Shown here: positions 1 through 64,000 of the stretch, piece after piece
Numbering within the stretch: position 1 is the stretch's first letter
Layout of the letters: each line of letters starts with the position of its first letter
Assembly: GCF_037031225.1 (NCBI RefSeq)
Contig: NZ_JAYEZN010000001.1
Coordinates: 2,356,001-2,420,000, forward strand
Length of the DNA: 64,000 nt
From: Halorientalis sp. LT38
GTDB lineage: Archaea; Halobacteriota; Halobacteria; Halobacteriales; Haloarculaceae
Direction: 5' to 3'
Position numbers and translations under genes: made by a program
The notes under the pieces: generated by a model
Seen by the model: only the letters and a program-made list of their open reading frames with translations
Databases searched by the model: none
Told to the model about the DNA's origin: nothing

Positions 1-14
1 CCTCCATTCATATT

Positions 15-80
15 CGACCCTCGCACGGCATCCGCCGTGTGGGGGTCGTTTCATTTCGAACCCCCGTAACCGGGGGTTCG
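15..80. terminator. Two tandem hairpins, probable end of an upstream transcript
   Basis: A 15-bp stem (15-29 with 34-48, two G-T pairs) with a 4-nt loop is followed by a perfect 10-bp stem (57-66 with 71-80) with a 4-nt loop. The first ends next to a short T-run. They precede the promoter of the acyl-CoA dehydrogenase gene and could terminate a gene lying left of the window, or belong to the hairpin-type repeats seen elsewhere here. The stems are read directly; the terminator role is inferred. Confidence 0.5.
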
Positions 81-88
81 TATCTTTC

Positions 89-134
89 GAACGACCGGCA
101 ACCGACCGGTCGTTCATAGTTCATACCTTTATCC
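89..134 (+). promoter_or_regulatory. Palindromic operator plus TATA box of the acyl-CoA dehydrogenase gene
   Basis: A perfect 10-bp inverted repeat, GAACGACCGG (89-98) and CCGGTCGTTC (106-115) with 7 nt between, lies just upstream of a TATA-like tttatcc near 128-134. The TATA centre is about 27 bp before the ATG at 158, implying a leaderless transcript. Palindromes of this type are typical of TetR/AcrR-family operators, which often control fatty-acid oxidation genes; no such regulator is visible in this window. Confidence 0.55.
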
Positions 135-157
135 CGTGGTAGCCCCACGTACTGTGC

Positions 158-1354
158 ATGTCATTCACAGACGGGTTCGCGGAGTCGGAGACGCATCGGA
201 TGATGCGCGAGACGGCGCGTGAAGTGGCGAGCGACTACGACGACACGTACTGGCGGCAGGTGTCGGAGGGGATGGCACCGACGGAGTTCTGGCAGGACTG
301 TGCGGACGCGGGGTTTCTCGGCGTCACGGTGCCGGAGGAGTACGGCGGCGAGGGGATGGGGATCTCGGAGCTGACGACGATCGTGGAGGAACTGGTCGCC
401 CACGGGAGCATGGGCGCGGAGATGCTGTTCGTGGTCAACGTGGTCTTCGGGGCGGTGACGCTGACCGAACACGGGACCGAGGAGCAAAAGGAGGAACTGC
501 TCGAGCCGCTGGTGAACGGTGACCTCAACTTCTGTATGGCGCTGACCGAGCCGAACGCGGGGCACAACGCGCCGAACCTGGACACGGTCGCGGCGGAGCA
601 GGAAGATGGGACCTTCCTGATCGACGGGTCGAAACAGTGGATCAGCGGCGTCGACGAGGCCGATCGGATGCTGCTGGTGGCGCGGACGACGCCCAAGGAC
701 GCGGTGGCGAAGCGGACGCAGGGGATTACGCTCTTTTTGGTCGACCCGCAGGACGAGAACGTCGAGCGGCGGGAACTCGACGTGGGCATCCCGACGCCGG
801 AGAAGCAGTTCGAGCTGTCATTCGACGGCTACGAGGCGAGCGCGGACGACATCATCGGCACGCGAGACATGGGGCTGTACCAGCTGTTCGACACCGTGAA
901 CCCGGAACGGCTGGTCGGGGCGGCCGGCGCCATCGGTGTGGGACGCAACGCGATCGAGCGGGCGGTCGACTACGCCAGCGATCGGGTGGTGTTCGACGAG
1001 CCGATCGGGGCCCACCAGGCGATCCAGCATCCACTGGCGGACTCGTACTCGAAGATCCAGGCGGCGAAGTTACTGGTGCAGAAGGCGGCCTGGATGCTGG
1101 ACGAGACCGACGGGACCGAGGGCATGAAGAAGACGGCGGAGATCTCGAACATGGCGAAACTGCGCGCGACGGAGGCGGGCCACGAGGCGACGGACGTCAC
1201 GCTCCAGACCCACGGCGGCAACGGATTCAGCCGCGATTACATGATCGTCGAGATGTGGAAGGGGAGTCGGCTGGGGACGGTCGCGCCGGGCTCCTCGCAG
1301 ATGATGCGCAACCACATCGCCGAACACACGCTGGGGCTGCCCAGGTCCTACTGA
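158..1354 (+). CDS. Acyl-CoA dehydrogenase
   Basis: FAD-dependent alpha,beta-dehydrogenation of an acyl-CoA, feeding electrons to an electron-transfer flavoprotein (family knowledge). The 398-aa length is standard. Visible hallmarks are ALTEPNAGHN around residue 130, the helix preceding QAIQ in the C-terminal domain, and the GGNGFSRDY motif. The usual C-terminal catalytic YEGT is replaced by a PGSS stretch, but an isovaleryl-CoA-dehydrogenase-like glutamate lies in NPERL (about E250), so the base is probably in that alternative position. The ATG is placed correctly for a leaderless mRNA. The gene stands alone with its own palindromic operator; substrate chain length cannot be read. Confidence 0.93.
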   Translation: MSFTDGFAESETHRMMRETAREVASDYDDTYWRQVSEGMAPTEFWQDCADAGFLGVTVPEEYGGEGMGISELTTIVEELVAHGSMGAEMLFVVNVVFGAVTLTEHGTEEQKEELLEPLVNGDLNFCMALTEPNAGHNAPNLDTVAAEQEDGTFLIDGSKQWISGVDEADRMLLVARTTPKDAVAKRTQGITLFLVDPQDENVERRELDVGIPTPEKQFELSFDGYEASADDIIGTRDMGLYQLFDTVNPERLVGAAGAIGVGRNAIERAVDYASDRVVFDEPIGAHQAIQHPLADSYSKIQAAKLLVQKAAWMLDETDGTEGMKKTAEISNMAKLRATEAGHEATDVTLQTHGGNGFSRDYMIVEMWKGSRLGTVAPGSSQMMRNHIAEHTLGLPRSY

Positions 1355-1400
1355 CCGAGACCGCTACGCTTAAACGCGATTCTCGACTAGGTTCGAGTGC

Positions 1401-1476
1401 GCCAAGGTGGCAGAGTCCGGCCGAACGCGTCCGCCTGCAGAGCGGATCATCGCCGGTTCAAATCCGGCCCTTGGCT
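1401..1476 (+). tRNA. tRNA-Cys (GCA)
   Basis: The acceptor stem GCCAAGG/CCTTGGC, the T arm (gccgg-ttcaaat-ccggc, 1452-1468) and the anticodon stem tccgc/gcgga with loop CTGCAGA give anticodon GCA. Discriminator T73 is the cysteine identity base. No CCA is encoded, as usual in haloarchaea. A TATA-like cttaaac lies about 27 bp upstream near 1369. The D stem pairs poorly in my reading. Confidence 0.93.
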
Positions 1477-1598
1477 TCTGTGTCGCGAACGACTCGTGAG
1501 CAACAGGGCACGAAACCGGCACACCGGTCGGACGCGTTAGCAACGTGGATGGGACCCGTACGAACGCTTTTTCACGTGCGGGCCGTCCGTTCGGTGCT

Positions 1599-2147
1599 AT
1601 GGCCGACAGGGACACGGGGACGAACCGGGACGAGTTCGACCGGGACGTGCAGGGCAGGACCGCCCAGCCGGACTTCGATCACCTGACGGGGATCGTCACG
1701 GACGGGATCATCGGCGCCCTCGGGGGACTCGTCGGCACCGCGGCGATGAGCGTCGGGCTCTTCGTGGCGGCGGCGCTGGGCGTGTTCGACACGGCCGCGT
1801 TCGGGACGCTCTCGGACCTGACGGGGCTCGGCGTGGTCTTCCCCGGCCAGGCAGTGACGGTCGGCTACCTCATCTTCGTGGCCGGCGGGATGGTGATCTG
1901 GCCGCTGTTGTTCGTCTCGACTGCGGGCTATCTCCCAGGGGAGACGTTCGCGACGAAGGGGCTCTCCTTCGGATTCGTCCTCTGGACGGGGTTCGTCCTG
2001 GCGTTCGTCGGCGACGTGGGCGTCGGTCGCGGCGCGATCACCATCGCGCTCTACGCGGTGACGACGCTGTTGAGCCACTTCGCCTACGGCTTCACGCTGG
2101 GCGCTGTCTTCGACTACCTCTCGAACCGCCCGGAGACGCTGGTGTGA
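1599..2147 (+). CDS. Small polytopic membrane protein, conserved haloarchaeal type
   Basis: 182 aa with a charged N-terminal tail of about 30 residues, then four hydrophobic segments (roughly residues 33-58, 75-100, 112-138, 142-172) spaced like transmembrane helices. I chose the ATG at 1599 because the upstream alternative in the same frame encodes an unstructured basic extension. It resembles the haloarchaeal DUF6789-like membrane proteins, but I am not certain of the family. It is followed after about 45 bp by a secreted protein on the same strand. No catalytic motif is apparent. Confidence 0.75.
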   Translation: MADRDTGTNRDEFDRDVQGRTAQPDFDHLTGIVTDGIIGALGGLVGTAAMSVGLFVAAALGVFDTAAFGTLSDLTGLGVVFPGQAVTVGYLIFVAGGMVIWPLLFVSTAGYLPGETFATKGLSFGFVLWTGFVLAFVGDVGVGRGAITIALYAVTTLLSHFAYGFTLGAVFDYLSNRPETLV

Positions 2148-2193
2148 CGGGCAACCGAACGCCTAACATCACGCCGACCCAACCGAGGTCCAG

Positions 2194-3135
2194 ATGCAGC
2201 GGCGTCTCCTGTCCGCGCTCGTCGGGGTGCTCGCGCTGGCTGTGCTGGGGGCCGGCGTCGCCGTCGCGCACGGCAACCACGTCACGGCGAACCCACAACT
2301 GTCGGCGAACGGGACCGTGGTGATCGAGGAGGCGGTCCTCTCGACGGAGGGGTACCTCGTCCTGCGTGCCGACGACGGCGGCGACCCGGGCCGGGTCGTC
2401 GGCGTCCGCCCGCTCGACGCGGGCCGCCACACCGGCGTCACCGTCCGGGCCGACCCGGACTACTGGGCGAACGTCAGTGGAAATCGGACTCTCTGGGCCG
2501 TGCTGCACGCCGACGGCGACGGCGGCGACGGCGGGTTCGACCCCGAGGTGGACCGCCAGCTCAGGTGGCTCGGGGGTCCCGCGGGCGAGCGGATATCTGT
2601 CGCGCGCGCGTCGCGACCCGCGTCGGTCGTCACCCGTGGTGCGGGCCCGATCGAGAACGGGACCGTGCCCGTCATTGCGGCGACGCTCGCCGACCGGGGC
2701 CACCTCGTCGTTCACGAACTCGAGAACGGAACCCTCGGTCGCCCCCTGGGCGCCCGGACGCTGCCGGCCGGCCGGCACACCGACGTCGGGATCAGCGTGA
2801 ACGCCTCCGGACTGGGCGAACGGGCGCTCCTCGCGGTCGCGATCCACGCCGACGACGGCGACGGCCGGTTCGACCCCGAAGCCGACCGCCCGGTCAGGGT
2901 CGCCGGGAACCCGGTCGCCAGCCGGTACGAGCGGCTGCCCGACCGGCGCGACCCGATCGGCGTGAACACCCCGACGCCCGATTCCGGCGGGGGCGGGGAG
3001 ACCGCAGCGGGGACCGGAACGGCAGGTCCCGACGACGGGCCGACGAAGACCGCCCGGGACGGGGCAGGCGCGGGCGCTCCGGCCGCCGTCGTCGCCGTCG
3101 GGCTTACGGCGTGGATCGCGCGCCGATCGGTGTGA
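2194..3135 (+). CDS. Secreted, C-terminally anchored protein with two DUF7282-like repeats
   Basis: 313 aa. A Sec-type signal (residues about 5-25) leads into two homologous units of roughly 110 residues. Each has an S/A-N-G-T-V-V/P-V-I start, a Y/HLV(L)-H/R-x-D/E strand, a G-R-H-T-D/G-V turn, and a late aspartate-rich D-G-D-G-x-FDPE motif. This matches the DUF7282 repeat of haloarchaeal surface proteins. The C-terminal segment is low complexity (Gly/Thr/Asp) followed by a hydrophobic anchor of about 18 residues and a basic RR end. N-glycosylation sequons are present (NGT, NVS, NRT). Function unknown; acidic loops suggest cation binding or salt-adapted surface display. Confidence 0.8.
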   Translation: MQRRLLSALVGVLALAVLGAGVAVAHGNHVTANPQLSANGTVVIEEAVLSTEGYLVLRADDGGDPGRVVGVRPLDAGRHTGVTVRADPDYWANVSGNRTLWAVLHADGDGGDGGFDPEVDRQLRWLGGPAGERISVARASRPASVVTRGAGPIENGTVPVIAATLADRGHLVVHELENGTLGRPLGARTLPAGRHTDVGISVNASGLGERALLAVAIHADDGDGRFDPEADRPVRVAGNPVASRYERLPDRRDPIGVNTPTPDSGGGGETAAGTGTAGPDDGPTKTARDGAGAGAPAAVVAVGLTAWIARRSV

Positions 3136-3190
3136 GAGCCGGTGACGCGAACCGGAACGCGCTTTTGTTTCGGATTCCAACGCCCGGGCG

Positions 3191-4240
3191 ATGAACAGAC
3201 GTGCTGTCCTCCGGGTGGGGGCCGGACTCGTCGGTGCGGGGGTCGTCGGTGGCTGTCTGGAGACGGAGACGCGCTCCGTGCGCGAACCGGACCTGGTCGA
3301 AGACCGCCCGGACGCGGTCTACTACCCGACTCACTCCGAGGGGATGGAGATGGTCGGCTCGGCGAGCGCCGGCGAGTACGAGGTCGCCGCGATGTACAGC
3401 TACCCCCACCGATTCTGGACCGTCACGGGCACCGAGACGACGGCGAAGCCGATCGAGGACCGCCACGCGATGCACCTGATGGCGGTCGTCTGGGACCCCG
3501 ACACGGAGACCGTCCTCCCGAACGCCGGGCTGTCGCTCGAACTCACCAGGGACGGGTCGCTGGTCTCACAGGAGAACATTTACCCGATGCTCTCCCAGCC
3601 GATGGGGCTGCACTACGGGAACAACGTCGAGGGCGACGGCGACGGGACCTACACCGCCGCGATCAGCATCGGCTCGATCCCGACCGAACAGGTCCGCCGG
3701 ACCGGCGAGTTCCAGGGTCGGTTCGCCGAGCCGACGACCGCCGAGATCGAGTTCGAGTTCAGCGAGAGCGCGCGCGACGACCTGCCCTTCGAGACGTTCG
3801 ACGACCGCGCGGGCGAACGCGCTGCCCTCGAACCGATGGACACGATGGCACCCAGTGCCACCGTCCGTTCCGAGTCCGACCTGCCGGGCGAGGTTCGAGG
3901 GACCGCCGAGAGCGGGGACGCACGATTCGTCGTCACGCTCCACGACGAGCCGCCGGCGGGCGTCGACGGCGACGGCCGGTACCTGGCGGTGTTCGCGCAC
4001 ACCCCGTACAACCGGATGGTCCTCCCCGCGATGGGGCTGTCGGGGTCGCTGGCCGGCGAATCGCTGTCGCTCGAACCGACGCTCGACCCGGAACTCGGCT
4101 ATCACTACGGGAGCGCCGTCACGGAGGTGTCCGCAGGCGATCGGCTGGGAATCGCCGTGGAGACGCCGCCGCAACTGGCCCGACACGAGGGGTTCGAGAC
4201 GGCGTTCCTGGAGATGCCCGACGCGGAGGTGCGGCTGTGA
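3191..4240 (+). CDS. P19-like iron-transport lipoprotein
   Basis: 349 aa. The N terminus has a twin-arginine (NRRAV) and a lipobox ending at GGC, so it should be a Tat-exported lipoprotein. The central region carries features of the P19/Tpd periplasmic iron-binding family: an MHLM motif near residue 95, a PM-containing strand, and HYGNNV near 138, with conserved His/Met ligands. The C-terminal half looks like a second immunoglobulin-like domain that includes LHDEPP. The stop codon overlaps the GTG start of the next gene, so the two are translationally coupled. In bacteria P19 works with FTR1-type permeases; none is visible here. Substrate (iron versus copper) is not provable from sequence. 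Confidence 0.8.
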   Translation: MNRRAVLRVGAGLVGAGVVGGCLETETRSVREPDLVEDRPDAVYYPTHSEGMEMVGSASAGEYEVAAMYSYPHRFWTVTGTETTAKPIEDRHAMHLMAVVWDPDTETVLPNAGLSLELTRDGSLVSQENIYPMLSQPMGLHYGNNVEGDGDGTYTAAISIGSIPTEQVRRTGEFQGRFAEPTTAEIEFEFSESARDDLPFETFDDRAGERAALEPMDTMAPSATVRSESDLPGEVRGTAESGDARFVVTLHDEPPAGVDGDGRYLAVFAHTPYNRMVLPAMGLSGSLAGESLSLEPTLDPELGYHYGSAVTEVSAGDRLGIAVETPPQLARHEGFETAFLEMPDAEVRL

Positions 4241-5547
4241 CCGGTCTCGACGAGTCGCTCTCCAGGCGCGAGTTCGCGAAAGCCGCCGTCGCGATGGGCG
4301 GTGCGAGCGCCCTGAGCGCCTGCCTCGGTCGCGCCCCGCGCGCGGGAGAACCCGTTCCCGGGGGCGTCGCGGATCCCGACACCCTCCCCGACCGCCAGCA
4401 CGCCTGGAACGACCGGGTCCGGCGCGACGAACACGGCAACGTCCAGTTACCCCGCCACCACACCTTTCTGTACCTCGATCTCGACGCCGACGGCACCCCG
4501 ACTGGGGCGGACCGGGAGACCGTCGAGGCGGCGCTCGGGACGCTGGACCGGGCCTACGAGCGGAGCAACGAGGGGCTGGTGTACTCGATCGCCTACTCCC
4601 CCTCGTACTTCGACCGGTACGAAGCGTCCCTCCCCGAGAGCGTCGACCTCCCCGAACCGCGACGGCTCTCCGGGTTCGAGAACCCCACCTTCGACACGCA
4701 GGACGCGCTCTTGCACGTGGCCAGCGACCGCGCGGCCGTCGTCCTCGAAGCCGAGGCGGCACTCTTCGGTGATCGCGGCGAGGCCAACGGCGTCGCGGTC
4801 GACGCGAAACTCGCCGACGTCGCGTCCGTCGACGACCGGCGGACGGGCTTTTTCGGGCCCGGGATGCCCGCCGAACGCCAGACGAGCGGCGGCGAACCGA
4901 TCAACGGCATCCCCGACTCGCTCCCGGTCCCCGAACAGTCCCCGCTGTTCATGGGCTTCGCGGCGGGGTTTGCCGGCAACCAGGCGACGGAGGACTACGT
5001 CACGATCCGGGACGGCCCCTTCGCGGGCGGGACGACCAAGCACGTCTCGAACCTCCGCCAGCGTCTCGGGGACTGGTACGACGAGCAGGACTTCGAGGCG
5101 CGGGTCATGGAGATGTTCAGTCCGACCCACGGGGCCGAGGACCTCGTCGAGGGCGTCGGTGAGAACCTGGGTGGCGACAGCGGGATCGACGCGGTGCTCG
5201 ACCCGGACGCCATCCGGGAGTCGATCGCCGAGCACGGCCGGGTCGGTCACGCCCAGAAGGCCGCGCGCGCGAACCGCGACGACGATGGCAACGTCCGCAT
5301 CCTCCGCCGGCACGTCGAGTCCACCGACGACGACGTCGCCAGCCTCCACTTCCCCTCGCTGCAACGGCGTATCTCGACCTTCGAAGACGTCCGGACCGCG
5401 ATGAACGGGGCCGACCTGACCGACGAGCCGGCGATCCGCCAGCGGGTCAACAACGGCATCCTCGAGTACGTCTTCGTCCAGCACCGCGGGAACTTCCTCG
5501 TGCCGCCGCGGCGCCACCGGGCGCTGCCGCGTCCGCGACCTGACTGA
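4237..5547 (+). CDS. Tat-exported DyP-peroxidase-like protein (DUF7405 type, EfeB-like)
   Basis: 436 aa starting at a GTG that overlaps the preceding stop (GTGA). The Tat signal is SRREFAKAA followed by a Cys at about residue 29, again a probable lipoprotein. The C-terminal half follows the DyP peroxidase plan: a probable proximal haem histidine in VGHAQKAARAN (about 336), an ILRRHVES strand about 18 residues later, and the LHFPSLQRR strand. The distal GxxDG motif, however, reads GFAAG (about 240-244), losing the catalytic aspartate. Pairing with a P19-like lipoprotein recalls EfeO/EfeB iron uptake. It may bind haem or de-ferrate rather than act as a classical peroxidase. Residue alignment was done by eye. 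Confidence 0.68.
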   Translation: MTGLDESLSRREFAKAAVAMGGASALSACLGRAPRAGEPVPGGVADPDTLPDRQHAWNDRVRRDEHGNVQLPRHHTFLYLDLDADGTPTGADRETVEAALGTLDRAYERSNEGLVYSIAYSPSYFDRYEASLPESVDLPEPRRLSGFENPTFDTQDALLHVASDRAAVVLEAEAALFGDRGEANGVAVDAKLADVASVDDRRTGFFGPGMPAERQTSGGEPINGIPDSLPVPEQSPLFMGFAAGFAGNQATEDYVTIRDGPFAGGTTKHVSNLRQRLGDWYDEQDFEARVMEMFSPTHGAEDLVEGVGENLGGDSGIDAVLDPDAIRESIAEHGRVGHAQKAARANRDDDGNVRILRRHVESTDDDVASLHFPSLQRRISTFEDVRTAMNGADLTDEPAIRQRVNNGILEYVFVQHRGNFLVPPRRHRALPRPRPD

Positions 5548-5657
5548 GGCCGGACGTGAGTTCGTTGCCGCCTGCTCGGACTCGCGTACCGACTTCGTGT
5601 CGGGTGATGGCACTGCCGTCGTGCGGTTTAGGGAACTCCAGCACGTACGAGAGAGCG

Positions 5658-5900
5658 ATGCGGAAAGACGAACTCCTCTATCTCCACCAGTTGCTCGCGG
5701 TGACCGAACGCACGCTCGAGGCCCGCGGCGTGAGCGACGCCGACGCGGTCGCCCAGCCGATCGTCTCCCCGGTCGCCGCCCACGCATCGAAGGCCGAACA
5801 CGAACTGGCCGTCCGGACGCTCGCGGCGACGCTCGCCACGTCCGTCCGGGACGCCGACGAGCAGCGCGACGGCGACCGCGCGCGTCAGGCCTCCTCGTGA
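5658..5900 (+). CDS. UPF0058 family protein
   Basis: 80 aa beginning MRKDELLYLHQLL, which is characteristic of UPF0058, a small helical family widespread in haloarchaea and of unknown function. The ATG at 5658 is about 30 bp after a TATA-like gtttagg, supporting a leaderless start; longer upstream starts would add a sequence unlike the family. The protein is mostly alpha-helical with a charged Arg/Asp C terminus. No operon partner is evident. Confidence 0.88.
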   Translation: MRKDELLYLHQLLAVTERTLEARGVSDADAVAQPIVSPVAAHASKAEHELAVRTLAATLATSVRDADEQRDGDRARQASS

Positions 5901-5961
5901 CCGCGCCGGTTCGCGCTGGCGAAAAGTAACGATTAAAGGCTGTGCTCTCCAGCCTCACACT

Positions 5962-6783
5962 ATGCAACGACGAGCCGCGGCGATTTACTTCGCGCTCTTC
6001 CTCGCCATCGCGGTGGGGTCGTTCGCCTACATCAACGTCGTCGACCCCCAGCCGCCCGCCATCGACGTCGAGGGCGAACAGCTCGAGTCCGACGAGTTCT
6101 ACACCGTTGGCGACCAGACCTACACGGTCTCGGTCTCCGAGGGCAGCGGCGAACTCGCGTGGACGAACCAGTCCGCCCAGTCCAGCGCCTCACTGGAGAA
6201 CGGCTCCACGACGACCTACCAGAACGAGTCCTGGACCGTCCTCATCGAGAACCGGACGGACGTCTCCGAGTTCCAGCTCCGCGAGGAGTTCAACGTCAGC
6301 GCGCTGCTCGTCGCGGACGACGCCGTCGACGACGAGCCCGTCGACCGCAACGGTGAACCCCACGTCGTCTACACCCAGAACCAGTCGCTCCAGCCCCTCG
6401 ACGAGTACCTCCCGGCTCCCCAGACCCAGTCCTTCGCCGAGGGCGGCCAGTACGAGTACACGACCGAGGAGGGCGCCGCGGTCGACGCCACCGTCTCGAA
6501 CGTGACGACCAGTGCCGCCGAACTCACCTGGACCGCTCCCGAGGAGAACACCGAGACCCTCTCCGAGGGCACCAACGTCACGCTCAACGGTCAGGACTAC
6601 GTCGCCCACTTCCCCGACAACGACACGCTCGTCCTCTCGCAGGACATCGAGAGCTACATGGAGGGCGTCAGCCGCCAGGAGTACTTCGCAGAGCGTATCA
6701 ACGGGATCTGGGGCGTCTTCATCGTCAGCTTCCTGACCTCCATCGTCCTGCTCGGCGCGGCCTACCTCCCCGTCAAGGACTGA
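5962..6783 (+). CDS. Bitopic membrane protein with heavily glycosylatable extracellular domain
   Basis: 273 aa with one hydrophobic helix at each end (about 6-26 and 245-267) and a beta-rich domain of roughly 210 residues between. The domain contains at least nine N-x-S/T sequons (for example NQS, NGS, NES, NRT, NVS, NVT, NDT), implying that it faces outside. A TATA box gattaaag about 27 bp before the ATG at 5962 supports the start. I do not recognise a characterised family; homologues in other haloarchaea would be expected given the ordinary codon use. Topology is inferred from hydrophobicity. Confidence 0.8.
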   Translation: MQRRAAAIYFALFLAIAVGSFAYINVVDPQPPAIDVEGEQLESDEFYTVGDQTYTVSVSEGSGELAWTNQSAQSSASLENGSTTTYQNESWTVLIENRTDVSEFQLREEFNVSALLVADDAVDDEPVDRNGEPHVVYTQNQSLQPLDEYLPAPQTQSFAEGGQYEYTTEEGAAVDATVSNVTTSAAELTWTAPEENTETLSEGTNVTLNGQDYVAHFPDNDTLVLSQDIESYMEGVSRQEYFAERINGIWGVFIVSFLTSIVLLGAAYLPVKD

Positions 6784-6845
6784 TCGACCTCGCCGGTTTT
6801 TCGCCGCCGTGACGTTCTTCGCAAAAAGAGTGCCGTCGTCAGTCC

Positions 6846-7061
6846 TCAGGCCGGATTCGGCCCCGTCCGGACGATCCAGACGAGCGCCGCGCCGACGGCG
6901 ACTGCCACCAGCCCGCCGACGACCTGCAGGACGCCGACGAGCGCGCTCTCGGCTGTCTGCCAGGGGAGTCCGACGACCGTGCCGATACCGACGAGGATCA
7001 TGAACGCGCCCACGAGCAGTCCCAGCAGTTCCAGTTCGTCGCTGATGCCGAATCGTTCCAT
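6846..7061 (-). CDS. Two-helix membrane protein, DUF7470-like
   Basis: 71 aa starting MERFGISDELELLG, with two transmembrane helices (about 13-32 and 40-64) separated by a short polar turn containing a PWQTAES loop. The start at 7061 is preferred over an upstream in-frame extension that lacks helix-forming character. It matches the small haloarchaeal DUF7470 type. Function unknown. Confidence 0.75.
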   Translation of the reverse strand: MERFGISDELELLGLLVGAFMILVGIGTVVGLPWQTAESALVGVLQVVGGLVAVAVGAALVWIVRTGPNPA

Positions 7062-7410
7062 ATCCGCCCTTGCTCCGGACGCCGCCGTAAAGTCCCCGGT
7101 ATCGTTCGGTTTCGGTGACGGGTTTTCGGGCCGGGAGTGGAGTCGAACCACGCCCAGCCGTGCTCGCTCCGAGAGAGTACGCTCTCCCGTGCTCCCGTTC
7201 GCTCCGCTCACGGGAACTTCGCTGCGCGCGACTGGTCTACTTCAACTCTCTCCTGCCGTTTTCGCCGCTCACGAGTTGTTCGCGGCAAAAACGAGCTGGG
7301 AAGGAGTTGAACCACGCCCGAGAACCTGCGCTCCGCGCAGAACCTCGGTCTGATTCAACACCCTCCGGCAGCGTTCACCAGCGGCTCGCGAGTTGCGAGC
7401 CGCGGATACA
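7062..7410. repeat. Gene-free stretch with decayed tRNA 3'-end copies and hairpins
   Basis: Two segments resemble the T-arm/acceptor end of the neighbouring tRNA-Lys gene on the same (minus) strand: 7128-7155, which shares gggccgggag and a gtcgaacc core, and about 7287-7313, with gggaaggagttgaacc. Both continue with ccacgccc, which the real tRNA lacks, so they are closer to each other than to the tRNA beyond the T loop. Between them are palindromes such as cccgtg...cacggg (about 7189-7215), and just before the tRNA a gcggctcgcgagttgcgagccgc hairpin (about 7380-7402). No coding gene is supported here. Such duplicated tRNA ends are what repeated element integration and excision leave behind. 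Confidence 0.55.
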
Positions 7411-7484
7411 CGGGCCGGGAGGGAGTTGAACCCCCGACCATCTGGTTAAAAGCCAGACGCTCTGCCTGACTGAGCTACCGGCCC
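7411..7484 (-). tRNA. tRNA-Lys (TTT)
   Basis: Read on the minus strand the acceptor stem is GGGCCGG/CCGGCCC, the anticodon loop is CTTTTAA within stem TCTGG/CCAGA (anticodon TTT), and the T arm carries GGTTCAAC. The discriminator is G73, the usual archaeal lysine base. No CCA is encoded. A TATA-like gtttacc on the minus strand lies near 7511-7517, at the expected distance. Confidence 0.95.
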
Positions 7485-7537
7485 TCACGAAAAGGTGGGG
7501 CGGTCCAGTGGTAAACAGTTACGATTGCCTCGGGCGG

Positions 7538-8206
7538 TCAGTCGTCGAGATAGGCCTCGAGGGCCTCGCCGACGAGCGACCCCGGTTCTCTGTCCTCGAG
7601 CGCCGCCTGCCGGCGCAGTTCACAGTAGGCGGCCTCGGAGAGGTCGATCGACATCCGACCGAGGGTGACGCCCTCGGCGGCCAGCGCCTCCCTGACCGTG
7701 CTACCGTCGTTGACGGTGCTGGCGACCGACCGGATCTGCCGGACCGTCAGGTCGTGATCGAGGGCGGCCCAGGCGAGCAGCAGGCGGGCCTCGCCGGCCA
7801 CACGCGCGATGTGTTTCGCGGCGGTGGGGGCGATCTCCCCCTTGGCGACGTGCCGGCGGATCGACCGGGGGAGGTCGTGGACGCGGGACCACTTCCGGAT
7901 GAAGGCGACGCTGGCGTCGCCGCCGGCGCGTTCGGCGGCGGCCTTGTACGAGCCCTCGCCGCGGACCAGCGCGGCGCATGCGGCCGCGCCGCGCAGCATG
8001 TAGACGTTGTCGGGGTCGCCGGCCGTGTTCTGGGAGAACTGGCGGACGGTCTCGGCGGCCTCGGCGAGGCTCTCGGGGTCCTCGGGGTCGAAGGCGACCG
8101 CACGCTCGGCGTGCTCGCCGGTGAGCGTGGGGTCACCTCGGATGACGGGCCGACCCACTGGGGACTCTCGGTCCGTGGGCGGTCCGTCCGCGGGCCCGTC
8201 AGTCAT
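7538..8206 (-). CDS. ParB-HTH-like / ribbon-helix-helix-like DNA-binding protein (DUF7119 type)
   Basis: 222 aa. After an acidic N-terminal tail, residues about 75-165 resemble the ParB/KorB-type HTH layout: AAAERAGG..AFIRKW, then LPRSIRRHVAKGEIAPTAA, then a helix ending LDHDLTVRQIR. ParB proteins have LPEEV..LV..G.LS..HA followed by a GLSVRE-like helix in the same order. Residues about 180-222 (MSIDLSEAAYCELRRQA and LVGEALEAYLDD) look like a CopG-type ribbon-helix-helix. There is no ParB N-terminal CTPase motif (GERR box). It is probably a sequence-specific DNA binder, either a regulator or a chromosome-organising protein. It sits directly upstream of tRNA-Lys on the same strand. Confidence 0.7.
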   Translation of the reverse strand: MTDGPADGPPTDRESPVGRPVIRGDPTLTGEHAERAVAFDPEDPESLAEAAETVRQFSQNTAGDPDNVYMLRGAAACAALVRGEGSYKAAAERAGGDASVAFIRKWSRVHDLPRSIRRHVAKGEIAPTAAKHIARVAGEARLLLAWAALDHDLTVRQIRSVASTVNDGSTVREALAAEGVTLGRMSIDLSEAAYCELRRQAALEDREPGSLVGEALEAYLDD

Positions 8207-8260
8207 CGGTTCTCGATAGGAGTACGGGTGGTAAAAGAGTCCCGTCGGCCTGGGGCCATC

Positions 8261-8398
8261 TCAGTCGTCGGCGGCCTCGCGGCGCTCGCTCGTGTGCTCC
8301 CAGACTTCGGCACAGCCGCAGCCGTCGTCCAGGTCGTCGAGGTGATCAGTAGGCACTTCCTCTTCGTCCGTCTCGGTGTCTGTCGCGTGTTCGGTCAT
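8261..8398 (-). CDS. 45-aa acidic microprotein with GCGC motif
   Basis: Begins MTEHATDTETDEEE and ends in DDGCGCAEVWEHTSERR. The Cys-x-Cys pair followed by a His suggests a metal-binding end. Its ATG overlaps the TGA of the small upstream ORF (ATGA), which argues for coupled translation. Small CxC proteins of this sort are common in haloarchaea; no function can be assigned. Confidence 0.6.
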   Translation of the reverse strand: MTEHATDTETDEEEVPTDHLDDLDDGCGCAEVWEHTSERREAADD

Positions 8399-8493
8399 CG
8401 ATAATCCAGCTCCACGATTGGTTCGCATAGCTCCGGGGCGACGTCCGCGGGGGCGTACTGGCACGCGTCGGTCACACCGTCACTGTCAGTCAT
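8395..8493 (-). CDS. 32-aa ORF coupled to the downstream microprotein
   Basis: Starts MTDSDGVTDACQYAPADV and ends LDYR. It is read on the minus strand from the ATG at 8491-8493 to a TGA that overlaps the next start codon. Two cysteines (positions 11 and 23) are present. The ATGA overlap and the acidic composition support it, but at this length chance cannot be excluded. Confidence 0.45.
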   Translation of the reverse strand: MTDSDGVTDACQYAPADVAPELCEPIVELDYR

Positions 8494-8705
8494 CACTCCC
8501 CTGTACCCCTGCTACTACCATAAGGCCTCTCGCAACCGTAATCCTCACCCCTACTCCCGTATACCGGCAAAGCGTGTGGCCTTTCTCTGACTACGGCCCG
8601 TGATGCCGACTCACACGGCGATTCTGGGGGCACGTTCCGCGCCCGTCCCGGCGAGTTTTGTCCGCGTCGGACCACTCAGGTGTCCCGGGCGCGAAGGCCG
8701 CCTGA

Positions 8706-9044
8706 ATGACCACCGACGTCCACCAGCTCGACGACGGCGCCTGGATCAGCGTCAACGACTCCCGGGAGGTCAACGTCAGCGACCTCTGGCTGCTGGCCAG
8801 ACACGAGTTCTGTGACTGTCAGATGGCGGATTTCCTGGCCGAGGGCGTCGTCGAAGTGGGCGTCGACCCGCCGGACGTCGACGCCCGGTTCGCCGGCCGC
8901 TGCATCCAGTGTGGCACCGAGGGCGTCACCGACTGGCTCACCGTCGGCCGCGTCATCGATCCCGAGGACGGCCGGTTCTACGGCGTCGTCCCCGAGAGCG
9001 TCCACGTACCGCGCAAACGGACGCGCCTGGCGCGTCCGGAATAA
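8706..9044 (+). CDS. Conserved haloarchaeal protein with putative CxC/CxxC zinc site
   Basis: 112 aa starting at an ATG at 8706. Cysteine pairs CDC (about 37-39) and CIQC (about 66-69) are placed like a zinc ribbon or rubredoxin-like knuckle; the rest is acidic and beta-rich. It ends with a basic RKRTRLARPE tail, which could contact nucleic acid or a partner. It lies about 90 bp before the nitrite/sulfite reductase on the same strand but has its own spacing, so cotranscription is uncertain. No known domain is recognised with confidence. Confidence 0.75.
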   Translation: MTTDVHQLDDGAWISVNDSREVNVSDLWLLARHEFCDCQMADFLAEGVVEVGVDPPDVDARFAGRCIQCGTEGVTDWLTVGRVIDPEDGRFYGVVPESVHVPRKRTRLARPE

Positions 9045-9131
9045 TCGGCAAAAAACTCCGGTAGCCCCAAGAGGTGGGGAGGTTTGTCGGGGTGAATGCG
9101 GGTATATGGGTGGGACGCCAGACTAGTTGAT

Positions 9132-10895
9132 ATGCCGAGCAAGGTCGAGAACTGGAAATCTGAGGTCTACGGAAACGACATCCGTGATCATCTCATGGAG
9201 TTCGCGGAGGAGGGCTGGGAGTCGATCCCCGACGACGAGCAGGACGCCTGGTTCGAGCGGTTCAAGTGGTGGGGACTGTACCACCAGCGATCGGGGCAGG
9301 AGAGCTACTTCATGATGCGCATCGGGACGCCCAACGGCGTGATCGAACCCGGGCAACTCGAGGTCATCGGCGAGGTCGCGAAGGAGTACGCGACCGGCCC
9401 GGCCGAGAACCCCGAGTTCGGCGACGCCTACTGCGACTGGACGACCCGCCAGTCGATCCAGCTCCACTGGATCAAACTCGAGGACATCCCGGAGATCTTC
9501 GACAAACTCGAATCCAACGGGCTCTCTGCCCAGCAGGCCTGCGGCGACTCCTGGCGCAACATCGTCGGCTGTCCCGTCGCCGGGAAGGACGAACACGAAC
9601 ACATCGACGCCTGGCCCGTCGCGGAGGAACTCCACGAGACGTTCAAGGGCAACGACGACTACACGAACCTGCCCCGGAAGTGGAAGGTGTCAGTGACGGG
9701 GTGTGACCAGGGCTGTGGCCAGGGCGACATCAACGACCTCGCCTTCGAGCCCGCCGAGAAGGACGGCGAACTCGGCTTCAACGTCCGGGTCGGCGGCGGC
9801 CTCGCCCGCAAGGAGGCCCGCCTCGCCCGCGACATCGACGTCTGGGTGCCCCCGGAGCAGGCCAGCGACGTCGCCGCCGGGATGTCCGCGCTGTTCCGCG
9901 AGTACGGCGACCGCGACGACCGCTTCAACGCCCGCATCAAGTTCCTCGTCGACGAGTGGGGCCCCGAGAAGGTCCGCTCGGTCCTGCAGGAGGAGTTCGT
10001 CGACTTCGAGCTCCCCACCGCGGGCGAGGACATGCGCGACCAATACACCTACAACGCCGGGGGCGACGACGTTCACGGCGACCACGTGGGCGTCCACCAG
10101 CAGCCCGACGGCAATTACTACGTCGGCCTGAACGTCCTCGTCGGCCGGATGGGCGCCGACGACACGCTGGAACTCGCCGAACTCGCCGAGGAGTACGGCT
10201 CCGGCGAAGTACGTCTGACCCAGCGCCAGAACGTCATCGTCACCGACGTGCCCGAGGACGACCTCGACGAGTTCCTCGAGGAACCGCTGCTCGAGGACTA
10301 CTCGCCCGACCCGCACCCGTTCATGCGCGGCTCGATCGCCTGTACCGGCACGGAGTTCTGTTCGCTCTCGATCACCGAGACGAAGAACCGCCAGGTCCGC
10401 TACGCCCGCTGGCTGAAGGAGAACGTCGAACTCCCCGACGGCGTGCAGGACTTCCACATCCACCTCTCGGGCTGTACGGCCTCCTGCGCCCAGCCCCAGA
10501 TCGCCGACGTCTCCCTGCGGGGCATGAAGACCCGGAAGGACGGCGAACCGGTCGAGGCCTTCGACATCGGCCTCGGCGGCGGTCTCGGCGAGAACCCGCA
10601 GTTCGCCGACTGGGTCGAGATGCGCGTCGCCGCCGACGAGGTCCCCGGCTACATCGAGAACCTGCTCGCCGCCTACGAGGCCGAGCGCGAAGCGGGCGAG
10701 AGCTTTCGGGAGTTCATCGCGGCCCGCGACGAGGAGGCCCTGCAGGACCTCGCCGAGGCCGAGGAGACGAGCTACGACGACCCGTACATGCACAACACGA
10801 AGATGACGTGGTACCCCTACGCCGACGAGGACGACATGAACGCCTCGCCGGCGCCGACGGACGGCACCGGCCAGCCGATCCCCTCCGACGACTAG
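9132..10895 (+). CDS. Ferredoxin-dependent nitrite/sulfite reductase (siroheme, 4Fe-4S)
   Basis: 587 aa, the normal size for the assimilatory siroheme reductases that reduce nitrite to ammonia or sulfite to sulfide with six electrons. The cluster-binding motifs are clear: C-x5-C in ACTGTEFCSLS (about residue 410) and C-x3-C in GCTASCAQPQ (about 455). The paralogous N-terminal half has the expected pseudo-motifs (ACGDSW..GC and TGCDQGCGQGD near 195). The ATG at 9132 gives MPSKVENW, the usual N terminus. Without nitrate transport or nasABC genes nearby I cannot choose between nitrite and sulfite. Confidence 0.9.
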   Translation: MPSKVENWKSEVYGNDIRDHLMEFAEEGWESIPDDEQDAWFERFKWWGLYHQRSGQESYFMMRIGTPNGVIEPGQLEVIGEVAKEYATGPAENPEFGDAYCDWTTRQSIQLHWIKLEDIPEIFDKLESNGLSAQQACGDSWRNIVGCPVAGKDEHEHIDAWPVAEELHETFKGNDDYTNLPRKWKVSVTGCDQGCGQGDINDLAFEPAEKDGELGFNVRVGGGLARKEARLARDIDVWVPPEQASDVAAGMSALFREYGDRDDRFNARIKFLVDEWGPEKVRSVLQEEFVDFELPTAGEDMRDQYTYNAGGDDVHGDHVGVHQQPDGNYYVGLNVLVGRMGADDTLELAELAEEYGSGEVRLTQRQNVIVTDVPEDDLDEFLEEPLLEDYSPDPHPFMRGSIACTGTEFCSLSITETKNRQVRYARWLKENVELPDGVQDFHIHLSGCTASCAQPQIADVSLRGMKTRKDGEPVEAFDIGLGGGLGENPQFADWVEMRVAADEVPGYIENLLAAYEAEREAGESFREFIAARDEEALQDLAEAEETSYDDPYMHNTKMTWYPYADEDDMNASPAPTDGTGQPIPSDD

Positions 10896-11090
10896 CACCT
10901 ACTTCTTACTGCGGGGGTCCGCCGTCGGCGAACCCCGTCTGCTCACGGGCGGCGAAGTCGCCCGTTCGCAGGCTATGAGGGGGCGATGCTCCCTCACTAT
11001 TGCAATAGCTTGGGGAAAACTACCGACCCCTCACTTCGTTCGGGTTCGGTGAACCGCACTCTCCGGTCGCGCGGATGCTGGTGCTCAGTA
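10896..11090. repeat. Composite hairpin repeat, copy 1
   Basis: A chain of hairpins on a fixed scaffold: a gggg..cccc stem near 10913-10937, then tctgctcacgggc..gcccgttcgca near 10938-10968, then a tgaggg..ccctca stem, an accga..ttcggt stem, and ggtgaaccgc..gcggatgct near 11048-11080. The same scaffold in the same order recurs at 53701-53890 with different but still self-complementary stem interiors. The remaining bases to 11159 hold no gene that I can support. Confidence 0.6.
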
Positions 11091-11159
11091 CAGAGGATCT
11101 ATGTAGTCCGACGTTCCCTCTATCCGAACGTTCTATCGCACTGCCAGTCCCTAGTTTAT

Positions 11160-11570
11160 TCATTCTGTCTCGGAACCGTAGCCACCGTCCGAGCGGACGT
11201 ATTCGCCGAATTCCTCCACCGTTCCGACAGGTGGGGCACCGAACATCACCCACCGATGGGTGGCTGACTCCGTCGTGTTGAGCAGTTGCCTCGGGACAGC
11301 TGCCCCAACGCGTACTACGCCACCCTCCGGCACCTCGTGGAGGTCCCCGTCGATGTACACCTGGCCCGGACCCTTCGTGCAGACGTAAATCTCTTCCTGG
11401 CGCTCGTGAGTGTGATAGTCGACGACGTCGTCGGGCTCGAGGATGAGCGCGTTGACTCGCATGTCTTCGGCACCGAGAAGCTCCGTAAGTTTCGCATGTT
11501 CGACGCCGGATATCGGAAACGGTTCGGTCCCGATTTCTCCGGCGTCGACGATAGCAAATTCCTCGGCCAT
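11160..11570 (-). CDS. Single-domain cupin protein
   Basis: 136 aa from the ATG at 11570. The cupin signature is visible: motif 1 as DYHTHERQEEIYVC (about 51-64), with two histidines and a glutamate as metal ligands, and motif 2 as PRQLLNTTESATHRW (about 93-107), where the position corresponding to the usual fourth ligand is not a clear histidine. Small cupins of this kind bind a divalent metal and act as isomerases, dioxygenase-like enzymes or sensors. It stands alone and divergent from the next gene. The specific reaction cannot be inferred. Confidence 0.85.
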   Translation of the reverse strand: MAEEFAIVDAGEIGTEPFPISGVEHAKLTELLGAEDMRVNALILEPDDVVDYHTHERQEEIYVCTKGPGQVYIDGDLHEVPEGGVVRVGAAVPRQLLNTTESATHRWVMFGAPPVGTVEEFGEYVRSDGGYGSETE

Positions 11571-11780
11571 GCGAGAATCGAGTACCGACGACGAGATAAT
11601 GCTTCCCGTGTTCGCACGCTCCCGATAGCAGATATTCCACTCGGTATTCGATGGAACCGGCATCCCCGCGAGAACGGGACCGGACGTCCCGATGACGACG
11701 GGAGATGAAGCGAGCGCGGTTCGTCGACGGCGAACCCGTCGAAGAAAAAGGCGGAAGTGCCGGCCGACCAAATCCCGGGT

Positions 11781-12065
11781 ATGGCAAATCGCATTCTCAC
11801 GGTCAACGCGTACACGACGTTCGACCTGCTGGACGGCCGCGTCGAGGGCCACGGTTTCGAGGAGGAGGCACTGGCGGTGCTGAACGTGACCGCGCCCAGG
11901 AACGACCCCGACCACGTGCAACTGCAACTCGAACTCGACAACACGCAGCTCTCTGACGTCGAGCCACACGCCGATCACGTCTCGCTCTCGGCGGCGGAGG
12001 CCCGCGAACTCGCGGCGGAACTCGAGTCCCACGCCGAGAAGGTCGAGGCCGCCCAGTCGGAGTGA
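11781..12065 (+). CDS. DUF6360-like haloarchaeal protein
   Basis: 94 aa starting MANRILTVNAYTTFDLLDG. The first two thirds form beta strands (NVTAPRN..HVQLQLELDNT) and the last third is a helix rich in Ala/Glu (SAAEARELAAELES). The ATG at 11781 is chosen because the preceding in-frame codons are untypical. It matches the small haloarchaeal DUF6360 type, function unknown. About 70 bp separate it from the next gene on the same strand. Confidence 0.75.
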   Translation: MANRILTVNAYTTFDLLDGRVEGHGFEEEALAVLNVTAPRNDPDHVQLQLELDNTQLSDVEPHADHVSLSAAEARELAAELESHAEKVEAAQSE

Positions 12066-12136
12066 GCGGGGGCCGAGTCGGGCGCCCGGACCGTACCGCA
12101 CTACTATGTGGGACGGGGTCGAACCCCACACCGTCG

Positions 12137-12433
12137 ATGGAACCCGACGGGAACCCGGCTTCGCGTGAACTCGGCTTCTGCCCATGCTGTGGCTACCAGT
12201 CCCTCCCGGAGGACCAGCCGGGATCCTACGAGGTCTGTCCCGTCTGCGACTGGATGGACGACCCCGTCCAGTTCCACAATCCTGCCTACGTGGGTGACAC
12301 CAACCACGTCTCGCTGTCGGAGGCCCGCGAGAACTTCGCGGAACACGGCGCCTGCACGGCGGGAGCGGCGCCGGAGACCCGCGACCCGCGCGACGGCGAG
12401 CGCCGGGACCCGAACTGGCCGTACGAGGAGTAG
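12137..12433 (+). CDS. Cysteine-rich CPCC zinc-ribbon-like protein
   Basis: 98 aa. Carries CPCCGYQSL (about 15) and CPVCDW (about 36), the pattern of the CPCC family, followed by a conserved NPAYVGDTNHVSL..AR.NF segment seen in the same family across bacteria and archaea. The two C-x2-C-type pairs probably bind one zinc ion. Function unknown; possibly a partner of a DNA-processing or toxin system in bacteria, which the neighbours here neither support nor refute. Confidence 0.82.
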   Translation: MEPDGNPASRELGFCPCCGYQSLPEDQPGSYEVCPVCDWMDDPVQFHNPAYVGDTNHVSLSEARENFAEHGACTAGAAPETRDPRDGERRDPNWPYEE

Positions 12434-12463
12434 TTTTCTGTCCCCCGCGCCCCAAGTCGGGGT

Positions 12464-13423
12464 ATGTCCGAGTGGACGACCGTGCAGATGCCGGACCTCA
12501 CAGGGAAGACGGTGATCGTGACCGGCGCGAACAGCGGCCTCGGCTTCGAGGCCACGGAGGCCTTCGCCGCCAGCGGCGCGGAGGTGGTCATGGCCTGCCG
12601 GAGCCGCGACCGCGGCGAGTCCGCGGCCGAGGAGATCCGGAGCGAACAGCCGGCCGCCGACCTCTCGGTCTCGAAACTGGACCTGGCCGACCTCGAGGAC
12701 GTGGCGGCGTTCGCCGAGCGGTTCCGGGAGAGCCACGACGACCTGCACGTCCTCTGTAACAACGCGGGCGTGATGGCGATCCCCCGGAGCGAGACGGCCG
12801 ACGGCTTCGAGACGCAGTTCGGCGTCAACCACCTCGGCCACTTCGCGCTGACCGGCCACCTGCTCTCCGTCCTCCGGGACACCGACGGCGAGAGCCGCGT
12901 GATCACCCAGTCGAGCGGGCTCCACGAACGCGGCGAGATGGACTTCTCTGATCTTCAGGGCGAGGACGACTACGACGAGTGGGGCGCCTACGCCCAGAGC
13001 AAACTGGCGAACCTCCTCTTTGCCTTCGAGCTGGATCGCCGCCTCGACGCGGCCGGCATCGATTCGGTCACCAGCGTCGGCTGTCATCCGGGATACGCCG
13101 CCACCAACCTCCAGTATCGCGGCCCCGAGGAGTCGGGGTCGCGGCTCCGACTGCTCGCGATGAAGGTCGCCAACGCGGTCTTCGCGCAGGACGCCGCCGA
13201 CGGCGCGCTGCCGATGCTCTACGCCGCGACCGCCCCCGAAATTTCGGGTGGAGAATACATCGGACCCAGCGGGTTCATGAACATGCGCGGGCCGCCGGCC
13301 GAGGACACTCCCTCACGGCGCTCCCGGGACCCCGAACGCGCCGCCCGGCTCTGGGAGGTGTCCGAGGAACTGACGGGCGTGAGTTACGACCTGCCAGAGG
13401 CGACCGTTGCGTCGGAGGAGTGA
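12464..13423 (+). CDS. Short-chain dehydrogenase/reductase
   Basis: 319 aa classical-type SDR. The NAD(P) motif TGANSGLG is at about residues 21-28, with CRSRDRG after beta-2 favouring NADP. NNAGVMA is near 101, the catalytic Ser is in ITQSSGLH (about 147), and Tyr-x3-Lys is in YAQSKLANLLFA (about 176-180). The SKLAN and PG-containing region (VGCHPGYAATNL) match the retinol-dehydrogenase/WW-oxidoreductase-like subgroup. Substrate unknown. It follows the CPCC gene by 30 bp with no obvious shared pathway. Confidence 0.92.
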   Translation: MSEWTTVQMPDLTGKTVIVTGANSGLGFEATEAFAASGAEVVMACRSRDRGESAAEEIRSEQPAADLSVSKLDLADLEDVAAFAERFRESHDDLHVLCNNAGVMAIPRSETADGFETQFGVNHLGHFALTGHLLSVLRDTDGESRVITQSSGLHERGEMDFSDLQGEDDYDEWGAYAQSKLANLLFAFELDRRLDAAGIDSVTSVGCHPGYAATNLQYRGPEESGSRLRLLAMKVANAVFAQDAADGALPMLYAATAPEISGGEYIGPSGFMNMRGPPAEDTPSRRSRDPERAARLWEVSEELTGVSYDLPEATVASEE

Positions 13424-13500
13424 CGGGAGGGCGAGCGTAGCGAGCCCTCCGAATGTGCGAACGGGCGCAGCGCGCCCGTGAGCCGCGCCCGTTGGCCTGT
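13424..13500. repeat. Inverted partial copy of the composite hairpin repeat
   Basis: Two hairpins, gagggc..gccctc (about 13427-13450) and gcgaacgggcgcagcgcgcccgtgagc (about 13457-13482). Read on the minus strand the second is gctcacgggc..gcccgttcgcac, identical in scaffold to the second stem of the 10.9-kb and 53.7-kb copies. It sits between two convergent genes and could also serve as a bidirectional terminator. Confidence 0.6.
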
Positions 13501-13513
13501 CACCGGCCGGTCG

Positions 13514-14155
13514 TCAACTGCCGTCGGTCGTGGTCGCCGTCGGAGTCGGCGTTCCCGTCGCCGTCCCCTCCTGGCGGTCGCTTCCGGTCGCGAGGTCGCG
13601 CAGCGCGGAGCCGATCGCGTTGAGCCGTTCGTTCTCCCCCTCGATGCCGTGGCGGCGGGCGAGATACTGCGGGTCGTTGTAGGTGACCATCGTCTGGCCG
13701 TTGTCGTCCCAGACCAGGAGCTTCTGTGGGAGGTCGATGGCGACCGAGCGGGACGCCTGCATCAGCGGGGTCCCCACCTCGGGGTTCCCGACCATGACGA
13801 GCCGCGTCGGCGGGAGGTCCCGGTCGACGGAGGCGGCGTTCTGGGCGTGGTCGACCGTCGCGAGGATCGTCATGTCCGAGTTTTCGACGTCGCGCTGGAT
13901 TCGCTGGACCGTCGCGTCGACGCTCTGGTCGACGGTGACGGTGACGAGACCGTCGTCCATCTGGCCCTCGCCGGCCCCGTCGTCTTCCGTCGTCTGTTCT
14001 TCCTCGGTCGTGGCAGTCTCGTCCTGAGTCATGGGCGTGTCCTCCTGGTCGGTCGGCGATCCGGTCGGCGACGCCTGGTCCTCGGGGCCGCCACAGCCGG
14101 CGAGGCCGGCGGCGGCCGACGTCCCGAGGAGCGCGAGCAGTGTCCGTCGGTCCAT
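13514..14155 (-). CDS. DUF302-domain lipoprotein
   Basis: 213 aa. MDRRTLLALLGTSAAAGLAGC is a Tat/Sec lipoprotein signal with a lipobox at Cys21. An acidic Thr/Glu-rich spacer (about 22-75) leads to a DUF302 domain (about 77-195) with the expected DHAQNA, LPPTRLVMVGNP, TPLMQ and DLPQKLLVW blocks. DUF302 proteins are small homodimeric folds, often linked to sulfur or redox chemistry, without a defined reaction. It is convergent with the SDR gene and upstream of a glutaredoxin on the same strand, consistent with a redox setting. Confidence 0.88.
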   Translation of the reverse strand: MDRRTLLALLGTSAAAGLAGCGGPEDQASPTGSPTDQEDTPMTQDETATTEEEQTTEDDGAGEGQMDDGLVTVTVDQSVDATVQRIQRDVENSDMTILATVDHAQNAASVDRDLPPTRLVMVGNPEVGTPLMQASRSVAIDLPQKLLVWDDNGQTMVTYNDPQYLARRHGIEGENERLNAIGSALRDLATGSDRQEGTATGTPTPTATTTDGS

Positions 14156-14275
14156 TCGACAGGAGAGAGGCCGGACGAAGAGTTAGTTATTGGACAGCTA
14201 ATCGGCAAACGGGCGGCGGAATGCCGCGGCTTCTCCGGCGACGGGGCGGTTCGGTACGCGGTGGCGTCCGGACGA

Positions 14276-14518
14276 TCAGGATTCCAGTTCCCGCCGGAGT
14301 TCGGCGGCGTCGACGCGGAACTTGAACTTCGGCTGGCCGTCGACGAACACGTAGGGGACGCGTTCGCCGTACTCCTCGCGGAGGTCGGGGTCTTCGTCGA
14401 CGTCGACCTCCTCGATCGTCACCTCGGAATCGACGTCGGCGGCCACGTCCTCGATGGCCGCCTTGGCCTCCTCGCAGAGGTGGCAGTTCTCGCGGGAGTA
14501 GACGGTGACCGCGGGCAT
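14276..14518 (-). CDS. Glutaredoxin-family thiol protein
   Basis: 80 aa starting MPAVTVYSRENCHLCEEA. The active site is CHLC, a C-x2-C typical of the DUF836/glutaredoxin-like group. The cis-proline segment is RVPYVFVDGQ and a C-terminal helix ends in LRRELES. The start at 14518 fits the beta-1 strand, whereas a start 10 codons upstream adds only a hydrophobic tail. It sits 27 bp downstream of a CoA-disulfide-reductase-like flavoprotein on the same strand, so an oxidoreductase pair is plausible. Confidence 0.85.
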   Translation of the reverse strand: MPAVTVYSRENCHLCEEAKAAIEDVAADVDSEVTIEEVDVDEDPDLREEYGERVPYVFVDGQPKFKFRVDAAELRRELES

Positions 14519-14544
14519 GGGGAGTGCTGGAACCGCCGCCGGGA

Positions 14545-15972
14545 TCAATCTTCCAGTTTCCCGCCGAGCACCTTCGCGGCGACGAGGATCGGGTCCCAGA
14601 CGGGGCTAAAGGGCGGGGCGTAGGCCAGGTCCGTCCGCTCCAGGTCACCGACGGTCATCTCGCCCTCCAGTGCCGTCGCGACCGTGTCGATCCGGATCGC
14701 GGCGCGGTCGGTGCCGACGATGCTCCCGCCGAGCAGGCGCTCGCTCTCCCGGTCGGCGACGAGCGTCACCGTCGTCTCGGCCGCGCCGGGGTAGTAGCCC
14801 GACCGCGACCCGGCGGTGATCGTCTCGCTGACGGGGTCGAACCCGGCCTCGCGCGCACCGTCTTCGAGCAGGCCGACCCGACCGCACTCCAGGTCGAAGG
14901 CCTTGACGACGGCCGTGCCCGCGATGGTCCCCACGGGGGTCGGATCGCCCGCGACCGTCGTGCCGACGGCCCGGCCCGCGCGGTTGGCGGTCAGCCCCAG
15001 CGGCACCCACGCCGACTCGCCGGTCACGACGTGGTCGTCCTCTGCGCAGTCGCCCGCCGCGTAGACGCCGTCGACGCTGGTCTGGCCGTGCTCGTCGACC
15101 ACGACGGCCCCGTCTTCGCCGATTTCGACGTCGGTCCCGTCGAGCAGGTCGGTGTTCGGCCGGACGCCGACGCCGACGACGGCCAGTTCGGTATCGAGCG
15201 CGCTCCCGCCGACACACTCCAGGTGCTCGACGCGGCCGTCGCCGGTCAGGCGCGCGACCTCCTCGTTCAGGTGCCAGGTGACGCCCTGCTCGCGGAGGTG
15301 GTCGACGACCGCGTCGCCGACGGCCTCGCCGAACGGGCCCAGCGGACGTTCGCCGCGCTGGAAGACGTGGACGTCCAGCCCGTGGGCGGAGAGGGCCTCG
15401 GCCATCTCGACGCCGACGTAACCGCCGCCGACGATGGCCGCTGTCTCCGGGGGTTCCATCGCGCCGAACCGCTCGACGCGCTCGCGGTCGACGTAGGCCT
15501 CGCCACCGACGTCTGCCAGCGCGTCCTCGTCGGGGTCGAGCAGGAAGGCGCGGATGGCGGCCGCGTCGTCCAGCCCGTGGACCGGAAACGCGCCGTCGAG
15601 GTCCGAGCCCTGGATCGGGCCGGTCACCGGCCGCGCGCCGGTCGCGACGAGCAGGTCGCCGTAGTCCTGCTCGAACTCCCCGTCCGGACCATCGACGGTG
15701 ACCGTCTTCTCGTCTGGCGAGACGCCGACGACCTCGTGGTTCCGGTGGAGGTCGATGTCGCGCTCCGCGACGTCCTCGGGGGTCAGCGAGAGGAGGTCCT
15801 CGAGTTTCTCGACCTCGCCCTTCACGAAGTAGGGTTCCCCGCAGTGGGCGTAGGAGACCCACGCGCCCTTCTCGTAGACGACCACCTCGCGCTCCGGGGC
15901 CTCGCGTTTGCACTTGCTCGCGGCGCTCAGTCCCGCGGCGTCGCCGCCGACGACCACGAATGGCTCTGCCAT
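14545..15972 (-). CDS. FAD/NAD-dependent flavoprotein of the CoA-disulfide reductase / NADH oxidase group
   Basis: 475 aa. FAD-binding VVVGGDAAGLSAA is at the N terminus. A single redox cysteine lies in YAHCGEPYFV (about 43-47), the hallmark of CoA-disulfide reductase and NADH oxidases rather than a CxxxxC disulfide reductase. The NAD-binding VGGGYVGVEMAE is near 180, the second FAD motif is VYAAGDCAE near 305, and a C-terminal dimerisation domain follows. It probably reduces a low-molecular-weight disulfide (CoA or gamma-glutamylcysteine type) or oxygen. The glutaredoxin follows immediately. Confidence 0.87.
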   Translation of the reverse strand: MAEPFVVVGGDAAGLSAASKCKREAPEREVVVYEKGAWVSYAHCGEPYFVKGEVEKLEDLLSLTPEDVAERDIDLHRNHEVVGVSPDEKTVTVDGPDGEFEQDYGDLLVATGARPVTGPIQGSDLDGAFPVHGLDDAAAIRAFLLDPDEDALADVGGEAYVDRERVERFGAMEPPETAAIVGGGYVGVEMAEALSAHGLDVHVFQRGERPLGPFGEAVGDAVVDHLREQGVTWHLNEEVARLTGDGRVEHLECVGGSALDTELAVVGVGVRPNTDLLDGTDVEIGEDGAVVVDEHGQTSVDGVYAAGDCAEDDHVVTGESAWVPLGLTANRAGRAVGTTVAGDPTPVGTIAGTAVVKAFDLECGRVGLLEDGAREAGFDPVSETITAGSRSGYYPGAAETTVTLVADRESERLLGGSIVGTDRAAIRIDTVATALEGEMTVGDLERTDLAYAPPFSPVWDPILVAAKVLGGKLED

Positions 15973-16093
15973 GGTCCACTATTCGACGGCTGGACCATAG
16001 TGTTCGGGTGAGCTCCCGGTAACGCCACGGGGGCACGGACGGCGATCGCGCCCGCCGGGAAGGGGTCGCCACGCCCGTTCCAGGGGGCGCTTG

Positions 16094-16120
16094 TTCACGC
16101 GCTGAAAGAGCCTATTTATA
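16094..16120. promoter_or_regulatory. TTCACGCGCTGAAA site beside a TATA box
   Basis: A near-palindromic 14-mer (16094-16107; TTCA-N5-TGAA) is followed by tatttata at about 16112. Exactly the same 14-mer occurs at 19951-19964 next to the TATA box of the PadR/winged-helix intergenic region. Shared identity at two promoters suggests a common regulator; the direction of the 16.1-kb promoter is not clear. Confidence 0.4.
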
Positions 16121-16183
16121 GGTCCATTCACGGAGAGAGAACGCTCGTCGGTGTTTATGGATCGATAGCGACTGGTCGAGCGT

Positions 16184-16426
16184 ATGACCGACGACGCCGA
16201 CCCCGAGATCGTACCGACGACGGCGTACCTGCCCGACCACCTGGTGGGCGGCGGGAGCGCGACGATTCCGACCGTCAGGGCGGCCGACAACGACGGAAAC
16301 GGCGACGAAGACGAGTCGAGGGCGGAGACGGAGGCGACCGACGCGGACGGGCCCGCGAACGCGACCGCCGAGGTCTGCCGGTCGTGGCGTCGCCGGCGGT
16401 CGGCGTCGAAGTCGTTCCCGTTCTGA
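16184..16426 (+). CDS. Small acidic hypothetical protein with basic C terminus
   Basis: 80 aa, MTDDADPEIVPTTAYLPDHL, then a long Asp/Glu/Ala stretch and a basic end (SWRRRRSASKS). A TATA-like gtttatgg is centred about 27 bp before the ATG, exactly right for a leaderless mRNA, which is the best support for a real gene. No family recognised; low-complexity composition leaves doubt. Confidence 0.45.
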   Translation: MTDDADPEIVPTTAYLPDHLVGGGSATIPTVRAADNDGNGDEDESRAETEATDADGPANATAEVCRSWRRRRSASKSFPF

Positions 16427-16476
16427 GCCGCCCGTAACCGACGCACCCATAGGGCGGGCCCGGATACCGCACGTCA

Positions 16477-17769
16477 ATGGACGTACGGTTTCTGGGCGGC
16501 GCGGGCGAGGTCGGCCGGAGCGCCATCCTCGTCGACGACTCCTTGCTGCTCGACTTCGGGACGCTGACGGGCACGCCGCCCCAGTACCCCGTAGAGACGC
16601 CGGAACCCGACGCCGTCGTCGTCTCCCACGGCCACCTCGACCACGTCGGCTCGATCCCGACGCTCCTGTCCGGTGACCGCCGGCCACCGATCCACTGGAC
16701 GCCGCCGACGCGTGAGCTGACGCTGACGCTGGCGCGCGACACGCTCAAACTGCACGGCGGCACGTACGACTGTCCGTTCACCGGCGAGGAGATTCGGCGG
16801 GTCACGCAGGTCTCCGAGACCCACGGCTACCGCGAGCCGTTCGAGGCGGCCGGCTACGAGATCACCTTCTTCGACGCGGGGCACATCCCCGGGAGCGCGC
16901 ACGTCCTCGTCGACGACAGAGACACGCGAATGCTCTACACCGGCGACTTCCACACGTCAGATCACCGCGGGAGCGACGCTCCCGCGAGCCGCACGGATCG
17001 ACACGGCAGGCCGATCCGTGGACAACGACTCGTGTCGGGAACGACCGCACGCCCCGACGCCGACGCCGTGATCTGCGAGAGCACCTACTCCGACGTCGAG
17101 CACGAGGCCCGGGCGAGCGTCGAGGAGCGGTTCGTCGAGAGCATCCAGACCACGCTCTGGGAGGGCGGGACCGTCGTCGTTCCGGCCTTCGCCATCGGGC
17201 GGACCCAGGAGATGCTCATGATCTGCGCGGCCCACGATATCCCCTGCTACGTCGACGGGATGGGCACCCAGGTGACGAAGATGCTCCTCCGACACCCCGA
17301 ATTCGTCCGCGACGGCGACGCGCTCCGGCGGGCGAAGTCCCACGCGCGCTTCGTCACCGGACGCGACGGCCAGCGCGAGCGCATCGCCGACCAGAACACC
17401 GTGATCGTCACGACCAGCGGGATGCTCTCGGGCGGGCCGGCGATGACCTATATCCCGGCGATCAGGGACCGGCCGGTGAACAAGATCGCCATGACCGGCT
17501 ACCAGGTCGAGGGGACGCCCGGCCGGGAACTGCTCGACACCGGGAGCGCCGAGATCGACGGCCGGGTCATGCCCGTCGCCGCGCAGGTCGAACAGTACGA
17601 CTTCTCCGCGCACGCGGACCGTGACGGACTGCTGGCGTTCCTCGACGCCTACGCGGATACGCCTGTCCTGGTCAACCACGGCGACAGGTGCGCGGCGTTC
17701 GCCGACGAGTTACGGGCGGACGGGTTCGAGGCTGACGCGCCGGAGAACGGGGCCGTGCTGACGATTTGA
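16477..17769 (+). CDS. Beta-CASP metallo-beta-lactamase-fold ribonuclease-like protein
   Basis: 430 aa. Motif HGHLDH (about 50-55) binds the two zinc ions; further ligands are in DAGHIPGSAH (about 134-143) and YTGDF (about 154). The beta-CASP signatures CESTYSD (about 203), VVPAFAIGRTQEM (about 230), TTSGMLSGGP (about 310) and the C-terminal FSAHAD and VNHGD histidines are all present. The family cleaves RNA as an endo- or 5' exonuclease; this shorter form lacks KH domains, so it is not the archaeal FttA type. Odd: codons 163-182 are an extra 60-nt, two-hairpin segment between HTSD and QRLVSG. Confidence 0.9.
   Translation: MDVRFLGGAGEVGRSAILVDDSLLLDFGTLTGTPPQYPVETPEPDAVVVSHGHLDHVGSIPTLLSGDRRPPIHWTPPTRELTLTLARDTLKLHGGTYDCPFTGEEIRRVTQVSETHGYREPFEAAGYEITFFDAGHIPGSAHVLVDDRDTRMLYTGDFHTSDHRGSDAPASRTDRHGRPIRGQRLVSGTTARPDADAVICESTYSDVEHEARASVEERFVESIQTTLWEGGTVVVPAFAIGRTQEMLMICAAHDIPCYVDGMGTQVTKMLLRHPEFVRDGDALRRAKSHARFVTGRDGQRERIADQNTVIVTTSGMLSGGPAMTYIPAIRDRPVNKIAMTGYQVEGTPGRELLDTGSAEIDGRVMPVAAQVEQYDFSAHADRDGLLAFLDAYADTPVLVNHGDRCAAFADELRADGFEADAPENGAVLTI
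16963..17022 (+). repeat. 60-nt two-hairpin insertion inside the beta-CASP gene
   Basis: The segment contains a perfect 9-bp stem with 3-nt loop (16966-16974 with 16978-16986) and a second perfect 9-bp stem (16992-17000 with 17012-17020). Its length is a multiple of three and it keeps the reading frame open. It encodes Arg/Gly/Pro-rich residues where family members pass directly from the YTGDF strand into QRLVSG. The boundary call rests on remembered family sequences. Confidence 0.6.
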
Positions 17770-17961
17770 CCGGTGACGGACGGCCAGACGGCGGTCCCCT
17801 TCGCTGCCGTGGTTCGGTGGGCGATAACGAGACGCATCCAAACATTCATAATCGCGTAAATCGCTCGTACCAAGCAGACGGGGGAACGACGATGCGAGAA
17901 CACGAGTGCCACGGCGAGACGGCGGGGGCCGACCAGGACGGAGAGTACCGGGGTGAGCGGC

Positions 17962-18270
17962 ATGGCTAACAGCCTGATCGGCGGCCTGCTGCTCAACGCG
18001 GCGATCGTCGCGCTCATCCTGGCGTCGATCGTCGAGGTGATCGTCGACGTCAGAGAGATGGACGCGCCGCGGTTTCTGCCGCACAGACTGGCCGATCTGC
18101 CGCCCTCGGAACCGGCGACGGCGCTCGGGGCCGCGGGGGTCGGACTGCTCGTCGTCGGTCTCGTCGCCGAGATGGCCGTCAATCCTCTCCCCGGCGGTCA
18201 CCTGTTCGTCGGACTGATCGCCATCGTGGCCTTTCTCTTCTCGGGCGGCTTCGTCGTCAACGAGGCCTGA
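17962..18270 (+). CDS. Three-helix membrane protein
   Basis: 102 aa from ATG 17962; an in-frame GTG 3 codons upstream is also possible. Three hydrophobic helices at about 4-24, 45-68 and 74-97 are joined by a short charged segment with DMDAPRFLPHRLADLPPSE-like composition. A 25-codon ORF (17892-17969, beginning MREHECHGETAG) overlaps its start and may be a leader. A TATA-like ttcataat lies near 17844. Function unknown. Confidence 0.65.
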   Translation: MANSLIGGLLLNAAIVALILASIVEVIVDVREMDAPRFLPHRLADLPPSEPATALGAAGVGLLVVGLVAEMAVNPLPGGHLFVGLIAIVAFLFSGGFVVNEA

Positions 18271-18327
18271 CGTCGCCGGCCGACCGCGAACGCCACGGTT
18301 TTGCACGTCCTCGTTCCACTCGCGAGT

Positions 18328-18636
18328 ATGACTGCACTCGAGGACATCGAGGACGACGAGGACTTCCGCGAGGCGCTGACGGCCCTGCTGGAGGCGGCCG
18401 AGGCCGGAAACGTCTCCTCGGAGGCCGTGGCCGGACTGCTGACGCTCCAGCTCGCCGGGGTGCGCGGCGACGTGCGACTGCCACTCGCGATGCCGCCCGA
18501 GCGGGCCCGGCGGTTCACCGAGACGGCCCGGGAGAACGTCGGCGAACGGATGGAGGTCGAACTGCTCGTCTCCGAGGACGTGGTGCACGATCTGGAACTC
18601 CAGCTACAGGCCTTCGCCGACGGCGAGGGCGACTGA
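18328..18636 (+). CDS. Conserved acidic haloarchaeal protein
   Basis: 102 aa starting MTALEDIEDDEDFREALTA. Predicted mainly helical with regular Leu/Ala heptad-like spacing (ALLEAAEAG..SEAVAGLLTLQLAG) and a beta-like LPLAMPPERARRF turn. No catalytic or metal motif is visible. The start is chosen at 18328 over a TTG nine codons upstream. It is convergent with the rhodanese gene, whose stop lies 2 bp away. Confidence 0.7.
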   Translation: MTALEDIEDDEDFREALTALLEAAEAGNVSSEAVAGLLTLQLAGVRGDVRLPLAMPPERARRFTETARENVGERMEVELLVSEDVVHDLELQLQAFADGEGD

Positions 18637-18637
18637 C

Positions 18638-18958
18638 CTACTCCGTCTCGAGGTCGAACTCCCAGGCGTCGTAGCCGCCCGCGAGGCTCGCGACCGTGGT
18701 GTCGTCGTCGATTCCCTCGTAGGATTCCAGCAGTCGGCCCGCCTGGACCGAACTGATCCCCTCCTGGCAGACGAGGACGACCTCCTCGCCCCACTCGACC
18801 TGGTCGATCCGTCCGGCCAGCTCGCCGTAGGGGACGTTCTCGGCGCCGGGGACGTGCCCGGCGGCGAACTGTCGCGCCGACCGGGTGTCGACGACCTGGA
18901 CGTCCGCGCCGTCCTCGAGTTTTTCCTGTAGTCGCGCCGGCGAGAGTTCCTCGACCAT
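18638..18958 (-). CDS. Single-domain rhodanese
   Basis: 106 aa. The fold markers are VDTRSARQFAAGHVPGAENVP (CH2A-like, about 22-42), the active-site loop VCQEGISSVQAG with the catalytic cysteine (about 65), and the GGYDAWEFD end. The family transfers sulfane sulfur through a cysteine persulfide to cyanide or thiol acceptors. The start MVEELSPARL at 18958 gives the typical length. It stands alone and is convergent with the acidic protein. Confidence 0.9.
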   Translation of the reverse strand: MVEELSPARLQEKLEDGADVQVVDTRSARQFAAGHVPGAENVPYGELAGRIDQVEWGEEVVLVCQEGISSVQAGRLLESYEGIDDDTTVASLAGGYDAWEFDLETE

Positions 18959-19052
18959 CGGGCGGGCGTTCGGTCGGCGCGGAGTAAAGTCCGTCGGCAT
19001 CGATCGCGGTGACCAGTAGAGCTAAATAGTGGTGTGGTATAGCATAACACGT

Positions 19053-19232
19053 ATGGCGTCAGCACAGAGCGACGACGAGCTATTCGATCAGTTCCTCACG
19101 GAGCGCGGGCACGAGACGGAGCCGGTCGGCTGGGACCAGAGCTACAACAAAAAGCAGTGCCCGGAGTGTGGCGGCCTCCACGACACCGGCGCGACGGAGT
19201 GTTCGGTGTGCGGCTGGGGACCAACTAACTGA
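19053..19232 (+). CDS. HVO_0416-type zinc-finger microprotein
   Basis: 59 aa: MASAQSDDELFDQFL at the start, then CPECGG (about 38) and CSVCGW (about 52), two C-x2-C knuckles that bind one zinc. The NKKQCPECGGLHD block is characteristic of the HVO_0416 family described in Haloferax. The TATA ctaaatag lies 28 bp before the ATG. It is likely a small protein-binding or RNA-binding adaptor; the molecular role is not known. Confidence 0.85.
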   Translation: MASAQSDDELFDQFLTERGHETEPVGWDQSYNKKQCPECGGLHDTGATECSVCGWGPTN

Positions 19233-19359
19233 CGGTCGGCGTCTCGAAGATCGGCGGCTGGGCGAGGACGCTTTTTCGGCGACGTCTCTATTCGGAGCAG
19301 GGAAACGAGTGTCCGGCAGGTGTGAGGAGTCCTGCGCGGGCGAGTGAACGGTCGCGGGC

Positions 19360-19848
19360 CTACAGCGCCTCGAGGGAGTCGTGGAGGAAGAGTCCCAGCG
19401 CGAGGTGGTGGTACATCGCCCCTTCGATCTGCGATCGCGCCGCGGACTCGTCTGCGACGGAGTACTCTTTGGTTCGGACCAGCTCGTGCATCGACAGCAC
19501 GTCGTCGTCTTCGATGTCGTGGAGACGGGGGTAGACCGTCCCCGGACTGAGCTGCGCGTCGAACAGCCGCGACAGGTCGTCGATCAGCGCCTTGCCGTGG
19601 GTGCCGTCCCGCAGCGCGATCAGTGCGATGAGGATCTCGTCCAGATTCTGCTTGACGATCTCGTCGTCGAAACCGAACGACTCGTCGACGGCCAGTCGCT
19701 CCATGACCGAAGACAACACCTGCTCGGGGTCGCCCTCCTGGCCAGTGCCTGGCGCGTCTGGGGACGCGGCCTCCAGTTCGTCACCGGCCGAGAGTTCTTG
19801 TATCAGCGTATTCACCAGCGGACTCGTGCTCACGTTATCTCCGGACAT
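19360..19848 (-). CDS. PadR-family winged-helix regulator
   Basis: 162 aa. After an unstructured acidic tail of about 65 residues comes the PadR winged helix: LDEILIALIALRDGTHGKALIDD, then LFDAQLSPGTVYPRLHDIEDDDVL, then a wing EYSVADESA. The LSPGTVYPRL recognition helix is diagnostic. A short C-terminal helix (YHHLALGLFLHD) probably dimerises. The region between this gene and the divergent winged-helix gene contains two palindromes and TATA-like stretches (tatataat near 19895), so autoregulation or cross-regulation is plausible. Confidence 0.85.
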   Translation of the reverse strand: MSGDNVSTSPLVNTLIQELSAGDELEAASPDAPGTGQEGDPEQVLSSVMERLAVDESFGFDDEIVKQNLDEILIALIALRDGTHGKALIDDLSRLFDAQLSPGTVYPRLHDIEDDDVLSMHELVRTKEYSVADESAARSQIEGAMYHHLALGLFLHDSLEAL

Positions 19849-19936
19849 TGGTAATCACTTGGACTCGATCCACAACCAGTCCTCTCTACCACGGATATAT
19901 AATGCCTACCCCCCGGTTTCCGAGAATGAAAATGGG

Positions 19937-19964
19937 TATATAAAGGTCTTTTCACGCGCTGAAA
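19937..19964 (+). promoter_or_regulatory. TATA box with adjacent TTCACGCGCTGAAA operator-like site
   Basis: tatataaa (19937-19944) is followed by the 14-mer TTCACGCGCTGAAA (19951-19964), placed between TATA and the expected transcription start, a classic repression position. The same 14-mer is found at 16094-16107. It lies in the divergent region between the PadR gene and the winged-helix gene. Confidence 0.5.
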
Positions 19965-20017
19965 CAACCCCCGGCCGGGATGGACCAACCGCCCGCCGGG
20001 GCGGTTTTCTCAGCGGT

Positions 20018-20042
20018 GATATTCCCCGCAATATCTTTTTAC
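20018..20042 (+). promoter_or_regulatory. Palindrome GATATT-N6-AATATC upstream of the winged-helix gene
   Basis: A perfect 6-bp inverted repeat (20018-20023 with 20030-20035) abuts a T-rich element centred about 27 bp before the GTG start at 20066, where the TATA box of a leaderless transcript would be. It is probably an operator for the gene's own product. Confidence 0.5.
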
Positions 20043-20065
20043 GCCGGTGGAGTGTAGGGCCAGTA

Positions 20066-20419
20066 GTGGCAGAGGAACGTAGTATCGAGGAGGTTCTCGA
20101 CACCATCGGGGACGAGAACGCGCGCGAGATTCTGGCCGCCATCAGCATCGAGCCCCGCTCGGCCAAGGAACTGGCCGAGGAGTGTGATCTGTCGCTGCCG
20201 ACGGTCTACCGCCGCATCGAGATCCTGGAGGAACACGACCTCGTGAAGGATCGGACGCTGGTCGCCGACGACGGCAACCACTACAAGATCTACGAGTCCA
20301 ACTTCGACAGTACGGTGATCTCGCTGGAGGAGGAAGGCGAGTACCGGGTGCGCATCTACCGGGAGGAGAACCTCCCCGATCGATTCAGCCAGCTCTGGGA
20401 CGAACTCAACCCCGAGTAG
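20066..20419 (+). CDS. ArsR-like winged-helix transcription regulator (module A)
   Basis: 117 aa from a GTG start. The HTH reads DENAREILAAISIEPRSAKELAEECDLSLPTVYRRIEILEE in sequence order (two helices and a YRR recognition helix at about 42-55), followed by a wing and the strand EEEGEYRVRIYREE. It is clearly paralogous to the gene at 41040, sharing I/L-P-x-xxYRRI-x-ELxEHDL and a wing of the same length. It has no cysteines for metal sensing. About 100 bp downstream is a three-helix membrane protein, as also at the paralogous locus, so regulator and membrane protein probably act together. Confidence 0.85.
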   Translation: MAEERSIEEVLDTIGDENAREILAAISIEPRSAKELAEECDLSLPTVYRRIEILEEHDLVKDRTLVADDGNHYKIYESNFDSTVISLEEEGEYRVRIYREENLPDRFSQLWDELNPE

Positions 20420-20517
20420 GGAGTCGCTACCGGCTCCTGGGCGATCGGTTCGGGCACGGCTGCCCGGGGGCGATCGTCCGACGTACCTTTATGTTGGGTG
20501 GGTGAGCAGTGGCCCCC

Positions 20518-20820
20518 ATGGTCGAGACGGTGGCGATCGCGCGCGGGATCCTCGTCCTCCTGCGTCTCGTCACGTTCGCGCTGACGCTCGGCATCACGCT
20601 GATCAGCTTCCAGGCCTACCGGAAGAAACAGTCGGAGAAACTCCAGTCGGCCTTCATCGGCTTCGCCTTCATCAGCATGGGCGTCGCCGTCACGAACGTC
20701 ATCACCCAGCTGGGTGCCGGCGGGGACCCCTCCTCGCTCACCAATATCTTCCTTCAGATGACCGAGACGATCCCGTTTATCATCGGCTTCGCCATGCTGT
20801 ACGTCTCGCTGTACCGCTGA
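20518..20820 (+). CDS. Three-helix membrane protein, DUF7521-like (module A)
   Basis: 100 aa with three hydrophobic helices (about 7-29, 42-65, 78-97) joined by AYRKKQSEKLQ, a basic loop, and a QLGAGGDPS loop. TATA ctttatgt is centred 28 bp before ATG 20518, which favours this over a GTG three codons upstream. The same architecture (short periplasmic N terminus, AY/R-x-x-loop, final YVSLY/YSLVTY end) is seen in the protein at 41520. A small membrane sensor partner for the regulator is a reasonable inference. Confidence 0.78.
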   Translation: MVETVAIARGILVLLRLVTFALTLGITLISFQAYRKKQSEKLQSAFIGFAFISMGVAVTNVITQLGAGGDPSSLTNIFLQMTETIPFIIGFAMLYVSLYR

Positions 20821-20904
20821 GGGCTCACTGGCGGAAAATTCGCCGCGGACCTGTTCGGATCGAAGCCACGTTGCTTATGGGTGAGTAGCTCCATTAGTGG
20901 TCCA

Positions 20905-22746
20905 ATGACCGACACGACGCCCGAAGTGGTCCGCCTGTTCGGCGGTCCGGGCAGCGGCAAGACGACGGCCCTGCTGGACCGGGTCGAACAGTTACAGGAC
21001 GAGGGGGCGGACGTCAGGGACATTCTGGTCGTCTCCTACACGCGCGCTGCGGCGGCGGAGATCCGCGAGCGGCTGGCCGAACGCCTCGACATGACCCCGC
21101 GAGCGCTCCGCGGGAACGTCAGCACGATGCACGCGAAAGCGTACGAACTGCTGAACCTCTCCCGTGGGGACGTGGTCGGCGAGTCCGACAAGGAGGAGTT
21201 CTGCGAGGAGTACGGCATCGAGTACGAGGACGAGAACAAGGGTGCCCGTCGCCGGAGCGCCCGCTCGACGACCATCGGCAACAAGGTCATCGCGACCAGC
21301 CAGTGGCTCCAGCGGACCCGCCGGGACGTCTCGGACTGGTACGACGTCCCCTTCAAGTGGAACGTCGAGAAGGTGCGCCTGCCGCCCGAGGAGGACCCCA
21401 ACAGCCAGACCGGCAACAAGTACACGCCGACCTGGCCCTCCGACGACGACCGGATCGACGTGCCCGAGGCCATCCGCGCCTGGCGCGGCTACAAGGGCGA
21501 ACACGGCCTCGTCGGCTTCGCCGACATGCTCGAACGCGTCAAGCAGCGCTCGCTGTTGCCCAGCGTCGACTACCTGGTGATCGACGAGTTTCAGGACATC
21601 ACGACGCTGCAGTACGACGTCTACGAGGAGTGGAAACCCCACATGAAGCGGGTCCTGATCGCGGGCGACGACGACCAGGTCGTCTACGCCTGGCAGGGCG
21701 CCGACCCCGACCTGCTGCTCGACGAGGTCGTGACCGAGGACAACGTCCTCCCCAACTCCTACCGCCTGCCCTCCCAGATCCTCAACGTCGTCAACCGGGA
21801 GATCAGCCACATCGAGAAGCGCCAGGAGAAAGACCTCGAACCCCGGAAGGAAGGGGGTCGCGTCGAGGCCGTCTCCAGCCCGTCGATGCTGGACCTGGTC
21901 CGTAACGTCAACGCCACCGTCGAGGCCGAAGGGGACGAGACCGTCATGCTGCTGTTCCGGGCGCGCTACCAGATGTTCCAGTTCATGGACGAGTTCATCG
22001 GCGAAGGGATCCCCTTCCAGTGTCTCACCGACCAGCGGATGTGGACCGACCGGCTGACCCAGTACGTCCGCGCCGTCGAGGCGCTGGCCGAGGACGACCC
22101 CGTCACCGCGCTGCAGGCCCGGCGACTGGCCGACATGCTCGCCGATTCCGCGTTCGGCACCGGCGAGCGCGACGAGCTGTTCGACGCCATCGACGAGCGC
22201 CAGGAGGACGCCGACACCGACGACCTCGCCGAGATCATGGTCGAGCCGGACTTCGTCCGCGAGTACGCGCCGTTCATGCCCGACCCCCGGTCGGCCGCCG
22301 ACATGCTCCGGAAGGTGACCAACTTCCAGGAGCGCTCCGTGGACGCCTACTTCGCCGGCGACTACCAGGGGATGGCCACCGACGCCGTCCGCCTCGGCAC
22401 CATCCACTCCGCGAAGGGTCGCGAGGCCGACCACGTCTTCGTCGCCACCGACCTCACCGAGAAGGTCGTCGAGCAGATGGCCGCGACCGTCGAACAGGAG
22501 GGTCGCGACGTGAAGGGCGTCGAGGAGTTCACCAAACACACCGATCCGGTGCCGACGCTGACCGACAACGAGCGCCGTGTCTTCTACGTCGGGATGTCCC
22601 GTGCGCGCGAGCGCCTCGTGCTCATGGAGAACCTCGTCGACGGCGCGCCGACGCTGCCCATCGACGTGCTGCTGGAGAACGAACCCTCCGAGAAGAGCGT
22701 CGAGCAACTGCTGGACGAGGCGAAAAACGCCGTCGCCGTCCAGTAA
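20905..22746 (+). CDS. UvrD/Rep-type superfamily 1A DNA helicase
   Basis: 613 aa. Motif I is GGPGSGKTT (about 13-21), motif Ia is VVSYTRAAAAEI (about 43-54), motif II is VIDEFQD (about 223-229), motif III is AGDDDQVVYAWQGAD (about 246), motif IV resembles LNSYRLPSQIL, motif V is IHSAKGREADHVF (about 500), and motif VI is FYVGMSRARERL (about 563). The protein is shorter than full UvrD/PcrA. The TATA gcttatgg 28 bp upstream supports ATG 20905. It is likely involved in DNA repair or replication restart. Confidence 0.92.
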   Translation: MTDTTPEVVRLFGGPGSGKTTALLDRVEQLQDEGADVRDILVVSYTRAAAAEIRERLAERLDMTPRALRGNVSTMHAKAYELLNLSRGDVVGESDKEEFCEEYGIEYEDENKGARRRSARSTTIGNKVIATSQWLQRTRRDVSDWYDVPFKWNVEKVRLPPEEDPNSQTGNKYTPTWPSDDDRIDVPEAIRAWRGYKGEHGLVGFADMLERVKQRSLLPSVDYLVIDEFQDITTLQYDVYEEWKPHMKRVLIAGDDDQVVYAWQGADPDLLLDEVVTEDNVLPNSYRLPSQILNVVNREISHIEKRQEKDLEPRKEGGRVEAVSSPSMLDLVRNVNATVEAEGDETVMLLFRARYQMFQFMDEFIGEGIPFQCLTDQRMWTDRLTQYVRAVEALAEDDPVTALQARRLADMLADSAFGTGERDELFDAIDERQEDADTDDLAEIMVEPDFVREYAPFMPDPRSAADMLRKVTNFQERSVDAYFAGDYQGMATDAVRLGTIHSAKGREADHVFVATDLTEKVVEQMAATVEQEGRDVKGVEEFTKHTDPVPTLTDNERRVFYVGMSRARERLVLMENLVDGAPTLPIDVLLENEPSEKSVEQLLDEAKNAVAVQ

Positions 22747-22747
22747 C

Positions 22748-22990
22748 TCACTCCTCGTCGTCTTCGGTTTCGACCACCGCGCCCGCCACGTCCTTCGCAG
22801 CGTCGGCCGCGACGTCCGTCGGTTTCGTGACGTACTCCTCGGCGACGATCATCAGCGCGGCGATAGCGAGGAAGGCGCCGCCGACCGCTCTGTTGCCGCC
22901 GAGGAACATGTCCAGACCGAACAGGGCGACCGGGACGGCCAGGATCACCGTTCCCATCAGCCCGATCGTGTCGAGGATGCCCAGGCCCAT
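22748..22990 (-). CDS. Two-helix membrane protein, DUF7533-like
   Basis: 80 aa starting MGLGILDTIGLMGTVILAVP. Two helices (about 5-26 and 32-52) are followed by an amphipathic Ala/Asp-rich tail (DVAADAAKDVAGAVVETEDDEE) that is probably cytoplasmic. It is convergent with the helicase, with 1 bp between the stops. Function unknown; haloarchaeal small membrane proteins of this plan are common. Confidence 0.7.
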   Translation of the reverse strand: MGLGILDTIGLMGTVILAVPVALFGLDMFLGGNRAVGGAFLAIAALMIVAEEYVTKPTDVAADAAKDVAGAVVETEDDEE

Positions 22991-23067
22991 CTCGGCGCGG
23001 ACTTGGGAGCCACCGGACAAAAGCGGTCGGGCTTCGACGTCGCGGGATTTTTGCTCGTGCTGGTTCG

Positions 23068-23463
23068 ATGACGACTATGGTCTCCCGCTCCACGCGCGTC
23101 GCAGCCGTCGGCGTCGGCCTCGCAGTCCTCGTCGGTATCGCGATGGGGCTCTCCGGCCTCTACGAGTCCCTCCCGTACGGCGAGGTGGTGACGGCACTGA
23201 TCGTGTTCCCCGGCCTCAGCCTGCTCGCGCCGCAACTGTACCTCGCGCGGACGACGGACGACCCCGCCATGCGCCGGCGTCACCTCCGGGTCGGCCTCGG
23301 ACTGTCCGGCGCGCTGACGCTGCTGACGGCCCCGATCACCGACCCAGCCGATCGGGCCATCTTCAGCGTCGTCGGCGGCGGGCTCCTGGCTGCCCTTCTG
23401 GTCTGGGAGGCCGTCGAGGGCTACCGCGAATCGTCGCTGTTCGCGGACGCCGACGGTGAATGA
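23068..23463 (+). CDS. Four-helix membrane protein
   Basis: 131 aa from ATG 23068, or 128 aa from the in-frame ATG 23077; a T-rich element near 23047 does not settle the choice. Hydrophobic helices are at about 9-30, 37-56, 71-90 and 93-112, with a short acidic cytoplasmic tail. No motif recognised. Its stop overlaps sequence just upstream of the riboflavin synthase start by 35 bp, so the genes may be cotranscribed. Confidence 0.65.
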   Translation: MTTMVSRSTRVAAVGVGLAVLVGIAMGLSGLYESLPYGEVVTALIVFPGLSLLAPQLYLARTTDDPAMRRRHLRVGLGLSGALTLLTAPITDPADRAIFSVVGGGLLAALLVWEAVEGYRESSLFADADGE

Positions 23464-23497
23464 AAACGGGTTTCGGCCCGCCGGTCGAACGAGGGGT

Positions 23498-24190
23498 ATG
23501 TTCACCGGCATCGTCGAGCGGACGGGCGAGATCACCGAGGTCACCGACGACGAGGGCGGGCGCCGCCTGCGCGTCGCGGCCGACCTCGACGACCTGCATC
23601 ACGGCCAGAGCATCGCCATCAGCGGCGCGTGCCTGACCGTCGAGGAGTTCGGCGCGGACTGGTTCACGCTCTTTCTCTCACAGGAGACGCTGGAGAGAAC
23701 CTATCTCGGCGAACTGACGGTGGGCGACCGCGTGAACGTCGAGCGCGCACTGCCCGCCGACGGCCGGTTCGACGGGCACGTCGTCCAGGGCCACGTCGAC
23801 GGCACGGCCGAGGTGACGGCGATCGAGAGGGTGGGAGACGGTCCCGCGAGCGGAGCGAGTGGGACCTCGTCGTACGAGGACGGTGAGGACGAGTACGACG
23901 GTGACTGGGAGTTTCGGTTCTCGATCCCGGGCGATCTGGAACGCTATCTGGTGGAGAAGGGATCGATCACCGCGGACGGAATCAGTCTGACGCTGGCCGA
24001 CCGCACCGAGGAGGACTTCGGCGTCGCGATCATCCCGGCGACGTACGACCTCACGACGCTGTCGGAGAAGTCGGTGGGCGATCCGGTCCACCTGGAGGTC
24101 GACGTGATCGCGAAGTACGTCGAACGGCTCCTGACGGCCGACGCCGACCTGACGGCGAGCCAGACGCCCTACGCCGAGCGATTCGAGTGA
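23498..24190 (+). CDS. ribE: Riboflavin synthase, alpha-type lumazine-dismutating enzyme
   Basis: 230 aa. MFTGIVERTGEITE begins the first lumazine-binding repeat (about 1-100) and SIPGDLERYLVEKGSITADGISL begins the core of the second (about 150-195). SGACLTV (about 47) and KGSITADGISLT (about 163) are the paired ligand loops, and GHVDGTAEV is the repeat junction. The enzyme dismutates two 6,7-dimethyl-8-ribityllumazines to riboflavin. Odd: about 22 extra residues (Gly/Ser/Asp/Tyr) between VTAIERVG and DWEFRFSI, encoded by two hairpins. The ATG at 23498 is the family start; the upstream extension is not. Confidence 0.93.
   Translation: MFTGIVERTGEITEVTDDEGGRRLRVAADLDDLHHGQSIAISGACLTVEEFGADWFTLFLSQETLERTYLGELTVGDRVNVERALPADGRFDGHVVQGHVDGTAEVTAIERVGDGPASGASGTSSYEDGEDEYDGDWEFRFSIPGDLERYLVEKGSITADGISLTLADRTEEDFGVAIIPATYDLTTLSEKSVGDPVHLEVDVIAKYVERLLTADADLTASQTPYAERFE
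23833..23905 (+). repeat. In-frame two-hairpin insertion inside the riboflavin synthase gene
   Basis: GGTCCC (23840-23845) pairs with GGGACC (23861-23866), enclosing gcgagcggagcgagt-like sequence. GTCGTAC (23869-23875) pairs with GTACGAC (23893-23899). The segment encodes residues that have no counterpart in ordinary riboflavin synthases. As in the beta-CASP gene, it comprises two successive hairpins and preserves frame. Exact ends are uncertain by several bases. Confidence 0.5.
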
Positions 24191-24191
24191 C

Positions 24192-25217
24192 TCACTCCAG
24201 GTCGGATCGGTCGAAGCTCACGGCGGCGGCCCGATTCGACTCGCTCGCCTGCCGGTAGGCGCTGTTGTACTTCGAGAGCTTCCGGAGCAGGATGTAGATG
24301 AACAGGCCGTCGTAGGCGATCACGAAGCCGAGGAAGACGAGGAACTGGTCGACGGCGACGATCTGGGCCACCGTGGGGACGAGGATCGCCGCGCTGACGT
24401 TGTAGGTCGCGTGGATGACGGCGGCGATGATCAGGCCCTTGACGACGATGGGGCCGGCGTCGTCGGGGTTGAACTTCGCCAGCCCGAGGTAGTAGCCGGC
24501 GAAGGCCGAGTAGATGACGTGGCCGGGGCCGGCCAGCGCCCGGATGGTCGCGATGTCGGAGCCGGCCTGGATCAGGTTCGTGGCCTGGGCGACCGAATCC
24601 AGCGACTGGGTGATGTAGAGCGCGTTCTCGATGGTGGCGAAGCCGAGGCCGGCGACGGCGCCGTAGACCGCGCCGTCGATGACCGCGTCGAACCGCTCGG
24701 AGCGGTAGGCGTGCATCCGGACCGCGAGCAGTTTCACGGCCTCCTCGCCCGGGCCGACGACCAGGAAGTAGAAGGCAAAGAGTCCGAGGACGGGGACCAT
24801 CCCGAACCCGGAGCCGATGCCGGTGACGTACCCCCCGAGGGCGTCGTTGATGATCCCGGCGAAGTTGGCGAACAACAGCCCGAGCAGGAAGGTGACCACC
24901 AGTGTCTCGAGCGGTTCCGAGGCGGTCACGTCGGCCCGCCAGAGGTACAGCGCGAGGATGAACGCCGGCACGACCGAGAGGGCGACGAACACGCCGACCT
25001 GCGGGTCCTGGAGGAGTCCGAACCCACCGAGCGCGAACTGCGCGAGCAAGATGAGGACCGCCACGGCGACGACCGTCAGCCGAAACCCGACGACGCCTGC
25101 GTTGTAGAGCCGTTGAGCGAACCGGTCCAGCCCCGACCTGACCTCCCAGTCGGAGATCTCGTAGAGGTCCATCGACCCGTCGTCCATCGCCTCCACCGGA
25201 TCCCGTCGCTCGTCCAT
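24192..25217 (-). CDS. PrsW-family intramembrane metalloprotease
   Basis: 341 aa, eight or more hydrophobic helices. The PrsW signature glutamates lie in GPGEEAVKLLAVR (about 165-177), with the second motif AVYGAVAGLGFATIEN (about 195), and histidines in GHVIYSAFAGYYLG and VIHATYN (about 285), together forming a membrane zinc site. Family members cleave membrane-bound regulators such as anti-sigma factors; an archaeal substrate is not predictable. A cytoplasmic N-terminal tail of about 35 residues precedes the first helix, and a charged C-terminal tail follows. Confidence 0.88.
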   Translation of the reverse strand: MDERRDPVEAMDDGSMDLYEISDWEVRSGLDRFAQRLYNAGVVGFRLTVVAVAVLILLAQFALGGFGLLQDPQVGVFVALSVVPAFILALYLWRADVTASEPLETLVVTFLLGLLFANFAGIINDALGGYVTGIGSGFGMVPVLGLFAFYFLVVGPGEEAVKLLAVRMHAYRSERFDAVIDGAVYGAVAGLGFATIENALYITQSLDSVAQATNLIQAGSDIATIRALAGPGHVIYSAFAGYYLGLAKFNPDDAGPIVVKGLIIAAVIHATYNVSAAILVPTVAQIVAVDQFLVFLGFVIAYDGLFIYILLRKLSKYNSAYRQASESNRAAAVSFDRSDLE

Positions 25218-25449
25218 GGGCTGGTCGTCGGGAGGCTCACACCTAACGCTTTGGCTCCGAACGGGTGACTCTCAGGCGGTCCCGTCCGGGATTCCGCGCG
25301 CCGCCAGGAAGGCCCGCACCTCGGCCGCGACCCGGCCCGGGGCTTCGGCGCTGGATGCGCCCGAGTAATTACCTATGGGTCGGGATGATTAAACACCATA
25401 ACCACGTTTAAGGAGTATCGTTTTACGTGCGTCTCGATCAGGGGAGGTA

Positions 25450-25578
25450 ATGACACGCTACAGCGCGAGCCGCGGGATCATGTACACGACACCCCCGGCC
25501 GCCGAGGACGACGAGGAGGAGGCCGCCGAGGCGACCGCGGCGGCCGAGAGCGGCGAGCCGGCGGCTGCGGACGACTGA
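25450..25578 (+). CDS. 42-aa acidic microprotein
   Basis: MTRYSASRGIMYTTPPAAEDD followed by a Glu/Ala-rich tail ending in AADD. A T-rich element (ttttacg) is centred 27 bp before the ATG, suiting a leaderless start. The ggggaggt just before the ATG is too close to work as a Shine-Dalgarno for it, though it could serve the second Met (codon 11). Low complexity makes homology searching uncertain. Confidence 0.5.
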   Translation: MTRYSASRGIMYTTPPAAEDDEEEAAEATAAAESGEPAAADD

Positions 25579-25829
25579 AGCGAGACTCGACCAGAGGGGG
25601 ATCGGAGATCCCTCAGGCAGCCGGCGTGGTCCGAGAGAGCTTCGCTCTCTCGTCATCACGAAAGGCGCGAAGCGCCTTTCGAACGACTTTGCGCCGGCGA
25701 CGGAGGGAGAGTCTCGGATTGGCGAGCGGGGGAGGAACGACCCGCGAGCCGCGTGGGCTGATTTTCCGTCGCACGCGCGACCGATCGGCGAACGGAGCCG
25801 TTTTTTCGCTGCCGTCCTAACGACCGGTA
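25579..25829. repeat. Gene-free segment with two strong hairpins
   Basis: gagagagcttcgctctctc (25635-25653) and gaaaggcgcgaagcgcctttc (about 25660-25681) are separated by gtcatcac and followed by gaacgac. The tcacg..cgaacg surroundings resemble the second stem of the composite hairpin repeat (tcacgggc..gcccgttcg). No gene is supported between here and pdxT. Confidence 0.5.
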
Positions 25830-26408
25830 ATGACCGTCACCGCAGGCGTCGTCGCCGTCCAGGGCGACGTCAGCGAGCACGCCGCCGCCATCGAACGCGC
25901 CGCCCGCTCCCACGGCGAGGACGCCGAGATCCGGGAGATTCGCGAGTCGGGGATCGTTCCCGAGTGCGATCTGCTCTGCATGCCGGGCGGGGAATCGACG
26001 ACCATCTCGCGGTTGCTCCACCGGGAGGGGATCGCCCCGGAGATCGGCGAGCACGTTGCGGCCGGCAAGCCGGTGCTCGCGACCTGTGCCGGGCTGATCG
26101 TCGCGTCGACCGACGCCCACGACGACCGCGTCGAGACGCTGAACCTCGTGGACGTGACCGTCGAGCGCAACGCCTTCGGGCGCCAGAAGGACAGTTTCGA
26201 GGCGCCGCTTTCCGTCACTGGGCTCGACGAGCCGTTCCACGCGGTGTTCATCCGCGCGCCGCTGATCGAGGCCGTCGGGGACGCCGAGGTGCTGGCCGAG
26301 TGGGACGGCCGGCCGGTCGCGGTGCGGGACGGGCCGGTCGTGGGCACCTCCTTCCATCCCGAACTGACCGACGACGCGCGGATCCACGACCTGGCCTTCT
26401 TCGACTGA
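25830..26408 (+). CDS. pdxT: Pyridoxal 5'-phosphate synthase glutaminase subunit
   Basis: 192 aa class-I glutamine amidotransferase. MPGGEST (about 51) forms the oxyanion region, the nucleophile Cys is in LATCAGLIV (about 86), and the His-x-Glu of the triad is in TSFHPELTDD (about 173-175). It hydrolyses glutamine and passes ammonia to PdxS to make PLP. The PdxS partner is not in this window, so it must be encoded elsewhere. The length is typical and the start MTVTAGVVAVQGDV is the normal one. It is followed about 60 bp later by hisE. Confidence 0.95.
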   Translation: MTVTAGVVAVQGDVSEHAAAIERAARSHGEDAEIREIRESGIVPECDLLCMPGGESTTISRLLHREGIAPEIGEHVAAGKPVLATCAGLIVASTDAHDDRVETLNLVDVTVERNAFGRQKDSFEAPLSVTGLDEPFHAVFIRAPLIEAVGDAEVLAEWDGRPVAVRDGPVVGTSFHPELTDDARIHDLAFFD

Positions 26409-26470
26409 GGGGCGCGCCGGCCGCGAGCGGGAAGGCCGGGAGTTTAGTCCTCCCGCGACGGATGGCGGGC

Positions 26471-26764
26471 ATGGACGACACCGACGCCGTGCTCGACGAA
26501 CTGTTCGCGGTGATCGAAGACCGCAAGGAGACGCTGCCCGAGGACTCCTACACCGCGTCGCTGTTCACCCACGAGAAAGGCGAGAACGCGGTGCTCGAAA
26601 AGCTCGGCGAGGAGTCGACGGAGGTGCTGCTCGCCGCCAAGGACGACGACCGCGAGGAACTGGCCCACGAGGCTGCCGACCTGGTCTACCACCTGCTCGT
26701 CCTGCTCTCGATGAAAGATATGGACGTGGCGGACCTGCGGGCGGAGTTGCGGGATCGGCGGTAG
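26471..26764 (+). CDS. hisE: Phosphoribosyl-ATP pyrophosphatase
   Basis: 97 aa, an all-helical MazG-like fold. KLGEESTEVLLAAK (about 42-55) and ELAHEAADLVYHLLVL (about 62-77) carry the conserved Glu/Asp metal ligands. It hydrolyses PR-ATP to PR-AMP plus PPi, the second step of histidine synthesis, and here is a stand-alone protein rather than a HisIE fusion. A TATA-like gtttagt 26 bp upstream favours ATG 26471 over ATG 26462. Confidence 0.93.
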   Translation: MDDTDAVLDELFAVIEDRKETLPEDSYTASLFTHEKGENAVLEKLGEESTEVLLAAKDDDREELAHEAADLVYHLLVLLSMKDMDVADLRAELRDRR

Positions 26765-26776
26765 GTCGCTAGAGGG

Positions 26777-27145
26777 TCATCCGCGCGGGCCAATCAGGCC
26801 GCCGACGGCCCCGCCGATGGCGCTGTCGATGGCCAGGACGAGCGCGACGACGGCGCCGACGACGAACACGCTGGCACCGACGAACCCGCCGAGCGGGCCG
26901 GCGGCGACGCTCCCGACCAGGCCCGCGCCGAGGCCGAACAGCACGGCTACGGCGAGGCCGCCGACCGCACCGGCCAGCAGGCCGTGCCAGAGGCCGCTCC
27001 CGACGCCGCCGCCCGCGAGGTAGCCGGCCACGAATCCGCCCAGCAGGCCCGCGCCGATGTGCCCGATCACCGGGATGGCGAACGCGAACACGCCGGCGAC
27101 GACGCTGACGAGGAAGCCGATACCGACGGCGCGCCAGTCTGTCAT
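26777..27145 (-). CDS. DUF5518-type Gly/Ala-rich membrane protein
   Basis: 122 aa starting MTDWRAVGIGFLVSVVAGVF. Four hydrophobic, small-residue-rich segments (about 8-28, 30-50, 55-82, 86-108) with GxxxG repeats such as GAGLLGGFVAG and GGAVGGLIGP suit tight helix packing. It is convergent with hisE. The family is widespread in haloarchaea with unknown function. Confidence 0.78.
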   Translation of the reverse strand: MTDWRAVGIGFLVSVVAGVFAFAIPVIGHIGAGLLGGFVAGYLAGGGVGSGLWHGLLAGAVGGLAVAVLFGLGAGLVGSVAAGPLGGFVGASVFVVGAVVALVLAIDSAIGGAVGGLIGPRG

Positions 27146-27286
27146 AGCTCTCGAAACGGTCGCCGACGGCAAAAACGGAACTGTCGCGGTCGCCGTCGAT
27201 CGATTGCGGACTGGGTGCCCGTTGCTCCACCCCGCGCAGGCCCCAAAGGACGCGTTTTTAAGGCCGAACCGTCTACGGACGCCAAC

Positions 27287-28252
27287 ATGATTCTCGAGGA
27301 CCTCCCGACGACGCCCACGTCGGAGGAGCTCATCGACCAGGCGTTCTCACGGGCGGCGCGCGCGGGCCGGGCCAAATCGGGGTTCGAGGCCCAGCAGTCG
27401 ATGCTCCAGACCGCCTCGAACGTCGTCTCGGACAACCTCGAGAACGTCGTCACCTCGTGGCCGGACATCGACGAACTCGACCCATTTTATCGCGAGCTGA
27501 TCGACGCCCTCGTCGGCGTCGACGATCTGCGCCAGCACCTCTCGGAGATCGGCTGGGCCGGCCGGAAGACGACCGAGATCCGCGACGAGTACCAGAAGCG
27601 CTTCCGCAACGTCGACGCCGACGGGGCCAAGAAGCTCCGCAAGCAGGCCTTCGCCCGCATCGCAGACGTGGTCGAGGAAGTCGAGGACGACCTGTTGGCG
27701 GTCAACGAGGCGCGTAACATCCTCCGGAAACTCCCGGACATCCGCCCGGACGAACCGACCATCGTCGTCGCCGGCTACCCCAACGTCGGGAAGTCCTCGT
27801 TCGTCAATCGGGTGACCAACGCCCGCAACGAGATCGCCTCCTACCCGTTCACGACGACGGAGATCCGAGTCGGCCACATCGAGCGCGACCACATCCGCTA
27901 CCAGCTGGTGGACACGCCCGGGCTGCTCGACCGGCCACCGGAGGATCGCAACGAGATCGAGTCCCAGGCCGTCAGCGCGCTCGAACACCTGGCCGACGCC
28001 GTCCTCGTGATGGTCGACGCGAGCGGGGACTGTGGCTACCCCATCGAGGTCCAGCTCGAACTGCGCGACGCGCTCGCCGCGCGCTTCGCGGACGTGCCGG
28101 TACTCACCGTCTGCAACAAGAGCGACCGCTCGACGGACGTGGAAGCCGACCACTACATGAGCGTCACCGAGGGCGAGAACGTCGACGCGGTCCTCGACGC
28201 GGCGGTCGAGGCGGTCGGCTACGAGCCGGATCTCCCCTACGACGACCGGTAG
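27287..28252 (+). CDS. NOG1-family GTPase
   Basis: 321 aa. An N-terminal helical domain (about 1-155) carries the NOG1-type FYRELIDALVGVDDLR stretch. The TRAFAC GTPase domain has G1 GYPNVGKSS (about 164), G2 YPFTTTE, G3 DTPGLLDRP (about 206) and G4 NKSD (about 276). NOG1 proteins act in large ribosomal subunit assembly in eukaryotes, and the archaeal ones are presumed to do the same. TATA tttttaagg is centred 28 bp before the ATG. No eukaryote-style C-terminal extension. Confidence 0.92.
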   Translation: MILEDLPTTPTSEELIDQAFSRAARAGRAKSGFEAQQSMLQTASNVVSDNLENVVTSWPDIDELDPFYRELIDALVGVDDLRQHLSEIGWAGRKTTEIRDEYQKRFRNVDADGAKKLRKQAFARIADVVEEVEDDLLAVNEARNILRKLPDIRPDEPTIVVAGYPNVGKSSFVNRVTNARNEIASYPFTTTEIRVGHIERDHIRYQLVDTPGLLDRPPEDRNEIESQAVSALEHLADAVLVMVDASGDCGYPIEVQLELRDALAARFADVPVLTVCNKSDRSTDVEADHYMSVTEGENVDAVLDAAVEAVGYEPDLPYDDR

Positions 28253-29542
28253 TCAGCCGGCACGCTCGATGGTGACGTAGCGGACCTGCGTGTCGATGTC
28301 CTGGCCGGCGACCCGATCGATGGCGTCGTCGATGCGCTCGGTGAGCCCGTCCACGCCGCCGTTGCCCCGGGGCACGCCGACGGTGACGATCACCCGGTCG
28401 GGCTGGCCGAGCAACACGCTGTCGGTGAACTCCACCTGGACGTCGAGGACGGTGATCGGCTCGCCGTCGGGAATCGCTCCCTCGACGCTCTCGCGGATGT
28501 CCTCCTCGGTCGCGGCGTTCTGGAAGGAGTTGTAGGTGACGCCGCCCAGGAAGACCGACAGGACGGCGATGGCGACGACGAGGACGGCGATGCGTTTCAG
28601 AACCGCGCTACGGGCGTCGTCGAGTCGGAACCACCGCTGGGGTCGGTAGCCGTTGAACCAGAAGACGCCGATGGCGGCGGCGTTGATCGAGAGCCCGTTG
28701 ACGAGGGCGAGCACGCCCGAGCCGACGCTGACCATCGGCATGCCCCAGGCGATGCCGATGCCGACGGTGGCCGCGGGCGGGATCAGCGCGACGGCGATCA
28801 TCACGCCGACGATGGCCGCGGAGACGCCCGAGGCGAGGCTCAGGGCGCCGGCCACGCCGGCCCCGAGCGCGACCGCGAGCGTCAGAAAGCCGGGCGCGAG
28901 TCGCTCCTGTATCTCCGGGACCTCGGTGATCTCGATGCCCGGCGGGACGAGGTGGGCGTACCTGACCACGACGGCGAAGGCGGCCGCGCTGGCGACGGCG
29001 AGCCCCATCCCGAGGATCTGGAGTTTGACGCCGCGGACGAACAGCTCCTGATCGTCGAGCACGGTGCCGACGCTGGCGGCCATGGCGGGCCCGATCAGCG
29101 GCGCGATGACCATCGACCCGACGACGACCGCCGGGGAGTCGAGTAGCAGGCCGGCGGTGGCGATGACGGCGCTGATGACAGTCATCACCGCGTAGGTCCG
29201 CAACGACGGCGCGAGCTCCTCGGCTCGGCTCTGGAGCTCCTCGCGGGCGATGCGGCCCTCGTCGTTCTCCTCGGCGTACCGTTCTTCGAGCTCCTCGAAG
29301 CGCCGCGAGACGACGGTGCTGGCCTCGACGACGACGGTGTAGGCCTCGTCGTCGAGGCCGGCGTCCCGGAGCCGCTCGAGGACCGGCTCGACCGCCGGGT
29401 TGGGCAGGGGCGCGTAGAGGATGGCGGTGAACTCCCGACCGCTGGTCTCGTCGGTGACGACGTAGTCGACGCCCTCCTCGTCCAGGGCGTCGAGGACGGT
29501 CTCGCGTTTGCCCGTCGGGATGGTCACCTGCAGCAGTCGCAC
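28253..29542 (-). CDS. TIGR00341/DUF389 membrane protein
   Basis: 429 aa starting at GTG ([14 protein letters not shown]). The N-terminal ferredoxin-like regulatory domain (about 1-80) is followed by a DUF389 transmembrane domain with about six or more helices, including the [17 protein letters not shown] block (about 140-160) and [15 protein letters not shown]. The C terminus returns to a soluble domain (about 345-429). Related bacterial proteins are of unknown function. It shares a divergent promoter region of about 100 bp with engB. Confidence 0.88.
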
Positions 29543-29642
29543 ACCTGCGACTCGGACGGCGGGGGCAAATACGTGGCGGGTGCGGCCACCCCGACGGGCC
29601 GAAACGGCGGCCCTTATCCCCGTCCCGCGTCAAGGCTCGCCC

Positions 29643-30260
29643 ATGTTCGACTCGCGGCCCGACCGCAGCGCGGAGGTCGTCCTCGTGGGGCGCTCCAACG
29701 TCGGGAAATCGACCCTGATGCGGGAGCTGACCGGCCACACGTTCGATACCGGCCAGCGCCCGGGCGTGACGCGACGGCCCAACCACTACGACTGGAACGC
29801 CCAGGACTTCGTCATCACCGACCTGCCGGGCTTCGGGTTCATGGACGGCGTCCCCGACGAGGTCCGCGAACAGATCAAAGACGACATCGTCGCCTACCTC
29901 GAGACCTACGCCGAGGAGATCCTCGCCGCCGTGCTCGTCGTCGACGGCAAGGCCGTCATCGACATCATCGATCGCCACTCCGGCCCCGACGAGATTCCCC
30001 ACGACGTCGAGATGTTCCACTTCCTCCGGGACCTGGGGATTCCGGTCGTCGTCGCGGTCAACAAGATGGACAAGGTCGACGACCGCGACGAGCGGCTGAA
30101 CGACCTCTGCGACCGACTGGGCCTGCTCCCCCCGTGGCAGCAGTGGCAGGAGACGATCGCCCCGATCACCGCCAAACGGGGGAGCATCGACCCCCTGACC
30201 GAGGCCGTCCGCCACCACCTCCACGAACAGCAGCGCGACGACCTCTTTACCTTCTTCTGA
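29643..30260 (+). CDS. engB: GTP-binding protein EngB
   Basis: 205 aa. G1 is [10 protein letters not shown] (about 16-25), G2 is PGVTRRPN, G3 is DLPGFGFM (about 60), G4 is NKMDK (about 140), and G5 lies around SAK-equivalent ITAKRG (about 180). EngB (YihA/YsxC) is a ribosome-assembly GTPase in bacteria; archaeal EngB is a close relative. The ATG at 29643 leaves a short N terminus. It ends immediately before an AT-rich gap. Confidence 0.92.
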
Positions 30261-30590
30261 TACGTTTATTTCGACGGATTATCGATTGTGAATAACGGGA
30301 CGGCGGCGAGAATCGTGAAATCAGTCGCTCCGACGCGAACAGTAAACCGGCGGCTCAGGTGTGGACAGTAGAAAACGGGGGGTAGAGGGGGGATGTTGGG
30401 GGGTGGCACCCGGAAAATTGGGTGCAATCCGAGCTTAGAGCCTGATAATAATGAACCTTCCGACTGGCGAAACGCGTGACAATCGACGAACACGCAGAGG
30501 GCGACGGCGTGGCGGCGTCGCCGTCGCCCCCCGGGGCGGCCTCAGTGGGGCGGTGAAAGGGCTTAGTACGCGCGCGGTAAACGGGTCGGT
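30261..30590. other. Gene-free AT-rich gap with a G-tract cluster
   Basis: No ORF here has gene-like composition. It holds three six-G runs at 30377-30382, 30387-30392 and 30398-30403, followed by a GG, on the plus strand; these could fold as a G-quadruplex. An inverted pair ggcaccc..gggtgc (about 30404-30423) follows, and then gcgacggcgtggcggcgtcgccgtcgc-type complementary sequence (about 30502-30530). The rimI promoter is near 30555-30565. Confidence 0.5.
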
Positions 30591-31073
30591 GTGACGACGC
30601 CAGCGGGAGACTCGGAACGCTCGACACCCACCGTCCGCGAGGCGGTCCGCGCCGACCTGCTCGCGGTCTACCGGATCGAGAAGGCCTCGTTCCCACAGCC
30701 GTGGCCCTTCGCGGCCTTCCAGCGGTACCTCGACGAGCCGGCCTTCCTCGTCGCCGAGATCGGCCCGGGCGTGGCCGGCTACGTGGTCGCGGACACGGTC
30801 CCCAACCACGGGCAGCCGCTGGGCCACGTCAAGGACCTGGCCGTCCACCCCGACCAGCGCGGGCAGGGCGTCGGGTCGACGCTGCTCCGCCGGGCGCTCG
30901 GGATCATGCGCGCCGAGGGCGTCGCCGAGGTCAAACTCGAAGTGCGCGAGGGCAACGAGGTGGCGCGCCGCCTCTACGAGTCCCACGGCTTCGAACTCCG
31001 GCGGACCATCCCCCGGTACTACGACGACGGCGAGAACGCCCTCCTGCTGGTCGCCGACCTCACCGACTCTTAA
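30591..31073 (+). CDS. rimI: Ribosomal protein alanine N-acetyltransferase (RimI type GNAT)
   Basis: 160 aa from GTG 30591. GNAT motifs: the acetyl-CoA loop is VHPDQRGQGVGSTLL (about 85-99), the A strand is GYVVADTVPNHG, and the C-terminal RLYESHGFELRRTIPRYY (about 125) is diagnostic for RimI/NAA10-like enzymes. In archaea this protein acetylates Ser/Ala/Met N termini as the catalytic subunit of a NatA-like enzyme. A hydrophilic N-terminal tail of about 15 residues precedes the domain. Confidence 0.9.
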   Translation: MTTPAGDSERSTPTVREAVRADLLAVYRIEKASFPQPWPFAAFQRYLDEPAFLVAEIGPGVAGYVVADTVPNHGQPLGHVKDLAVHPDQRGQGVGSTLLRRALGIMRAEGVAEVKLEVREGNEVARRLYESHGFELRRTIPRYYDDGENALLLVADLTDS

Positions 31074-31104
31074 CGCCTATCCGTCCGCGGCCGTTGGCTC
31101 CCGT

Positions 31105-31560
31105 ATGGGATACGCCTGTCCGGTATGCGGTGACCCGCAGGCCGACGCCGAACACCTCGCGAACCACCTCGCCTTCACCGCCCTGCTGGGCGACGACGAC
31201 CACGAGGCCTGGCTCGACGAACACGCCCCCGACTGGGACCAGGCTGACGCCGACGCCCTGGCCGCGACGGTCACCGACCACGCCGAGGAGACGGAGTTCC
31301 CGCAGGTCTTCGAGGATACGACGGGTCACGACCACCAGCACGCCCACGACCACGAGCGCTCGGGCGCGCTGTTCGACGACGAGTCGCCCGCGGTCGAATG
31401 CGCTCGCGAACGGGCCGGACAGGTCGGCGGTCAGGACGCCGTCGACGACGAGGTCCTCGAGGAGGCCCGGGAACTGACCCGGCAGATGCGCGAAGGCGGC
31501 GAGGGTGACGAGGACGCCGACGAGGGTGACGCCGACGCGTCCGACTCCGAAAGCGAGTAA
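31105..31560 (+). CDS. DUF5810 zinc-binding-like protein
   Basis: 151 aa starting MGYACPVCGDPQADAEHLANHLAFTALLG. The C-x2-C pair (5, 8) with two histidines (17, 21) makes a classical zinc-finger pattern. A long acidic His/Asp linker (HDHQHAHDHE near 72-81) may also bind metal, and a helix with MREGG precedes an acidic end. It is the DUF5810 family, haloarchaeal, with unknown function. A DUF5809 gene follows after 24 bp. Confidence 0.85.
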   Translation: MGYACPVCGDPQADAEHLANHLAFTALLGDDDHEAWLDEHAPDWDQADADALAATVTDHAEETEFPQVFEDTTGHDHQHAHDHERSGALFDDESPAVECARERAGQVGGQDAVDDEVLEEARELTRQMREGGEGDEDADEGDADASDSESE

Positions 31561-31584
31561 CGGGCGGGGCGTTCACGAGTGGAC

Positions 31585-32010
31585 ATGCACACCGAGGGAG
31601 TGTTCTCGCCGGCGACCGCCGACGAGGCCCGCGAGCGCTACGCGGCCGTCGGCCCCGCGGCCCAGACGAGCGTCCGCGAAGTCGCGAAGGCGATGGACTT
31701 CGACGGCGAGGAGTACGACGAGCGGGTCACCGGTGCGGTCGTCGAGACCGCCCGCGAGGCCATCTTCGCCTCGCTTTTGTCGGTGACCGTCGGCACCGAC
31801 GCGGAGTTCGAAGCGTGGTGTGACGATCATCCGGACTACGAGCGCGAGGTCATCGGCAACGAGAACGTCGACCGCGTCGTCTGGCACGCCGTGCCCTTCG
31901 CCGAGACGGTCGTCGCCGCCACCTTCCAGGAACGCGAGGACGCGGCCGTCGGCACCCTCCGCCGGCAGGCCTTCGGCAGCGTCTACCGCGACGTCGTGCG
32001 CGGCGCCTGA
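31585..32010 (+). CDS. DUF5809 protein
   Basis: 141 aa from ATG 31585, with an alternative GTG two codons earlier. Acidic helical protein with the TEGVFSPATADEARERYAAVGP start and EAWCDDHPDY (about 72) with a conserved Cys. It follows DUF5810 closely on the same strand, so the two likely form a small operon. Function unknown; DUF5809 is confined to haloarchaea. Confidence 0.83.
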   Translation: MHTEGVFSPATADEARERYAAVGPAAQTSVREVAKAMDFDGEEYDERVTGAVVETAREAIFASLLSVTVGTDAEFEAWCDDHPDYEREVIGNENVDRVVWHAVPFAETVVAATFQEREDAAVGTLRRQAFGSVYRDVVRGA

Positions 32011-32057
32011 CCGGGCCGATCCGCTACCGTTTTTCCACCGGCGCGCCCAGGGGCGGT

Positions 32058-32486
32058 ATGCGACAGGTGACGCGCCGGGTGACGCTGGCCATCCTCCTCG
32101 CGGTCGTCTTGCTGCTGGCGCTCGGGGCCCTGCCGAGTTACCTCAAGAGTGGCGACCCCTACTATCTCACCGCCACCGAGACGGAGAACCGGACGGCGGT
32201 GCCGGGCGACTCGCTCCCAGCGAACCGCTACCCGTACGCGACGGCGGCCCTCGACAACGCGTCCGCCAACGCGACCGGCGGGTCAGGGAACGAGGCCGGG
32301 AACGCGACCGGTCGGTCGGGCCCCTACTGGGAGGGACCGATCGGAATCAAGGGGGCGTTCACCCACTCGCCGTTCGACGAGGTGGACGCGATCCGCCAGC
32401 GCAACGCCGCTGCGGCGACCGAGCAGGCCGTCTTCGTCCGCTGGAACGGCACCGTTTACCGCCTGGAGGTGGCACGGGAACCATGA
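32058..32486 (+). CDS. Membrane-anchored extracellular protein
   Basis: 142 aa. A single N-terminal helix (about 8-28) anchors a soluble domain of about 110 residues carrying sequons NRT, NAS, NAT and NGT. The conserved-looking blocks are PYYLTATETENR, WEGPIGIKGAFTHSPFDE and VFVRWNGTVYRLEV. Its stop overlaps the Nudix start (ATGA), so the two are cotranslated. No family recognised. Confidence 0.75.
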   Translation: MRQVTRRVTLAILLAVVLLLALGALPSYLKSGDPYYLTATETENRTAVPGDSLPANRYPYATAALDNASANATGGSGNEAGNATGRSGPYWEGPIGIKGAFTHSPFDEVDAIRQRNAAAATEQAVFVRWNGTVYRLEVAREP

Positions 32487-33106
32487 CCGACTTTTCGAGT
32501 ACCCGGCGGTTCGACCCGAATCGCGAGCCCGCACGTCCGCCGACCGAGTTCGACTGGCCGGTGCGCGAGTCGGAAGCCGAGTACGAGACCGGCTGGTACA
32601 CCGGTGGATACGACCGCGTCGGCCAGCCCGACGGCTCGGAGAAGCGCTACTACTGGGCGGACCTGCCCGCGGCGGCAGTCGTGGTGGCCGTAGTCGACGG
32701 ATCGGTGCTCGACGACGGGGACGGGGGCGGCGACCGCCTCGTGCTGGTCGACCAGTACCGGCCGACGATCCGCGAGCAGTGTCTCGAACTCCCCGCGGGC
32801 ATCGTCGAGGACGGCGAGAGCTTCACCGACGCCGGGCGGCGAGAACTCCGCGAGGAGACTGGGTTCGAGGCCGCCGGCGTCTCGCTGCTCGAGGAATTCT
32901 GGTGTTCGACCGGCGTACTCAGACACAGGCGGGGAATCGTCTTCGCCGAGGGGCTGGAACCGGTCGGCCACGACCTGGACGACAACGAGTTCCTGTGCGT
33001 GACCAGCGTCCCCGTCGAGGAGGCGCTGGCGGTGGCTCGCCGGGAGCCGACCAACGACGCGACCATGGAGGGCGTCTTGCTGGCACAGGCCGAAGGCCTG
33101 CTCTGA
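32483..33106 (+). CDS. Nudix hydrolase, ADP-ribose pyrophosphatase-like
   Basis: 207 aa. The Nudix box fits G-x5-E-x7-REL-x-EE-x-G exactly (GIVEDGE..RRELREETG, about 115-138). The preceding LVDQYRP..CLELPAG block is typical of ADP-sugar diphosphatases (EEL-PAG-x-E). It hydrolyses a nucleoside diphosphate linked to another moiety; the QYRP stretch supports ADP-ribose. The ATG overlaps the stop of the preceding membrane protein. Confidence 0.9.
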   Translation: MTDFSSTRRFDPNREPARPPTEFDWPVRESEAEYETGWYTGGYDRVGQPDGSEKRYYWADLPAAAVVVAVVDGSVLDDGDGGGDRLVLVDQYRPTIREQCLELPAGIVEDGESFTDAGRRELREETGFEAAGVSLLEEFWCSTGVLRHRRGIVFAEGLEPVGHDLDDNEFLCVTSVPVEEALAVARREPTNDATMEGVLLAQAEGLL

Positions 33107-33115
33107 GCCCCCTTC

Positions 33116-33982
33116 TCAGCGATCGTCCATCACGTCGCCGGCGATGTGTCGCCCCCGCGCTTTCAGGCGAACCTCCTTGCGGGTGCGGACCTCCTCCAGG
33201 ATGTCGAGTTCGATCAGCCGTTCGTACACCTCCTCGACCCTGTCGACGTCCATGTCGACGAAGCTGGGGATCTCGAAGGGCGAGACGCCCGAGTACAGCG
33301 CCATGAGCACCTCGTGTTCGCGCTCGGAGAGGTCGGCGTTGACCTCGGCGCGCTGTTCGCCCTCGCGGAGGAGGCTCCGGAGGAAGACGGTGTGCCGGCG
33401 CGTGCCGGAGATGTGGGTCTGGACGCTCGTGTCCCCGTCCTCGGTGTGTTCGACCTCGAGGACGAGTCGTTCGTTGCCCATGACGGTCCGGGTGCCCTCG
33501 TCGATGCCGCCGATGTCGTCGAGGGGAATCTCGACGAACTGGCCGTCGGAGACGGCGAGTTCGACGCCCTCCTCGGCGACCTTCAGGCGCCCCTTCTTCC
33601 ACTTGGTATCCTGGACGACGCCGCCCTCGACGGCGGGGTGTTTCGCCAGGATGACCTCCTGGTTCAGCAGGGCGCCGTAGAGCTTGTTCTTGAACGTCTC
33701 GGTGTCGTTCGGGGCGACGAGGGTGACGTCCTTCCCGACCTGGAGCGAGACGTAGCCCGAGACCCGCGCGATGGCCTGGTTGACGTCGACGCGTCCTTTG
33801 AGGCCGTCGATCTTCGAGAGGGCGATGGTCCGCTTGCCGTCGTTGCTGACGAGGACGAGTCGCTTGTTCGAGAGGATGATGCGGCCGCTCTGCCACTCGA
33901 TGTCGTTGAGTTTCCGCCCGTCCTTGACGACCCGGGCGAACTTGCCCTGGGCGTCCGCCAGCTTGCTCTCGCCCTCGCTCAT
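33116..33982 (-). CDS. cheF: Archaeal chemotaxis adaptor CheF (DUF439)
   Basis: 288 aa, two PH-like subdomains (about 10-95 and 100-195) with ILSNKRLVLVSNDGKRT and TRTVMGNERLVLEV, then a winged helix-like C terminus (LSEREHEVLMALYSGVSPFEIP). CheF is found only in archaea that have both archaella and Che proteins; it links CheY-P to the ArlCDE switch. This locus has a single CheF, whereas Halobacterium has two. It follows cheR and the HEAT gene on the minus strand. Confidence 0.9.
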   Translation of the reverse strand: MSEGESKLADAQGKFARVVKDGRKLNDIEWQSGRIILSNKRLVLVSNDGKRTIALSKIDGLKGRVDVNQAIARVSGYVSLQVGKDVTLVAPNDTETFKNKLYGALLNQEVILAKHPAVEGGVVQDTKWKKGRLKVAEEGVELAVSDGQFVEIPLDDIGGIDEGTRTVMGNERLVLEVEHTEDGDTSVQTHISGTRRHTVFLRSLLREGEQRAEVNADLSEREHEVLMALYSGVSPFEIPSFVDMDVDRVEEVYERLIELDILEEVRTRKEVRLKARGRHIAGDVMDDR

Positions 33983-34061
33983 GGGTGTCGCTCCGTCCGT
34001 CTCCCGGGTTCACTCCCGGTCGCTATGAACCTTCCTGCCGTGTGACCCGCCGATAGCCGGC

Positions 34062-35309
34062 TCACTGGACTCCCCTCCCGCCGAGTTTCGAGATAGCCGA
34101 GAAGGCCTTCTGTCTGAGCTGTTCGCTCTCGGTGTTGTCGATGAGGTCGTCCAGTCGCGCCCGGGCCCGCTCGCCGCCGACCTTCCCGAGGGTGAAGACG
34201 GCCTGCGCGCGGACGTCATCGGGCCGGCCCGTGTCGTCGAGCACCTCGAGCAAGCGCGTCTCGACGCGCTCGCCGCCGATCTGGGCGAGGCTGGTGGCCG
34301 CGAACTGGGCGGTCAGCTGGTCGTCGTCGTCCATGGCGTCGACCAGCGCGTCGACGATCCGGCCGTAGCCGGCGCTGTCCTGGTCTGCGACCCGGCCCAG
34401 CAACCAGGCGGTGTTGCGCCGCTGGCGGTTCTGCGTGCTCTCCTCCAGGATGTCTAGCATCGGCACCAGCACGCTGCGGTCGTCGGTCCGGGTGAGCCGC
34501 TCGACGACCGTCTCGCGGATCTCGTGGCTCTGGTCGGTCGGCACGTTCGAGAGGAGTTCGATGATCGAGTACACCGCGGTCCGGCGGACCGAGGGGTCCT
34601 CGTCGGACAGCGCCGCGACCAGCCCTTCGACCGGGCGGGCGTTCCCGAAGTTGCCCATCGCGCCGACCGCGATCCGGCGGATCGGGCCCCGGTCGTCGTC
34701 GAACATCTCGAGCAGGGCCGTCAGCGCCTGCCGGTTACCGATGACGCCCAGCGCCTCCGCGACCTCCCGGCGGACGTCGCCGTTCGGGTCCGAGAGCCGG
34801 GCGGTCAGCGCGTCGGTGGCTCTGGCGTCCTCGAGGCGACCGCACGCGCGGGCGACCCGGGCCCGGACGCGAGGGTCGGGGTCGTCCAGTCGCTCGAGCA
34901 GGTCGGGCAACACGTCGGTCTTCCCGAGTTCGCCCAGCGCGTTGGCCGCGGCCATCCGGAGTTCGGGCACGTCGGCCGACAGCGCCTGCGAGAACGCTTT
35001 CGCCTTCGCCCAGTCGGCCTGCTGGTCCTCGCCGAGTTCGAGGCCGGCCATCTCGGCGATCAGTTCCTGGATGGCGCCGGTGCCCAGGCGATTCAGCGCG
35101 TCGATGGCGGCGGCGGTCACGCGCTCGTCGTCGGCGGACTGGGCCAGGTCGACGAGCGGCGTCACCACGTCGTGGTCTTCGAGCGTCTCCTCGTCGAACT
35201 CGCCGAGGATCTCCGCGGCCCGGGCGCGGATCTCGTCGCTGTCGCTGGTCCGGATCACGGACTTGAGTTGCTCCACGTCGCCGTCGCGTTCGAGTTGGTA
35301 GAGGGACAT
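34062..35309 (-). CDS. HEAT-repeat protein of the chemotaxis locus
   Basis: 415 aa with about ten tandem HEAT/PBS-lyase-like repeats from about residue 20 to the end, showing the regular ALxDEDPSVRRTAVY-type helix pairs (for instance DDPDPRVRARVARAC and DPNGDVRREVAEAL). The equivalent protein in Halobacterium (OE2401F) interacts with CheF, CheY and the archaellar accessory proteins. Its start ATG (35307-35309) overlaps the cheR stop, so it is coupled to cheR. Confidence 0.87.
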   Translation of the reverse strand: MSLYQLERDGDVEQLKSVIRTSDSDEIRARAAEILGEFDEETLEDHDVVTPLVDLAQSADDERVTAAAIDALNRLGTGAIQELIAEMAGLELGEDQQADWAKAKAFSQALSADVPELRMAAANALGELGKTDVLPDLLERLDDPDPRVRARVARACGRLEDARATDALTARLSDPNGDVRREVAEALGVIGNRQALTALLEMFDDDRGPIRRIAVGAMGNFGNARPVEGLVAALSDEDPSVRRTAVYSIIELLSNVPTDQSHEIRETVVERLTRTDDRSVLVPMLDILEESTQNRQRRNTAWLLGRVADQDSAGYGRIVDALVDAMDDDDQLTAQFAATSLAQIGGERVETRLLEVLDDTGRPDDVRAQAVFTLGKVGGERARARLDDLIDNTESEQLRQKAFSAISKLGGRGVQ

Positions 35310-36127
35310 TATGCCTTGCGGTAGATGCGGTGGGACTTGTCGAACGGTTCGAAGGTGTCGCGACACTCGTGTGGGAGCGTCTCGGTCATCCCGATCACGA
35401 GGAACCCGTCGCCGCGCAGCGACCCCTCGATGGTCTCGAAGATGGGGACCTTGAACGCGGCGTCGATGTAGATCAGCAGGTTCCGGCACAGTACCAGGTC
35501 GAAGTCGTGCTTTGCCTCCCCGCGGATGAGGTCGTGGCGCTCGAACTCGACGAGGTCCTTCACCCGGTCGCGGACCCGGAACCGGTCGCCCTCGCGCTCG
35601 ACGTAGCTTTCCGACTCCGCGAGCGGTTCGAGTTCCTCGCCGATATCGGTGGTCTGGGAGGTCTCGTAGACGCCCTCGCGGGCCACGTTCAGGGAGTCCT
35701 CGCTGATGTCGGTACCGAGGATCGACAGCCGCCGGGTCTCGACCTCGGGATCGTCCAGTGCGAGCATCGCCAGCGAGTACGGCTCCCGGCCGTCGGCACA
35801 GGGCGCGCTCCAGATCCGGACGTCACGGCGCTCCTCGGTCAGCCGTCGCAACACGCTCCTGATGCCGTCCCAGGCCTCGGGGTTCCGGAAGAAGCCGGTG
35901 ACGTTGATCGACAGCGAGTCGAGCAGCCGGTCTTTTTCGCCGTCGTCGTCGCGCAACTGTCGCTGGTACTCCGGGTAGGTCTCGGCGCCGGTCCGGCGCA
36001 TCCGCGCGGTGATCCGGCGGTCGAGGTAGGCGTCGTTGTAGAAGCCAGTCTCGAAGCCGACCTCGCGCTGCACGTACTGGAGGAGCTCATCGAACGCGTC
36101 CTGCGAATCCTGTCTACTGTCGGTCAT
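35309..36127 (-). CDS. cheR: Chemotaxis protein methyltransferase CheR
   Basis: 272 aa. An N-terminal helical subdomain (about 1-75, containing GFETGFYND and RRITARMRRT) precedes the SAM-dependent domain. RIWSAPCADGREPYSLAML (about 99-117) is the CheR-specific version of motif I, ATDIS-like LGTDISEDSL is near 135, and DLVLCRNLLIYID (about 220) contains the conserved NxxIYFD-like motif. It methylates glutamates of transducers with SAM. It is translationally coupled to the HEAT gene. Confidence 0.93.
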   Translation of the reverse strand: MTDSRQDSQDAFDELLQYVQREVGFETGFYNDAYLDRRITARMRRTGAETYPEYQRQLRDDDGEKDRLLDSLSINVTGFFRNPEAWDGIRSVLRRLTEERRDVRIWSAPCADGREPYSLAMLALDDPEVETRRLSILGTDISEDSLNVAREGVYETSQTTDIGEELEPLAESESYVEREGDRFRVRDRVKDLVEFERHDLIRGEAKHDFDLVLCRNLLIYIDAAFKVPIFETIEGSLRGDGFLVIGMTETLPHECRDTFEPFDKSHRIYRKA

Positions 36128-36178
36128 TGTGGGGAACGGGGGTACAGTCGGGGTCGAGACGGCCCGGCGACGGGTCGG

Positions 36179-38185
36179 TCACAGCGTCACCACGTCGAGG
36201 ATGTGGACGATGTTGCCGTCGCCGAGGACGGCGGTCCCGGAGAGCCCGGGGGTGCCGGAGAGGATACCCTCGAGGGGTTTGACGACGACTTCCTCCTGCT
36301 GGGTGACGGCGTCGCACTGCAGGGCGACCTGGCGCTCGGACTCGCGGATGCGCACGAGCATGCCGTCGCCGTTTCGCTTCGCGTCGGGGACGTCGAAGGC
36401 CTTGGCGATGTCGACGATGGGGTAGATGTCGCCGTCGTGTTCGACGACATCCTCGCCGTTGATGACCTTCGTGCCGTTGCGCTGGCTGATCTCGTCGATG
36501 TTCTTGATCGGGACGCCGTACTGCTCGTCGCCGACCTGCACGAACAGGACCTTGACGATGGCCATCGTGACGGGGAGGCGGAGCGAGACGGTCGTCCCCT
36601 CGCCGATCTCGCTGTCGACGCTGACGGAGCCGTCCAGTTGCGTCACGGTGTCGTGGACGACGTCCATGCCGACGCCGCGGCCGCTGGTGTCGGTGACCTC
36701 CTCGGCCGTCGAGAACCCGGGGTGGAAGACCAGGTCGTAGATGTCGCCCTCCTCCATGCGCTCGAGTTCGGCCTCGCTGCGGACGCCCTTCTCCACCGCC
36801 TTCTCGCGGATCGATTCGACGTCCAGCCCAGCGCCGTCGTCCTCGACCTCGATGATGACGTGGTCGCGTTCGCGCGTCGCGCGGAGTTCGACGGTCCCCT
36901 GCCGGGGTTTGCCCCGCCGTTCGCGCTCCTCGGGGGGTTCGATCCCGTGGTCGACCGAATTGCGGAGGATGTGCATCAGCGGGTCGGAGATCTCGGTGAG
37001 GATCGTCCGGTCGAGCTCGATGTCCTCGCCCTCGATCCGGAAGTCCACCTCCTTGTCGAGTTCCCGGGCGAGGTCCCGCACGAGCCGGGGGAACTTGCCG
37101 ACGACCTTCTTCAGCGGGATCAGGCGCATGTCCATCACCGTGTTCTGGAGGTTGGCGCTGATCTTGTCCAGTTCGTTGAGGTTCTCCCCGGCGGCGTCGA
37201 CGTCGCCGTCCTCGACGGCCCGGCGGAGCTTGATGCGGCTGGTCACCAGTTGCTCGACCTGGCCGTGGAGCTCGTCCAGCCGGTCGACGTCCACTCTGAC
37301 GGACTTGATCTCGTCGACCGAGGAGTCCGCGGTGGCCGCGGTCCCGCCGTCGTCGCCCGATTCGTCGCCGTCACCGAACTCCGTCACCCGTTCGACGGCG
37401 AAGGCGTCGATCTTCGAGACGCGATCGAGGCTCCCGCGCAACACGTCGACGTCCGGGGCGTCGACCAGCAGGTCGAAACCGCCGTCGTACGCGCCGTCCT
37501 CGATCTCGGCGCGGGCCGGTTCGGCAGCCAGCAACTGGAAGGTGTCGGCGACCGCCTCGACGGCGAGCATCCCGTCGACGCCCAGCATATCGCTCTCGCC
37601 GATCTCGACCCGGACCTGGAAGGCCTCCTCGACGTCGACGGCCGCGTCGGCGAAGACGTCCGCGTCGACCGCGACCGCGGCGTCGGCGGTGTCGGCTCCC
37701 GACGCGTCGGGTTCGTCCCCGTCGGCCGTCGCGTCCTCGTCGTCGGCCGCGTCCCCGTCGGTGGCCGCCGGGTCGGCGTCGCTCCCGTCGTCGAGGGCCG
37801 CTTCGGGGCCGTTCTCGAGGACACCGCGGATCTCGGCGACGGTCTCGCTCGTATCGGTCGCGGACTCGCCCTCGGCCTCGATCTCGCCGACGATGACCTC
37901 GATCTGGTCGACGCCGGCGAAGATCAGGTCCATCACCTCGGGGGTGACCTCCATGTTGTCCTCGCGCATCTCGTCGAGGAGGTCCTCGATGGCGTGTGCG
38001 AGGTCGCTGGCGTCCTCGAAGCCCATCGCCCCGAAGTTGCCCTTGAGCGTGTGGGCCTTCCGGAAGATCGACTCCATGGCCTGCTCGTCTTCCGGATCGG
38101 ACTCCAGGGCGAGCAGGGAGTTGTTCAGTTCGGTGATCGCTTCCTCGCTTTCGCGGATGAACGCGTCGAGATACTGGTCCTCCAT
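36179..38185 (-). CDS. cheA: Chemotaxis histidine kinase CheA
   Basis: 668 aa. P1 HPt has the phospho-accepting His in FRKAHTLKGN (about 42-51). A low-complexity acidic linker (about 110-175) precedes a P2-like CheY-binding region (about 180-260). P3 dimerisation and the P4 kinase follow, with the N box LRNSVDHGIEPPEER (about 405), G1 DDGAGLD and G2 GRGVGMDV (about 500). The C-terminal P5 is CheW-like. It autophosphorylates with ATP and passes phosphate to CheY and CheB. It lies between cheB and cheR. Confidence 0.95.
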   Translation of the reverse strand: MEDQYLDAFIRESEEAITELNNSLLALESDPEDEQAMESIFRKAHTLKGNFGAMGFEDASDLAHAIEDLLDEMREDNMEVTPEVMDLIFAGVDQIEVIVGEIEAEGESATDTSETVAEIRGVLENGPEAALDDGSDADPAATDGDAADDEDATADGDEPDASGADTADAAVAVDADVFADAAVDVEEAFQVRVEIGESDMLGVDGMLAVEAVADTFQLLAAEPARAEIEDGAYDGGFDLLVDAPDVDVLRGSLDRVSKIDAFAVERVTEFGDGDESGDDGGTAATADSSVDEIKSVRVDVDRLDELHGQVEQLVTSRIKLRRAVEDGDVDAAGENLNELDKISANLQNTVMDMRLIPLKKVVGKFPRLVRDLARELDKEVDFRIEGEDIELDRTILTEISDPLMHILRNSVDHGIEPPEERERRGKPRQGTVELRATRERDHVIIEVEDDGAGLDVESIREKAVEKGVRSEAELERMEEGDIYDLVFHPGFSTAEEVTDTSGRGVGMDVVHDTVTQLDGSVSVDSEIGEGTTVSLRLPVTMAIVKVLFVQVGDEQYGVPIKNIDEISQRNGTKVINGEDVVEHDGDIYPIVDIAKAFDVPDAKRNGDGMLVRIRESERQVALQCDAVTQQEEVVVKPLEGILSGTPGLSGTAVLGDGNIVHILDVVTL

Positions 38186-38188
38186 GAG

Positions 38189-39310
38189 TTAGGCCTCCGT
38201 GATCGCGTCGAGAACGGCGTCGGTGATCGACTCCAGCGCGAGCACGTCGTCGACGACGCCCGTCTCGACGGCTCGCTTGGGCATGCCGTAGACCGCAGAA
38301 CTCGCCTCGTCCTGGGCGACGACGTGTCCGCCCGCGTTCGCCACCGCGCGGACGCCCGCCGCGCCGTCCGTCCCCATGCCGGTCAGGATGACGGCCACGA
38401 GCGGGTCCGCGATGCGGTCGGCGGCGGTCCGCATCGTCACGTCGACGGCCGGGCGCACGCTGTTCTCCGGCGGCGTCTCCGTGAGCGCGACGCGGAGTCG
38501 CCCGCGCGCGTAATTGGTGACTTCCATGTGCTTGCCGCCGGCGGCCACGAGCGCTTCGCCGCCGCCGATGCGCGCGCCGTCGGTGGCTTCCCGGACGTCG
38601 TAGTCGCTGCGGTCGTCCAGGCGCGTGGCGAACCGACTGGTGAAACCATCGGGCATGTGCTGGACGATCAGCACGCGCAGATCGGCGTCGAGCGGCAACT
38701 CCGCCATGATCCGCTCGACGACGGTCGGCCCGCCGGTCGAGGACCCGAGCAACAGCGTCGGGTTCTCGACGTAGCTCCCTTCGGGTTCGACGACGCCGCT
38801 CGAATCGGCACCGCCGGCGGACTCGGTCGTCGCCGGGTCGGCGGTCTCTGCGGCCTCGGTGGTGGCCGCTGCCGTCGACGCCCTGGGGCGCTCGGCCCGG
38901 TCCGAGACGTCGACCTCGGCGACCGACAGGACCATGTCAACGAGCTGGTCTTCGAGCCGGGACATCTCCATCGAGACCTCGCCGCCGGGTTTCGTGAAGA
39001 AGTCGACGGCCCCCTTCTCGATGGCCTGGAAGGTGACGTCGGCGTTCTCGTCGGTGTGGGCCGACAGCATGAGGACGGGCGTCGGTGACCGGGCCATGAT
39101 CCGCTCGACGGCCTCGATCCCGTTCATCTCGGGCATCTCGACGTCCATCGTCACGACGTCCGGTTCGTGCTCGCTGACGGCGGCGACCGCCTCGCGACCG
39201 TCGCGGGCCTCCGCGACGACGTCGACGCCGCCCGCTTCGAGCATGTCGGAGATGACGCTGCGCATGAAGTGGGAGTCGTCGGTGACGACGGCCCGCGTCG
39301 CCCCCGCCAT
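38189..39310 (-). CDS. cheB: Chemotaxis response regulator / protein-glutamate methylesterase CheB
   Basis: 373 aa from ATG 39310, with an in-frame GTG one codon earlier. Receiver domain (about 1-120) with the phospho-acceptor Asp in VTMDVEMPEM (about 54) and the Lys of the TKPGG end. The linker is rich in Thr/Ala/Asp. The methylesterase domain has Ser in LLGSSTGGPT (about 188), His in VQHMPDGFT (about 215) and Asp in GMGTDGAAGV (about 305). It demethylates transducer glutamates when phosphorylated by CheA. Only 3 bp separate it from cheA. Confidence 0.94.
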   Translation of the reverse strand: MAGATRAVVTDDSHFMRSVISDMLEAGGVDVVAEARDGREAVAAVSEHEPDVVTMDVEMPEMNGIEAVERIMARSPTPVLMLSAHTDENADVTFQAIEKGAVDFFTKPGGEVSMEMSRLEDQLVDMVLSVAEVDVSDRAERPRASTAAATTEAAETADPATTESAGGADSSGVVEPEGSYVENPTLLLGSSTGGPTVVERIMAELPLDADLRVLIVQHMPDGFTSRFATRLDDRSDYDVREATDGARIGGGEALVAAGGKHMEVTNYARGRLRVALTETPPENSVRPAVDVTMRTAADRIADPLVAVILTGMGTDGAAGVRAVANAGGHVVAQDEASSAVYGMPKRAVETGVVDDVLALESITDAVLDAITEA

Positions 39311-39561
39311 CACGCCACCCTGTCCAGGTGTGACGGCCGGCAGCGACAGCCGGTCGCGTCGCCGCCGGTTCGCGCTGGGTGCGTTCGACGATCCGTCCGC
39401 CGCGGGCGTTCCGGCATCCGTGAGTTCTGTTGCGGGCCTAGCCGCGAGCCGCCAATAAAGACACCGCCCCCGTAATCAAATGTGATAGCCCAGGGGGCAA
39501 TCTTAAGGCCGATTCGGCGCGCAGTTACGATCGAGACCACCGCAGAAGGTCGACCGAACCC
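39311..39561. promoter_or_regulatory. Divergent cheB/cheW promoter region
   Basis: On the minus strand a TATA-like element (ttattgg, about 39451-39457) serves cheB, and on the plus strand cttaagg near 39502 serves cheW. Between them is an ATCA-N4-TGAT inverted repeat (39475-39486). I see no longer palindrome; the repeat may bind a shared regulator, but four-base arms are weak evidence. Confidence 0.35.
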
Positions 39562-40014
39562 ATGTCACAGGCGACACCGACGGACGCGGCCGAGGCGACC
39601 GACCAGGTATTGGAATTCGAACTCGGCACCGAAACCTACTGCGTCGACATCGACTACGTCACGGAGATCGTCGACGTGGGGAAGCTAACGGGGCTGCCAA
39701 ACGCCCCGGACTACGTCGAGGGCGTGATGGATCTCCGCGGGCGCACGACGGCGATCGTCGACCCGAAGGCCATCTTCGACGTCGACGGTGCCGACGTCGA
39801 CGTCAGACGGATCGTCGTGTTCGACCCGGCGATCATCGGCGACCGGAAGGCAGCCGGGTGGCTCGTCGACGAGGTGCGCCAGGTCGTGAAACTCGACCCC
39901 GAGACCGTCGAAAGCGCACCCGACAGCGGCCGGGAGGCGGTTCGCGGCGTGATCAAACACGACGACGAGGACGGGTTCGTGATCTGGGTGGACCCCCAGG
40001 CCGTCCACAAGTGA
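39562..40014 (+). CDS. cheW: Chemotaxis coupling protein CheW
   Basis: 150 aa, an SH3-like double beta barrel. Typical blocks are VLEFELGTETYCVDIDYVTEI (about 16-36), LPNAPDYVEGVMDLRGRTTAIVDPK (about 48-72), and GWLVDEVRQVVKL (about 96). It bridges transducers and CheA. It is the first gene of the plus-strand half of the locus, divergent from cheB, and is followed about 135 bp later by the KaiC-like ATPase. Confidence 0.94.
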   Translation: MSQATPTDAAEATDQVLEFELGTETYCVDIDYVTEIVDVGKLTGLPNAPDYVEGVMDLRGRTTAIVDPKAIFDVDGADVDVRRIVVFDPAIIGDRKAAGWLVDEVRQVVKLDPETVESAPDSGREAVRGVIKHDDEDGFVIWVDPQAVHK

Positions 40015-40150
40015 CGCGTCGGGCCGGCCGACACGAACCGGGGCGAGTCGCCGGTGGGCACTCGATCCCGAACAGTTGGAGAACAAGATTTTTCTACTCG
40101 CACGACGGACCCTTTTTTAATTCGCGGCGAGAACGTCACCGCAACAGCAA

Positions 40151-40876
40151 ATGATCGAGCTAACGAAGACGGGGATCGACGGACTGGATCAGATCCTCAA
40201 CGGTGGGATCGTCACGAACTCGACGACGCTGGTCAGCGGGAATCCGGGGGCCGGCAAGAGCATTCTGGGCCTGCAGTACGTCTACAACGGCGTCAAAATG
40301 TTCGACGAGAAGGGCATCTACCTCTCCTTCGAGGAGAACGAACAGGACATCCGCGAGGCCGCCGAATCGATCGGTTTCGACGACTGGCAGGCGTTCGTCG
40401 ACAGCGGCGACATCAAGGTGTACGACAAGCAGGTCCTGCTCCGGGAGAACGACTTCACCTCCTCGCTGGACCTGTTGCTCGACGACATCCAGGGCGAGGA
40501 CTACCAGCGACTGGTCCTCGACTCGCTGACGATGTTCCAGCTGTTCTTCGAGAACGAACAGGAGAAACGTACCTACCTGCTGAAGTTCACCGACATCCTC
40601 CGGCAGAACGAACTGACGACCCTGATGACCAACGAACAGGGGGCGGTGTTCCCGGACACGGACATCGGTCTGGAGAACTACCTCACCGACGGGAACATCT
40701 ACCTGATCCAGACGCCGACCGAGTCGGGCGTCAACCGCTACGTCTGGGTCGCGAAGATGCGCAAGCAGAACATCGAGACCGACATCTTCCCGATGGAGAT
40801 CGAACACGGCGGCATCACGGTTCACGAGAACGCCAGCGCGTTCTCGATGATGAGCGAAGACGATTCACCGATTTGA
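40151..40876 (+). CDS. KaiC-like RecA-fold ATPase
   Basis: 241 aa, a single KaiC/RadA-type domain. Walker A is SGNPGAGKSILG (about 29-40) and Walker B is RLVLDSLT (about 125), with catalytic Glu-Glu in SFEENEQDI (about 61). It belongs to the archaeal RAD55-like family that often accompanies signal transduction genes. Placement between cheW and a regulator suggests a taxis or motility role, though not proven; ArlH at 49508 is a related fold. Its promoter has a ctttttta stretch near 40105. No second KaiC domain is present. Confidence 0.8.
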   Translation: MIELTKTGIDGLDQILNGGIVTNSTTLVSGNPGAGKSILGLQYVYNGVKMFDEKGIYLSFEENEQDIREAAESIGFDDWQAFVDSGDIKVYDKQVLLRENDFTSSLDLLLDDIQGEDYQRLVLDSLTMFQLFFENEQEKRTYLLKFTDILRQNELTTLMTNEQGAVFPDTDIGLENYLTDGNIYLIQTPTESGVNRYVWVAKMRKQNIETDIFPMEIEHGGITVHENASAFSMMSEDDSPI

Positions 40877-40992
40877 GACCTCCTAACGGCCGTTATTCGC
40901 ACCGATAACGGGTGCAACGGCCTGCCAACTCGGTTACGACGTACTGAAACGAGCGGTTTCGTGACCGGGGCCGTCCCGGATCAATCGTTCGT

Positions 40993-41037
40993 TTGACCCG
41001 TCAATTTTATACTGGGGTAAATTCATTATCTGATAAT
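40993..41037 (+). promoter_or_regulatory. Two palindromes around the TATA box of the module B regulator
   Basis: TTGAC-CC-GTCAA (40993-41004) lies just before the TATA tttatac (about 41006-41012), and ATTATC-T-GATAAT (41025-41037) covers the likely start site two bases before the ATG at 41040. Operators on both sides of the promoter suggest self-repression. The module A gene has a comparable palindrome at 20018-20035. Confidence 0.55.
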
Positions 41038-41039
41038 CA

Positions 41040-41375
41040 ATGCCACCTGCCGAGGTTCTACGAACGCTTGGAAACAAGTATAGCGCGGAGATCCTGGAGG
41101 CCACCGACGAGCCCCAGTCGGCACAGGGCTTGAGCGAGGAACTCGACATCCCGATCGCGACCTGCTACCGACGGATCGACGAGCTGACGGAGCACGACCT
41201 GCTCGAACTCCACGACAACATCCTCTCCGACGACCGGCGGCGGATCAAGGTCTACCGCCGCAACGTCGACGAGATCACCGTCGACTTCTCGGGAGAGCTG
41301 TCGGTCAGCATCGAGGAGCGCTCGGAGGTCACCAACAAACTCGACGAAGCCTGGCGGACGCTTTCGGAGAGCTGA
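41040..41375 (+). CDS. ArsR-like winged-helix transcription regulator (module B)
   Basis: 111 aa, MPPAEVLRTLGNKYSAEILEATDEP as the first two helices, then SEELDIPIATCYRRIDELTEHDLL containing the recognition helix, then a wing (DDRRRIKVYRR) and a beta-strand tail. It is paralogous to the product of 20066 (same helix lengths, same xYRRIxxLxEHDL core). It has no obvious metal ligands; the single Cys is in the recognition helix. It is placed inside the taxis/archaellum locus before a three-helix membrane protein, so a motility-control role is suggested. Confidence 0.85.
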   Translation: MPPAEVLRTLGNKYSAEILEATDEPQSAQGLSEELDIPIATCYRRIDELTEHDLLELHDNILSDDRRRIKVYRRNVDEITVDFSGELSVSIEERSEVTNKLDEAWRTLSES

Positions 41376-41519
41376 TTTCTGCACGCGAGTTTCGAGCGGG
41401 TGCCGAATCCGGTGCCCTCAGGCGGTCTCGGCGGGCTGTAATGGGGAGTTATCAACGGAGATATTTTCGAGCGTGGATTTAAGGGGGTGGTTCCGATAGT
41501 TGCGCGTAGAGTTATCGTG

Positions 41520-41798
41520 ATGACCGTAGAAATCCTCTATGCCGCCTCCACCCTGGTCTTCGTCGTGGCCGGGCTGACCATGGTCGGCATGGCCATCCGC
41601 GCGTACGTACAAACCTCCCGACAGGCGATGTTGCACCTCTCGCTGGGCTTTTCCCTGGCCGTCGCCGGCGCCGCCGCGACGATGATCAGCGCGTTCATCA
41701 ACGACTTCGAGGGGACCCGGTGGCTCCTGCTCGTCAACAGCGGGCTCACCACCTTCGGGTACCTGTTCGTGATGTACAGTCTCGTCACCTACGAGTGA
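41520..41798 (+). CDS. Three-helix membrane protein, DUF7521-like (module B)
   Basis: 92 aa, helices at about 3-25, 36-58 and 66-88, with loop AYVQTSRQAM and a final YLFVMYSLVTYE. It matches the product of 20518 in length, topology and end motif. The ATG at 41520 follows a TATA-like gatttaagg by about 40 bp. It probably works with the winged-helix protein encoded 145 bp upstream. Confidence 0.78.
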   Translation: MTVEILYAASTLVFVVAGLTMVGMAIRAYVQTSRQAMLHLSLGFSLAVAGAAATMISAFINDFEGTRWLLLVNSGLTTFGYLFVMYSLVTYE

Positions 41799-41960
41799 CG
41801 TCGGCCGAGCCGCTGAAACCGCCCGAAATCGGGCCGTTATCATCGCCGAAATCTACACTGTTTCTCCGTTATCGAATCCTATTTTCGGAAACCACCGTTT
41901 CAAATCCTTGTAATAGCCACCTACGCAGCGGTTTTCAGATGAGATAATTGGCAGGTCAGG

Positions 41961-41975
41961 TTTATTACCAAGACT
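41961..41975 (+). promoter_or_regulatory. Strong TATA box of the archaellin gene
   Basis: tttatta (41961-41967) is preceded by a purine-rich BRE-like gcaggtcagg. It predicts a transcription start near 41990 and a 5' leader of about 48 nt, unlike the leaderless genes around it. The AT-rich upstream segment 41830-41950 includes cgaaatc and ttttcggaaacc stretches without clear repeats. Confidence 0.5.
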
Positions 41976-42037
41976 TGATTTGGTTCGGGTAGAGTCCGGG
42001 TCGGCCGTGACGGTCGCTCGGGCACAGGTACAAGACC

Positions 42038-42736
42038 ATGTTCGAGACATTCAAAGCAGACGAAGACCGGGGTCAGGTCGGTATCGGGACCCTCATCGTG
42101 TTCATCGCGATGGTTCTCGTCGCGGCGATCGCGGCGGGCGTCCTGATCAACACGGCCGGCTTCCTGCAGAGTCAGTCAGAAGAGACCGGTGAACAGAGCA
42201 GTCAACAGGTGACCAACAGGCTGCAGATCCAGACGAGCTCCGGGCTGGTGACCTCCGGAGACGGCAGCAACCGAATCGGTGCGATCGAGATGATCGCCAC
42301 CAAGGCCCCCGGTGCCGAGGACATCGACCTCGAGGGTATTTCCATCCAGTGGGTCGACAACTCCGGGACTTACGACATCGTCCACGACAACGTCCTCGAC
42401 AACCAGGACGGGTCGTTCGACCACACGTCGGTGAAGGACGAGGACGGCTCGCTGAGCCCGTCCGGCGGCGCAGCGCCCGTCGTCAATAGCCCCGACGATC
42501 GCGCACGCCTGGTGTTCGACCTGGGTAACGCCGACGACGGAACTGGCGATGCTGGCGACAACTCGCTGAACGAGTTCTTCGACGAGAGCCCCGACGGCGA
42601 GCACACCTTCCGGAACCAGGGCCTCGCCGAGAGCGAGACCGCGACGATCCGCATTACCACCTCGTCCGGTGCCACGTCGACGGTCCGCATCCAGGTCCCG
42701 TCGTCGCTCAGTGGCAAGTCCGCGGCCAACCTGTAA
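42038..42736 (+). CDS. arlA: Archaellin (archaellum filament protein)
   Basis: 232 aa. The class III signal is [12 protein letters not shown], with the prepilin-peptidase cut expected before [15 protein letters not shown]. The hydrophobic helix QVGIG..INTAG (about 13-40) forms the filament core. The remaining 190 residues are an acidic, Ser/Thr/Asp-rich outer domain. A single archaellin gene is present here, unlike Halobacterium with several. I find no N-x-S/T sequon anywhere in the protein, unusual for a haloarchaeal filament. It has its own promoter. Confidence 0.94.
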
Positions 42737-42825
42737 CCGAGCGCACTTTCCTTTTTCTTCGACACGCGACCGACCGGGTAGTGACGACCAACGATTTATA
42801 TCGGTTCGCCACAGAGTCCCACACC

Positions 42826-43482
42826 ATGGCGGGTCCAGACGAGGAAGCGACCGGCGGCGAGCCCGAGGAGGGACCGGTCCTCTCGCCCGAGGAGCTCGAC
42901 ATCGCCGACGACGAACACGTCAGGGAACTCGAGGACGGGCGCTACGTGGTCTCTTCGTCGGAACCCATCGCCGACACGGGGTCCGAGCCGGCCGGGCAGA
43001 TCGAGGGCGGCACGGCCGACGACGATACCACGCCCGAACTCGACGGGGAGACCGAATCGACGAGCGCACCGGCTCCCCCAGAGCCGGAGCCGGCGGCCGA
43101 TGCCGACCCCGAACCGGACCCGGAGCCCGAACTCACAGCCGAAACGGTCCACGAGTGGCTCAGCGAGGACCTGTCGGCCTCCGATTCCCGGTACGGGTTC
43201 GACATCACCGCGGCCTTCGACGGCGGCATCTCACAGCAGCGGATGGTCTCGAACGACGTCGTCACCATCTTCGAGAGCCTCGTGATGTGGTACGCCCAGC
43301 AGATCGACCGCAACACGCCCGTCGAGGAGGTGCTGGGCATCCTCCTGATGGAGGCCAACGCTCCGGTGAAGTACCCGCCGGAGGCGGTGGTTCGGGCAGT
43401 GGAGTCGACCGCCCTCTCGCCGGAGGACTCGATCGCCGACCTGCTCGAGGCCGTCCGGGAGAAGGAGGGAGTCCAGTTGTGA
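42826..43482 (+). CDS. DUF7500-type protein of the archaellum locus
   Basis: 218 aa. TATA tttata in cgatttatatcgg (42792-42804) is 27 bp before ATG 42826, so this start is preferred over a GTG 15 codons upstream. The N-terminal half is acidic and Pro/Glu-rich (PEPEPAADADPEP). The C-terminal half is a compact helical domain (about 120-218): ETVHEWLSEDLSASDSRYGFD, SNDVVTIFESLVMWYAQQID and NTPVEEVLGILLMEANAPV. The domain may bind a partner in the taxis/motor pathway. Function unproven. Confidence 0.7.
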   Translation: MAGPDEEATGGEPEEGPVLSPEELDIADDEHVRELEDGRYVVSSSEPIADTGSEPAGQIEGGTADDDTTPELDGETESTSAPAPPEPEPAADADPEPDPEPELTAETVHEWLSEDLSASDSRYGFDITAAFDGGISQQRMVSNDVVTIFESLVMWYAQQIDRNTPVEEVLGILLMEANAPVKYPPEAVVRAVESTALSPEDSIADLLEAVREKEGVQL

Positions 43483-43527
43483 GCCGAAGCGGTCCTTTAG
43501 GTGTCGGGCCCGCCCAGGACTGACCGC

Positions 43528-44019
43528 ATGGACCGAGTCCGGCGAACCCAGTGGGCCACCGTCGCCGTGATGCTGGCAGTGCTCGTCTTTTCGGGCCCGC
43601 TCGTGGGCGTCGTCGACCTCACGCCGGAGACCCGCGGCGCGGCCGCGCTCGGTGACGGGACGGCGAACGCCACCGTCGCGGGCGACCCTGGCGCCGACCT
43701 GGTGATCGACGAGGGCCGGTTCGGGACGAACGTCTCCTACCTCCGGATCCCGCCGGCGACCGTCGACCTGGCGGCCGTCGAGGGCCGATCCCGCCTCCTG
43801 TATCACGTCGCCGTCCCCGGGCTCGGCTTCGAGCGCTCGGTGACCCACACTGTCAGTGGCGACGACGAGCGAGTGACCCTGCGGATGGACCCGCGGGCCT
43901 TCCCGCGGGAACGGATCCGGAACGACAGCTACCGGGCGACGATCACGATCAGCGTCCAGAGCTTCGAGGCGACCCGCAGGATATATCGGGAGAACGCCTC
44001 CGTCCCGGTGCACCGATGA
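43528..44019 (+). CDS. Membrane-anchored or secreted hypothetical protein in the motility locus
   Basis: 163 aa. A basic N terminus (MDRVRRTQWATV) leads into one hydrophobic helix (about 9-28). The rest is a beta-rich domain with NAT, NVS, NDS and NAS sequons, therefore probably extracellular. It is placed 45 bp after the DUF7500 gene on the same strand and before cheY. No domain recognised; possibly part of the cell-envelope side of the archaellum. Confidence 0.68.
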   Translation: MDRVRRTQWATVAVMLAVLVFSGPLVGVVDLTPETRGAAALGDGTANATVAGDPGADLVIDEGRFGTNVSYLRIPPATVDLAAVEGRSRLLYHVAVPGLGFERSVTHTVSGDDERVTLRMDPRAFPRERIRNDSYRATITISVQSFEATRRIYRENASVPVHR

Positions 44020-44179
44020 GGGCGACCCACTCCAGAAATAATTGATAACTGGTTTTCACGAAAACTCTCTCCAAATCGGCTCTCGGGTGGTGGTCTCTCC
44101 CTCACCCACGCGGACCCTATCATTCACGATAATCTGGTGGAAGGGTTTATCTGGATATTCGCGGTACGAATCGGTAACA

Positions 44180-44539
44180 ATGTCAGAGGTACTGATCGCG
44201 GACGATTCGGAGTTCATGCGGAACCTGCTGCGCGAGATTCTGGAGGAGGACCATCAGATCGTCGGGGAGGTCGAGAACGGCGTCGAGGCGGTGGAGGTGT
44301 ACAAGGAGGAGCGGCCGGATCTGGTGATGATGGACATCGTCATGCCGATCCGGGACGGGATCGAGGCGACCGACGAGATCAAGAACGGCGACCCGGAGGC
44401 GACGGTGATCATGTGCACCAGCGTCGGCCAGGAGGAGAAGATGAAGGAGGCGGTCAAGGCCGGTGCGGACGGCTACATCACCAAGCCCTTCCAGAAGCCG
44501 AGCGTCATCGAGGCGATCGAGGACGCTGTCGGGGCGTAG
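44180..44539 (+). CDS. cheY: Chemotaxis response regulator CheY
   Basis: 119 aa receiver domain. The acidic pocket is IADDSEFM (about 7-9), the phospho-acceptor Asp is in MMDIVMP (about 53), the Thr switch is in MCTSVG (about 82), and the Lys is in ITKPFQ (about 103). It carries phosphate from CheA to the motor through CheF. TATA gtttat near 44146 sits about 29 bp before the start, so the transcript is nearly leaderless. cheC begins 3 bp after its stop. Confidence 0.95.
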   Translation: MSEVLIADDSEFMRNLLREILEEDHQIVGEVENGVEAVEVYKEERPDLVMMDIVMPIRDGIEATDEIKNGDPEATVIMCTSVGQEEKMKEAVKAGADGYITKPFQKPSVIEAIEDAVGA

Positions 44540-44542
44540 GCG

Positions 44543-45748
44543 ATGGAGGTCGACATCCAGTCGCTGTCGACGTTCAACCGACTGGCCGACGAGGGAGCGA
44601 CGCGGGCGACGGCGATGCTGGCCCAGATGACTGGCATCGAGGCCGACGTGGAGGTGACGAAGATCACACTTTTGGACCGGGCCGACCTGGGCGAGGAACT
44701 CGGCGATCGACCGTTCGTCGGCGTCGCGTTCGACTTCGAGGGTGGCCTCGTGGGCGACACGACGCTGGTGTTCGACGAGGCCTGTACCGGATCGATCGTC
44801 GAGGCGCTCCCCGGCGCCGGGGACGGCGAGGGGATGGTCGAGGAGAGCGTGGCGGAGATCGGCAACATCATGATGAGCGGTTTCATCGACGGCTGGGCCG
44901 ACCACCTCGGGACGACGATCGAACACTCGCCGCCGCGGTATCTGGAGGCGACCGGTCCGGACGTGCTCCCGGAGCCGACGGACGACGACCAGCCTGTCTT
45001 CGTGTTCAAGAGCCGGATCGACTGGCCGGGCGCGGACCTGGGCTTTTACATCTACATGCTGCCGGGTTCCGAGCGGCTGATCGAGCTGATGGCCGACGGC
45101 GCGGAGGGCGGGGACGCCATCCCGGTCGACAAGCTGTCGGTCTTCGACGAGATGACTCGCGCCGGGACGGCGACGGCCGCCGAGCACGTCACGGCGATGA
45201 CCGGCATCGAGACCGAGGCGGAGGTGACCCAGATCAGCTTCGCAAAGATCGAGGACGTGCCGAAACAGGTCGGGTGCGAGCCCACCGTGGGCACCGTCGT
45301 CGAGTTCACGGGGACGCCGAGCGGCACCCTCGCGATCCTGTTCGACGAGGCGTCGGCGATGACCGTCGCGGAGGCACTGTTGCCGACCGATCCCGGCGGC
45401 GAGGGCCTGACCGACGCACACGAGAGCGCGATCGAGGAGCTCGGGAACGTGATGACAAGCGGGTTCATCGACGGCTGGGCGAACGTGCTCCAGACCTCGG
45501 TCGATCACTCGCCGCCCCGCGTCGTCCACGACATGGGGCGGGCGATCGTCGACCCGCTGGCGGCCCGGGTCGGCCAGCACCAGCAACACGCGTTCGTCAT
45601 CGAGTCCCGGATGCGGACCGCCGACCTGGAGTTCGAGTGTGAGATCCTCGCCCTCCCGGACGAGGCGGATCTCCGTCGGGCCCTCGAGGATCTGGACGTC
45701 GCCAGGAAAGACGAGACCGAACCCGACGCGGAACGGATCTTCAAATGA
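44543..45748 (+). CDS. cheC: Fused double-domain CheC phosphatase
   Basis: 401 aa made of two CheC-type halves (about 1-195 and 200-395). Each carries a copy of the active-site motif ExxN in its helix: ESVAEIGNIMMSGF (about 107-120) and ESAIEELGNVMTSGF (about 293-307), each followed by DGWA. Each half starts with a STF/SVF-D-E-M/L sequence. CheC dephosphorylates CheY-P. It is coupled to cheD through an ATGA overlap. The double form is a fusion of two domains that are often separate genes. Confidence 0.93.
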   Translation: MEVDIQSLSTFNRLADEGATRATAMLAQMTGIEADVEVTKITLLDRADLGEELGDRPFVGVAFDFEGGLVGDTTLVFDEACTGSIVEALPGAGDGEGMVEESVAEIGNIMMSGFIDGWADHLGTTIEHSPPRYLEATGPDVLPEPTDDDQPVFVFKSRIDWPGADLGFYIYMLPGSERLIELMADGAEGGDAIPVDKLSVFDEMTRAGTATAAEHVTAMTGIETEAEVTQISFAKIEDVPKQVGCEPTVGTVVEFTGTPSGTLAILFDEASAMTVAEALLPTDPGGEGLTDAHESAIEELGNVMTSGFIDGWANVLQTSVDHSPPRVVHDMGRAIVDPLAARVGQHQQHAFVIESRMRTADLEFECEILALPDEADLRRALEDLDVARKDETEPDAERIFK

Positions 45749-46263
45749 AGGTATACGACAGCGAGCCGGGTCGGCAGGACGAGCCCGAACGCGAGCGGGT
45801 GAAGGTCGGCATCGCCGAGTACGAGGTGACGACCGCCGAAGCGACGCTGACGACGAGCGGCCTCGGCTCCTGTCTCGGCGTCGCGCTGTACGACGAGGCC
45901 GCCGGCGTCGCCGGCCTCGTCCACGTCATGTTGCCGTCGGCCGAGGGCGTCGAGAACCCCACCGCCGCCAAGTACGCCGACACGGGGATCGAGACGTTAC
46001 TCGTGGAGATGGAGCGGGCGGGCGCGGCGCGCGACCGCGTCCGCGCGAAGGTCGCCGGCGGCAGCGACATGCTCGACTTCTCGGAGAACGGCTCGGGCAT
46101 CGGCGTCCGCAACATGGAACAGGTAGAGGCTACCCTCGACGCGTTCGGGATCCCGATCGTCAGCGAGGACGTCGGCGGTGACCACGGCCGGTCCCTCCGC
46201 CTCGAGGGCTCCTCGGGCGACCTGCTCGTCAAGAGCGCGAACAAGGGCAGCGAGACGATCTGA
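45745..46263 (+). CDS. cheD: Chemoreceptor glutamine deamidase CheD
   Basis: 172 aa. The catalytic pair is the Cys in SGLGSCLGVALYD (about 40) and the His in GLVHVMLP (about 57), with the family GGSDML (about 102) and RSLRLEGSSGDL (about 150) blocks. It deamidates receptor glutamines and binds CheC. The start codon overlaps the cheC stop. Confidence 0.94.
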   Translation: MKVYDSEPGRQDEPERERVKVGIAEYEVTTAEATLTTSGLGSCLGVALYDEAAGVAGLVHVMLPSAEGVENPTAAKYADTGIETLLVEMERAGAARDRVRAKVAGGSDMLDFSENGSGIGVRNMEQVEATLDAFGIPIVSEDVGGDHGRSLRLEGSSGDLLVKSANKGSETI

Positions 46264-46469
46264 CCGCTGGATTACGGGCCGCGATCCGGCTGTTTCTACC
46301 AGTGATAACGACCCGTCCGACCGCGGTCGCGAACCGAGCTCGATCTGCGCCCACGAGAACGACGAATCCGCCGTACCTGCCGAAATCTCCAGTCGAAGCG
46401 TCTGACGAGTATCAGCCGTGATACTATTGCCGACAGGTTGAAGGTCGTAAGGTGTGAATACTGACAGTG

Positions 46470-48158
46470 ATGAGTAGTTTCGCCGCGGGCCCGGTCGGAC
46501 TCGCCCTGGCTGCCGGTGGGCTGCCCGAAGGGGTAGCGCCGCTGGTCGCGCTCGCGGCGAGCGGCGTCGTCGGGATGAGTATCAAGAACGTCTTCGATTC
46601 GATCCTCTCGGACGAGGAAAGCGAGGGGGACATCGCCGACGACGACCTCGGGAGCGACGGCGGACTGATGGCGGAAGACGGGGACGACGACGAACTCGAC
46701 GACCTCGGCGGGCTCGGCGGCGACGACGATCTCGGCGGCTTCGACGACGGCGAGGACGGGTTCGGCGACATGGACGACGGCGGCGGCGGTGGCGGCGCGG
46801 GGACCGGCGAACTCGAGAACCGGCTGGACGAACTCGAAAACGAGGTCGGGGGCCTCCAGTCGACGGTCAACACCGTTCGCAACGAGAACGAACAGATCGG
46901 CGAGCAGGTCCAGGACCTGGACGAGAACATCCGGAAGCTGCTCGACATCTACGAGATGGTCACTCGCGGCGTCAACCCCTTCGCCGACGACATGGGGGCC
47001 GGCGGCGGAGGCGGCGGCCTCGACGAGGGGAGCTTCGGCCTCTTCGACGACGGCGACGACGAGGAGGAAGAAGAGGAGATCGACGACGAGATCGCCAGCG
47101 CCGACGCAGAGGGCTTCTTCGACGAGGATCTCGTCGAGGACGAGGAGGAAGACGTCGACGACCTCGGCGGCGGCGACCCGCTCGAGGACGACGACGCGCT
47201 CGGCGACCCGCTCGACGACGACGGCGGCGAGTTCGACGAAGACTTCGATGAGTTCGACGACGGGCCGGCCGATGACGGCCTCGACGACTCCGGCGGGGAC
47301 GACGGCGGCGACGACGCCGACGGGAAGTCCTTCCAGGAGCTCAAACAGGAGTACGAGTCCGGCGACGCCGACTGGGCCGAGGGCGAGGAACCCCCGGCCG
47401 AGGACGAGGCGGAGGACCTCCTGGGCGAGGACGACCCGGACGATGCGGAGTCCCCGGAGGACGACCTGTCGGAACCGGCTGCGGACGCCGAGACCGACGA
47501 CGGCCTCGACGAACTGGACGAACTCGAGGACGGGGCCGACGACTTCGCGGACGAGGACGAACTCGGGGACGAGGGCGACGATTTCGCCGACGAGGACGTG
47601 GTCGAGTCGACGGACGTCGACGACGTCCTCCCCTCGGCGGGCGAGGAGACGGCCGACGAGGTGGCCGGCGATGGCGACTCTGACGCGGACGCGGAGACGG
47701 TCGCACAGGAGACCGACACCGAGACCGCGACGGCCGCGGGGACCGCCGAGACGGCGACGACCGCCGAGACGGCAACGACCGCCGACACGGACGCCGACGG
47801 GACGGCCGGGGCCGACGACGGCCCGGGCAAGCCCTACCTGCGGACGCTGCCGGACGGGTACGCGGCCGAGTTGCTCGTCATGGAGTGGCTCGAGTTCCTC
47901 GTCGAGGAGTCGGACGCGCGCGAGACGGCGGCGGCCATCGACTACTACGAGCGGATCGACTGGCTCGGCGACGCGGCCGCCGCGGACCTGCGATCGTACC
48001 TGTCGGGCTTCGACGGCGGCGGGTCGGGTGCATCGCTGACGATCGATCATCACACCCGGAGTCTTCGGTACATCAGTCGACTCGACGGGGGCGCCGCGGA
48101 CGGCGCGGCACAGCGACTGTTGGCCAGCGGAGGTGGTGGTGATGGGCTTCAGCGTTAG
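46470..48158 (+). CDS. arlCE: Archaellar accessory protein ArlC-ArlE fusion
   Basis: 562 aa. The N-terminal hydrophobic stretch GLALAAGGLPEG..ALAASGVVG (about 8-35) is followed by an acidic tract. The ArlC-type coiled coil is LENRLDELENEVGGLQ..NEQIGEQVQDLDENIRKLL (about 113-155), followed by a long Asp/Glu/Gly-rich linker to about 450. The ArlD/E domain is KPYLRTLPDGYAAELLVMEWLEFL at about 453-540. ArlCDE receive the CheF signal at the motor base. The ATG 46470 start is chosen over a GTG one codon upstream. The stop at 48158 overlaps the next gene by 17 nt. Confidence 0.9.
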   Translation: MSSFAAGPVGLALAAGGLPEGVAPLVALAASGVVGMSIKNVFDSILSDEESEGDIADDDLGSDGGLMAEDGDDDELDDLGGLGGDDDLGGFDDGEDGFGDMDDGGGGGGAGTGELENRLDELENEVGGLQSTVNTVRNENEQIGEQVQDLDENIRKLLDIYEMVTRGVNPFADDMGAGGGGGGLDEGSFGLFDDGDDEEEEEEIDDEIASADAEGFFDEDLVEDEEEDVDDLGGGDPLEDDDALGDPLDDDGGEFDEDFDEFDDGPADDGLDDSGGDDGGDDADGKSFQELKQEYESGDADWAEGEEPPAEDEAEDLLGEDDPDDAESPEDDLSEPAADAETDDGLDELDELEDGADDFADEDELGDEGDDFADEDVVESTDVDDVLPSAGEETADEVAGDGDSDADAETVAQETDTETATAAGTAETATTAETATTADTDADGTAGADDGPGKPYLRTLPDGYAAELLVMEWLEFLVEESDARETAAAIDYYERIDWLGDAAAADLRSYLSGFDGGGSGASLTIDHHTRSLRYISRLDGGAADGAAQRLLASGGGGDGLQR

Positions 48159-48573
48159 CGGGGCGGCGGCCATCGTCTTCGCGGGGATGTTCATCGGCTT
48201 CGGCATCCTCTACGGCGCCGCCGCGAACGGGTTCGAGCGCGTCTCCGACGCCCAGGACGGGCGATCCGAAGACGTCCTCGACACCCGGAACACCGACATC
48301 AACGTCACGTCAGCCGAGTACAGCGGCGACCGCCTCACGGTGCTGGTCGACAACACCGGCGCGGCGCCGATCGGGCTCAACGCGACGGACTTCCTGATCG
48401 AAAACGAGTACCAGACGGGCTGGCGCGGGCCCGCGACGGTCGACGGCGACGCCGAGACCGAACTCTGGCTCCCGGGCGAACAACTGAACGTCACCGTCTA
48501 CACGTCGGACGTGCCCGCGCGGGTGACCGTCGTCACGGGCAACGGCGTCACCGAATCGAGGGAGGTGAACTGA
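48142..48573 (+). CDS. arlF: Archaellum stator-like protein ArlF, copy 1
   Basis: 143 aa. MGFSVSGAAAIVFAGMFIGFGILYGAAANGFERVSDAQ is an N-terminal helix (about 1-28) without a prepilin site, followed by a beta-sandwich domain (about 45-135) with ending strands ELWLPGEQLNV and ARVTVVTGNGV. It anchors the archaellum to the S-layer from the pseudoperiplasm. It starts 17 nt inside arlCE. Sequons NVT and NAT are present. Confidence 0.88.
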   Translation: MGFSVSGAAAIVFAGMFIGFGILYGAAANGFERVSDAQDGRSEDVLDTRNTDINVTSAEYSGDRLTVLVDNTGAAPIGLNATDFLIENEYQTGWRGPATVDGDAETELWLPGEQLNVTVYTSDVPARVTVVTGNGVTESREVN

Positions 48574-48574
48574 G

Positions 48575-49033
48575 ATGGGCGTGAGCGTCTCGACGTCGCT
48601 GGCGGTCGTGCTCATCGGCGGGTTCATCGCGTTCGGCGTGTTCACCACCGCGGCCACCAACTCCTTCGAGCGCGTCTCCGACGCGACCGGCGCCCAGAAC
48701 GAGCGCTTCGACCGGGTGCAGGGGACGTCGATCGACGTCACCCACGCGTCGATCGTCGCCACGGTACCGGACTGCATCCTCCAGGTCAACGTCACCAACC
48801 GCGGCGAATCGCGGCTGTCGGTCGCGGAGACGGACGTGCTCGTCGACGGCGAGTACGCGACGGACTGGGACAACGACACCAGCGTCGACGGGGACGAGGA
48901 CACGGACGTGTGGCTCCCCGCGGAGCGGCTGACGCTGAACGTCACCGTGGACCAGACGCCCGGCCGCGTGAAGGTCGTCTCTGGCACCGGTGTCGCGGCC
49001 ACCGGACCGGTAACGGAGGGTCTCACATGCTGA
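48575..49033 (+). CDS. ArlF-like protein, copy 2
   Basis: 152 aa, starting MGVSVSTSLAVVLIGGFIAFGVFTTAATNSFERVSDAT. It is clearly a paralogue of the preceding ArlF: same helix, NSFERVSDA, DTDVWLPAERL, and closing RVKVVSGTGV. It sits 2 bp after the arlF stop. Extra tail GPVTEGLTC ends in a free cysteine. It probably forms a heteromer or a second stator ring with ArlF/ArlG. The two cannot be told apart functionally. Confidence 0.87.
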   Translation: MGVSVSTSLAVVLIGGFIAFGVFTTAATNSFERVSDATGAQNERFDRVQGTSIDVTHASIVATVPDCILQVNVTNRGESRLSVAETDVLVDGEYATDWDNDTSVDGDEDTDVWLPAERLTLNVTVDQTPGRVKVVSGTGVAATGPVTEGLTC

Positions 49034-49049
49034 GGGAGGTGCGTGCCTG

Positions 49050-49511
49050 ATGGCGAGCGTCTCCGTCTCCCACATGATCCTCTTTATCGCCTCGATCGTG
49101 ATCGCCGCGAGCGTCGCGGGCGTGTTCACCGACAGCATCAGCCAGGTGAGCCAGGCCATCGACGACCGCGGGCTCTCGGTCAGTGAGAACGTCCGCACGG
49201 ACATCGAGGTGATCAGCGACAGCGGGTCGGACGCCGTCTACGACGAGACGACGAACAACGTCACGATCCACGTCAAGAACACGGGCTCCCAGCGGTTAGT
49301 AGCCGAGGCCAGATTCATCGACGTACTGGTCGACGGGCGGTACGAGACCGACGTGACGGTGACGCTGCTCGACGGCGCCGAGAGCTGGGGTCCGGGCGAG
49401 GTCGTGCGGCTCGACATCTCGCCCAACGACGGCTCCGGTCTCGGGACCGGTGACCACCGCGTGAAGGTCATCGTCAACGAGGACGAGGAGGTGTTCAGAT
49501 TCCGCATATGA
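49050..49511 (+). CDS. arlG: Archaellum protein ArlG
   Basis: 153 aa. [34 protein letters not shown] (helix about 7-27) and a beta-rich outer domain with sequon NVT and a [14 protein letters not shown] strand. ArlG forms a filament-like cap on ArlF in the stator complex. It ends with an ATGA overlap into arlH. Confidence 0.88.
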
Positions 49512-50269
49512 GTATCGCAACACGAGATCTCTATTCGCTCGGCCTGACGGATCACGACCGACTCAACAAGGAACTCGGCGGCGGCATCCCGCCCGGCAGC
49601 ATCGTCCTCGTCGAGGGCGACTACGGGGCCGGGAAAAGCGCCATGAGCCAGCGGCTCACCTACGGCCTCTGCGAGGAGGGCCACACCGTGACGATGCTCT
49701 CGACGGAGCTGACGGTCGGGAGCTTCCTCGACCAGATGCACTCGCTGTCCTACGACATGGTCGATCACCTCCTGCAGGAGAACTGCCTGTTCCTCCACGC
49801 CGACATCGGCGACACGAACACGCTGACCGGCGGCGGCGAGGAGGGCGACCGCAAGGAACTCCTCAAACGTCTGATGGAGGCCGAAGTGATGTGGGGCACC
49901 GACGTGATAATCATCGACACGTTCGACTCCATCCTCCGCAACGACCCCAAGTTCGAGGCGCTGGTCCGCCAGAACGAGGAGCGCCAGGCCGCCCTCGAGA
50001 TCATCGGCTTCTTCCGGGACGTCATCTCCCGGGGGAAGGTGATCGTGCTGACCGTCGACCCCTCGACCCTCGAGGAAGAGGCCATCGGTCCCTTCCGGTC
50101 GATCGCCGACGTCTTCCTCGAACTGGAGATGGTCGAGGTCGGCAACGACGTGCGCCGGCAGATCTCGGTGAAACGCTTCGCCGGGATGGGCGAACAGGTC
50201 GGTGACTCGATCGGGTACTCCGTCCGCTCGGGGACGGGCATCGTGATCGAGAGCCGGAGCGTGGCCTGA
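49508..50269 (+). CDS. arlH: Archaellum motor regulator ArlH
   Basis: 253 aa RecA/KaiC-fold. Walker A is [11 protein letters not shown] (about 38-48), the Walker B region is IIIDTFDS (about 137), and SDIGD-like HADIGDTN is near 101. It binds ATP without efficient hydrolysis and binds ArlI in the motor. The ATG overlaps the arlG stop. It shares its fold with the KaiC-like protein at 40151. Confidence 0.93.
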
Positions 50270-50271
50270 CA

Positions 50272-51942
50272 ATGACCGAACACGGAACCGCACAGCCGTC
50301 GGACGAACTCAGACAGCACGCGGCCAGGCGCCGGCACCTGCAGGACCACCTCAAGAAGTTCAAGCAGATCACCGGCGAGTTCCCGATGTTCATCGACGAG
50401 GCCAGCGGCGAGTACGAGACCGACCGCCCGAACGTCCTCTACCCCGTCGGCGGCCCCATCTTCGTCCACATCTACGGCGACGTGGGCCAGGACATGAAGT
50501 ACTACGCCATCGAGCCGGAACTGGACGACACCGAGGCGGGCGTCTACCAGCGGGTCCGCGACAAACTCCTCCAGAAGTCGGTATCGAAACCCGCGCCCTC
50601 GAACGAGTCCGAGTACGACGACCAGATCGAACAGCTACTCCAGGAGAGCTGTCGGATCACGGACGACGAGGACACCGGCGTGATGAACAGGCTCTCCTCC
50701 GTGGTCGACCTGGGCAAGGTCAACGTCTCCAAGGAGACCTACGAGGACATCCGCTACATCCTCAACCGCGACATCGTCGGTCTGGGCCCCCTGGAACCGA
50801 TCATGCGGGACCCGGCCAACGAGGACATCCACGTCATCGGGCCCCACGAGTGTTACGTCGACCACGAGGTCTACGGCATGCTGGAGACCACGGTCGACTT
50901 CGGCGAACCCGAGGAGTTCGACCAGTGGCTCCGGAACATGGGCGAGCGGATCGGTGACCCCGTCTCCGACTCCGACCCGATCGTCGACTCCACCCTGCCC
51001 GACGGGTCCCGTCTCAACCTGATCTACTCCGACGACGTGAGCCTCAAGGGTCCCTCGCTGACGATCCGGCAGGGCCAGGAGATCCCCCTGTCGATGTTCC
51101 AGATCACCAAGTGGGGTACCCTCTCCCCGCGCCTGGCGGCGTATCTCTGGCTCTGTCTGGAGAACGAACAGACGGTGTTCGTCGTCGGGGAGACCGCGTC
51201 CGGGAAGACCACGACGCTGAACGCGGCCTTCGCCTTCATCCCCCGGGACGCGAAGATCTACACCGCGGAGGACACCGCCGAGGTCATCCCGCCACACGAT
51301 ACCTGGCAGCAACTGCTCACCCGCGAGGGCGAAGAGGAAGGAACCGGCGTCGACATGTTCGACCTGGTCGCCGCCGCGCTGCGTTCCCGACCCGACTACA
51401 TCATCCTCGGCGAGGTCCGTGGTGCCGAGGGTCGGATGGCGTTCCAGGCCGCCCAGACGGGCCACCCGGTCATGCTGACGTTCCACGCCTCCGACATCGT
51501 CTCGATGATCCAGCGGTTCACCAGCGACCCGATCAACGTCCCCGAGACGTTCATGGACGTCGCCGACGTCGCACTGTTCCAGAACCGCGTCAAGCAGGGT
51601 GACGAGGTCCTCCGTCGCGTGACCTCCGTCCAGGAGATCGAGGGCTACTCGAAGGAGATGGACGGTGTCGTCACCCGGCAGGCGTTCTACTGGGACCCCG
51701 TCGACGACGAGATCGTCTTCCAGGGGATGAACAACTCCTACGTCCTCGAAGAGCAGATCGCGACCCTGCTTGGCTACGAGGACACCCGCGAGATCTACAA
51801 CGACCTCGACTTCCGTGCCAGCATCATCGAGCGCGCCATCCAGGAGGACATCCTGGGCTACCACGAGGTCAACGAACTGATCGCCGACTATCAGCGCGAC
51901 GGCGTCGAGGGCCTCCCGTTCGACATCCACCGCGAGACCTGA
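50272..51942 (+). CDS. arlI: Archaellum assembly and rotation ATPase ArlI
   Basis: 556 aa, type II/IV secretion ATPase. Walker A is GETASGKTT (about 306-314), Asp box TAEDTAEV (about 332), Walker B region ILGEVRGAEG (about 380-389), His box TGHPVMLTFHA (about 398-408). The family-specific N domain (about 1-220) includes EPIMRDPANEDIHV. It powers both filament assembly and rotation with ArlJ. It starts 2 bp after arlH. Confidence 0.95.
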   Translation: MTEHGTAQPSDELRQHAARRRHLQDHLKKFKQITGEFPMFIDEASGEYETDRPNVLYPVGGPIFVHIYGDVGQDMKYYAIEPELDDTEAGVYQRVRDKLLQKSVSKPAPSNESEYDDQIEQLLQESCRITDDEDTGVMNRLSSVVDLGKVNVSKETYEDIRYILNRDIVGLGPLEPIMRDPANEDIHVIGPHECYVDHEVYGMLETTVDFGEPEEFDQWLRNMGERIGDPVSDSDPIVDSTLPDGSRLNLIYSDDVSLKGPSLTIRQGQEIPLSMFQITKWGTLSPRLAAYLWLCLENEQTVFVVGETASGKTTTLNAAFAFIPRDAKIYTAEDTAEVIPPHDTWQQLLTREGEEEGTGVDMFDLVAAALRSRPDYIILGEVRGAEGRMAFQAAQTGHPVMLTFHASDIVSMIQRFTSDPINVPETFMDVADVALFQNRVKQGDEVLRRVTSVQEIEGYSKEMDGVVTRQAFYWDPVDDEIVFQGMNNSYVLEEQIATLLGYEDTREIYNDLDFRASIIERAIQEDILGYHEVNELIADYQRDGVEGLPFDIHRET

Positions 51943-51944
51943 CG

Positions 51945-53699
51945 ATGGCCTCGAAAGAACCGACGAGTACCGCCCAGGAACTCAAACTCTCGCTCGCCAG
52001 TTTCGTCGACGACCTGCTCGAGTCCTACCAGCGGATGCCCTTCCCGATGCGCCGGTACGCCCTGGTCATCCTCCTGCCGGCGACCGGGTTCCTGCTGGTG
52101 ACCCTCGTCGGCGCCCTCCTGATCGACGCGCCGCTTTTCATCCGGGGCCCGATCCCCATGCTCGGCCTCCTGCTGTTCGGCGCCGCCCTCTTGTTCCCGA
52201 AGATCCAGCTCTCCCAGGAGAAGAAGGCCCTCAACAACCGCCTGCACCTGCTGATCACGCACATGACCGTGCTGTCGACGACCCGGATCGACCGCATGGA
52301 GGTGTTCCGCGCCCTGGCGGAAGAAGACGAGTACGGCGCGCTCGCCATGGAGATGCGGCGGGTCGTCCAGCTCGTCGACACCTGGAACCAGAGCCTCGAC
52401 GACGCGCTGCGTCGGCGCGCGAAACAGGTCCCCAGCGACGCCCTCTCCGACTTCTTCGACCGGCTCGCCTACACCCTGGGCGCCGGCCAGCCCCTCGAGG
52501 ACTTCCTCCTCTCGGAACAGGAGCAGGTGATGCAGAACTACGAGACCGTCTACACCGGCGCGCTGGAGAACCTGGAGGTCATGAAAGACCTCTACATGTC
52601 GATGATCCTCTCGATGACCTTCGCGCTGGTCTTTGCGGTCGTCCTCCCCATCCTGACCGGCACGAATCCGACGATGACCGTCAGCGCCGTCATCTTGCTT
52701 TTCATCTTCGTCCAGTCGGGCTTTTACCTCACCATCCGCACGATGGCGCCCCACGACCCGCTCTGGTACAACCCCGAGGAGATCACGACCGACCTGGACA
52801 CCAAGATGATCGCCGTCTTCGCCACCGGCGTCTCGCTGACGGTCGTCCTCGCCTTCCTCACCCTCGGCGGCCTGTTCGGTGCCAGTCCCCTCCCGATCGC
52901 GGCCCTGCTCCCGATGGACCCCGTCCCGCTGCCCATGTACGTGGCCATCCCCGCCACGCCCCTGCTGATCCCCGGGCTGTACGTCCGCCGCGTCGAGAAG
53001 GACATCGCCGCCCGCGACGACGAGTACCCATCCTTCATCCGCGCGCTCGGCGCCGCGGAGGGCGCCAAGCAGTCGACCACCTCCATGGTGCTCTCCTCGC
53101 TCCGGAAGAAGGACTTCGGGGCGCTCACCGGGAACATCGACGACCTCTACAAGCGACTGAACATGCGCATCGAGCCCACCTCGGCCTGGCGGTACTTCAC
53201 CGCCGACTGTCGCTCCTACCTGATCCAGAAGTTCTCCGAGATGTACCTGATCGGCCGGGAGATGGGTGGCTCGCCAAAGCAACTGGGTGAGCTCATCTCC
53301 GAGAACATGAACGTCGTCCTCCAGTTGCGCCAGCGCCGCTCGCAGGCCGCGACCACGCTGATCGGCCTGCTCTACGGTATTTCGGCGGCCGCGACCTTCG
53401 CCTTCTTCATCGGCCTGCAGGTCGTCAACATCCTCGCGAACATGAGCCTCGACCTGACCTCCTCCGCGCAGTTCAACGTCGGCTCGCTCATCAACACCGG
53501 CGTCTACAACATCCCCCTCATCGAGTTCCTGCTGATCGTCATCATCGTCTTCAACGCCCTCCTGTCCTCGCTGATGATCCGCGAGACCGACGGCGGCCAC
53601 AAGCTCAACGCCTACCTGCACTTCGTGGTCCTCACCTGGCTGGGCTCGCTCATCGCCATCTTCACGAAGCGGATGGTGAGCTCGTTCCTGACCATCTAA
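51945..53699 (+). CDS. arlJ: Archaellum membrane platform protein ArlJ
   Basis: 584 aa with two TadC-like helical domains (about 80-260 and 330-500) between hydrophobic helices: an N-terminal pair at about 30-80, more at about 230-270, 305-360, and a cluster near 465-580. It follows arlI by 2 bp. It anchors ArlI in the membrane and completes the motor. Confidence 0.94.
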   Translation: MASKEPTSTAQELKLSLASFVDDLLESYQRMPFPMRRYALVILLPATGFLLVTLVGALLIDAPLFIRGPIPMLGLLLFGAALLFPKIQLSQEKKALNNRLHLLITHMTVLSTTRIDRMEVFRALAEEDEYGALAMEMRRVVQLVDTWNQSLDDALRRRAKQVPSDALSDFFDRLAYTLGAGQPLEDFLLSEQEQVMQNYETVYTGALENLEVMKDLYMSMILSMTFALVFAVVLPILTGTNPTMTVSAVILLFIFVQSGFYLTIRTMAPHDPLWYNPEEITTDLDTKMIAVFATGVSLTVVLAFLTLGGLFGASPLPIAALLPMDPVPLPMYVAIPATPLLIPGLYVRRVEKDIAARDDEYPSFIRALGAAEGAKQSTTSMVLSSLRKKDFGALTGNIDDLYKRLNMRIEPTSAWRYFTADCRSYLIQKFSEMYLIGREMGGSPKQLGELISENMNVVLQLRQRRSQAATTLIGLLYGISAAATFAFFIGLQVVNILANMSLDLTSSAQFNVGSLINTGVYNIPLIEFLLIVIIVFNALLSSLMIRETDGGHKLNAYLHFVVLTWLGSLIAIFTKRMVSSFLTI

Positions 53700-53700
53700 A

Positions 53701-54008
53701 TTTTTACTTCGGGGGGTGCGCCGCAGGCGCATCCCCATCTGCTCACGGGCGCGTAGCGCCCGTTCGCACGGTCAGCGGGACCTCTGGTCCCGCTCGACTC
53801 GCAAAAATTTAGTATAAAAACGTCCCGGACGCGAGCCGCTGGCTCGCGTCCGGTGAACCGCTCGCTTCGCTCGCGGATGCTCGTGGCTCCCGCACCGCGC
53901 CGCAACCGCACCGCTACCGCCGACTACGGCCTCCCCAGCCGATTCGCTCGGGCCTCGCCCTCGCTCGTCCTTCGCGCTCCTTTTGTGTCCACGTGCGCGA
54001 AAGCGGGC
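53701..54008. repeat. Composite hairpin repeat, copy 2
   Basis: No gene fits here. From left to right: ggggtgcgccgcaggcgcatcccc stem, tctgctcacgggc..gcccgttcgca stem, agcgggacc..ggtcccgct stem, an AT-rich tract caaaaatttagtataaaaac, ggacgcgagcc..ggctcgcgtcc stem, and gaaccgctcgcttcgctcgcggatgctcgtgg. The framework sequences recur in copy 1 at 10.9 kb in the same order while the stem interiors differ. Four of five stems are perfect by eye. It probably also terminates arlJ transcription. Confidence 0.6.
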
Positions 54009-54437
54009 ATGGACGAGACACGCGAGCAGTTCCTCGCGGGCGAGCGCCCCGACGACGTCTTGCTGTACTTCGACGAGCGCGCCGTCGACGGGATGGACCG
54101 CCTCGCGAAGGTCGGCGAGAGCACAGACGACGGCGTCGTGCTGGTCCTCGACGGCGAGGAAGGGCGAACCGCTTTCCAGCGCGCCACCGGCGTCGACCCG
54201 ATGACCCTCGCCCAGTCCGCGATGGGCAACGAGGGCGAAATCACCGACGGGTGTACCGGTGGTAACTGCCCGGACGCTGCGGAAGGCGGCGACCACTACG
54301 CCCGCTTCGTCTTCGCCTTCGCCGAGGCCGAGAACGAGGACGTCGGCGGCCTCTACGCCGAGGGCGACGTCGTACACGCCTACGCGCAGTGCGAGTGCGG
54401 GACGACGTACTCGGAAAAGTGGGTCGCCGAGGTCTAG
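54009..54437 (+). CDS. DUF5807 protein
   Basis: 142 aa starting MDETREQFLAGERPDDVLLYFDE. A cysteine set CTGGNCPDA (about 80) with a late CECGTTYS (about 128) may bind zinc. The rest is acidic alpha/beta. It is the DUF5807 family, confined to haloarchaea. Upstream repeats separate it from arlJ, so it has its own promoter. Function unknown. Confidence 0.83.
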   Translation: MDETREQFLAGERPDDVLLYFDERAVDGMDRLAKVGESTDDGVVLVLDGEEGRTAFQRATGVDPMTLAQSAMGNEGEITDGCTGGNCPDAAEGGDHYARFVFAFAEAENEDVGGLYAEGDVVHAYAQCECGTTYSEKWVAEV

Positions 54438-54658
54438 TTCTCCGCGTCTTCTCCGCCGAGGTCCTCGTGGGTCGACCCGACGTAGACCGCCGAGACCAGG
54501 AACATCGCGACCACGAGCGCCGCCTGCGCTGACCCGCTGTCCGGCACCGCCTCCTGCAACGCGATGATCCCGGCGCTAGAGAGGGCCACGACGCCGATCA
54601 GCGCGAGGAACAGCTTGGGGTTCTTCGACAGCACGCGCGTCATTGAGGGGAAAGCCAT
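54434..54658 (-). CDS. Two-helix membrane protein
   Basis: 74 aa; helices at about 16-34 and 45-62, with an acidic C-terminal tail (STHEDLGGEDAEN). It is convergent with the DUF5807 gene, whose last bases overlap its own. A TATA ctttacc on the minus strand about 26 bp before the ATG at 54658 supports the start. Function unknown. Confidence 0.65.
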   Translation of the reverse strand: MAFPSMTRVLSKNPKLFLALIGVVALSSAGIIALQEAVPDSGSAQAALVVAMFLVSAVYVGSTHEDLGGEDAEN

Positions 54659-54758
54659 GCCTACCCTGTCGGCCTGGTGGTAAAGTCAGTTTCGGGACCG
54701 AAACCGCAGGAGGGGAAGCGTATAGAGAGTGGCAAATAACCGGAAAGTGACTGATGAT

Positions 54759-55862
54759 TTACCGCTCGGTCTCGACGCCTTCGTCGTCTTCGGCTTCGGC
54801 CTCCCGCTTCACGTCGTGGAAGGCCTCGACGATGACCTGCCGGGCGACCGCGCCGCGGGTCGTCCAGTGGTTCGCGTAGTCGAGCATGTCGTCGTAGATG
54901 TCGGGCTTGCAGCCGGCGGCCTTCGGGTGGCCGCCGCCGTTGACCTTCGCGGCGACCTCGTGGGCGCGCTCGAACCCGTCGGTCCCGCGGATCGAGGCGC
55001 TGCCGGCGGGTTTGACGATCACCGCGGCGTCGGTGCCCTGCTCGCGGAGCGCTTCTGCCACCTCGTTTTGCGAACAGCGGCCGTAGGTCACGCCGACGGT
55101 CCAGTCGCCGATCTCGTAGATCTCCGCGCGGTCGACCGCCTTCTCGATCAGCGCCTCCTTCTCGACGCGCTGCTCGGCGAGGAACTCCTCGACCTCGGGG
55201 GGCAGGTCCGCGCCGTGTTCGCGGACGACCTCGATGTACTCCTCGGGGTCGGCCCAGTAGGCGTAATCGGCGAGGTCGTCGCTGCGGGGGTCCTCCCGGA
55301 GCCAGAGGTCGTGATCGCGGGTCACCAGCGCCAGTTCCTCGAGGTACTCGGGGACCGTCCCGGCGAGCGAGCGGGCGACCACGTCGGCCGAACACTCCTC
55401 CTCGGACTCGCCGACGACGCGCTCGGTGACGACCTCGTCGACGCGGGCGCCGACGTCAGCGTCCCACTGGTGGTGGTCGTACCAGTACACGTCGGCGGCC
55501 CGATCGGCCACTGCGTCGAGGTGTTCGAGGTCGGTCTCGCCGTCGGGACAGAGGTCGCAGACGAAGACGGTCACGTCGGGTTCGCCGAACTCGGCGACGT
55601 ACTCGAGGGCGGTCGCGAGGTCGCGCGGGCCGGCCGGAATCAGGGCGGCCGGGCCGACGACCTCCCGTATCAGCGCCGTACAGGCCAGGCCGTCGGCGTC
55701 CGGGTCGGCCACGACCACGGTCGATTCCCCGTCGAGGGCCTCACGCGCTTCCCGCTCCTGTTCGGCCTCCTCGAACGAGTCCGGGTGGAAGAAGCCTTCG
55801 CCGGGCAACAGCGATTTCCGGCCGATAGAGAGCCGGTCGTCGTCGATGAGCCAGTCGTCCAT
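54759..55862 (-). CDS. DHH-family phosphoesterase
   Basis: 367 aa. The DHH domain has the metal motifs VVADPDADGLAC (about 49-60), VCDLCPD (about 100), YDHHQWD (about 128-134) and TRDHDLWL (about 185). The DHHA1 C-terminal domain has NGGGHPKAAGCK (about 320-331). Archaeal members include RecJ-like nucleases and nano-RNase/cyclic-dinucleotide phosphodiesterases; this form lacks OB or S1 domains and may be the smaller, oligonucleotide-degrading type. The start MDDWLIDDDRL is read at 55862. Confidence 0.88.
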   Translation of the reverse strand: MDDWLIDDDRLSIGRKSLLPGEGFFHPDSFEEAEQEREAREALDGESTVVVADPDADGLACTALIREVVGPAALIPAGPRDLATALEYVAEFGEPDVTVFVCDLCPDGETDLEHLDAVADRAADVYWYDHHQWDADVGARVDEVVTERVVGESEEECSADVVARSLAGTVPEYLEELALVTRDHDLWLREDPRSDDLADYAYWADPEEYIEVVREHGADLPPEVEEFLAEQRVEKEALIEKAVDRAEIYEIGDWTVGVTYGRCSQNEVAEALREQGTDAAVIVKPAGSASIRGTDGFERAHEVAAKVNGGGHPKAAGCKPDIYDDMLDYANHWTTRGAVARQVIVEAFHDVKREAEAEDDEGVETER

Positions 55863-55909
55863 ACCGCTCAGAGCGCGCCGCGAGTGAAGAAGGGCACGGT
55901 CCGACGGGC

Positions 55910-56362
55910 TCAGGGGCGTCCCGTCGGCGGTTCCTCGTCGGCTTCGAGCTGGCGGACGGTCAGCACGGGCGTGGGACAGCGGCGGACGACCGCCTCGGCG
56001 ACGCTCCCGAGCAGGAAGGAGTGTTCGCCGTGGCGGCCGCGCGTCCCCATCGCGACTACGTCGGCGTCGACGTCGTCGACGAACTCGCAGATCTCGGTCG
56101 CCGGCTTCCCCTCGCGGACTGCGGTGGCCACGTCGCGATCGGCGTGCTCGACGACGGCCTCGAGCGCCTCCTCGCCGGCGGTTTCGAGCGCGTCCCTGAG
56201 GTCGTCCCGGACCTGCTCGGGTGACCCCTCGACGTCGCTGCCGTCGATCACGTAGAGCGCGTGGACCGTGGCGTCGAACCGGGCGGCCAGGTCCAGCGCC
56301 ACGGCGACGGCTCGCTCGACGCTCTCGGAGCCGTCCGTCGCGATCACCACGGTCTCGAACAT
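55910..56362 (-). CDS. UspA-type universal stress protein
   Basis: 150 aa, MFETVVIATDGSESVERAV with the ATP-binding G-x2-G-x9-G-S/T motif in GTRGRHGEHSFLLGSVAEAV (about 112-131). Complete Usp fold. It is divergent from another Usp-like gene at 56456. Probably nucleotide-binding and stress-responsive. Confidence 0.9.
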   Translation of the reverse strand: MFETVVIATDGSESVERAVAVALDLAARFDATVHALYVIDGSDVEGSPEQVRDDLRDALETAGEEALEAVVEHADRDVATAVREGKPATEICEFVDDVDADVVAMGTRGRHGEHSFLLGSVAEAVVRRCPTPVLTVRQLEADEEPPTGRP

Positions 56363-56455
56363 TACCGGTCGGTACCGGCCGCGCCCTGATAAAACGACGG
56401 GGCGTGGGGGTGGCCCCTCGGTGGCTTTTTGCCGCTGCCGGGTGCAGAGTTGGGT

Positions 56456-56905
56456 ATGGTAGCCGTCGCGTTCGACCAGGTCCTCGTGCCCCTCGACGGG
56501 AGCGAAGAGTCACTGGACGCCGCCGAGTACGCCGTCGCTATCGCCGAGCAGTACGGGGCCGCCGTCCACGCCCTCTACCTGCTCGAGGAGTCCGTCGTCC
56601 GGAGCATGGAGTCCGGCGACCTCCCGGGCGACGCCGTCGCCGAGGACACCACGGAGTTCATGGACGCCGTCGAACGACTCGCGGCCGACCGCGTCGTCTC
56701 CATGGGCCACTCGACCGCGCGGGCGTTCGTCCCCACGCAACTCACCCACCACCCCGGGAGCGTCATCCTGGACACCGCCGAGGCGATCGGGGCGGACTTC
56801 CTCGTCGTCCCCCGGGAACCCCTCTCCAGCAACCCCGACGAGGTCCTCGGGAAGGCCGCCGAGTACGTCCTCCAGTACGCCGGCCAGCCAGTTCTCTCGG
56901 TGTAA
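56456..56905 (+). CDS. UspA-like protein with degenerate nucleotide loop
   Basis: 149 aa starting MVAVAFDQVLVPLDGSEES. The N-terminal strand-helix pattern is that of Usp, but the usual GxxG(x9)GS loop reads PREPLSSNPDEVLGKAAEYV (about 121-140), so the first glycines are missing and ATP binding may be lost. ATG 56456 gives the typical length. It is divergent from the other Usp gene, and followed by the T4SS-like cassette. Confidence 0.85.
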   Translation: MVAVAFDQVLVPLDGSEESLDAAEYAVAIAEQYGAAVHALYLLEESVVRSMESGDLPGDAVAEDTTEFMDAVERLAADRVVSMGHSTARAFVPTQLTHHPGSVILDTAEAIGADFLVVPREPLSSNPDEVLGKAAEYVLQYAGQPVLSV

Positions 56906-56983
56906 CACGTCGGCGAGGTGACCGGGTAGCGACCCCCTATCCCCCGGTCCCGACGCCTCAGTACGTGAACGTGTCGCAAACAA

Positions 56984-57066
56984 CCCAAATGTTTATTGGG
57001 AACCCTCGGTAAGTAAGTGATACATACCGGAGTGGTATCCGGGTATGCTAAGGGGGGTTTAGCATA
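56984..57066 (+). promoter_or_regulatory. Leader of the T4SS-like cassette with three inverted repeats
   Basis: CCCAA-N7-TTGGG (56984-57000) enclosing a TATA-like gtttatt; ATACC-N5-GGTAT (57024-57038); and TATGCTAA-N7-TTAGCATA (57044-57066) whose loop is a six-G run and whose last base is the A of the ATG at 57066. The last could be an RNA hairpin hiding the ribosome site or a protein-binding operator. Three palindromes in 83 bp point to tight control. Confidence 0.6.
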
Positions 57067-57155
57067 TGGGGAAGAAAGCAACGCAACACATAGCACAGAC
57101 GTTAGTCAGTAGTACGGATCGACAATCGCACTCGGCCACCGTGGGGGGTGTCTGA
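57066..57155 (+). CDS. 29-aa basic peptide ORF
   Basis: MGKKATQHIAQTLVSSTDR then a Ser/His/Thr/Val/Gly-rich end. It is preceded by a six-G run that could be its ribosome site, and the TGA is 1 base before the ATG of the next gene (57157), so it looks like the first cistron of the operon. It could be a leader peptide or a real small protein. Chance is possible at this length. Confidence 0.5.
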   Translation: MGKKATQHIAQTLVSSTDRQSHSATVGGV

Positions 57156-57156
57156 G

Positions 57157-57702
57157 ATGTCACTCGAACAGGTTCGGACCCGGCTCGGTGAACCGGTGGC
57201 GAACCTCTGGATGCGCTTCGACCGCGAGCTGTTCGCGCTCTCGCCGCGAGCCAGCCGACTGCTCGCGGTACTCGTCATGGCGGCGTCGGCGCTGCTCGGC
57301 CTGCTGATGCTCAGGGCGGCGTCGGCGTTGTTCGTGATGCCGGCGGTCGCGCAAAGCGGAAGTGGTGCCTCTGACGTTTCGAGCGTCCTGTGTGGCCCGG
57401 ACACGCCACCGATTGGTGAGCTAATCGCCTTCGCCGTGGCTGCACTGTCAATTTTCCTCTTGGCCAAGGCCGTGATCCAGGGGACGGTCGCGTTCAACAA
57501 ACTCGGCTCCTCACGGGCACAGCAACAGTTCGAGGGGAAACAGGCACTTGCTGGCGCAGGCAAGACCGCTGCCGGTGCAATCGTACCGCCAGTGTTCGTC
57601 GCGATCCTGAACAGCGTGCTGGGGCTCCAACTCCAGAACTGCATCTTCGCAGGCCTTCAGGACGGAAACATCTTCGCAGTGGTCGCGACCCTGCCGTTCT
57701 GA
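57157..57702 (+). CDS. Small membrane protein of the T4SS-like cassette
   Basis: 181 aa starting MSLEQVRTRLGEPVANLW. Hydrophobic segments at about 35-58, 88-106 and 132-152. Two cysteines (about 79 and 158) flank the middle segment and could form a disulfide. A basic cytoplasmic loop (SSRAQQQFEGKQALAGAGK) lies between helix 2 and 3. It has no cleavable signal. By position it may be a VirB2/pilin-like or VirB8-like partner, but the sequence does not prove it. It is followed by 139 bp of non-coding DNA. Confidence 0.65.
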   Translation: MSLEQVRTRLGEPVANLWMRFDRELFALSPRASRLLAVLVMAASALLGLLMLRAASALFVMPAVAQSGSGASDVSSVLCGPDTPPIGELIAFAVAALSIFLLAKAVIQGTVAFNKLGSSRAQQQFEGKQALAGAGKTAAGAIVPPVFVAILNSVLGLQLQNCIFAGLQDGNIFAVVATLPF

Positions 57703-57841
57703 GGACGGCAGCAGCGTGATCACCGCCCCGATCGGGGACCTGCGACGCTCCCCGACGAGCCGGCGTCTTGCGTCCGGGGGATCCGCCTCCGACTGTCGAA
57801 CAGACACATCACCGATCGCGAAATCAGGAGCGTAGTTTCAC

Positions 57842-59221
57842 ATGCAATATCACAACCTGTTGCTGGTGCTGGTGCTGGCCACGGCGTTCGCAGCCCCTGC
57901 GTCAGCGACGACCAGTTCCCACGCGGGAGCTCCCGTCACCGCTGACGCGGGAACGGCGGTCGTCGGTAGCGCCGATTTCGCGATCCAGGACACCAACGAG
58001 ACCCAGAACGAGACCCAGAACGAAACCGACGGTGAGGAGTTCGATGAAGAGGACGCCGAAGTTATCCGGGATTTCTTCGGGTTCGGCGGAGACAGCGAAG
58101 ACGGCGGAGACGGCGGCTTCTTCACGGGCCTCGCGGCGAACGCCATCGAGCAGGCGATGATCGGCTTCCTGAACGGCATCGCCGAGGACTCGGAAGAAGT
58201 AGCGAGAGAATTCGACGAAAGCGGGGTCGTTTTCGACTTCCCGGCCCCGGGCGACCCCGGCGACCCGCCGTCGTGGGTGAACCCGGACGCGTGGAGCGGC
58301 ACGACCGAGGGCGAGCGGTGGCAAGGCACCTTCACGTACCACTGGGTGTTCGGCTTCCTCGGGTTCGCCGGCCTCCTGCCGGCGTTGATGCTTGCGATGG
58401 GCAAAGGCAATCGCAAACCCGACAGAGGGACGGCCAAACGGTTCGTCCGCGGGTTCGTGATGATCCTCCTCGGCTGGATTGTCATCGCGCTGTGTTACCA
58501 CCTGGCGGACGCGGTCACGCAGATCGTCGCGCCACCGGCGGGAACGGAACAAGGTGTTCGCGGATACGTTGACGTGTTGCAGGCGGCGAACCTAGAGGGC
58601 CACCTCGGTGCGGTCATCGGCGGCGCGAAGGGGATGTTACTGACCACGGCGCTGGGCGTGCTGTACATTCAGTACGTCCTCGCGTTCGTCTGCGCAGCGA
58701 TCTGGCCGGTGATGTGGGTGCTGATGGCCTACCGATCGACGATCGCCCGCTCGGCCGGGAAGATCGCGCTGACCTTCATGGGCGCGCTGATCGTCATCAA
58801 GCTCTTGCAGGCGACGATCTTCCACTTCCTCGTCGCCTTCGAGTTCGAATCACCGGTGGTGAGAGAGACCGCGTACACTGTCGGGATTACCCTCGCCTTC
58901 ATGCTGTTACCGTACACGGTCCTGGCGAAGATGATGCCGCGGACGCTGCTCATCTTCGGGCTGCACGAACTGCGCGAGAAGGGCCACGAGGACCGGCGCT
59001 ACCAGCAGCGGATAGGCAACGTCCGCCGGAAGTTCAACCAGTCGCTCCGACGCGGTCCGGACGGGGGAGTGGATCAGGTCGGGCCGGCGAACCGGGGCTC
59101 GAAAGGACTGCCGAGCGGACAGCCGCGGGAGCTGAACTCCGCGCGCTCGGACGGCGGGCGGGGCCTCCCGCGCGGGCAGCCGGCCGAGGGACCTGACGGC
59201 GACGGACCGAACACGAGGTGA
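57842..59221 (+). CDS. VirB6/TrbL-like polytopic membrane protein
   Basis: 459 aa. A signal peptide (about 1-22, ending in ASA) precedes an extracellular acidic region with a NETQNETQNET glycosylation run and a FFGFGGDSED amphipathic block. Then come about six hydrophobic helices (about 165-186, 203-222, 259-284, 287-300, 310-333 and 345-372), the last linked to a basic cytoplasmic region (MMPRTLLIFGLHELREKGHEDRR) and an unstructured Gly/Arg-rich tail. This order is that of VirB6/TrbL. The next gene starts 7 bp after its stop. Confidence 0.7.
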   Translation: MQYHNLLLVLVLATAFAAPASATTSSHAGAPVTADAGTAVVGSADFAIQDTNETQNETQNETDGEEFDEEDAEVIRDFFGFGGDSEDGGDGGFFTGLAANAIEQAMIGFLNGIAEDSEEVAREFDESGVVFDFPAPGDPGDPPSWVNPDAWSGTTEGERWQGTFTYHWVFGFLGFAGLLPALMLAMGKGNRKPDRGTAKRFVRGFVMILLGWIVIALCYHLADAVTQIVAPPAGTEQGVRGYVDVLQAANLEGHLGAVIGGAKGMLLTTALGVLYIQYVLAFVCAAIWPVMWVLMAYRSTIARSAGKIALTFMGALIVIKLLQATIFHFLVAFEFESPVVRETAYTVGITLAFMLLPYTVLAKMMPRTLLIFGLHELREKGHEDRRYQQRIGNVRRKFNQSLRRGPDGGVDQVGPANRGSKGLPSGQPRELNSARSDGGRGLPRGQPAEGPDGDGPNTR

Positions 59222-59227
59222 GCACGG

Positions 59228-62200
59228 ATGTCGAACGACCTACCACGGACGACCGACGACAGACGCGAACAGCGCCGGACGCGGGATCCCAGTCAGCTGA
59301 TCCCGCCGTACATCGACACCTCGATCGAGGTGCTCGGACCACTGACGACGTCGGACCTGCTGCTCTACGTGCCGGCCGGCCTGGTGGCGCTCGTGGCCCT
59401 GTTCGCGCTGATGGGGGGTTCCTTCGGTGTGTTCTTCCCGGCGCTACTGGCGGCGGGCGTCCTCGTGTTCGTCGCGACGGCGGCCAAGATCACGACCGAC
59501 TGGTACGCCTCGCCCCGGGGCCGGATCAAGGGATGGTTCGCGTACCTGTGGCGGTCGCGGACGCTCCCCTGGGACCACGAGGAGGCCGTCGGCCGGTCGA
59601 TTCCGGGCGTCCGCGGGTTCCAGCCGGAGGGGACCGCCAAGATGGACGACGGACGCTACGTCGGCGTGGTCCGCGTGGATCCCACCAACGCCGCGCTGGG
59701 CTCGGACCGGGATATCGACGGTCTGGCCGCCCAGCTGAGTACCGTGGTCGACGAGCAGATCAAGGACTTCGACTTCAAGCTGTTCGCGACGACCGGCGAC
59801 TTCGACGCCGACGAGATCGTCGGCCAGTACGAGCGCCGTGCCGCGGGCGCCGACGGCCTGGACGACGACTTCCAGGCGGCGATGTACAAGCGGGAACTGC
59901 TCGAGGACGTGGCCGACTGGTACCGCGAGACCGACGTCCCCCAGTGGGCGGCCAACGACTGGCGCTACTACGTCGTCGTGGAGGTCGCGCCGGGTGACGT
60001 CCAGTCGCCGGCCGACGTGAGCGTCTGGGACATCCTCAACCCGCTCGCGAGTGCGGACCCGGAGGCGGCCGACAAGCGCCAGTTCGCGACCCTTTTGGAC
60101 CGCCTCGCGACGGTCGAGGGCGCGATCGACGGGATCACCGGCCTCCAGGCGAGCCGGATCGGCGTGCGCGAGCACATCGAACTGTTGAGCGAGTACTGGA
60201 CCGGCGAGGACGCCGTCCCGAGCGAGAACCTGATCCGGGCCATCGAGGAGGAGGAACTCTCCGAGGCCCAGCAGGCGCGCATGGACGAACTGTTCGCGCC
60301 GGCGGAACTCGACGCCACCCGCGACCACGTCGAAGTGGGCGACGAGTTCTGCCGGACCTTCTGGATCGCCGAGTGGCCGGTCGAACCGCAGTCGCTGTTC
60401 CTCCGGGACCTGTTCACCCTCCGGGGTGTGGAGGTCGACGTCTGCTTCCACGTCGGCGCCGCCGACAAGCGGGCCAAGACCGCGGAACTGGAGCGGATCA
60501 TCGCCGACATCGAGTCCGAGGGCCACGAGCGCCGCGAACACTCGGACGTGTCGGCGGCCGACATCGATCGGGACGTGGACGCGTACCTGACCTACCGGGA
60601 ACTGCTGCGGACGACGCGGACCCAGCCGTGGGACCTCGCGGGCTACGTCACCGTCCGCGCCGACACGGAGGCGGCGCTCCGGCGCGCCGAGAGCGCCATC
60701 GAGGAGTTCGACCACGTCGAGTACGCGAAGCGGTCGGTGCTGGACGACGACGCCGAACTGGTCCGGAACACCCTCGAGTCCTCGCCGGCGGACTGTTACA
60801 CGGTCGTCCCGGCGAGCCGCCAGCTGGAGGCGTTCAAGTCCTGTGCGCCGACCGGCCACGACGAGTTCACCGAGACGTCGACGATCGAGAAGACCACGTC
60901 GGTGCCGGGCGGGGCCATCGGCGCGACCTTCCCGTTCTGCGCGACCGACGTGCGCGAACCGACGGGGATGGACTGGGGGCGCAACAAGCAGAACGGGGCG
61001 ATGCTCAAGGCCGACCCCTTCGAGCGCGAGAGCGCACCGCACCTCCTGACCATCGGGAAGTCACGCAGCGGGAAGACCTACGCCTCGACGAAGGCCGCCG
61101 CGCGCTGGTACCTCCAGAGCGACGACCACACGCTGATCCTCTGTGACACCCAGAGCGGCTTCGACGGCATCACGAAGCTGCTGGGCGGCGAGCACATCGT
61201 CGTCGACGGCACCCAGACGATCAACCCGCTGGACATCCAGCCCCTCCCCGACCACATCCGGGAGTCTTCGGGCGGTCGGGTCGACCCCTACCGCATGAAG
61301 ATCGAGGAGGCGACGCAGTTCTTCGCCGGCATCCTCCGCTCGCAGGGGATCGACCCCGGCAACTACGTCGCCACCATCGAGGAGGGCCTCGAGGGCACGT
61401 ACAACCGCGCGGGCATCTACCAGGACGACCTGGACAGTCACGCTCGCGAGAGCCCGACCATCGAGGACTTCATCGACACCCTCGGGGACATGCTGGAGAA
61501 CCCGAACACGTACACCCACACCGAACACGCCGCGGAGATCGAACAGAAGGTCGAGCGTGTCAGTGACCTGCTGGACAAGCTCTCCGGGTTCAAGGAGGGC
61601 GGGAAGTACCACCACCTGGAGACCGGCGCGGGGATCATGAACCCCGACGTGGACATGGCCTACCTCGACCTCCAGCAGCTCCGGGACGCAAGCGACGCCG
61701 AGAAGTCGATCATGCTCCAGCTCATGCTCGGGCAGGTGGCCCAGAAGGCCAAACGCACACGAGGGAAGCTCGTCTTCATGATCGACGAGGCCCACGTCCT
61801 CTTCCACTCCGAGGAGATGACCAGCTGGCTCCAGAAGGCCGCCCGGGAGTGGGCGCGCTACGACGCGGCGCTGTGGTTCATCAGCCAGTCGCCCCGGGAG
61901 TTCATCCAGCAGTCCGCCGACCGGGACGTGGGCCAGGAGAACGAGCGCCGCACCATCGTCGACCAGTGTTCGACGATCCAGTTCTTCCGGACGCCCCGGG
62001 TCGATCCCGACACGCTGGCCCAGTTCGGCCTCAATCGCCAGCAGATCGACTGGATCCGCGAGGAGGCGACGCCCGGGAAGGCCGGACACGGCTACTCGGA
62101 GTCGCTGACCTACTTCGAGGACTACGAGGGCTGGTTCCCGACCTACGTCGAGGCGTCGCCGTTCGAGGACCTGGTGTACAACTACACGCCGCGGGAACAC

Positions 62201-62665
62201 GGGGACTTCCGCGAGTACGTCCAGCGCCACTGGGGCGCGGTCGAGGACGGCATCATCGTCGACGGCGAGATCACGGTCGACCCGAGCGTCCCGCTGGTCG
62301 ACTCGAAACCCGCAGACGCCGAACCGGTCACGGACGGCAAGGGCCAGGACACCGACGCGGCGTTCACGCTCGAACCGCCGGAACCGGAACCCGTGGAGCC
62401 CGACGCCGGGCCGTCCGCCGACGCCGAGTCGACGGGTGACGCGGGCGCTGCGCGGTCCGGGTCGACCGCGGCGTCCGACGGCGACGCCCGGAACCCGGAC
62501 GGGGACGCGAGCATCGGGACCGAACCGGCGGCCGATCCGTTCGACCCCGGCCTGGACGAGAACCACACCGAACCGACCTCGGCGACCGATCTCGACGGGA
62601 CCCCGCACTGGCTCGACGAGGACGACGAGGACGAACCGTCGGCCGACGACGTGGACCTATTCTAG
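59228..62665 (+). CDS. PrgI/VirB3-VirB4-like fused conjugation-type ATPase
   Basis: 1,145 aa. The N-terminal part (about 18-140) has PPYIDTSIEVLGPLT, two hydrophobic helices (about 45-80) and a TDWY..PRGRIKGW segment, matching PrgI/VirB3-type membrane proteins. The middle (about 150-560) is the VirB4 N domain. The ATPase domain has Walker A GKSRSGKTYAS (about 612-622), Walker B FMIDEAHVLF (about 851-860) and a C-terminal QSPREFIQQ (about 884) sensor. The last 140 residues are an acidic low-complexity tail. It probably energises substrate or pilin export across the membrane. Confidence 0.83.
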   Translation: MSNDLPRTTDDRREQRRTRDPSQLIPPYIDTSIEVLGPLTTSDLLLYVPAGLVALVALFALMGGSFGVFFPALLAAGVLVFVATAAKITTDWYASPRGRIKGWFAYLWRSRTLPWDHEEAVGRSIPGVRGFQPEGTAKMDDGRYVGVVRVDPTNAALGSDRDIDGLAAQLSTVVDEQIKDFDFKLFATTGDFDADEIVGQYERRAAGADGLDDDFQAAMYKRELLEDVADWYRETDVPQWAANDWRYYVVVEVAPGDVQSPADVSVWDILNPLASADPEAADKRQFATLLDRLATVEGAIDGITGLQASRIGVREHIELLSEYWTGEDAVPSENLIRAIEEEELSEAQQARMDELFAPAELDATRDHVEVGDEFCRTFWIAEWPVEPQSLFLRDLFTLRGVEVDVCFHVGAADKRAKTAELERIIADIESEGHERREHSDVSAADIDRDVDAYLTYRELLRTTRTQPWDLAGYVTVRADTEAALRRAESAIEEFDHVEYAKRSVLDDDAELVRNTLESSPADCYTVVPASRQLEAFKSCAPTGHDEFTETSTIEKTTSVPGGAIGATFPFCATDVREPTGMDWGRNKQNGAMLKADPFERESAPHLLTIGKSRSGKTYASTKAAARWYLQSDDHTLILCDTQSGFDGITKLLGGEHIVVDGTQTINPLDIQPLPDHIRESSGGRVDPYRMKIEEATQFFAGILRSQGIDPGNYVATIEEGLEGTYNRAGIYQDDLDSHARESPTIEDFIDTLGDMLENPNTYTHTEHAAEIEQKVERVSDLLDKLSGFKEGGKYHHLETGAGIMNPDVDMAYLDLQQLRDASDAEKSIMLQLMLGQVAQKAKRTRGKLVFMIDEAHVLFHSEEMTSWLQKAAREWARYDAALWFISQSPREFIQQSADRDVGQENERRTIVDQCSTIQFFRTPRVDPDTLAQFGLNRQQIDWIREEATPGKAGHGYSESLTYFEDYEGWFPTYVEASPFEDLVYNYTPREHGDFREYVQRHWGAVEDGIIVDGEITVDPSVPLVDSKPADAEPVTDGKGQDTDAAFTLEPPEPEPVEPDAGPSADAESTGDAGAARSGSTAASDGDARNPDGDASIGTEPAADPFDPGLDENHTEPTSATDLDGTPHWLDEDDEDEPSADDVDLF

Positions 62666-63178
62666 GCGGATCGTCATCTCCAGCTCGAAGCTCTCGGAGC
62701 TGGTCATCGTGAACCCGACCTTCTCGTAGAGCGAGACCGCGGGGTCGTTCCAGCGCTCGACGGTGAGCCACACGCGCTCGATGCCCGCCTCCTGGGCCAC
62801 CCCGAGCAGGTGTTCGAGCAGGTGAGTGCCGATGCCGGCCCCCTGGTACTCCCGGAGGACGAAGATCGCCAGTTCGTAGCTCCCGTCCTCGTCGGGGACG
62901 AGCGTCGCGTGCCCGACCGGATCCTCGTGGACGGCGACGACGTTGAGGCAGTCCTCGCCGAGCAGGACGTCGAGCCAGTCGCGGATCTGGCCCTCCCGGA
63001 CCGGGGGGATGCCCTGCGCGCGGTCCTCCGGATCGAAGTCGAGATACATCTCGACCAGGGCTTCGGTGTCGGCGGCGTCACCGGACCGGAGGTCGATCGA
63101 CCGGTCGTCGGCGTCGGTGACGGTCGCCGGCGGGCGTGGGAACTCGTCGGCGGATCCCTCGGGGTACTTCCGGGTCAT
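62657..63178 (-). CDS. GNAT-family N-acetyltransferase
   Basis: 173 aa. The acetyl-CoA loop is LREYQGAGIGTHLLEHLL (about 107-124), with the following VWLTVERWNDPAVSLYEKVGF (about 135-155) typical of GNATs. Substrate unknown. Its stop lies 9 bp inside the end of the VirB4-like gene on the other strand. The ATG at 63178 overlaps the stop of the preceding gene in the same direction (ATGA). Confidence 0.88.
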   Translation of the reverse strand: MTRKYPEGSADEFPRPPATVTDADDRSIDLRSGDAADTEALVEMYLDFDPEDRAQGIPPVREGQIRDWLDVLLGEDCLNVVAVHEDPVGHATLVPDEDGSYELAIFVLREYQGAGIGTHLLEHLLGVAQEAGIERVWLTVERWNDPAVSLYEKVGFTMTSSESFELEMTIRLE

Positions 63179-63543
63179 CTGACGAGGGTCACCGTCGTTT
63201 CGGAGTTGAGGAGGACGAACTCCAGGGTCTCGTCGAACTGGATCTTCCCGAGCGGGCTGCGTTCGCCGCCGGCCAGGACGAGCCGGTCGAATCCCTCGCG
63301 CTCGGCGAGTTCGACCAGTTTGCTCCCGGGATGGCCGGAGAGCCGCCGGATCTCCGGGTCCAGCCCGGCGTCGGCCAGTCGCTCGCGAACTTCGGTCTCG
63401 ACGTCCTCGGGGGTCAGGGCGATGTCTTCGCGGTCGACGACGGCCACCGTCACCTCGTCGCCGGCCTCCGCGGCCCGGTCGACGGTGTCGGCGAGCGCGG
63501 CGAAGGATCCGTCGCTTCCGCCCACGCCCAGCAGTACCTTCAT
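63175..63543 (-). CDS. Universal-stress-like small protein
   Basis: 122 aa starting MKVLLGVGGSDGSFAALADTV. It has the Usp fold order: first strand, a short DREDIAL strand, VRERLADAGLDPEIRRL, LVELAEREGFDRLVLAGGERSPLGKIQF (Usp-type nucleotide loop G-G-x-R-S-P-x-G, about 87-97), and a final SETTVTLV strand. It is coupled to the GNAT gene by an ATGA overlap, suggesting joint function. Confidence 0.85.
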   Translation of the reverse strand: MKVLLGVGGSDGSFAALADTVDRAAEAGDEVTVAVVDREDIALTPEDVETEVRERLADAGLDPEIRRLSGHPGSKLVELAEREGFDRLVLAGGERSPLGKIQFDETLEFVLLNSETTVTLVR

Positions 63544-63704
63544 GCAGGTGTCCTCGCACTCACGGGTCAAAAACCCTCAACTCCGTTCGGCCCAGTCCGA
63601 CGGGGGTGACAGAGCAGTGGCAGGGCGCACTGCGGCGCGCAGGCCGTCTGACGCGCGGCCGACGGCGCCGATACGCTTTTTCACCCGGGGGCCCCAGAAC
63701 CGGT

Positions 63705-64000
63705 ATGCCCGATTCTCCCGCCGCTGACGCCGACGACGCCGTGCTGCCGGAATTCGTCGACCCGCCCGCCGACCCGTCGGGTGACGGTGCCGACGTCCCC
63801 GCCGAACCGGCCGAACCGGCCGCACCGACGGACGGCGTCGGCCCCGAGGGCCCCCAGTCCGACCCCGACGTGCCCGCCGACGTCCAGAAGTACGACCGGT
63901 TCAAGAAGATCGAGGGCGGGACCTACGACCGGGCCAACGAGTTCCTCCGCGACCGGACCTACGTCACCGCCCGCGAGTGGGCCATCGCCCGCCTCTGCGC
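63705..64000 (+). CDS. DUF5806 protein, partial at the window end
   Basis: At least 98 codons, continuing beyond the window. An acidic Pro/Ala/Asp tail of about 60 residues is followed by YDRFKKIEGGTYDRANEFL and TAREWAIARLC, the start of the DUF5806 domain known from haloarchaea. Function unknown. Confidence 0.8.
   Translation, partial: MPDSPAADADDAVLPEFVDPPADPSGDGADVPAEPAEPAAPTDGVGPEGPQSDPDVPADVQKYDRFKKIEGGTYDRANEFLRDRTYVTAREWAIARLC

Follow-up and report, generated by a model that had tools for sequence, protein, structure and literature searches.

A DUF7521 membrane protein beside the motility regulator CsmR and the recurrent pairing of its family with winged-helix regulators

What does a small membrane protein do beside a DNA-binding regulator? 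The question is raised by two gene pairs in the window, the whole 64,000-nt stretch of the Halorientalis sp. LT38 genome that was analysed. The initial annotation, made from the letters of the window, had read them as a duplicated module, identical in order and strand, with one copy inside a taxis/archaellum locus, and had proposed an unstudied unit built of an ArsR-like regulator and its membrane partner. Order and strand are borne out. So is the location, since a Pfam scan places copy 2 between CheW/KaiC-family genes and an archaellin. The features are as follows.

20066-20419, +: copy 1 winged-helix regulator, 117 aa, GTG start; HTH_20 51.8 bits (cut-off 27)
20518-20820, +: copy 1 DUF7521 three-helix membrane protein; ATG 20518, alternative GTG 20509; DUF7521 42.5 bits (cut-off 27)
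39562..40014, +: CheW (PF01584)
40151..40876, +: KaiC-family ATPase (PF06745), CirA-like by position and similarity, kept beside csmR elsewhere
41040-41375, +: copy 2 winged-helix regulator, CsmR orthologue by sequence, 111 aa; HTH_20 44.4 bits (cut-off 27)
41520-41798, +: copy 2 DUF7521 three-helix membrane protein of the CsmR-linked type; alternative GTG 41487; 33.3 bits (cut-off 27)
42038..42736, +: archaellin (PF01917)

Two branches of one family

Both pairs belong to named, uncharacterised families, HTH_20 (PF12840) for the regulators and DUF7521 (PF24365) for the membrane proteins; both membrane proteins score above the curated cut-off of this Pfam family, which has no assigned function. 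The regulators share 37% identity over 108 aa (E 2e-18). The membrane proteins are barely similar (24% over 37 aa, BLASTP E 0.044) and are linked by the DUF7521 family model only. The term ‘duplicated module’ is misleading: the genome holds seven DUF7521 matches, and the two window copies belong to different clades, both with orthologues elsewhere. A recent local duplication is ruled out by these matches and by well-supported separate clades with orthologues in other genera. In the tree of regulators, copy 1 forms a clade of nine rows (support 100/99) outside the CsmR clade. Thus, the window copies are two old branches of one family.

The ArsR-like label holds for copy 1 in so far as it passes HTH_5 modestly (ArsR-type; 27.1 bits, cut-off 22). 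It fails for copy 2, which stays below that cut-off, and neither regulator passes the ArsR/SmtB model NF033788 (cut-off 55 bits; copy 1 28.9 bits, copy 2 not listed). Membership in the Lrp/AsnC class is not indicated either. Copy 1 reaches 19.1 bits with HTH_AsnC-type (cut-off 27), and AsnC_trans_reg is absent among the 25 listed of its 26 matches; for copy 2, neither AsnC-type HTH nor AsnC_trans_reg is listed. An NCBIfam scan of the window pairs gave no family above its own cut-off.

AlphaFold2 models of both membrane proteins contain three helices (copy 1, pLDDT 86 and pTM 0.67; copy 2, pLDDT 91 and pTM 0.77), and comparison of both with solved structures found no matching fold at E ≤ 0.001. 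Among 67 DUF7521 proteins, loop 1 between helices 1 and 2 has a mean of 3.27 K+R versus 0.43 in loop 2. This charge distribution points to a cytoplasmic loop 1. By the charge rule, the N-terminus would be outside, and both the basic RAYRR-type loop and the YSLY-type C-terminal end would face the cytoplasm.

The csmR locus and its motif

CsmR (HVO_1209), a regulator of motility and cell shape in Haloferax volcanii, was published in June 2026 (PMC13286277). It is a 13-kDa winged-helix protein encoded upstream of arlA1/arlA2 and near cirA, the gene of a KaiC-like regulator; its deletion abolishes motility and its binding motif is TATCA(N4)TGATA (PMC13286277). The CsmR transcript level is stable, and the route by which environmental signals reach CsmR is stated in the same paper to be unknown (PMC13286277).

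By sequence, the copy 2 winged helix is the CsmR orthologue. It groups with Haloferax csmR in a clade that excludes every other paralogue (100/100, in a tree of few columns whose bootstrap is not fully settled), and the Haloferax proteins of four loci (L220, L223-L225) are 59% identical to it. These loci have the order csmR-arlA-arlA-cirA, as published for csmR-arlA1-arlA2-cirA (PMC13286277). Copy 2 also resembles the Haloferax protein in size, in its archaellin and CirA-like neighbours and in the motif at motility promoters of the window (PMC13286277). The published CsmR is classed as Lrp/AsnC by structure (PMC13286277), whereas copy 2 belongs by sequence to HTH_20. The description as an unstudied unit thus fails for the copy 2 regulator and apparently stands for its membrane partner; the available text of the CsmR paper names no such partner (PMC13286277). 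In open-licence literature, ‘HVO_1209’ is found in the CsmR paper only (PMC13286277), and no paper contains ‘DUF7521’ or ‘PF24365’. Hence CsmR is already known, and in this literature neither its membrane partner nor the wider regulator-DUF7521 pairing was found.

Conservation of the locus was followed in the best 80 of 259 csmR matches, a set outside which H. volcanii itself falls. Among these 80, the usual order in Haloarculaceae is cheW-cirA-csmR-DUF7521-archaellin. Halorientalis, Haloarcula and relatives have a DUF7521 gene with a CsmR site between csmR and archaellin, and the Haloferax csmR loci seen have no such gene. After 11 of the 80 loci with short flanks were dropped, 69 remained, each with ≥2.5 kb of sequence to either side. 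These carry DUF7521 and archaellin (43 loci), DUF7521 only (5), archaellin only (12) or neither (9). An adjacent DUF7521 gene is therefore present in 48/69 and absent from 21/69, with archaellins in 12 of those 21. A strict tie between DUF7521 and archaellins is ruled out by the loci that have one without the other. Among the best 80, csmR without adjacent DUF7521 is found in Haloferax, Halonotius and relatives, Halohasta and Halalkalirubrum; one genome (G022, locus L093) has a Haloferax-like csmR with the DUF7521 partner still present. Sixteen genomes with csmR but no adjacent partner all hold other DUF7521 genes (60 matches); among the 30 that were fetched, the CsmR-linked type does not occur. 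As several lineages keep csmR without the neighbour, the partner is not obligatory; it appears to be common but dispensable, and lost in some lineages. Two csmR loci without DUF7521 (L179 and L200) have archaellin-family matches elsewhere in their genomes, and some of these assemblies are fragmentary. At a further locus (L141 of G046), a csmR-like gene gives matches in two frames, one of them interrupted by a stop, and is apparently broken.

The Haloferax consensus TATCAN4TGATA was searched in the window, the genome and related loci, with the reversed motif or shuffles as control. In the 64-kb window, eight matches with ≤2 mismatches were found versus 2.18 in shuffles. Seven of them lie 5′ of the copy-1 regulator, cheW, the copy-2 DUF7521 gene, archaellin (two) and response-regulator gene 44180, and at 46410. 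At several window sites, a TATA-like stretch is seen by eye ∼12-16 nt beyond the motif. Sites and stretches of note are the following.

20008..20021, +: CsmR-like site TCTCAGCGGTGATA, 5′ of the copy-1 regulator, 1 mismatch to TATCAN4TGATA
∼27 nt 5′ of ATG 20518: TATA-like CCTTTATG of the copy 1 DUF7521 gene, by eye
39474..39487, +: CsmR-like site 5′ of cheW, 1 mismatch
41450..41463, +: CsmR-like site TATCAACGGAGATA, promoter region of the copy-2 DUF7521 gene, 1 mismatch
∼12 nt beyond the site at 41450..41463: TATA-like GATTTAAGG, by eye
41933..41946, +: CsmR-like site 5′ of archaellin, 2 mismatches
44118..44131, +: CsmR-like site 5′ of a CheY-like single-domain response regulator (44180-44539), 1 mismatch
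46410..46423, +: perfect CsmR motif TATCAGCCGTGATA

The archaellin is separated from response-regulator gene 44180 by the genes of a DUF7500 protein (42781-43482) and of a protein that matches no Pfam family (43501-44019). The whole LT38 genome has 35 sites with ≤1 mismatch versus seven for the reversed control, and five of the 35 are in the window.

In the relatives, the motif with ≤1 mismatch occurs in the 150 nt before the DUF7521 domain at 51/65 CsmR-linked loci (63 distinct sequences), with 1/65 for the reversed control, and at 0/75 DUF7521 genes paired with other regulators. No motif at ≤2 mismatches is present in 9/65 CsmR-linked DUF7521 promoters. In the csmR-DUF7521 gaps, 42/50 contain the motif (shuffle mean 0.10). 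With ≤1 mismatch it is also found 5′ of csmR (32/97; reversed control 1) and 5′ of the nearest archaellin (29/70; reversed control 1). In five loci (L203, L212, L213, L218 and L114), DUF7521 is transcribed divergently from csmR, towards the archaellins, and the motif is kept with 1, 0, 2, 1 and 1 mismatches, respectively. Its distance from the DUF7521 gene is near-fixed in most relatives. The loci being related, the counts are not independent events. Since the published CsmR motif is conserved in this promoter, CsmR probably controls its neighbouring DUF7521 gene, copy 2 included, and would bind this promoter in vivo.

Pairing in haloarchaea and beyond

The initial annotation had suggested checking whether the two families keep together in other genomes or occur mostly apart. 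In the LT38 genome, six of the seven DUF7521 matches are immediately preceded by a regulator of this winged-helix family, one of these six loci with two DUF7521-like genes in tandem; the seventh (L001) is without such a regulator. DUF7521 is present in 55/58 relatives. Seventeen haloarchaeal genomes of 16 genera were chosen among them, and 80 DUF7521 clusters were fetched and scanned. A regulator stands directly upstream, on the same strand, in 66/80 clusters, where 0.043 are expected by chance, and is missing upstream in 14/80. A recount from the genome searches likewise gives 66/80. Seen from the regulators, 66/101 profile matches (E ≤ 1e-12) in the 17 genomes are paired with DUF7521. The families thus occur mostly together. 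All 66 paired regulators are within the 73 best-scoring matches and none in the last 28, for a profile built mostly from paired members. The distance from regulator stop to DUF7521 domain is 2-59 nt in 44/66 pairs, and no fused regulator-DUF7521 frame was found in the loci scanned. All tandem DUF7521 clusters (13/80) have the regulator upstream (13/13).

Among side observations, in the tandem clusters (L004:795-1752 and 12 others), where a single regulator precedes the DUF7521 genes, their products may act as a hetero-oligomer. Several of the DUF7521 genes without such a regulator in the fetched stretch are alike (L001, L086, L096, L104, L116, L126, L128, L130, L132 and L136).

Coevolution of the two families was considered by distance correlation and set aside. 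The overall value of 0.74 (shuffle maximum 0.11) reflects shared descent only, as the signal vanishes among divergent comparisons (0.085 for the 70% most divergent; shuffle maximum 0.128).

Outside haloarchaea, the regulator changes. Among 147 genomes drawn from the phylum, 30 have DUF7521 matches, 25 in the same order and five outside it. In 6/7 non-haloarchaeal loci examined, DUF7521 comes directly after an Lrp/AsnC-like regulator, which it overlaps or closely trails. These six loci (L293-L296, L299 and L300) are from four of the outside genomes and from two more genomes in one of the same families. All six partner regulators resemble the Lrp/AsnC protein of L294. The four scanned have HTH_24/AsnC-type and AsnC_trans_reg domains above cut-offs; the AsnC ligand-binding domain sets them apart from the window regulators, with which they share a DUF7521 gene directly downstream. 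The fifth outside genome (G100) has a CsmR-linked-type DUF7521 without adjoining regulator. DUF7521 is thus accompanied by a DNA-binding protein also where the regulator class is another. Two minor points concern these loci. A third gene trails some Lrp/AsnC-DUF7521 loci, and that of L293 weakly resembles ATC_hydrolase/MetOD1, below cut-offs. In another locus of G100 (L305), a csmR-like gene, a transposase-like frame (by eye) and a partial DUF7521 ∼1 kb on are found.

What the membrane protein may do

It is tempting to propose a functional unit in which a winged-helix regulator, CsmR at 41 kb, is combined with a dedicated DUF7521 protein that is under its control and acts back on it; a probability of about 0.5 is assigned to this reading. 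CsmR would bind its motif TATCAN4TGATA in the promoter of the DUF7521 gene as well as in those of archaellum and taxis genes, and the DUF7521 protein would thus be made under its control. The basic cytoplasmic face of this protein would then bind and sequester CsmR, or release it, in response to a membrane or surface cue, which would close a feedback loop and tune motility. Physical contact, the direction of effect, the cue and the action of the membrane protein on CsmR are steps that we infer. The conserved membrane protein, encoded next to csmR in Haloarculaceae and several further haloarchaeal groups and with a CsmR site in its promoter, is a candidate for feedback or input to CsmR; the sensor role that the initial annotation had in mind is plausible.

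The main rival, given somewhat less credence, holds that the membrane protein is a mere target of the adjacent regulator, with a separate membrane job (e.g. at the archaellum base or in the envelope), and never acts back. The motif 5′ of its gene is what a target should have, and in the five divergent loci DUF7521 lies on the archaellin strand like any target. Furthermore, CsmR works in Haloferax (PMC13286277), where the csmR loci seen have no adjacent DUF7521. Control of a target alone leaves unexplained why DUF7521 neighbours are found with several lineages and two classes of regulator, and why the spacing is so close in two-thirds of the pairs (44/66). Against it also are four genomes (G074, G076, G077 and G078; loci L175, L188, L189 and L191) that keep csmR, a CirA-like gene and DUF7521, with no archaellin found genome-wide in these fragmentary assemblies. 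That adjacency is mere inheritance from ancestral neighbours, with no functional link, is very improbable. The distance correlation is gone among distant paralogues and many genomes examined are related, as inheritance would have it, but pairing survives in several paralogue clades and several haloarchaeal families, and through the switch to another regulator class outside them; the promoter motif of the DUF7521 gene also keeps its near-fixed distance.

Known systems offer two comparisons. In Bacillus subtilis, SdpI, a membrane protein encoded next to the regulator SdpR, retains SdpR at the membrane (PMC1626106). The layout, in which the gene of a small winged-helix regulator precedes that of a polytopic membrane protein, and the proposed logic are alike, and where the spacing is close, a pair could form a single autoregulated operon. 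A true immunity/stress unit of this type, in which the membrane protein recognises a peptide from outside the cell or a damaged envelope, retains the regulator at the membrane and thereby induces its own operon, is nevertheless unlikely. The window pairs are unrelated in sequence to the SdpR and SdpI models: copy 1 has 26.6 bits with SdpR NF033789 (cut-off 100 bits), copy 2 has no SdpR match listed, and no SdpI-family match is listed for either membrane protein. No partner toxin gene was noticed, only three helices are predicted, and the target is a motility regulon. In Sulfolobus, ArnR/ArnR1 tie archaellum regulation to the membrane via a helix-turn-helix protein (PMC13286277). There, DNA-binding and membrane parts are in one protein, and the window pairs consist of two genes.

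The proposed unit of regulator and dedicated DUF7521 partner can be extended, more tentatively, to a general role. DUF7521 might be a plug-in membrane receptor for archaeal winged-helix regulators, a three-helix scaffold serving at least two regulator classes, present several-fold per haloarchaeal genome, that would pass membrane or surface information directly to a dedicated transcription factor, with neither a kinase nor a domain for ligand binding. In the archaellum locus it might supply the missing input to CsmR. A haloarchaeal genome holds many such pairs, and archaea outside this group have them with a second class of regulator, so one result would help to explain a whole uncharacterised regulator family.

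Finally, the CsmR-like site 5′ of the copy-1 regulator (20008-20021) would make copy 1 part of the CsmR regulon in this genus only. It is at a fixed position, with ≤1 mismatch, in 7/8 same-genus copy-1 loci, and copy-1 loci of other genera have another palindrome-like stretch instead (by eye). As the site is confined to one genus, no general claim is made for copy 1. The neighbours of the copy 1 pair are a divergent PadR-like gene (19360-19848, -) and a UvrD-family helicase gene (20881-22746, +).

Follow-up and report, generated by a model that had tools for sequence, protein, structure and literature searches.

A chromosomal trio of VirB2-, VirB6- and VirB4-like genes in Halorientalis, probably a domesticated conjugation apparatus

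What does a set of T4SS genes do in a chromosome when the genes that usually make such a machine mobile are missing beside it? The question is raised by three co-oriented open reading frames at positions 57148-62665 of the window, by which we mean the whole 64,000-nucleotide stretch of the Halorientalis main chromosome analyzed here (G000:C1:2356001-2420000). A sequence-only reading had described them as three consecutive membrane-associated genes that may form a reduced T4SS-like chromosomal machine. The row of three genes is indeed conserved in five species, and such a cassette is therefore not due to chance. The reading we favor, with somewhat better than even confidence, is that the trio is a conjugation apparatus which the host has domesticated for exchanging DNA. 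The features of the locus, in window positions, are as follows.

56982..57000, forward strand: BRE/TATA-like sequence CCCAAATGTTTATTGGG, a putative promoter read by eye
57027..57042, no strand assigned: inverted repeat 1 (CCGGA...TCCGG), arms kept in 5/5 species
57044..57066, no strand assigned: palindrome TATGCTAAGGGGGGTTTAGCATA, unchanged in five species, which may act as an operator or as the hairpin of an RNA leader
57148..57702, forward strand: T4SS pilin (VirB2-like) from PF18895 matches of its relatives, with leader end at about Ala68-Gln69, two hydrophobic helices and invariant Cys82 and Cys165
57842..59221, forward strand: VirB6-like polytopic membrane protein of 459 aa that has a signal peptide, about six TM helices and, at the N-terminus, an acidic outer part
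59228..62665, forward strand: VirB4-type ATPase of 1145 aa from profile matches, with two N-terminal TM helices that are VirB3-like by position only

Searches of the 1145-aa ATPase against NCBIfam returned VirB4_plasma (6e-34), CD1110 (5.7e-25) and TraC-F (4e-14), and its family profile matches the solved VirB4 4ag5 at 2.2e-21, in agreement with the large VirB4-type ATPase proposed from the letters alone. The ATPase has intact Walker motifs. Against the NCBIfam CedD model it scores weakly (E 0.0092). The VirB3/PrgI-like N-terminal part that had been proposed for it could not be substantiated: profiles of VirB3 and PrgI give no match at E values up to 1, and the segment consists of only two TM helices, located where fused VirB3 proteins have theirs.

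The two smaller products have no Pfam family match by themselves, and their identity therefore rests on their relatives. For the VirB6-like protein, a profile of 20 relatives aligns in profile-profile comparison to a TrbL_3/VirB6-containing family (probability 99.3, E 1.3e-20), one member of which matches Pfam TrbL_3 at 2e-16. The AlphaFold model of this protein is of low confidence (pLDDT 48, shallow alignment); with it, Foldseek ranked TrwI/VirB6 of R388 first (E 9.5e-3, probability 0.97) and VIA-align scored the same protein at Z 10.4-10.6 versus 7.7 for the next entry. Because helical models commonly give middling Z values, this structural match is taken as support for a VirB6 identity, not as proof. 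Together with the profile-profile match, it is consistent with the signal-peptide-bearing, polytopic VirB6/TrbL-like protein described earlier. Searching the PDB with sequence profiles of the pilin and VirB6 families yielded nothing useful.

The first gene, merely listed as a small membrane protein before, is present as described, yet its identity as a pilin had been overlooked. The 184-aa product, read from a GTG start, does not itself match PF18895 (T4SS_pilin), whereas 10 of 25 relatives do; the single-member scores given fall short of the Pfam cut-off. More than 90% of the family carry an A-Q leader end, the two hydrophobic helices are shared, and two invariant cysteines close to the ends of the mature part may form a disulfide. 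A sister T4SS has a pilin to which this profile aligns as well (E 1.2e-6, probability 91), and 3/4 members of that pilin's family match PF18895 (best 2.1e-6). A fold search with the low-confidence AlphaFold model (pLDDT 52, shallow alignment) gave no structural match. From these pilin, VirB6-like and VirB4 assignments, the cassette reads by sequence as VirB2 + VirB6 + VirB4, the pilin completing the set known from Ced and Ted. Collectively, the earlier interpretation holds for a reduced T4SS-like chromosomal machine with VirB4 and VirB6, less so for its VirB3/PrgI label and its silence on the pilin.

In the chromosome, the trio is located between a Usp2 and a GNAT gene, and it occupies the same site in H. 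regularis (G002), H. persicus (G005), H. pallida and a further species (G003), so that five Halorientalis species carry it there and three congeners do not. Usp2 and the GNAT gene are direct neighbors, in this order, in G001 and G006 as well as in several other genera, and in G004 the two are 1.1 kb apart with no trio between them. A tree of flanking genes places the carriers in one clade, which also includes the draft genome G007, where no trio was detected and the contig ends at the site in insertion-element-like sequence. This distribution fits a single gain in the ancestor of the clade, together with a loss or an assembly gap in G007. Between species pairs, dS of the ATPase (0.25-0.52) lies in the range of the flanking core genes and its dN/dS is 0.08-0.16. 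Therefore, the ATPase is inherited vertically under purifying selection, and is subject neither to decay nor to recent transfer. Component identity and vertical maintenance of the trio are thus both well supported.

A cassette of three remaining genes, with the ATPase truncated in the related locus of G296, could in principle be the decaying remnant of an integrated conjugative element. We regard this as very improbable: all three frames are intact in five species at dN/dS 0.08-0.41, the Walker motifs are preserved and the upstream element is unchanged, and a trio under selection contradicts decay. Concerning the signs of an integrated element, namely integrase, replication genes or att repeats at the borders, none was found among the ten nearest neighbors of the trio, and the claim that the window lacks integrase and replication genes holds for these neighbors. 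Integration next to a tRNA was considered and rejected: the window has tRNAs only at 1.4 kb and 7.4 kb, a long way from the trio. A neighboring T2SSE/T2SSF pair was likewise discarded as a partner; it belongs to an archaellum cluster, since it accompanies FlaC/FlaDE and flagellin genes in H. regularis, and it also occurs in species without the trio.

The upstream element just mentioned comprises ~55 bp that are nearly unchanged in 5/5 species in front of the pilin gene, amid sequence that is poorly alignable. In the five-species alignment, the ACGTTTA/ATGTTTA part of the BRE/TATA-like sequence is conserved, and its position would put both repeats a short way downstream of the transcription start. 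The conserved block extends past the palindrome to about 57092. One copy of the palindrome pattern per genome was found in 4/4 trio-bearing Halorientalis searched and none in four congeners without a detected trio; it was not found in viral contigs, and an Rfam scan of the leader gave no match. The palindrome may be an operator, part of an RNA leader or a DNA-processing site.

As had been stated before, there is no VirD4 gene in the window: PF12696 has no match inside it, and the nearest VirD4-like gene of the genome is more than 400 kb away from the trio. In line with the reported lack of a relaxase, the relaxase family PF03432 has no match in 13 genomes including this one, but archaeal conjugative plasmids also lack recognizable relaxases (PMC12857230). 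Relatives of the ATPase with E below 1e-85 occur in 31/392 genomes of the order. In at least 15 loci, a VirD4-like protein (about 1300 aa, in one piece or split) comes directly after VirB4; it matches TraD/VirD4 and TrwB_AAD_bind, and pilin and VirB6 usually stand in front of VirB4. These loci are mostly on plasmid-sized or secondary contigs, two of them being IMG/VR contigs. Thus, a coupling protein accompanies most plasmid relatives, as in an ordinary conjugative element, but is missing at the chromosomal loci of Halorientalis and Halocatena. In Halocatena (group g5), a related trio without adjacent VirD4 is present in 6/6 genomes, with the same chromosomal surroundings in 5/6. Contigs of the Halalkalicoccus group hold a trio without VirD4 in the stretches examined. 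Divergent from the Halocatena trio lie a beta-helix gene and a 2-TM gene; the former, which adjoins the trio, was rejected as a component, belonging to a multicopy family not found in Halorientalis.

In a quick VirB4 tree with SH-aLRT support, in which long branches are present, the loci of Halorientalis and Halocatena fall into different clades, and VirD4-bearing plasmids stand next to those of Halocatena. Nearest to the Halorientalis clade is G208, whose locus has a classical VirD4 upstream. Because the clades are separate and their nearest relatives carry VirD4, at least two losses of the gene from the locus are probable. In family f9, 4/4 genomes carry another T4SS subtype, near ileS in those examined; in the three f9 genomes searched, there was no VirD4 match besides VirB4 itself and one sub-threshold hit in G041, making f9 a possible third VirD4-less case. 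The missing VirD4 at the locus, the site common to five species and purifying selection together argue that the Halorientalis trio is not an ordinary conjugative element, as the sequence-only reading had also proposed. Since plasmid transfer genes are missing beside the trio, the host has probably taken it over.

A coupling protein encoded elsewhere might nevertheless serve the trio, in which case the resident apparatus would mobilize plasmids or integrated elements in trans via a distant VirD4, to the benefit of mobile elements and not of the host. The genome does contain an orphan, split VirD4-like pair at C1:1978652-1981693, common to H. regularis, and a 1327-aa VirD4-like protein at C1:1159667, both of which could act in trans on the Halorientalis trio. 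Distant PF12696 proteins occur in Halocatena genomes as well, including G348, which has no member of the ~1300-aa VirD4 family genome-wide. However, the orphan pair was not found in the trio-bearing G003 or G005, other VirD4-like genes belong with other T4SSs in the cases examined, and the long vertical retention suggests a benefit to the host. We therefore rate mobilization in trans as unlikely.

In contrast to the constant motor, pilin and VirB6 have diversified. Their dN/dS is 0.22-0.41. In close pairs, their dS exceeds that of the surroundings by a factor of two to three, for example 0.71 and 0.64 in the regularis-persicus pair versus 0.17-0.27. In more distant pairs, nucleotide identity is reduced to 53-75% across much of 57150-58700 and rises again at the ATPase, and pair relationships among the species shift along the trio region. 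This pattern suggests that divergent alleles of the surface-exposed pilin and VirB6 have been exchanged. Diversification of surface-exposed parts around an unchanged motor is expected for adhesion or virus escape, and VirD4, the usual substrate receptor, is missing from the locus; the trio may accordingly form a pilus of the conjugative type, or a secretion channel, that serves adhesion, biofilm or protein delivery and moves no DNA. We rate this alternative, too, as unlikely, about as much as mobilization in trans: mating specificity accounts equally well for the diversification, no effector-like gene adjoins the trio, and archaeal VirB2/VirB6/VirB4 sets without VirD4 are known to move DNA (PMC9905601, PMC11868833).

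These sets are Ced and Ted, domesticated T4SS derivatives built of homologues of VirB4, VirB6 and VirB2, for which no archaeal relaxase is apparent; their authors were aware of no further conjugation machinery domesticated for DNA transfer (PMC9905601). Ted of the Thermoproteales (TedA/TedB/TedC) shares with the trio a chromosomal VirB6, a single VirB4 and a leader-bearing VirB2-like pilin, likewise has no VirD4 or relaxase, and is taken as a domesticated T4SS (PMC9905601). Unlike in Ted, the Halorientalis genes are all three adjacent, the ATPase has two TM helices at its N-terminus, no ParA, Rad50 or HerA gene is among the neighbors examined, and the trio probably derives from local haloarchaeal plasmid systems. 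Ced of the Sulfolobales (CedA/CedA1/CedA2/CedB/CedD) also combines chromosomal VirB6/VirB2/VirB4 equivalents with the lack of relaxase and VirD4 and has a role in DNA exchange, but differs by split VirB4-like ATPases (CedB, CedD), an unprocessed pilin and CedA2 (PMC11868833). Its components import chromosomal DNA, and some act in export too (PMC11868833). By analogy, the trio most likely works like Ced and Ted; the likeness is one of gene set and history, and we do not claim membership in either.

Within the haloarchaea, the plasmid T4SSs share the pilin-VirB6-VirB4 order and homologous proteins, with ATPases 32-41% identical, and differ by the VirD4-like protein of about 1300 aa directly downstream; examples are the 41.8-kb Halocatena marina plasmid NZ_CP109786 and plasmids of Actinarchaeum halophilum and Haloterrigena sp. 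KLK7. The chromosomal Halocatena trio is homologous to that of Halorientalis, also without adjacent VirD4 and at a conserved site (5/6 genomes), but the site and the VirB4 clade are different and the divergent beta-helix and 2-TM genes are added. T4SS genes in a haloarchaeal chromosome were described in Haloferax volcanii, where a possible DNA secretion system was proposed in 2010 inside a low-GC 53-kb element with XerC/D recombinases and VirD4 (PMC2841640); in contrast, the Halorientalis trio has host-like GC and no adjoining XerC/D or VirD4. Haloarchaeal mobile elements with VirB4 and VirD4 were already known (PMC9259645), and no haloarchaeal Ced/Ted counterpart was found in the openly licensed literature.

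Returning to the favored reading of a domesticated apparatus, its history would begin with a T4SS block of a plasmid or integrative element entering the chromosome of a Halorientalis ancestor between the Usp and GNAT genes. The block would then have lost VirD4 and all mobility genes; since then, vertical inheritance and selection would have maintained the trio, probably with the upstream element as its own control region. In the cell, signal peptidase would free the pilin and, by analogy with Ced and Ted, a conjugative-type pilus would be built on the VirB6 channel, with the VirB4 ATPase powering pilin handling, DNA movement or both. Upon cell contact, chromosomal DNA would pass, probably for recombination or repair, in a transfer for which the locus itself supplies neither coupling protein nor relaxase. 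Pilus formation, DNA cargo and the direction of transport we infer from the related systems, the DNA cargo specifically from family resemblance.

More broadly, we propose, tentatively and with somewhat less than even confidence, that haloarchaea have more than once (in Halorientalis, in Halocatena and perhaps in family f9 near ileS) fixed plasmid conjugation machines as chromosomal DNA-exchange systems that work with no coupling protein encoded at their locus; these would be the euryarchaeal counterpart of Ced and Ted, in which pilin and channel diversified around a constant motor. The VirD4-bearing sister plasmid systems offer a before-and-after comparison of domestication, and the haloarchaeal class includes genetically tractable model genera. 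If the proposal is true, the way in which a T4SS operates with neither VirD4 nor relaxase at its locus would become directly testable.

Divergence is distributed unevenly along the trio. Among the Halorientalis species compared, the pilin gene and most of the VirB6-like gene (57150-58900) differ far more than the ATPase gene and the flanks, an excess that extends to synonymous sites, and relationships between species pairs shift along this region. Judged from these comparisons, the region is likely a hotspot of allele exchange for the surface parts, pilin and VirB6. The interspecies comparison also revealed a near-invariant block 5' of the trio (57027-57092) containing two inverted repeats; its palindrome occurs only once in each of the trio-bearing genomes searched. 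The T2SSE/T2SSF pair further upstream (50272-53699) is the archaellum ATPase and membrane protein, and in H. regularis FlaC/FlaDE and flagellin-like genes precede it. In G007, a draft genome inside the trio-carrier clade, the contig (L097:1-605) stops shortly past the flanking gene Usp2. Its terminal stretch contains a hairpin similar to IS200/IS605-type ends, and because the contig breaks off there, presence of the trio cannot be judged.

The window-genome chromosome harbors an orphan, split VirD4-like pair (L113:8657-11694, corresponding to G000:C1:1978656-1981693), adjoined by a spermine-synthase-like membrane protein; no VirB4 match was found in its surroundings. The pair is kept in H. regularis (L114:8140-11450). 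A second T4SS is encoded in the window genome (L078:13483-19463). Its VirB4 is divided between two genes, and after these comes a metallo-beta-lactamase that resembles a lipoprotein and carries a lamin-tail domain.

At a T4SS locus in G090 (L151:2467-12140), the VirB4 (1570 aa) and VirD4 (1496 aa) frames far exceed their relatives in length, for which inteins are one possible explanation. Many haloarchaeal VirB4 homologues in plasmid records are named merely “transferase”, which looks like a naming error, and others “transfer complex protein” (plasmid matches H18, H20 and H29-H37). Another T4SS subtype, comprising a PF18895 pilin, VirB6 and VirB4, is present in all four genomes of haloarchaeal family f9 (L046, L047, L160), close to ileS in the loci read. 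A search of three of these genomes found no separate VirD4, and the f9 system is possibly a third domestication.
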